NCBI GenBank assembly: GCA_025352915.1
Contig: JANXSA010000442.1
Location: 1 to 15,597 of the forward strand
Length of the DNA stretch: 15,597 nucleotides
Reading direction: 5' to 3'
Origin: Rhodospirillales bacterium
GTDB taxonomy: Bacteria; Pseudomonadota; Alphaproteobacteria; Acetobacterales; Acetobacteraceae
Of this stretch, positions 1 to 15,597 are shown piece by piece (the first letter of the stretch is position 1; each line of letters starts with the position of its first letter). The position numbers were made by a program, and so were the translations under genes. The notes beneath the pieces were generated by a model. It was not told the origin of the DNA. It saw only the letters and a program-made list of their open reading frames with translations, and ran no database searches.

Positions 1-1243
1 GGCTGGCGCGGCGCTGCACCACGGTTCCCCAGTCGGTGGTCACGTCGTCGATGTTCAGGCCGACGCGGCGGAACGCGTCGAGAACCACGTGGCTGGCGGC
101 ATCGTAGAAGGTCTGGTCGGTGGGGTGCAGCAGCACGATGCGCTCGCCGTTGTAGCCGGCCTCCTTCAGCATCGCGCGGATGGTGGCTTCCGGCAGGCGG
201 GTTCGCACCGCCTCCATGCCGGCGTCGTTCGCACTCGGCGTGCCGGGCAGGAAGTAGCCGACCGGGGCACGGTAAAGTTCCTTTGCATCGCCCATCATTG
301 CGGTCATCACCTCGGTCTGGTCGACGCAGGCGAGCATGGCGCGGCGGATGGCTGGGTTGCTGGTGGGGGCATGCAGGTGATTGAAACGCAGGGCGGCGAA
401 TGTGCCGTAGATGTCGGTGGGCGCGACGACGACGCCGGGGGCACGGCGCAACCGTGACAGCAGGTCGGGCAGGGGTTGTTCGATCCAGTCGACCTCGCCG
501 GTGAGAAGCGCGCTGACCGCGGTGCCGGCATCGGAGATGATGCGCCACTCCACCCGGTCGACCAGGGCACGGATGCCGCCGGCGCAGTAGTCGACCGGCT
601 CGGGGCGGGGCTCGTAGCGGTCGTTGCGCGCGTAGACCACCCGGCTGCCGGTGACGTACTCGTCGGCGACGAAGCGGAACGGGCCGCTGCCGACCATCTC
701 CGTGACCTGCTTGTACGGGTCGGTCAGGGCCAGGCGCTCCGGCATGATGATGCAGGATGGCTGGTGGCGGCACAGCGCGTAAGGCAGCGCCGAGAATGGC
801 TTTTTCAGCCGCCAGACCAGGGTGCGGTCGTCGGTGGCGACCAGTTCGTCCATGCGCGCCTCGATCGACAGGCCGATCTGGTCGCGCTTGATCCAGCGGC
901 GGATCGAGGCGACACAGTCGCGCGCCCGGACCGGTTCGCCGTCATGGAAGCGCAGGCCCTCGCGCAGTTTCATGGTCCAGCGCAGGCCGTTGTCTTCGAC
1001 CAGGTGGCCTTCGAGCATTTGCGGGCGGGCGTTGAGCTTGGAATCGCGGCCGTACAGCGTCTCGAACACCAGGTGGGCGTGGTTGCGGGTGGCCGCTGCC
1101 GTGGTCCAGACCGGATCGAGGCTGGTCAGGTTCGATTGCGGTACATGCACCAGGGTGCGGGCACGGCCGCCTATTGCCGGTTGGGCAATGGCGCGCGACG
1201 CGATACTGGCGCCGACCGCGGCGAGAAGAGAACGGCGCTTCAT
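1..1243 (-). CDS. Family-5 ABC transporter periplasmic solute-binding protein (peptide/DppA-like), C-terminus cut by window edge
   Basis: Extracytoplasmic binding component of a peptide/nickel-type ABC importer (SBP_bac_5 family); the ligand cannot be told from sequence. The minus-strand frame is open from the start to base 1, giving about 414 residues; by comparison with the neighbouring paralogue some 115-130 C-terminal residues lie outside the window. The N-terminus (MKRRSLLAAVG, then AIA before QPA) is a signal peptide with a twin Arg and no lipobox Cys, so a soluble periplasmic protein is expected. Family landmarks include LDPVWTTAAATRNH, MLEGHLVE, FHDGEPVRARDCVASIRRW and VGSGPFRF. The start at 1243 matches the paralogue's MKRR start and has an AGGAAGGG ribosome site 6 nt upstream. 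An alternative ATG two codons upstream (1249) overlaps the preceding gene's TGA as ATGA, suggesting translational coupling. Identity as a binding protein is secure; substrate unknown. Confidence 0.93.
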   Translation of the reverse strand, partial: MKRRSLLAAVGASIASRAIAQPAIGGRARTLVHVPQSNLTSLDPVWTTAAATRNHAHLVFETLYGRDSKLNARPQMLEGHLVEDNGLRWTMKLREGLRFHDGEPVRARDCVASIRRWIKRDQIGLSIEARMDELVATDDRTLVWRLKKPFSALPYALCRHQPSCIIMPERLALTDPYKQVTEMVGSGPFRFVADEYVTGSRVVYARNDRYEPRPEPVDYCAGGIRALVDRVEWRIISDAGTAVSALLTGEVDWIEQPLPDLLSRLRRAPGVVVAPTDIYGTFAALRFNHLHAPTSNPAIRRAMLACVDQTEVMTAMMGDAKELYRAPVGYFLPGTPSANDAGMEAVRTRLPEATIRAMLKEAGYNGERIVLLHPTDQTFYDAASHVVLDAFRRVGLNIDDVTTDWGTVVQRRAS

Positions 1244-1245
1244 CG

Positions 1246-2835
1246 TCATCCCTTCCTCGCGTTCCAGAACACCGGCGCCGGGCCGGCGAGCAGCCCGCTG
1301 ACGGAGTTGCGCCAGGCGCTGGCCGGGAGGTACTGGCCCACCGGCACATAGGGCACGTAGCTGAAGCACTCGGCCTGCAACTGGTCGGACAGGCTCTTCT
1401 GCTCGGCGGGATCGGTGCTGTCGATCCAGGATTCGCGTAATGCTTCCAGTTTGGCGTTGTCGGGCCAGCCGACCCAGGCGCCGCTGCCATTGCTGCGCAT
1501 GGCGCCGGCGAGCACCGGGTTGCCGTAATCCACCGCCGGAAAGCCGGACGGGAACAGCGACCAGCCGCCCTTCTCCAGCGGCTCGCGACTGTTGCGGCGC
1601 TGGGTGACGGTGCTCCAGTCGGTCACCTGCTCGTCGATGTTCAGGCCGACGCGGCGAAAGGCGGCGATCGCCACCTGGCACAGGGCGGAATAGGCCGGCG
1701 GGTCGGTCGGATGCATGAAGGCGATGCGCTCATTGTTGTAGCCGCCTTCCTTCAATGTCGCCCTGATCGCGGCATCGGACGGGCGTTTGCGCACTGCGTC
1801 CATGCCGATTTCGCTCGCACTTTCGGTGCCGGGCACAAAAAAGCCGACCGGCGCGCGCCAGCCGGTGCGATCCTCGCCCATCACCGCGGTCATGGTGTCA
1901 GTCTGGTCGATGGCGGCGATCATCGCGCGCCGCACCGCGGCATTGGCGGTGGGGCCCTGGATGAAATTCGGCCGCAGCGCCGAGAAGATGCCGTGCGTGT
2001 CGAGCCGGCCGACGGTCACGCCGGCGGCGCGGCGCAGCATCGGCAGCAGGTCGGGCAGCGGCACCTCGACCCAGTCGACCTCGCCGGTGGCCAGGGCGGC
2101 GGCGGCGGTGGCGGCATCAGGGATGATCCGCCACTCGACGCGGTCGAAATTCACCTGGTAGCCGCCACTGGCATAGTCGACCTTTTCCTGGCGCGGCACA
2201 TAGCGCTCGTTGCGCGCGAACACGGCGCGGCTGCCGCTCACGAACTCGTCGGTGATCCAGCGGAACGGTCCACTGCCTACCGGCTCGGCCGCTTGCTTGA
2301 ACGGGTCGCCGGCCAGGCGCTCGGGCATGATGACGCAGGTTGGTTGTGTTTTCGCCAGCGCGTTGGGCAGGAAGGGAAACGGCTTCTTGAGCCGCCACAC
2401 GATGGTGCGGTCGTCCGTTGCCTCCAACGAATCGAGCCGGGCGGTGATGGTGGCGCCGATCGGGTCGCGCACCATCCATCGCCGGATCGAGGCGACACAA
2501 TCGCGTGCCAGCACCGGGGTACCGTCATGGAACAACTGGCCCGGGCGCAATTTCATAGTCCAGCGGAGGCCGCCGTCCTCGACCAGATGGCCCTCCAGCA
2601 TGTGCGGATGCGGCTTTAGCGCGCTGTCGCGGGCATACAGGGTTTCATAGATCATCAGTGCGACGTTGCGCGTCGCCTGGGCGGTGGTCCAAACCGGATC
2701 GTAGCTTGGCGGGTTTGTGGTTGGCACGAAAACCAGCGTCCGCTTTGGCCCGCCGATCGCAGGCTGGGCAAGGGCAGATTGGATCGGGGCGGCCGCGAGC
2801 GCGGCGGCACCAGCCACGAGGGCCCGGCGCTTCAT
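1246..2835 (-). CDS. Family-5 ABC transporter periplasmic solute-binding protein (peptide/DppA-like), complete
   Basis: A 529-residue periplasmic binding protein for a peptide/nickel-class ABC importer, a normal length for SBP_bac_5. Residues 1-23 form a signal peptide (MKRRALVAGA..., cleavage expected after ALA before Q24); there is no lipobox Cys. Landmarks include SYDPVWTTAQATRN near 45-57, MLEGHLVEDGGLRWTMKLR, FHDGTPVLARDCVASIRRW, VGSGPFRW, and a C-terminal VPVGQYLPASAWR segment. I chose the start at 2835 over an in-frame upstream ATG at 2913 because a GGAGGA ribosome site (2841-2846 on the complement) lies 5 nt upstream and the signal peptide begins exactly here. It is first in a tandem pair: its stop overlaps an ATG of the next, clearly homologous gene. 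Transport permeases are not in the window and would lie to the left. The ligand cannot be inferred. Confidence 0.95.
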   Translation of the reverse strand: MKRRALVAGAAALAAAPIQSALAQPAIGGPKRTLVFVPTTNPPSYDPVWTTAQATRNVALMIYETLYARDSALKPHPHMLEGHLVEDGGLRWTMKLRPGQLFHDGTPVLARDCVASIRRWMVRDPIGATITARLDSLEATDDRTIVWRLKKPFPFLPNALAKTQPTCVIMPERLAGDPFKQAAEPVGSGPFRWITDEFVSGSRAVFARNERYVPRQEKVDYASGGYQVNFDRVEWRIIPDAATAAAALATGEVDWVEVPLPDLLPMLRRAAGVTVGRLDTHGIFSALRPNFIQGPTANAAVRRAMIAAIDQTDTMTAVMGEDRTGWRAPVGFFVPGTESASEIGMDAVRKRPSDAAIRATLKEGGYNNERIAFMHPTDPPAYSALCQVAIAAFRRVGLNIDEQVTDWSTVTQRRNSREPLEKGGWSLFPSGFPAVDYGNPVLAGAMRSNGSGAWVGWPDNAKLEALRESWIDSTDPAEQKSLSDQLQAECFSYVPYVPVGQYLPASAWRNSVSGLLAGPAPVFWNARKG

Positions 2836-2931
2836 TCTTGTCCTCCCGAATCGTTGGACCGACGGCATCCGCCAGCCACGATCATCATGCCATGCCGTGT
2901 TCCCGATGCCCATGCATCGTACGCCGCGTGG

Positions 2932-2960
2932 TTGGCGATGCCGTGCGGCAGTGCGATAAT
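2932..2960 (+). promoter_or_regulatory. Candidate sigma70-type promoter for the GST-like gene
   Basis: TTGGCG (2932-2937) and GATAAT (2955-2960) are separated by 17 bp. They match the -35 consensus at four of six positions and the -10 consensus at five of six. Transcription would begin about 7 nt after the -10, which is the ATG at 2967, so the message could be leaderless. This fits the absence of a good ribosome site before that ATG. It lies in the 131-bp gap between the divergent binding-protein and GST genes. Visual match only. Confidence 0.45.
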
Positions 2961-2966
2961 CCTGGG

Positions 2967-3635
2967 ATGCGCTACTTGTATCATCTCCCCCTCTCTCCCG
3001 TGTGCCGCAAGGTCAGGTTGGTGCTGGCCGAAAAGAAGCTACCGTTCGAGCTGCGGGTGGAAAAAGTGTGGGAGCCGCGGGATGAATTTCTGGAACTCAA
3101 CCCCGCCGGCACCGTGCCCACGTTGCTGGAGGACAATGGCCTCGCCGTCCCGCATTCCGGGGTGATTTGCGAATACCTGGAGGAGGCGTACCCTGATACG
3201 CCGCTGATGGGCACCACGCTGGCCGAGCGGGTCGAGGTACGGCGCTTGCTCGCCTGGTTTGACGAGAAGTTTGATGCGGAGGTCACGCGCAACCTGGCCG
3301 GCGAGAAGTTCATGAAGCGCATGTCCGGGCGTGGGCACCCTGATGCGGCGCTATTGCGTGCGGGATATGCCAACATTAAGCCGCACTTGGATTACCTAGG
3401 CTGGTTGGCCGAGCACCGACGCTATCTTGCCGGCGCCAATATTTCGTTGGCCGATTTCTGCGCCGCCGCTCATTTGTCGGTGTTGGATTTCACCGGTGAT
3501 GTTGATTGGCAGCGCGCGCCGGCGGTGCGTGAGTGGTATGCCAGGATGAAGTCGCGGCCGAGCTTTCGCCCGCTGTTGACCGAGCGCGTGTCCGGCATGA
3601 CGCCACCCGATCACTATGCCAACCTGGATTTTTAA
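2967..3635 (+). CDS. Glutathione S-transferase family protein, possibly an FzlA (FtsZ-binding) orthologue
   Basis: A 222-residue two-domain GST-fold protein. Residues 1-75 form the thioredoxin-like domain: MRYLYHLPLSPVCRKVRL with Ser10/Cys13 at the usual active-site position, cis-Pro51 in GTVPTL, and HSGVICEYLEE at 63-73. Residues 85-205 form the helical domain, with FMKRM, LAGANISLADFCAAAHLSVLDF and the usual buried Asp. The start at 2967 is where the first beta strand of GSTs begins; the frame is open further upstream but has no GST homology there. The conserved N-terminus with Trp35 and the tail DHYANLDF resemble the alphaproteobacterial GST group that includes Caulobacter FzlA, which binds FtsZ filaments and lacks GST activity. 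That assignment is from memory of the family and is tentative; a conventional GST remains possible. It is followed 10 bp later by a VOC protein on the same strand. Confidence 0.92.
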   Translation: MRYLYHLPLSPVCRKVRLVLAEKKLPFELRVEKVWEPRDEFLELNPAGTVPTLLEDNGLAVPHSGVICEYLEEAYPDTPLMGTTLAERVEVRRLLAWFDEKFDAEVTRNLAGEKFMKRMSGRGHPDAALLRAGYANIKPHLDYLGWLAEHRRYLAGANISLADFCAAAHLSVLDFTGDVDWQRAPAVREWYARMKSRPSFRPLLTERVSGMTPPDHYANLDF

Positions 3636-3645
3636 GGTCTTGCAC

Positions 3646-4041
3646 ATGACCCACCCTGACGTCGCGCGCTCGATCACTTGGATCTACACCTACGATCTTG
3701 CGGCCACCGGCAAGTTCTATGGCGAGGTGCTGGGCCTGGAATTGGCGGCGGAGCAGACCGGTCAAAATGGCGGCGGCTGCCGCATCTTCCGCCAGGGTCC
3801 GGCGAGCTATGTCGGCGTCTGTCAGGTCCGCCCCGGTCGCTTCGTCGAGCCGAAGGGCGTGATCGTCAGTTTTGTCACGCCCGACGTGGAGGGATGGCAC
3901 CGCCATCTCATGGCCCATGGCGTTGTGCCGGAGGGCCCGCCGCGATACAGCGAGGCCTATGGCGTGACAGGGTTCATGGCGAAGGACCCGAACGGCTATA
4001 TGTTGGAATTCCAGACTTTTCCTGGGCTGGGTATCGGCTGA
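3646..4041 (+). CDS. Small VOC (glyoxalase/bleomycin-resistance fold) protein
   Basis: A 131-residue protein with the paired beta-alpha-beta-beta-beta pattern of the vicinal oxygen chelate superfamily. The first half is SITWIYTYDLAATGKFYGEVLGLEL (given as residues 9-33), the second ends in GVTGFMAKDPNGYMLEFQTF, where Glu121 sits at the usual last metal-ligand position. The first-strand ligand position, normally His or Gln, appears to be occupied by a non-ligand residue (the strand reads SITWIYTYD), so metal binding may be altered or absent. The ATG at 3646 is preferred over an in-frame ATG at 3616 that lies inside the GST gene; a TAAGG overlapping the GST stop may act as a weak ribosome site. 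It is probably co-transcribed with the GST. The reaction is unknown; GST and VOC pairs often occur in thiol or detoxification chemistry, but that is only context. Confidence 0.88.
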   Translation: MTHPDVARSITWIYTYDLAATGKFYGEVLGLELAAEQTGQNGGGCRIFRQGPASYVGVCQVRPGRFVEPKGVIVSFVTPDVEGWHRHLMAHGVVPEGPPRYSEAYGVTGFMAKDPNGYMLEFQTFPGLGIG

Positions 4042-4048
4042 AGCTCCT

Positions 4049-5920
4049 TTACGCGACCCGCGTCCGGCGGTCCGTGGCTTTCCAGTAGCGGCCGATCATC
4101 GCTAGGTCGAAGTCGAAGCGGCGGGCGCCTTGCGCCTGGATGGTGGCGTCGCCGTCGGTCCAGCGCAGATCGCCTTCGCGGAGATGCCCGCCGGTGGTGA
4201 GGCGTGGATCGTCGATGGCGGCGGGGTTTAGGTCAAAGCGCGGGTTGGCGATGGCCACGCCGAGGCGGCGGGGGTCTTGGCCGGCGGCAGTGGTTTCTGC
4301 AGGGCTCCAGGTGCGGGAGCGGAGCTGGATTTGGCGCGCGCCGAGCGGCATGGACACAATCACGCGCTGGGTGGCGACGAACAGGCGGGCGGGAGCGCCG
4401 TCGACCAGCACGCGCAGGTCGGGATCGTCAGTCATTACGTGGCCCAGGCGTTCGGCGCGGGCGAGCAGGCGGGAGCGCAGGCTGGAGAGGGCGGGGCCTT
4501 CCAGGAGTAGTGGCGCGCAGCCTTTGCGTTCCCAGATGCCGCGGCTGAAATCGGGGTGCAGCATCACGGCGCCCCGCTCATTGTTGAAGTTGGGCGCGTT
4601 GGCGAAGGCGGCGCGGTTGCCGGTATCGAGGTAGGTTTCGGCGGCCAGGCCCTCGGCCGAGACGATGGCGTGGGCGGGCAGTTCGACGTGCCAGTAAGTG
4701 ACGGTGTCGGTTGGTTCTTGCGTGATGGTGGCGCCGTTGATCAGCAGGTGCGCGGGCACCAGGCCGCCGGCGGCGAACACCGCGTGGTCGGGCGAGAGGA
4801 ACAGGTCGCGCGCCGGGCGGCCGGGGCCGAAGGCGTGGCGGGCGATGCGGATCGGCCAGACGCTGCGCGGGCGCGGGTGGCGCCGGCAATCGATGGTGCG
4901 CCAGCCGAGCCATTTCACCGCGGCGGTGGTGCCGTCGTGCAGGGTGATGGCGTCGCCGATGGCCAGGTCTTCGACCGCGCACCAGCCGAATGGGGTGCGC
5001 AGGCGGGTGCCCTGGCGGAAGCAGGGGATGCCGTCCGGCGCGTTGAGGTTGAGATCGAAGCCGGGGCCGGAGAGCGGCAGGCCCTCGTAGAGGACCGAGG
5101 AGGTGGTGGGCACGCCGGCGCCGATCGGCGAAATTCCGGCGAACAGCAGCACGTCCATGGTCGAGCGGAAGCTGAAGCCGGCAAGTGAATTGCCGGGCGC
5201 CAGGCGCGCGGCCGGCGTGGACGCCACCCATTCGATGCCGAAGCCGTCGGATGGGCCGTTATGGGTGACGATCGCGTTCCAGCCCGTCGGCGGCGTCAGC
5301 AGTTGCGGCTGCACCGTCATGTAGTTCTCGTCCGGCACGTCGTTCCAGGCGAACCAGAAGGTGCCGATGGTGGTGGTGCCGTCGTTGTGCAGGGTGATGT
5401 TGTAGTCGTGCAGCGTGCCCGGCTCCTCGGGTGGCGCGAAGGCTGGGGTGATGGTGTACACCGCGATGGCGTGCAGCCCGACCGGACCGCCGGGGGCGGT
5501 ATCGGAGGTGAAGGTGAAGCCAGGGTCGGAGAACGGACCGGCGCTGTAGACGAACGAGAAGGTGGTGTCGAAATCGGTGTCGATCGACGACTTGCCGGCC
5601 ATGGTCGCGGGCGCCGTCGCCGACTGGAAGCTGAACCCCTCCAGCGATCCGCCGGCTGGGCGCGCCGCCGGCGACGAGGCGATCCAGAGGATGCCGAAGC
5701 CGTCGGTCGGCCCATTATGGGTGATGCTCGGGTTCCAGCCGGCCGGCGAGGTGATCTGGCTGGGCGAGGTCGGCATGAAGTTCTGGTCGGGCAAGTCGTC
5801 CCACGCGAACCAGAATGTTCCAATAGTGGTGTCGCCGGTGTTGTTCAACTTGATCCCGTAATGGAACAGCGACGGGTTGATCTGGCTCCAGGTGAAGTCG
5901 GTGGTCGCCTGTAGCGCCAT
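4049..5920 (-). CDS. Hint-domain protein with duplicated N-terminal beta-rich domain
   Basis: A 623-residue protein. Residues 17-137 and 171-293 are two copies of a beta-rich domain sharing TTIGTFWFAW, THNGP(T/S)DGFGI and SPAAR-type motifs, offset by 152 residues. Residues 300-440 are a Hint (Hedgehog/intein) domain of the Hint_2 type: Cys300 begins CFRQGTRLRTPFG, followed by VEDLAIGD, then LFLSPDHAVF with the block-B-like His379, ending near ETYLDTGNRAAF. Residues 440-623 are the extension common on Acetobacteraceae Hint proteins (HPDF...WERKGCAPLLLEGP, ARAERLGHVMTDDPDLRVL, RRLGVAIANP). Hint domains catalyse N-S acyl shift and self-cleavage; there is no terminal His-Asn splicing dyad at the domain end, so cleavage rather than splicing is expected. 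No classical signal peptide is seen. I chose ATG 5920 because a GAGGGG ribosome site lies about 8 nt upstream; an in-frame ATG at 5983 gives a basic extension without homology. The gene faces the VOC gene tail to tail. Biological role unknown, probably extracellular. Confidence 0.9.
   Translation of the reverse strand: MALQATTDFTWSQINPSLFHYGIKLNNTGDTTIGTFWFAWDDLPDQNFMPTSPSQITSPAGWNPSITHNGPTDGFGILWIASSPAARPAGGSLEGFSFQSATAPATMAGKSSIDTDFDTTFSFVYSAGPFSDPGFTFTSDTAPGGPVGLHAIAVYTITPAFAPPEEPGTLHDYNITLHNDGTTTIGTFWFAWNDVPDENYMTVQPQLLTPPTGWNAIVTHNGPSDGFGIEWVASTPAARLAPGNSLAGFSFRSTMDVLLFAGISPIGAGVPTTSSVLYEGLPLSGPGFDLNLNAPDGIPCFRQGTRLRTPFGWCAVEDLAIGDAITLHDGTTAAVKWLGWRTIDCRRHPRPRSVWPIRIARHAFGPGRPARDLFLSPDHAVFAAGGLVPAHLLINGATITQEPTDTVTYWHVELPAHAIVSAEGLAAETYLDTGNRAAFANAPNFNNERGAVMLHPDFSRGIWERKGCAPLLLEGPALSSLRSRLLARAERLGHVMTDDPDLRVLVDGAPARLFVATQRVIVSMPLGARQIQLRSRTWSPAETTAAGQDPRRLGVAIANPRFDLNPAAIDDPRLTTGGHLREGDLRWTDGDATIQAQGARRFDFDLAMIGRYWKATDRRTRVA
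5042..5872 (-). repeat. Internal domain duplication in the Hint protein (two diverged ~365-bp copies, 456-bp offset)
   Basis: Copy A (about 5510-5872) and copy B (about 5042-5410) encode homologous domains; matching residues sit 152 codons apart. The best-conserved block, encoding IGTFWFAW, is still recognisable at the DNA level around 5800-5824 and 5345-5368, but most third positions differ. This is an old protein-domain duplication, not a recent DNA repeat. Confidence 0.85.
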
Positions 5921-5986
5921 GGCCCGCCCCTCGTTCTTGTTGACGCATCTGGCAACGCGGCGAGCCAGCGAGTCAATTGCCAAGTG

Positions 5987-6982
5987 CTACCTGCTCCAGC
6001 GGTCCTTCCACGACGGCACGCCGGGGGGATAAGGCAACGCCGTCGCCTCGTACACCCCGCGAGCGATTGCGCGGGCGAAGACCAGGGTGGCGGCGTGGCC
6101 GATTAGGGTCAGGTCGAACTCGTCGGCCAAAGGCAGGGCGCAGGTGGCGGCCGAGAATACGGTGTCGCCATCACCGGGGGCGTGAGCTGGCAGGATGGCG
6201 CGGCCGAGCCCGTCATTGGCCATGATGGCGAGGCGTTTGCACTGCGCCTTGGTCAGCGTGGCGTCGGTGGCGATCAGGCCGATAGTGGTGGCGGTGGCGG
6301 GCGGGGGCATGCCCTTCAGCCGTGGCGCCACGTCGTCGGGTGTTATCCGCGCCGGCAAGCCGAGGCCGCCGAACTCGTTACCCATTTCATAAGGGGCGGC
6401 CCAGAAATGCCGACCATCGCCGATCGTCGGCGTGCCGACGGCATTCACCGCGACGATGGCGGCGACGGTGTAGCCCGCCTGCATCCGCACGCTCGCCGAG
6501 CCAATGCCACCCTTCACCGTGGCGGTGGTGGCGCCGGTGCCGGCGCCCACTGTGCCGAGGGCGAAATCGCCATGCGTGGCTGCCACTGCCGCATCCCAGC
6601 CGAGGTCGCGATAGGGCGAGAAGCGGCCCCAGTCCTTGTTGCCACCGTTCAGCAGGTCAAAAATGATCGCCTGCGGCACAATCGGGATGAGCGTATCGCG
6701 CAATCGCTGGCCACGACCTTGTTCGCGCAGCCAGGCCTGGACCCCACCGGCGGCGTCGAGACCGTAGATCGAGCCGCCCGAGAGCACGAAGGCGTTCACC
6801 CGCTGCTGGGTCATTTCCGGTTCTAGCAGTGCGGTGTCCCGGCTGCCCGGTGCACCCCCTAGGATTGCCGCCGATGCTACCGCCGCCTGGTCGAACAAGA
6901 TCGCGGTCGCGCCGGTGCCGGCCGCGAGATCGGTGGCATGGCCGACTGCAACGCCTGAAATATCCGTCAACAAATTGCGCAT
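5987..6982 (-). CDS. P1 family peptidase (S58/DmpA-like N-terminal-nucleophile hydrolase)
   Basis: A 331-residue member of the P1/S58 family (DmpA aminopeptidase, NylC nylon-oligomer hydrolase relatives). These Ntn hydrolases are made as one chain and cleave themselves to expose a Ser/Thr nucleophile. Visible family motifs are NLLTDISGVAVGHATD at the N-terminus, LSGGSIYGLDAAGGVQAWL (68-85), VGAGTGATTATVKGGIGSAS (145-164), ATTIGLIATDATLTKAQ (231-247), MANDGLGRAILPAHAPGDGD (254-273), and a C-terminal VFARAIARGVYEA. In many relatives the cleavage motif reads NTTIGVVATDA; here the residue before the presumed nucleophile Thr232 is Ala231. Length and motifs look intact. No signal peptide, so cytoplasmic. 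There is no clear ribosome site before the ATG at 6982, but the protein start matches the family. It lies 79 bp downstream of the SMR-like gene and 66 bp upstream of the Hint gene, all on one strand. The substrate is unknown. Confidence 0.92.
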   Translation of the reverse strand: MRNLLTDISGVAVGHATDLAAGTGATAILFDQAAVASAAILGGAPGSRDTALLEPEMTQQRVNAFVLSGGSIYGLDAAGGVQAWLREQGRGQRLRDTLIPIVPQAIIFDLLNGGNKDWGRFSPYRDLGWDAAVAATHGDFALGTVGAGTGATTATVKGGIGSASVRMQAGYTVAAIVAVNAVGTPTIGDGRHFWAAPYEMGNEFGGLGLPARITPDDVAPRLKGMPPPATATTIGLIATDATLTKAQCKRLAIMANDGLGRAILPAHAPGDGDTVFSAATCALPLADEFDLTLIGHAATLVFARAIARGVYEATALPYPPGVPSWKDRWSR

Positions 6983-7061
6983 GACGCGATGCTACTGGCG
7001 GGCGCTGGACGGTGGCAATGTCAGGCAACGGCATAGGCCGGGAGCAAGCCCCTGGCGTTCG

Positions 7062-7394
7062 CTATGCCAGTGCCAGCAGCACCACGCCGGTGCAGATCAG
7101 CGCGAGGGCGGCGGCGTGTTGCAGGCCGAGCGCTTCACCGAAGGCAAAATGGCCGATCAGGGCTATCGCGACGTATGAGATGGCGGTGCAGGGCAAGGCG
7201 ACCGACATTGGAATGCGTCGCAGGGCGATGATGTAAAGCAAGGCGGCACCACCGTAGAGACCGAGGCCGAGGATGGTGCGCCAGTCAAATAACTGGGCGA
7301 TGAAGTCGGTCGCGCCGGCGCCGCCCTTGAGCAGGGTTTGGCCGGCCATGCTGGTGATGATGGCAGCGGCGAGGATCACCCAATGAATGTCCAC
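7062..7394 (-). CDS. Four-helix SMR/EamA-like membrane protein, candidate lipid-linked sugar flippase
   Basis: A 110-residue protein with four predicted membrane helices (about 5-22, 40-60, 66-88 and 92-109), the size and layout of the small multidrug resistance family and of the Arn-type ArnE/ArnF flippase subunits. The N-terminal helix reads ILAAAIITSMAGQTLLK; aligned with EmrE, the proton-coupling Glu14 is replaced by Ser15, so a drug/proton antiporter is unlikely. The later LGLGLYGGAALLYIIALRRI and FGEALGLQH motifs resemble the DMT superfamily. The start is a GTG at 7394, six bases past the stop of the upstream glycosyltransferase (5-bp gap), so the two are almost certainly translated together. 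That pairing is the main reason to suggest it flips the glycosyltransferase's lipid-linked product. The exact start is uncertain because no strong ribosome site is seen. Confidence 0.85.
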   Translation of the reverse strand: MDIHWVILAAAIITSMAGQTLLKGGAGATDFIAQLFDWRTILGLGLYGGAALLYIIALRRIPMSVALPCTAISYVAIALIGHFAFGEALGLQHAAALALICTGVVLLALA

Positions 7395-7399
7395 CCGGC

Positions 7400-8494
7400 T
7401 CAGGCCGCTTCGGTACGGTCGGGCGCCACCGGCATGGCGCGTGCGGGTATCGTCGAACTGGGCATGGCAGATTTGGGGCGGCTGCGTTCGATCAACCGTA
7501 CGGTGCCCTGGGGCTTGCCGTTGGCTGACAGGAAGGTGCGGCCGATATACTCGCCCATCACGCCGAGGATCATCGATTGTACGCCGGACAGCAGCAGGAT
7601 CACCGTCATGGTCGAGGCCCAGCCGGAGGGGGTTTCGCGGCTGAATAGCGCCTCGAAAATGGTGAATGCGGCACCGGCCATGCCGAGCGTTGCCATGGCG
7701 ATGCCGGCCAGGATCGCCACGCGCAGCGGTGCCAGTGAAAAACTGGTTGCCAGGTTCAGCCACAGCCGAACCAGACGCTTCATCGTGTAGTTGCTACGCC
7801 CCTCGGCGCGCGGCAGGTGGCGCACCTCAATGCTGTCGATCCGCTGCGTCACCTCCATGATAAGGCCGTCGATATAGGGGTAGGGGCCGCGATATCGGGT
7901 GACACTGCGCACCACCAGGGCGGACATGCAGCGAAAGGAGGAGAGGTACAGCCCTTTCGGCTTGTCCAGGAGCCAATCCGCCACCTTGTTGGCGAAGCTG
8001 CTGCCCAGATTGCGCCAGGGCGCGTGCTTCTTGCTGGCATAGCGGGTGTAAACCACGTCCCAGTTGCCCAGGCGGGCGTGGTCATACAGCTTGACGACCT
8101 CCTCTGGCGGGTTCTGCAGATCGTCGTCCATGGTGATGACATAGTGGCCGCGCACATGGCGCAGCCCGGTCATCACCGCGTTGTGCTCGCCGTAGTTGCG
8201 CGCGTGCTCGATATAGACAACCGGCAGCTTGCTATCGGTGCCGACGATTGTCGGCGGGTTGGCGACGATGGCGTGGCAGACATCGGCGGAATTATCGGGG
8301 CTGCCATCATTGACCAGCACCACCTCCATACCGCCTTCGGGACGCAGCGCGGCCAGCGCCTCGACCAGCGAGGCAACGGTGGCAGCACCGCGATACACCG
8401 GCACTACGATCGACAGGCCGATCGACGGCGTGGCCACCAGACTGATCGGACCAGTGGTGGCGGTCGGCACTGACTTGGGGATATAACGCGCCAT
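7400..8494 (-). CDS. Polyprenyl-phosphate glycosyltransferase, GT2 family (GtrB/ArnC/DPM1-like)
   Basis: A 364-residue inner-membrane enzyme expected to move a sugar from a nucleotide donor to undecaprenyl phosphate on the cytoplasmic face. The GT-A catalytic domain spans about 24-235: SIVVPVYRG, VLVNDGSPDNS, RNYGEHNAVMTGLRH (99-113), metal-binding MDDDLQNPPE at 122-131 with the DxD, and EGRSNYTMKRLVRLWLNL at 231-248, a signature shared by GtrB, ArnC and dolichol-phosphate mannose synthases. Two membrane helices follow (about 256-284 and 293-315), then GEYIGRTFL and a basic, Pro/Ala-rich tail. The start at 8494 is supported by an AGGA about ten bases upstream. It lies between the methyltransferase (31-bp gap) and the SMR-like gene (5-bp gap), forming a compact operon. 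The sugar cannot be told from sequence. Confidence 0.94.
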   Translation of the reverse strand: MARYIPKSVPTATTGPISLVATPSIGLSIVVPVYRGAATVASLVEALAALRPEGGMEVVLVNDGSPDNSADVCHAIVANPPTIVGTDSKLPVVYIEHARNYGEHNAVMTGLRHVRGHYVITMDDDLQNPPEEVVKLYDHARLGNWDVVYTRYASKKHAPWRNLGSSFANKVADWLLDKPKGLYLSSFRCMSALVVRSVTRYRGPYPYIDGLIMEVTQRIDSIEVRHLPRAEGRSNYTMKRLVRLWLNLATSFSLAPLRVAILAGIAMATLGMAGAAFTIFEALFSRETPSGWASTMTVILLLSGVQSMILGVMGEYIGRTFLSANGKPQGTVRLIERSRPKSAMPSSTIPARAMPVAPDRTEAA

Positions 8495-8525
8495 CTGGAT
8501 GATGTCCTGGGCTCGGGAAGTTGGG

Positions 8526-9275
8526 TCAGCTTTGTGCTGCTGGTTTGCGGGCAGTAGCCAGAATTGAGCCGCCGGCTGGCAGCTTCAAGTCCAGGTATCG
8601 CTCCAACTCCGTCAGCGCATGGAACGTGGCATCGATGATAGGCGGAAACGCGGCGACGTCGGACATTGTTTCGCCGTCATTGCGCCGGGCCAGCACCTTA
8701 CGTTGCAGGATCATCAATGGTAGCAGCAGCGTGTTCCAATAGCGTGTTTGCACCTGCTCGAAGCCGGCGGCGTCGAGGTCGCGGTGCAGCCTGCCGGCTG
8801 TGGTGCGACGGACATTGTGCACCTGGTGATCATGCACGCTCATCAACCACTGGTACGATGGCATGTTCAGCACCAGCAGGCCGCCTGGTGCCAGTACACG
8901 ATGCAATTCGGCCAGCGCCGTGGCGGGATCGACCGCGCCGTGGCACAGCACATCCGCACTCACCACCGCAGCGAAGCTGCCATCGCTAAAGGGCAGTGCG
9001 TTGATGCTGCCGCGCACGATAATTGCACCCGATTTCACCGCGGCACGCCGTGCGGCTTCGTTGGCGTACTCCAGGCCGAACAATTCAATGCCTGGCCGGC
9101 CGCGCAGCCGCGTCAGCAGCCCACCGGTGCCGCAACCGGCGTCGAGCACGCGGCCACGCGCGCTGGCCAGGGTGTCGCCGATGCGGGCATGCAGGGCGCG
9201 ATACCACCACATCCGTTCTTCGACTTCGTCCATCAAGGCGTATTCAGGGGACTCCATGCGCAATGTGTGGCACAT
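8526..9275 (-). CDS. Class I SAM-dependent methyltransferase
   Basis: A 249-residue methyltransferase. It opens with a PEYALMDEVEERMWWYRALH segment found in many methyltransferases of glycan clusters. Motif I is VLDAGCGTGGLL (43-54), the motif II region has FGLEYANEA (66-74), and INALPFSDGSFAAVVSADVLCH leads into HRVLAPGGLLVLNMPS (125-140). The C-terminal half carries a hydrophobic NTLLLPLMILQRKVL stretch that may bind the membrane or a partner. I prefer the start at 9275 because an AAGGG lies 6 nt upstream; an internal ATG at 9257 (MESPEY) is the alternative. It is the first gene of the operon with the GT2 enzyme and SMR-like protein, and is divergent from the GT-C-like gene with 63 bp between. 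It probably methylates a sugar or lipid-linked intermediate, but the substrate is inferred from context only. Confidence 0.9.
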   Translation of the reverse strand: MCHTLRMESPEYALMDEVEERMWWYRALHARIGDTLASARGRVLDAGCGTGGLLTRLRGRPGIELFGLEYANEAARRAAVKSGAIIVRGSINALPFSDGSFAAVVSADVLCHGAVDPATALAELHRVLAPGGLLVLNMPSYQWLMSVHDHQVHNVRRTTAGRLHRDLDAAGFEQVQTRYWNTLLLPLMILQRKVLARRNDGETMSDVAAFPPIIDATFHALTELERYLDLKLPAGGSILATARKPAAQS

Positions 9276-9338
9276 TTTGGCCCTTGCGCGGAGGGGACGA
9301 CTTGCCGCAATCGCCGGCGGCGCAGAGGATGGCGGCGC

Positions 9339-10883
9339 ATGAGGCTCATCGGTCCTTCTTGTTGCGTGTGGCCGGCGTTGCTGCCGGGACTTCTGTTCGT
9401 GCCGATGATACTGGCGCCGCCAGTGAACCATGACGTCGCCGCCGTGCTGAGTTTCAGCGAACGCTGGCTGGCCGGCGAGCGGCTTTATGTTGACCTCGTC
9501 GACGTCAATCCACCGCTGATCTACGTGCTGAATCTACTGCCGGCGGCGCTGGGACGCGTCAGCGGGCTAGGCGGTGTCGTTGCGCTCCAGGCCTGCCTGA
9601 TTGTGCTCTGTTTCATGCTTTGGCGCCTGACACTTTCCGTACGAGATCGGGCCGGCGAAGGACCGGTAGAGCGCGTCCTATTGGATGCGTTGCCGGGCCT
9701 GGTCGGGTTTGGCGCCGGGTATGATTTTGGGCAGCGTGATGCACTTATGGTGATGCTGGCGCTGCCATATGTGCTGGCGGCTGCCCAGAGATTGGACGGG
9801 CGTGTGCCAAGACGGGCACTGTTGGCGGCGACGGTTGCTGCCGTAGGCTTCGCCCTGAAGCCGCATTTCCTGGCCGTGCCGGCGCTGGTGGAGGGGGCCG
9901 TGCTGGTTGGCGGGCTGTACCGTCGCCAAGGGTCGGCAGTGCTGCGCGACAAGGTGCCGTGGGTGATGGCTGTGTTGTGGTGTGGCTATCTTGCCAGCCT
10001 GCCTGTTGTTTTTCCAGAGTATTTGGTCAACGTGGTGCCGCTGGCGCTGGCTTATTACCTGGATATCGGAAGTCAGACGACGTGGGACTTGCTGGCTCAG
10101 CCGCGACTGGGCACGGCAGTGATATTGTTCATGCCGTTAGTTGTTCTAGTTTTGTTGCAGACGGCGGCATTGCCACGCGTGCTGGCGCTGGCCGGGCTGG
10201 CGGCAATTGGCGCTGTCCTGGCGCAGCACAAGGGCTGGTCCTACCATATCTTGCCGATCGAGTTGTTCGATTGCACGCTCGCCTCCGTGTTGGCGGCACG
10301 TTGGCTTGACCGACTGCACGTCGGTGCCACCCCGGCTGTGGCGGTGGGTTGTGCAGCATGGTTGGCGAGCTTGTTCGGGTTGTATCTGGTCGCGCAAGGC
10401 GAGGCACCTTGGAATCAGCTTGGCTGGCGCCGGGCTGATGCTTATGCGCTGACCAACATCCTGCGTCAGGAGGCGGGCGGCGGGCGGGTGCTGGCATTGT
10501 CGCCGGGGATCGCGCCAGTCTTCCCCGCGTTGAACTATGCCAACGTCCGCATGACGCTGCGGGCAATGAACATCTGGCTCCTGGAGGGTCTTTACAGAGA
10601 CTGCCCTGCCGGCAACTCTCGCTACCGAGACTTTGGTGACATGAGCGGGGCGGAAGTTTCCTTTTACGTTGGCGTGATCGCGGATTTTACCAATGCGCCG
10701 CCCGATGCCGTGGTGATCGACAACTTCTCGGCCATTCCAGTATGCGACGGTATCAGCTTCAATTTGCTCGACTATTTCAACCGCGACCCGAGCTTCGCCG
10801 CAACCTGGGCGAGCTACGTCGAGGTGGGACGGCATGGCCGCTTTGCGGTTTTTGCTCGCCGGCCCAGATCTCCGCCGCGATAG
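9339..10883 (+). CDS. Multi-spanning membrane glycosyltransferase-like protein (GT-C fold candidate)
   Basis: A 514-residue membrane protein with an N-terminal signal-anchor helix (about 10-27) and many further hydrophobic segments up to about residue 375, then a largely soluble C-terminal part. The first periplasmic loop carries NHDVAAVLSFSERWLAGERL and YVDLVDVNPP (50-59), with acidic residues at the place where GT-C enzymes (PMT, ArnT, GT39/GT83-like) have their catalytic Asp. Other recognisable pieces are GYDFGQRDALM (127-137), KPHFLAVPAL and QHKGWSYHILP. The start at 9339 has an AGAGGA site 9 nt upstream; a much longer open frame upstream is antisense to the methyltransferase and carries no homology. 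Divergent from the methyltransferase/GT2/SMR operon, so it is the likely periplasmic transferase using that lipid-linked sugar. The family assignment rests on topology and loop motifs, so 'GT-C-like' is as far as I would go. Confidence 0.85.
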   Translation: MRLIGPSCCVWPALLPGLLFVPMILAPPVNHDVAAVLSFSERWLAGERLYVDLVDVNPPLIYVLNLLPAALGRVSGLGGVVALQACLIVLCFMLWRLTLSVRDRAGEGPVERVLLDALPGLVGFGAGYDFGQRDALMVMLALPYVLAAAQRLDGRVPRRALLAATVAAVGFALKPHFLAVPALVEGAVLVGGLYRRQGSAVLRDKVPWVMAVLWCGYLASLPVVFPEYLVNVVPLALAYYLDIGSQTTWDLLAQPRLGTAVILFMPLVVLVLLQTAALPRVLALAGLAAIGAVLAQHKGWSYHILPIELFDCTLASVLAARWLDRLHVGATPAVAVGCAAWLASLFGLYLVAQGEAPWNQLGWRRADAYALTNILRQEAGGGRVLALSPGIAPVFPALNYANVRMTLRAMNIWLLEGLYRDCPAGNSRYRDFGDMSGAEVSFYVGVIADFTNAPPDAVVIDNFSAIPVCDGISFNLLDYFNRDPSFAATWASYVEVGRHGRFAVFARRPRSPPR

Positions 10884-10957
10884 AGCGCGCCTGCGCGAGA
10901 CGCATGGCGTCCGACGCGTGGCTCATGTTTAATGCCTCATTCAAAAAGGGGATGACG

Positions 10958-11773
10958 ATGGCCTTCCTGACGGAACCCGCGCCGCCACGCGGTGAAGTGC
11001 TGCCGGTGCTGGCAGGTATCACCCGGATCGTTGCCGCCAACCCAGGGCCGATGACGTACAATGGCACCAACACCTACCTGATCGAGGACGCTGATGGTTT
11101 CTCGGTGCTCGACCCCGGTCCCGACCAAGCGGCGCATGTGGCCGATATTGTCCGCGCGACTGCCGGGCGGGTGGTACGCATCCTTCTCAGCCACACTCAT
11201 CCCGATCATCTCGGCGCGGTACCAGCGCTGAAGGCTGCCACCGGAGCCCAGGTCTGGAGCTTCCATCGCAGCCAGGACCCGTCGCACACGCCGGATATGC
11301 CGATGCGCGATGGCGACGTGGTGGCTGGCTGGACGGCGATTCACACGCCCGGCCATGCGTCGGACCATTTGTGCTTCGCCCGCGACGGTATTGTATTCAC
11401 TGCCGATCACATCATGAGTTGGTCCACCAGCATTGTCAGCCCGCCGCATGGTAACATGCGCGATTATTTCGCATCATTGCGCCTGCTATTGGCGCGGTCC
11501 GATGCCACGTATCTGCCGGGACACGGGCCGATGATCACCGATCCGCACCCCTTTGCACGCGCTTTGCTGACCCACCGTACATTGCGCGAACAAGCGATCG
11601 CCACGGCGCTATCCAGCGGTCCGAGAACGCCGCTGGAATTGGTGGAAACACTATACACGACCATTGCGCCCAACCTGCGCCCGGCGGCTCAGCGCAACGT
11701 GATTGCCCATCTGGAGAAGCTGCGGGATGAGGGCCGCGCCGTGTTGGACGGCGAAATCTGGCGGGCGGCCTGA
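10958..11773 (+). CDS. MBL-fold metallohydrolase, LACTB2-like
   Basis: A 271-residue cytoplasmic metallo-beta-lactamase-fold enzyme. The zinc ligands are present: HTHPDH at 79-84, His133 in HTPGHASDH, Asp150 in FTADH, and His189 in YLPGHGP. The N-terminal PGPMTYNGTNTYLI segment and the C-terminal winged-helix domain (about 205-271, with LTHRTLREQAI and VIAHLEKLRDEGRAVLDG) are those of the LACTB2 group, whose mitochondrial member is an endoribonuclease; bacterial members are poorly defined. I chose ATG 10958 because AAGGGG lies six bases upstream; the nearby ATG at 10952 would leave no spacing. The thioesterase gene starts 3 bp after its stop, so the two form an operon. In the 74 bp upstream a TTTAAT at 10928-10933 could be a -10, without a convincing -35. 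Confidence 0.93.
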   Translation: MAFLTEPAPPRGEVLPVLAGITRIVAANPGPMTYNGTNTYLIEDADGFSVLDPGPDQAAHVADIVRATAGRVVRILLSHTHPDHLGAVPALKAATGAQVWSFHRSQDPSHTPDMPMRDGDVVAGWTAIHTPGHASDHLCFARDGIVFTADHIMSWSTSIVSPPHGNMRDYFASLRLLLARSDATYLPGHGPMITDPHPFARALLTHRTLREQAIATALSSGPRTPLELVETLYTTIAPNLRPAAQRNVIAHLEKLRDEGRAVLDGEIWRAA

Positions 11774-11776
11774 TCG

Positions 11777-12301
11777 ATGGATCATCATCCTAAAGGTGAT
11801 CCCCGCACCGACCCCGCTTTCTGGGCAACACCGTTTGATAGCGGAACGGTCGAGGTAAAGCCGGATTGGATTGATGCCAACAACCACATGAACTTGGCCT
11901 TCTACACAATGGCCTTCGACCTCGGCACCGATCTGATCTTTGACGTGTTCGATTGCAGCTACTCGTACAAAGATCGGGAAGGTTGCGGAACGTTCGCCGC
12001 CGAGACACATAATATGTACGAAGCCGAACTGCTGCTCGCCGAGAAGGCCCGCATCGTCACTTGGGTGCTCGGGGTGGACTCCAAACGGGTACATCTGGCG
12101 CATGAGATGTATCGCGTCGATGATGGCCGGCGCGCGGCAACGCAGGAGTTAATGTACCTACATGTCGACCTGCGCATCCGCAAGGTAGTGCCCTGGCCGG
12201 ACGACGTGCGCGCCCGCATCCAGGCAGCCTTTGACACTCACGCCCAGCACCCCCGCCCCGACTGGACCGGACGTCGGATCGCCATGCCAACGCCGAGATA
12301 G
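11777..12301 (+). CDS. Hotdog-fold acyl-CoA thioesterase family protein
   Basis: A 174-residue protein of the 4HBT-type hotdog family, about the usual size. The motif DWIDANNHMNLAFY at 30-43 is the active-site segment of these thioesterases, followed by the long hotdog helix (MAFDLGTDLIFDVF), then an ETHNMYEAEL strand and LGVDSKRVHLAHEMYRVDDG. The reaction would be hydrolysis of a short or medium acyl-CoA; which one is unknown. The start is 3 bp after the stop of the LACTB2-like gene and has no own ribosome site, so translational coupling is likely. It ends 59 bp before ctaA. Confidence 0.9.
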   Translation: MDHHPKGDPRTDPAFWATPFDSGTVEVKPDWIDANNHMNLAFYTMAFDLGTDLIFDVFDCSYSYKDREGCGTFAAETHNMYEAELLLAEKARIVTWVLGVDSKRVHLAHEMYRVDDGRRAATQELMYLHVDLRIRKVVPWPDDVRARIQAAFDTHAQHPRPDWTGRRIAMPTPR

Positions 12302-12312
12302 CGCACACGCCC

Positions 12313-12346
12313 GGCGGAAGGAGGCCTGTCACCGGCCTGCGCCGCC
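12313..12346 (+). other. GC-rich hairpin upstream of ctaA
   Basis: GGCGG (12313-12317) pairs with CCGCC (12342-12346), and AGGCC pairs with GGCCT inside it around a 7-nt loop, with a 4/3 internal bulge. No U-tract follows, so it is not a standard terminator; it may be an attenuating leader structure or chance in GC-rich DNA. A weak CTGTCA (12326-12331), 16 bp, TATATG (12348-12353) promoter-like pair overlaps it. Confidence 0.3.
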
Positions 12347-12360
12347 CTATATGTGAGGCT

Positions 12361-13407
12361 ATGTCCATCGAAGCTCTTCACGCGCCTCACATCCGTCATG
12401 CTCGCAATCGCCGCGCCCTCGCAAACTGGCTGTTTACGCTGTGCGGGATGATACTGGTGATGGTTGCCATCGGCGGTGCCACGCGGCTGACTGGCTCCGG
12501 CTTATCAATCATGGAATGGGCGCCGCTGCGCGGTACGCTGCCGCCGCTGAGCGAGGCGGAATGGAACCGGCTGTATGCTTTGTACCGTCAAATCCCTCAA
12601 TACGCGCTGGTGAACCAGGGCTTCGGGATCGAGGGATTCAAAGAGATCTTCTGGCTTGAATGGCTGCACCGGCTGTGGGGAAGGCTGATAGGGCTAGCCT
12701 TTGTTGTGCCCCTGGCCGTCCTGTGGTGGCGTGGGGCGGTGCCGCGCAGCCTGTTGCCGAAGCTACTGGGGTTGTTTCTCCTTGGCGGCATGCAAGGGGC
12801 AGTTGGCTGGTTCATGGTCGCCTCGGGGTTCTTCCCTGAGTCCACAGCGGTCTCGCCGTATCGCCTGGTGGCGCATCTCGGCCTGGCCCTGGTCCTTTAC
12901 GCAGCGATCCTGTGGACCGCGCTGGGCCTACGCGACGGCAAGTTCGGCATCACCGGGCCACGACGACTGGTACAGGCCACGGCCATTGCCGCTGCCATAA
13001 CGATCCTGGCCGGTGGGTTCGTCGCCGGGCTGAGGGCGGGGTTGGACTACAACACCTTCCCCTTGATGGCCGGCACGTTGGTGCCGGACGGCTATGCGCG
13101 GCTTAGCCCCTTGCTGTTGAACTGGGTTGAGAACATCGCCGCCGTTCAGTTCAACCACCGGGCGCTGGCCACGCTGACGGCACTCCTAGCCGCCGCCAGC
13201 CTGTTGGCCGGCTGGAATAGTCAAGCCCGGCCGGGCCTGCTTGTGCTGGTGGTTGCGGTGGGGGTGCAATATGCACTCGGTATCGCCACCTTGCTATATA
13301 TGGTACCGGTCGTGCTGGGCACGCTGCACCAGACGGTGGCCGTAGTCGTTCTAACCGCGGCGCTGGTGGTGCTCCATCAAGTAAGTGCCCGGCCTGCCCC
13401 CTTGTGA
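12361..13407 (+). CDS. ctaA: Heme A synthase (CtaA/Cox15)
   Basis: A 348-residue inner-membrane enzyme that oxidises the C8 methyl of heme O to give heme A for cytochrome c oxidase. It has eight predicted membrane helices in two pseudo-repeats. The conserved Cox15 block GGATRLTGSGLSIMEW (38-53) is present, as are the four heme-ligand histidines His103 (WLHRLWGR), His172 (LVAHLGLAL), His266 (FNHRALATLT) and His323 (GTLHQTVAV), plus AGLDYNTFPLM (227-237). Length matches alphaproteobacterial type-2 CtaA. The ATG at 12361 has GAGG four bases upstream. The tldD gene follows after 15 bp on the same strand, so co-transcription is likely. No other oxidase genes are in the window. Confidence 0.97.
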   Translation: MSIEALHAPHIRHARNRRALANWLFTLCGMILVMVAIGGATRLTGSGLSIMEWAPLRGTLPPLSEAEWNRLYALYRQIPQYALVNQGFGIEGFKEIFWLEWLHRLWGRLIGLAFVVPLAVLWWRGAVPRSLLPKLLGLFLLGGMQGAVGWFMVASGFFPESTAVSPYRLVAHLGLALVLYAAILWTALGLRDGKFGITGPRRLVQATAIAAAITILAGGFVAGLRAGLDYNTFPLMAGTLVPDGYARLSPLLLNWVENIAAVQFNHRALATLTALLAAASLLAGWNSQARPGLLVLVVAVGVQYALGIATLLYMVPVVLGTLHQTVAVVVLTAALVVLHQVSARPAPL

Positions 13408-13422
13408 TGGAGAGTATTTGTC

Positions 13423-14865
13423 ATGACCTCCCCCCTCGCCGTCACCGACAACTTGTTCTTCGCGCGCACTGGGGCGACACTGGAACGGGACGTCGCCGAA
13501 AGACTGACGCGTGAGGCGCTGGCTTGTGCGGATGATGGGGAGTTGTTCCTCGAATACCGTGAGAGCGAGAGTATCAACCTGGATGACGGCCGCATCCGCG
13601 CCGCTGGGTTCGATACGTCGCTGGGCTTTGGACTTCGCGCAGTCGCCGGTGAAGCGGCAGGCTATGCTCATGCAGGCGAGCTGACTGAACATGCGCTGAA
13701 GCGCGCGGCGGCAACAGTCTGCGCAGTTGCTTCTGGCCACTCGGGCGTGGCAGCCGAGCCGCCCCAAGGCACCAACCGTCGGCTCTATGCCGACGCAAAC
13801 CCACTCTCGGGCATGGATTTCGCCCGGCGCACCGGCGTGCTGGCGGAAATCGATGCCTACGCCCGCGAGCGGGACAGCCGGATCAAACAGGTCATGGCTT
13901 CGTTGGGTGGCGAATGGCAGGCTGTGCAGATTATCCGCGCCGATGGCACACGGGTGGCCGATTTGCGTCCGCTCGTGCGGCTGAGCGTGTCGGTGGTGGT
14001 GGAGGTCAACGGTCGCCGCGAAACCGGCAGCTTCGGCATGGGCGGACGCTATGGCTATGAGAGGATATTGGCGCCGGAGACTTGGCGCGCCGCGGTGGAC
14101 GAGGCGCTGCGGCAGGCGCTGGTGAACCTTGACAGCATTCCGGCGCCCGCGGGCGAGATGCCGGTGGTGCTCGGGCCGGGCTGGCCAGGCATCCTGCTGC
14201 ACGAGGCAATTGGTCACGGGCTGGAGGGTGACTTCAACCGCAAAAAAACCTCCGCCTTCTCCGGCCTGCTGGGAACCCGCATCGCCGCGCGCGGCGTAAC
14301 AGTGGTGGATGACGGGACGCTGGCCGACCGGCGCGGCAGCCTGACGGTGGATGATGAGGGCACACCGACCGGACGCACTATCTTGATCGAGGACGGCATC
14401 CTCACTGGCTTCCTGCACGACCGGCTGAACGCCCGGTTGATGGGTGGGCGCCCCACCGGCAACGGTCGCCGCCAATCTTACGCCCATGCTCCCATGCCGC
14501 GCATGACCAACACTGTGATGTTGGGCGGCAGCGCCACGCCAGAGGAGGTCATCAGCTCGGTGCCACGCGGCATCTATGCGGTCAATTTTGGTGGCGGCCA
14601 GGTCGACATCACGTCCGGGAAGTTCGTTTTCTCGGCCAGTGAGGCCTACCTGATCGAAAACGGCAAGATCGGCGCGCCGGTGAAGGGCGCCACCTTGATC
14701 GGTAACGGGCCGGATGCGCTGACCAAAGTGGCGCTGGTGGCAAACGACATGGCGCTTGACCCTGGCATTGGTACCTGCGGAAAAAGCGGCCAGGGCGTGC
14801 CGGTTGGCGTTGGACAGCCGACGATACGGCTGGGCGGTCTGACTGTAGGCGGCACTGCAGCCTAG
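13423..14865 (+). CDS. tldD: Metalloprotease TldD
   Basis: A 480-residue cytoplasmic zinc metalloprotease that works with TldE/PmbA to degrade unfolded peptides and, in some bacteria, to mature peptide toxins or modified peptides. The active-site helix is LLHEAIGHGLEGDF, with ligands His260 and His265 and catalytic Glu261 in HExxxH. The third ligand Cys452 lies in GTCGKSGQGVPVGVGQPT near the C-terminus. Other family blocks are DDGRIRAAGFDTSLGFGLR, RRETGSFGMGGRYGYE, TRIAARGVTVVDDGTL and NFGGGQVDITSGKFVFSASE. Full length and intact. The start at 13423 has a GGAG about ten bases upstream and lies 15 bp after ctaA. No tldE partner is in the window. In many alphaproteobacteria tldD neighbours the cytochrome oxidase operon, consistent with ctaA next door. 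Confidence 0.97.
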   Translation: MTSPLAVTDNLFFARTGATLERDVAERLTREALACADDGELFLEYRESESINLDDGRIRAAGFDTSLGFGLRAVAGEAAGYAHAGELTEHALKRAAATVCAVASGHSGVAAEPPQGTNRRLYADANPLSGMDFARRTGVLAEIDAYARERDSRIKQVMASLGGEWQAVQIIRADGTRVADLRPLVRLSVSVVVEVNGRRETGSFGMGGRYGYERILAPETWRAAVDEALRQALVNLDSIPAPAGEMPVVLGPGWPGILLHEAIGHGLEGDFNRKKTSAFSGLLGTRIAARGVTVVDDGTLADRRGSLTVDDEGTPTGRTILIEDGILTGFLHDRLNARLMGGRPTGNGRRQSYAHAPMPRMTNTVMLGGSATPEEVISSVPRGIYAVNFGGGQVDITSGKFVFSASEAYLIENGKIGAPVKGATLIGNGPDALTKVALVANDMALDPGIGTCGKSGQGVPVGVGQPTIRLGGLTVGGTAA

Positions 14866-15130
14866 TTGCCGGAGGCGCTTCTTGTCGGCCCGCTTCGCCC
14901 GATCAACCTCTGGCAAAATGGTGCGCGGGGACGTCAATCCTTTCAACGGTTCGTGAATTTGTAACCGCTGCGTCGTGTCAGTCGGGGCCGGTGACGCGGT
15001 CGTGATAGTGCAAAAATGACGCATGGCTCCCGCTGGGTGGGGCAATTTTTACCGTATGACCTCGTCTGCGGCTCTCTTGATGGCGCAATGGCATCCCAGC
15101 CTTGACGATTTGTTCATTTTTCGCATTCAT

Positions 15131-15146
15131 GCATTATAAATAATGC
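15131..15146. promoter_or_regulatory. AT-rich inverted repeat, candidate operator
   Basis: GCATTAT and ATAATGC are perfect 7-bp inverted arms around AA. It sits in the AT-rich part of the long intergenic region and overlaps a TATAAA-like element at 15135-15140. A dimeric regulator site is plausible; the short length means chance cannot be excluded. Confidence 0.4.
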
Positions 15147-15298
15147 AAAGCCGACAACTCTGATGTGTTGCTTCCAACCTCCAGAATTCACTAGGTTTTT
15201 TCCAGACTACGGGACTGAGATGTGGACTAGGTGGATTGCTGGCAGGTAAAAACGGTCTGCATCGTTCGCAAACGTCAATTCGTCGTTCATTGATCGTA

Positions 15299-15322
15299 TT
15301 AACGCCGTCTTAACGTCGTTAA
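15299..15322 (+). promoter_or_regulatory. Cluster of three TTAA half-sites, CtrA-box-like
   Basis: TTAA at 15299-15302 and TTAAC at 15310-15314 are separated by exactly 7 bp, the TTAA-N7-TTAAC arrangement bound by the alphaproteobacterial response regulator CtrA. A third TTAA at 15319-15322 makes TTAACGTCGTTAA (15310-15322) a perfect 13-bp inverted repeat as well. The cluster is about 100 bp upstream of the repeat-protein start, on the right strand for a promoter. A different dimeric regulator using the palindrome is the main alternative. Confidence 0.5.
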
Positions 15323-15366
15323 CACGAAGGTATGCGGGGCGTCGGCGATAACTGGCCCATCAAAAC

Positions 15367-15389
15367 GGGCAGCCTCTCAGGTTCTGCCC
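15367..15389 (+). other. Small hairpin in the presumed 5' leader of the repeat protein
   Basis: GGGCAG (15367-15372) can pair with CTGCCC (15384-15389) around an 11-nt loop, 28 bp before the start codon. No U-tract follows. It could influence translation or mRNA stability, or be incidental. Confidence 0.3.
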
Positions 15390-15417
15390 AGTCACTTGGA
15401 TGAAAAGGGCCGCCAAC

Positions 15418-15597
15418 ATGTCGAACCAGAACGTTGCCGTCATCGCCTCCAAGATCCGCCTCGGCGCGATGAGCCCGGCGCTGGCCACCTCGAAGGTCCG
15501 CCTCGGCGCGATGAGCCCGGCGCTGGCCACCTCGAAGGTCGTGCTCGGCGCGATGAGCCCGGCGCTGGCCACCTCGAAGGTCGTGCTCGGCGCGATG
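15418..15597 (+). CDS. Unrecognised 14-residue tandem-repeat protein, N-terminus only
   Basis: The frame opens at ATG 15418 with an AAGGG ribosome site 8 nt upstream and continues to the window end, so only the first 60 residues are seen. After MSNQNVAVIAS come units of 14 residues, SK-x-x-LGAMSPALAT, where the two x positions read IR, VR, VV and VV in order. The segment before the first unit (NVAVIAS) looks like a degenerate preceding copy. There is no signal peptide, Cys or charged cluster beyond the Lys/Arg of each unit; the repeat is amphipathic with alternating small and aliphatic residues and one Pro per unit. I do not recognise the family. The minus strand is also open through the repeats, but only the plus frame has a ribosome site and an upstream regulatory-looking region. 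The total length and C-terminus are unknown. Confidence 0.7.
   Translation, partial: MSNQNVAVIASKIRLGAMSPALATSKVRLGAMSPALATSKVVLGAMSPALATSKVVLGAM
15451..15597 (+). repeat. 42-bp tandem repeat array, 3.5 copies visible, continuing past the window
   Basis: Units run 15451-15492, 15493-15534, 15535-15576, and 15577 to the end (half unit). Each is 42 bp, a multiple of three, so the reading frame is kept. Bases 4-9 of the unit vary (ATCCGC, GTCCGC, GTCGTG, GTCGTG); the remaining positions are identical in all visible copies. This degree of identity points to recent expansion or ongoing homogenisation. Confidence 0.95.

Follow-up and report, generated by a model that had tools for sequence, protein, structure and literature searches.

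Tandem-unit peptide genes that recur beside a DUF6065 gene, and their possible role as peptide precursors

The window, by which we mean the whole stretch of 15,597 nucleotides analysed here, ends inside a gene for a small protein built of 14-residue tandem units, and the decisive feature of this gene is one that is invisible within the window, because it would lie past the contig end: a partner gene that encodes a DUF6065 protein. In relatives the pairing recurs: of 80 loci belonging to a single DUF6065 subfamily, 73 have a same-strand array upstream of DUF6065. The system is found in Acetobacteraceae, Reyranella, Sneathiella, a rhizobial plasmid, and (pro)phages. We put at about 0.53 the probability that the array is a peptide precursor, often a multi-core one, which is acted on by its dUTPase-fold partner.

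The array and DUF6065 together form an apparently undescribed system, new by elimination. DUF6065 was not found in print in the literature searched, which covers few subscription papers, and the combination of dUTPase and RiPP gave nothing relevant there; the unit strings, as far as the titles and matching passages go, matched either papers on unrelated subjects or an unrelated protein.

The repeat gene at the contig end and its relatives

The window is the entire contig C352 of a MAG with 749 contigs that is 69% complete, so that its right edge is an assembly break within the array. The open frame starts at ATG 15418 on the forward strand and continues past this edge, and Tandem Repeats Finder reports positions 15446-15597 with a period of 42, 3.6 copies, 95% matches, and a score of 248; the eight remaining rows for the window score 31-45. 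The tandem 42-bp units in an open frame described in the first-pass annotation are thus borne out. The features concerned are these:

13423..14865, + strand: TldD metalloprotease gene, a syntenic upstream neighbour of the array in some relatives
15299..15315, + strand: TTAACGCCGTCTTAACG, a TTAA-N7-TTAA direct repeat, candidate regulator site upstream of the array, kept in the genus
15403..15409, + strand: ribosome-binding-like AAAAGGG, 8 bases ahead of ATG 15418, assigned from its sequence
15418..15597, + strand: tandem-unit peptide gene, 5' part, comprising MSNQNVAVIA as start segment and 3.6 14-residue units; the frame is still open where the contig ends
15448..15489, + strand: unit 1, SKIRLGAMSPALAT
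15490..15531, + strand: unit 2, SKVRLGAMSPALAT
15532..15573, + strand: unit 3, SKVVLGAMSPALAT
15574..15597, + strand: unit 4, SKVVLGAM, cut by the contig end

The AAAAGGG stretch is largely kept in same-genus relatives (alignment of five upstream regions). Regarding the earlier statement that only codons 2 and 3 of the unit vary, with no synonymous change, the differences in this pair (I/V and R/V) stand, but the serine codon, which is TCC in unit 1 and TCG in units 2-4, is a synonymous change. A frame break or stop just past the edge had also been considered, and relatives stay open through long arrays.

Elsewhere in the window, on the reverse strand, positions 4049-5983 encode a 644-residue protein with a Hint_2 domain behind apparently two similar N-terminal modules, and positions 2-1681 and 1246-2913 hold adjacent, similar solute-binding-type frames (SBP_bac_5 confirmed for the second), probably a local duplication. 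A candidate second array copy in the same genome (contig C613) was rejected, as its reading frames show a match by chance within another gene.

When about 5.8 billion proteins were searched, 13 matches had E up to 10, and seven of these reached 1e-3 or better; all 13 were short (35-102 residues) with one to four unit copies each. On the DNA level, the strict unit pattern was matched in 13 of 299 genomes of the window's taxonomic family (G038 among them, with a lone match) and in seven of eight genomes of its genus, with no match in the same-genus genome G119, which is 97% complete. Two broader scans were set aside: a loose unit pattern gave about as many control matches as true ones over 12 genomes and is excluded from the counts, and a class scan with a protein-level DNA pattern gave one match in each of 7 of 385 genomes, against 24 reversed-control matches, which we read as background. 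MAG record names such as Asaia bogorensis and Nitrosovibrio are the depositors' labels.

In L041, of the same genus, the array gene is complete with nine units and ends exactly at a unit, as is the case for 32 of 72 arrays; its gene order is that of the window (CtaA, TldD, array), and the DUF6065 gene comes next. Unit number varies freely between relatives, the largest array having at least 18 units, and counts from draft genomes are lower bounds, since N runs or contig ends fall in the arrays of L070, L075, L079, L131, and many others. That arrays break assemblies, leaving the genes often cut off or masked in drafts, may explain why they were overlooked. The period ranges from 9 to 25 residues and is mostly uniform inside one array, while L114 has its units distributed between two reading frames. 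Between the likely Met and the first unit lie 1 to about 27 residues, with no start segment common across the array clades; the Roseomonas clade has a common segment of its own.

The nine-unit array, modelled with AlphaFold2 from a shallow alignment of 10 aligned sequences, reached a pLDDT of 47 and a pTM of 0.19, and the array protein is therefore predicted to be disordered, with no folded repeat. The unit matches no known repeat family above its cut-off, in agreement with the earlier description of an unrecognised tandem-unit protein. It is highly improbable that the array is a structural or surface repeat protein, such as an adhesin, an S-layer protein, or a TAL-like recognition protein, two of which the first-pass annotation had entertained. 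The weak NCBIfam resemblance to YadA (27 bits, E 2.1e-6), which would favour a surface protein, lies far below the cut-off of 750; no signal sequence or anchor was seen by eye in complete array ORFs, the disordered model speaks against both the adhesin and the TAL-like forms, and the recurrent DUF6065 partner counts against this reading as well. Moreover, TAL-effector repeats are helical, 33-35 residues long, and carry a two-residue code, whereas the units described here have 9-25 residues and a disordered model, and the residue pair that suggested the analogy is nearly invariant in the family.

The unit motif and the selection acting on it

Majority residues were tallied over 73 arrays, i.e., 72 from relatives and the one in the window, and give the family motif D-A-G-K-V-R-L-G-[G/A]-x-[A/S]-P-[S/A/T]-L. 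The majority residue is D in 61 arrays, A in 53, G in 43 or S in 19, K in 70, V in 71, R in 69, L in 56, and G in all 73. After this invariant G come G (45) or A (24) and then the variable site, which is M in 24 arrays, F in 15, I in 8, Y in 7, V in 6, L in 4, N in 4, H in 2, and others in the remainder; past it stand A (46) or S (23), P (63), S/T/A, and L (67). With V and R so prevalent, the varying pair noted in the window does not hold as a family rule. The broader idea of a fixed scaffold with variable residues keeps its first half, as the frame is fixed, but the variable site is core position 6, after G-G/A, and not the noted pair.

Within arrays of three or more units, the ten-residue core has a pS of 0.342 and a pN of 0.041 (pN/pS 0.119), and the five residues ahead of it have a pN/pS of 0.36. 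In 54 of 57 arrays pS exceeds pN; two are reversed (L114 and the window, with three units each) and one is a tie. This large excess of synonymous over non-synonymous changes indicates that the core is translated and held by strong purifying selection. The window array alone gives a pS of 0.078 and a pN of 0.093 from three units, too few to judge, and the lack of synonymous change once noted there does not extend beyond it, as such changes dominate in the units of relatives.

These values bear on the plain alternative offered in the first-pass annotation, namely a neutral or selfish tandem expansion of a functionless short ORF, which would suit the few, mostly non-synonymous changes in the window and the unit number that is free between relatives. 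For the family it is contradicted by a core pN/pS near 0.12, by pS above pN in nearly every array, and by the recurrent partner gene, and it is the least probable of the readings considered here.

The partner tree, built quickly and without bootstrap, requires core position 6 to have changed at least 24 times. In the Roseomonas clade, six identities occur at the variable residue over 52 units, with partners up to 99.6% identical, and the differences at this residue lie mostly between genomes.

Linkage to DUF6065 and the flanking elements

For the partner search, a named genome set was queried with the partner only and without the repeat, which yielded 114 relatives, of which 80 were kept. The scan words PEDWD[DE]Y and TRAFR[YF]CE restrict it to one DUF6065 subfamily, the queries were partners from array loci, and closely related loci occur among the 80, which makes the counts non-independent. 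The 73 loci with an upstream array comprise 72 arrays, after a false match at L095 was dropped, and a partial unit in L100. At three others (L098, L101, L102) the contig ends within 160 bases upstream of DUF6065, and at four (L089, L095, L096, L104) upstream sequence is present with no adjoining array. The genomes of L089, L095, and L096 have an array elsewhere (G913:C135, G914:C3, G915:C171), with no DUF6065 in those stretches; they keep the two apart, which bears on action in trans. No array was found in the genome of L104. On the partner tree, L089, L095, and L104 form one clade, and L096 is outside the tree sample.

In a class-wide sample of 385 genomes, which is not fully separate because L224, a strong locus, and L130 share both array and partner, 15 genomes have a DUF6065 match; all four strong ones (E < 1e-100) have arrays, and none was recognised within about 1.5 kb of the 11 weak ones. 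In a phylum sample of 249 genomes, PF19541 was over its cut-off at 14 loci (12 genomes), with no array in about 1.5 kb, nor was an array recognised alongside the Ochrobactrum and Sinorhizobium matches (H3, H6). Arrays are thus seen with the one subfamily only, and not within about 1.5 kb of canonical DUF6065; the idea that the canonical form is array-associated was dropped, as the pattern flags at L135 and L141 are spurious.

No DUF6065 was found in the window's genome by Pfam, protein, or profile search; the window lacks the gene because its contig ends inside the array, and we take its absence from this incomplete assembly, broken in the array, as an assembly gap. Among eight same-genus genomes, a profile search found DUF6065 in seven, all except the window's own, with G119 having only two fragments on two contigs. 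Six same-genus genomes have a second, divergent DUF6065, with ARAAQYCD in place of TRAFRYCE. A small frame with one unit, ...VADSGLIRLGAAVGGPVRR or close, ends directly upstream of this paralog at all five loci examined (L243, L244, L246, L247, L248; the copy of G171 was left out). These peptides, all from one genus, have a common PLPP-containing stretch, and at L243 a BTAD protein lies divergent to the paralog. The unit would therefore work with DUF6065 singly as well as in arrays, which moves the precursor, regulatory, and new-product readings discussed below slightly up and the scaffold reading down.

Units also precede the partner in phage-like and plasmid settings. IMG/VR has 14 contigs with the partner, nine of them with more than 100 bases upstream, and units were seen by eye in eight of these nine, the exception being L165; L158 and L161 have one unit each. 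L169 has a 25-residue peptide of two short units together with DUF6065, flanked by the genes for an endolysin and an integrase. A Rhizobium plasmid encodes a 128-residue hypothetical protein with three units D-x-G-[K/N/R]-VHIANKSP-x-F, whose gene is followed by DUF6065 and then by an MFS transporter gene that overlaps it by four bases.

Several further loci deserve description on their own account. L157, L158, L164, and L165 have the order YeiH-like membrane protein (from the frame), peptide of one or two units (none seen in L165), DUF6065, two reverse-strand genes, and terminase-/portal-like genes (PHROGs on L158 only), which looks like a fixed prophage or transfer-agent border. Two IMG/VR stretches without DUF6065 (L053, 120-257; L054, 5001-5138) hold an ORF of 59 residues that has a complete unit and a partial one (MNLIHASKVRLGAMSPALASSKVMLGAA...), possibly a phage mimic or an acquired unit, and the next gene in L054 encodes a head maturation protease. 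One bin, Elioraea sp. bin.267, has two separate array-DUF6065 loci (L112, L119), both with two units starting VRLGGIINPL.

Between array and partner, a GC hairpin with a T-rich tail occurs in 27 of 70 intergenic stretches by a custom scan, against 3.0 expected from mononucleotide shuffles, and these hairpins fit an array made in excess over DUF6065. In 31 of 80 loci, the flanks examined include a gene that matches the BTAD-TPR regulator of L084; it is downstream and convergent in 20 of them, and of the 11 with an upstream copy, 8 have it divergent and 3 on the same strand. Its presence in such differing arrangements suggests a functional link. TldD is upstream in 14 of the 33 loci with more than 2.6 kb of upstream sequence; its proximity may be inherited synteny, and we do not claim it as part of the system. 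Clustering of neighbours over the 80 loci, with Pfam on representatives, gave DUF6065, the BTAD regulator, TldD, lipase, MFS, and housekeeping genes, with no constant third gene, no constant protease or exporter, and no known RiPP enzyme. MFS genes are directly upstream of DUF6065 in L095 and L104.

Within the genus and in L060, the TTAA-N7-TTAA repeat precedes the first unit by 136-146 bases, i.e., it occurs in 6 of 48 upstream regions against 0.33 expected. A relaxed direct repeat with the same 11-base step is found in 16 of 36 against 0.3, a form picked after looking and among loci many of which are related. The copy at 15299-15315 resembles the CtrA consensus, and the relaxed repeat would suit a CtrA-type or BTAD-type regulator. 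An Rfam search and a promoter scan gave no match, and neither did a phage collection for two partners.

The partner protein, the proposed role, and known systems

By the Pfam cut-off the partner is a DUF6065 protein: with a threshold of 26.6, all five partners scored 40.3-56.8 bits on PF19541, another two of two were also over, and the Rhizobium partner and the genus paralog scored 46.4 and 48.6. The family is sizeable: public protein sets contain 2934 members at E <= 1e-5. Array-linked and canonical members belong to the same Pfam family and have Cys55, Gly168, and Asn182 in common, whereas E129, Q134, R152, E167, and WFG 175-177 distinguish the array-linked subfamily.

The partner is predicted to have the trimeric dUTPase fold with altered catalytic motifs. 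This fold call comes from one model with a pLDDT of 79.7, in which the conserved loop 42-61 is poorly modelled, and the relation is structural only, because the profile-profile comparison is insignificant (hhalign probability 0.3%). NCBIfam dut reached E 0.25 for one of four partners, and a PDB profile search of the partner had no dUTPase among the matches listed. Trimeric dUTPases have five catalytic motifs. Compared with these enzymes (PF00692), motif 2 changes from PRSGLA to PPANLP, motif 3 from GxIDxDYRG to GIIETDRWFG, and motif 5 is absent by eye; the change in motif 3 turns the catalytic Asp into Glu. Judged by its motifs, the partner is not a dUTPase, and an ordinary separate dUTPase is present in all 14 genomes tested.

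A regulatory or inhibitory peptide, i.e., a pseudo-substrate that blocks or tunes a nucleotide-directed dUTPase-fold enzyme in a toxin-antitoxin or (pro)phage circuit, would suit a dedicated peptide that adjoins a nucleotide-enzyme fold, the copies beside phage genes (endolysin and integrase in L169, terminase and portal in L158), the one-unit forms, and the hairpins, which suggest peptide excess. We nevertheless consider it distinctly unlikely, given the altered motifs and the ordinary dUTPases, the lack of a PADLOC match for the five proteins tested, and the fact that an inhibitor needs no 18 or more homogenised copies.

In the precursor reading, gene 1 would encode a short disordered protein with one to many motif copies, probably in excess over the product of gene 2, which would be a trimeric dUTPase-fold protein of the DUF6065 subfamily with changed dUTPase motifs and a set of conserved residues peculiar to it. 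Most likely every unit serves as a substrate in its own right, of which DUF6065 would bind the D-x-G-K-V-R-L-G half and modify, or hand on for cleavage, the part that follows. The tandem genes would yield many copies of one small peptide, whose variant would be set by the variable residue, and the product would be released and exported. A precursor processed unit by unit fits the recurrent pairing and the one-unit forms as well as the hairpins, the linker of free length, and the variable residue. Where a regulator and transporters are present, in some loci, they suggest that the product is small, regulated, and exported. Against this reading count the absence of a constant RiPP enzyme, protease, or exporter, the short start segments with none common across clades, and the exceptions, namely the window's genome without DUF6065, G119, L165, and L104.

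A more far-reaching view, to which we give less than even odds and hold only tentatively, is that the peptides form a new class of natural product or signal, every unit being acted on by a dUTPase-fold protein that has left nucleotide chemistry behind. The recognition half would be D-x-G-K-V-R-L-G, and the product half past the glycine pair would have its key residue diversifying quickly between strains.

The array could instead be a multivalent ligand scaffold, an uncleaved disordered chain of motifs that gathers DUF6065 trimers, as clients, into an assembly. The predicted disorder, a fixed motif joined by linkers of free length (the period ranging from 9 to 25 residues), a partner whose fold family is trimeric, and the lack of a constant protease or exporter would all suit such a chain. 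Multivalency is, however, absent or small in the one-unit peptides of the genus (5/5 loci) and of phage-like loci, and client binding gives no account of the turnover at position 6 beside near-identical partners, which makes a scaffold rather improbable. CsoS2 and EPYC1 repeats gather Rubisco; the likeness to them lies in disordered, repeated binding motifs that serve a globular partner, and the difference in the one-unit forms found here and in a motif and partner that are unrelated.

Whichever reading holds, the pairing provides a first biological partner and a testable role for DUF6065. Should the peptide be modified, peptide-tailoring enzymes would gain a new kind, the dUTPase fold, which reads a short motif in every unit and is attractive for engineering, and a proven modified product would define a new RiPP class. 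If the peptide is only bound, the two genes would be a new bacterial scaffold or regulatory pair.

Returning to the precursor reading, the closest known systems are those with small peptide genes. PQQ and mycofactocin precursors likewise combine a small peptide gene with a dedicated partner, in Alphaproteobacteria and others, and a TldD-type protease lies near some array loci; the array loci differ in their tandem units and variable core residue, and no radical SAM gene was seen. Multi-core RiPP precursors are known from, e.g., cyanobactins, microviridins, and spliceotides. The arrays have no known RiPP enzyme and no start segment common across clades, and their partner is a dUTPase-fold DUF6065 protein; as no known RiPP enzyme was found, we do not assign them to the RiPPs. 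They do have a gene-encoded short precursor under peptide-level selection, as the core pN/pS indicates, and they resemble the multi-core precursors in having several short cores per small protein, a strain-variable core residue, signs of excess, and an adjoining partner gene.
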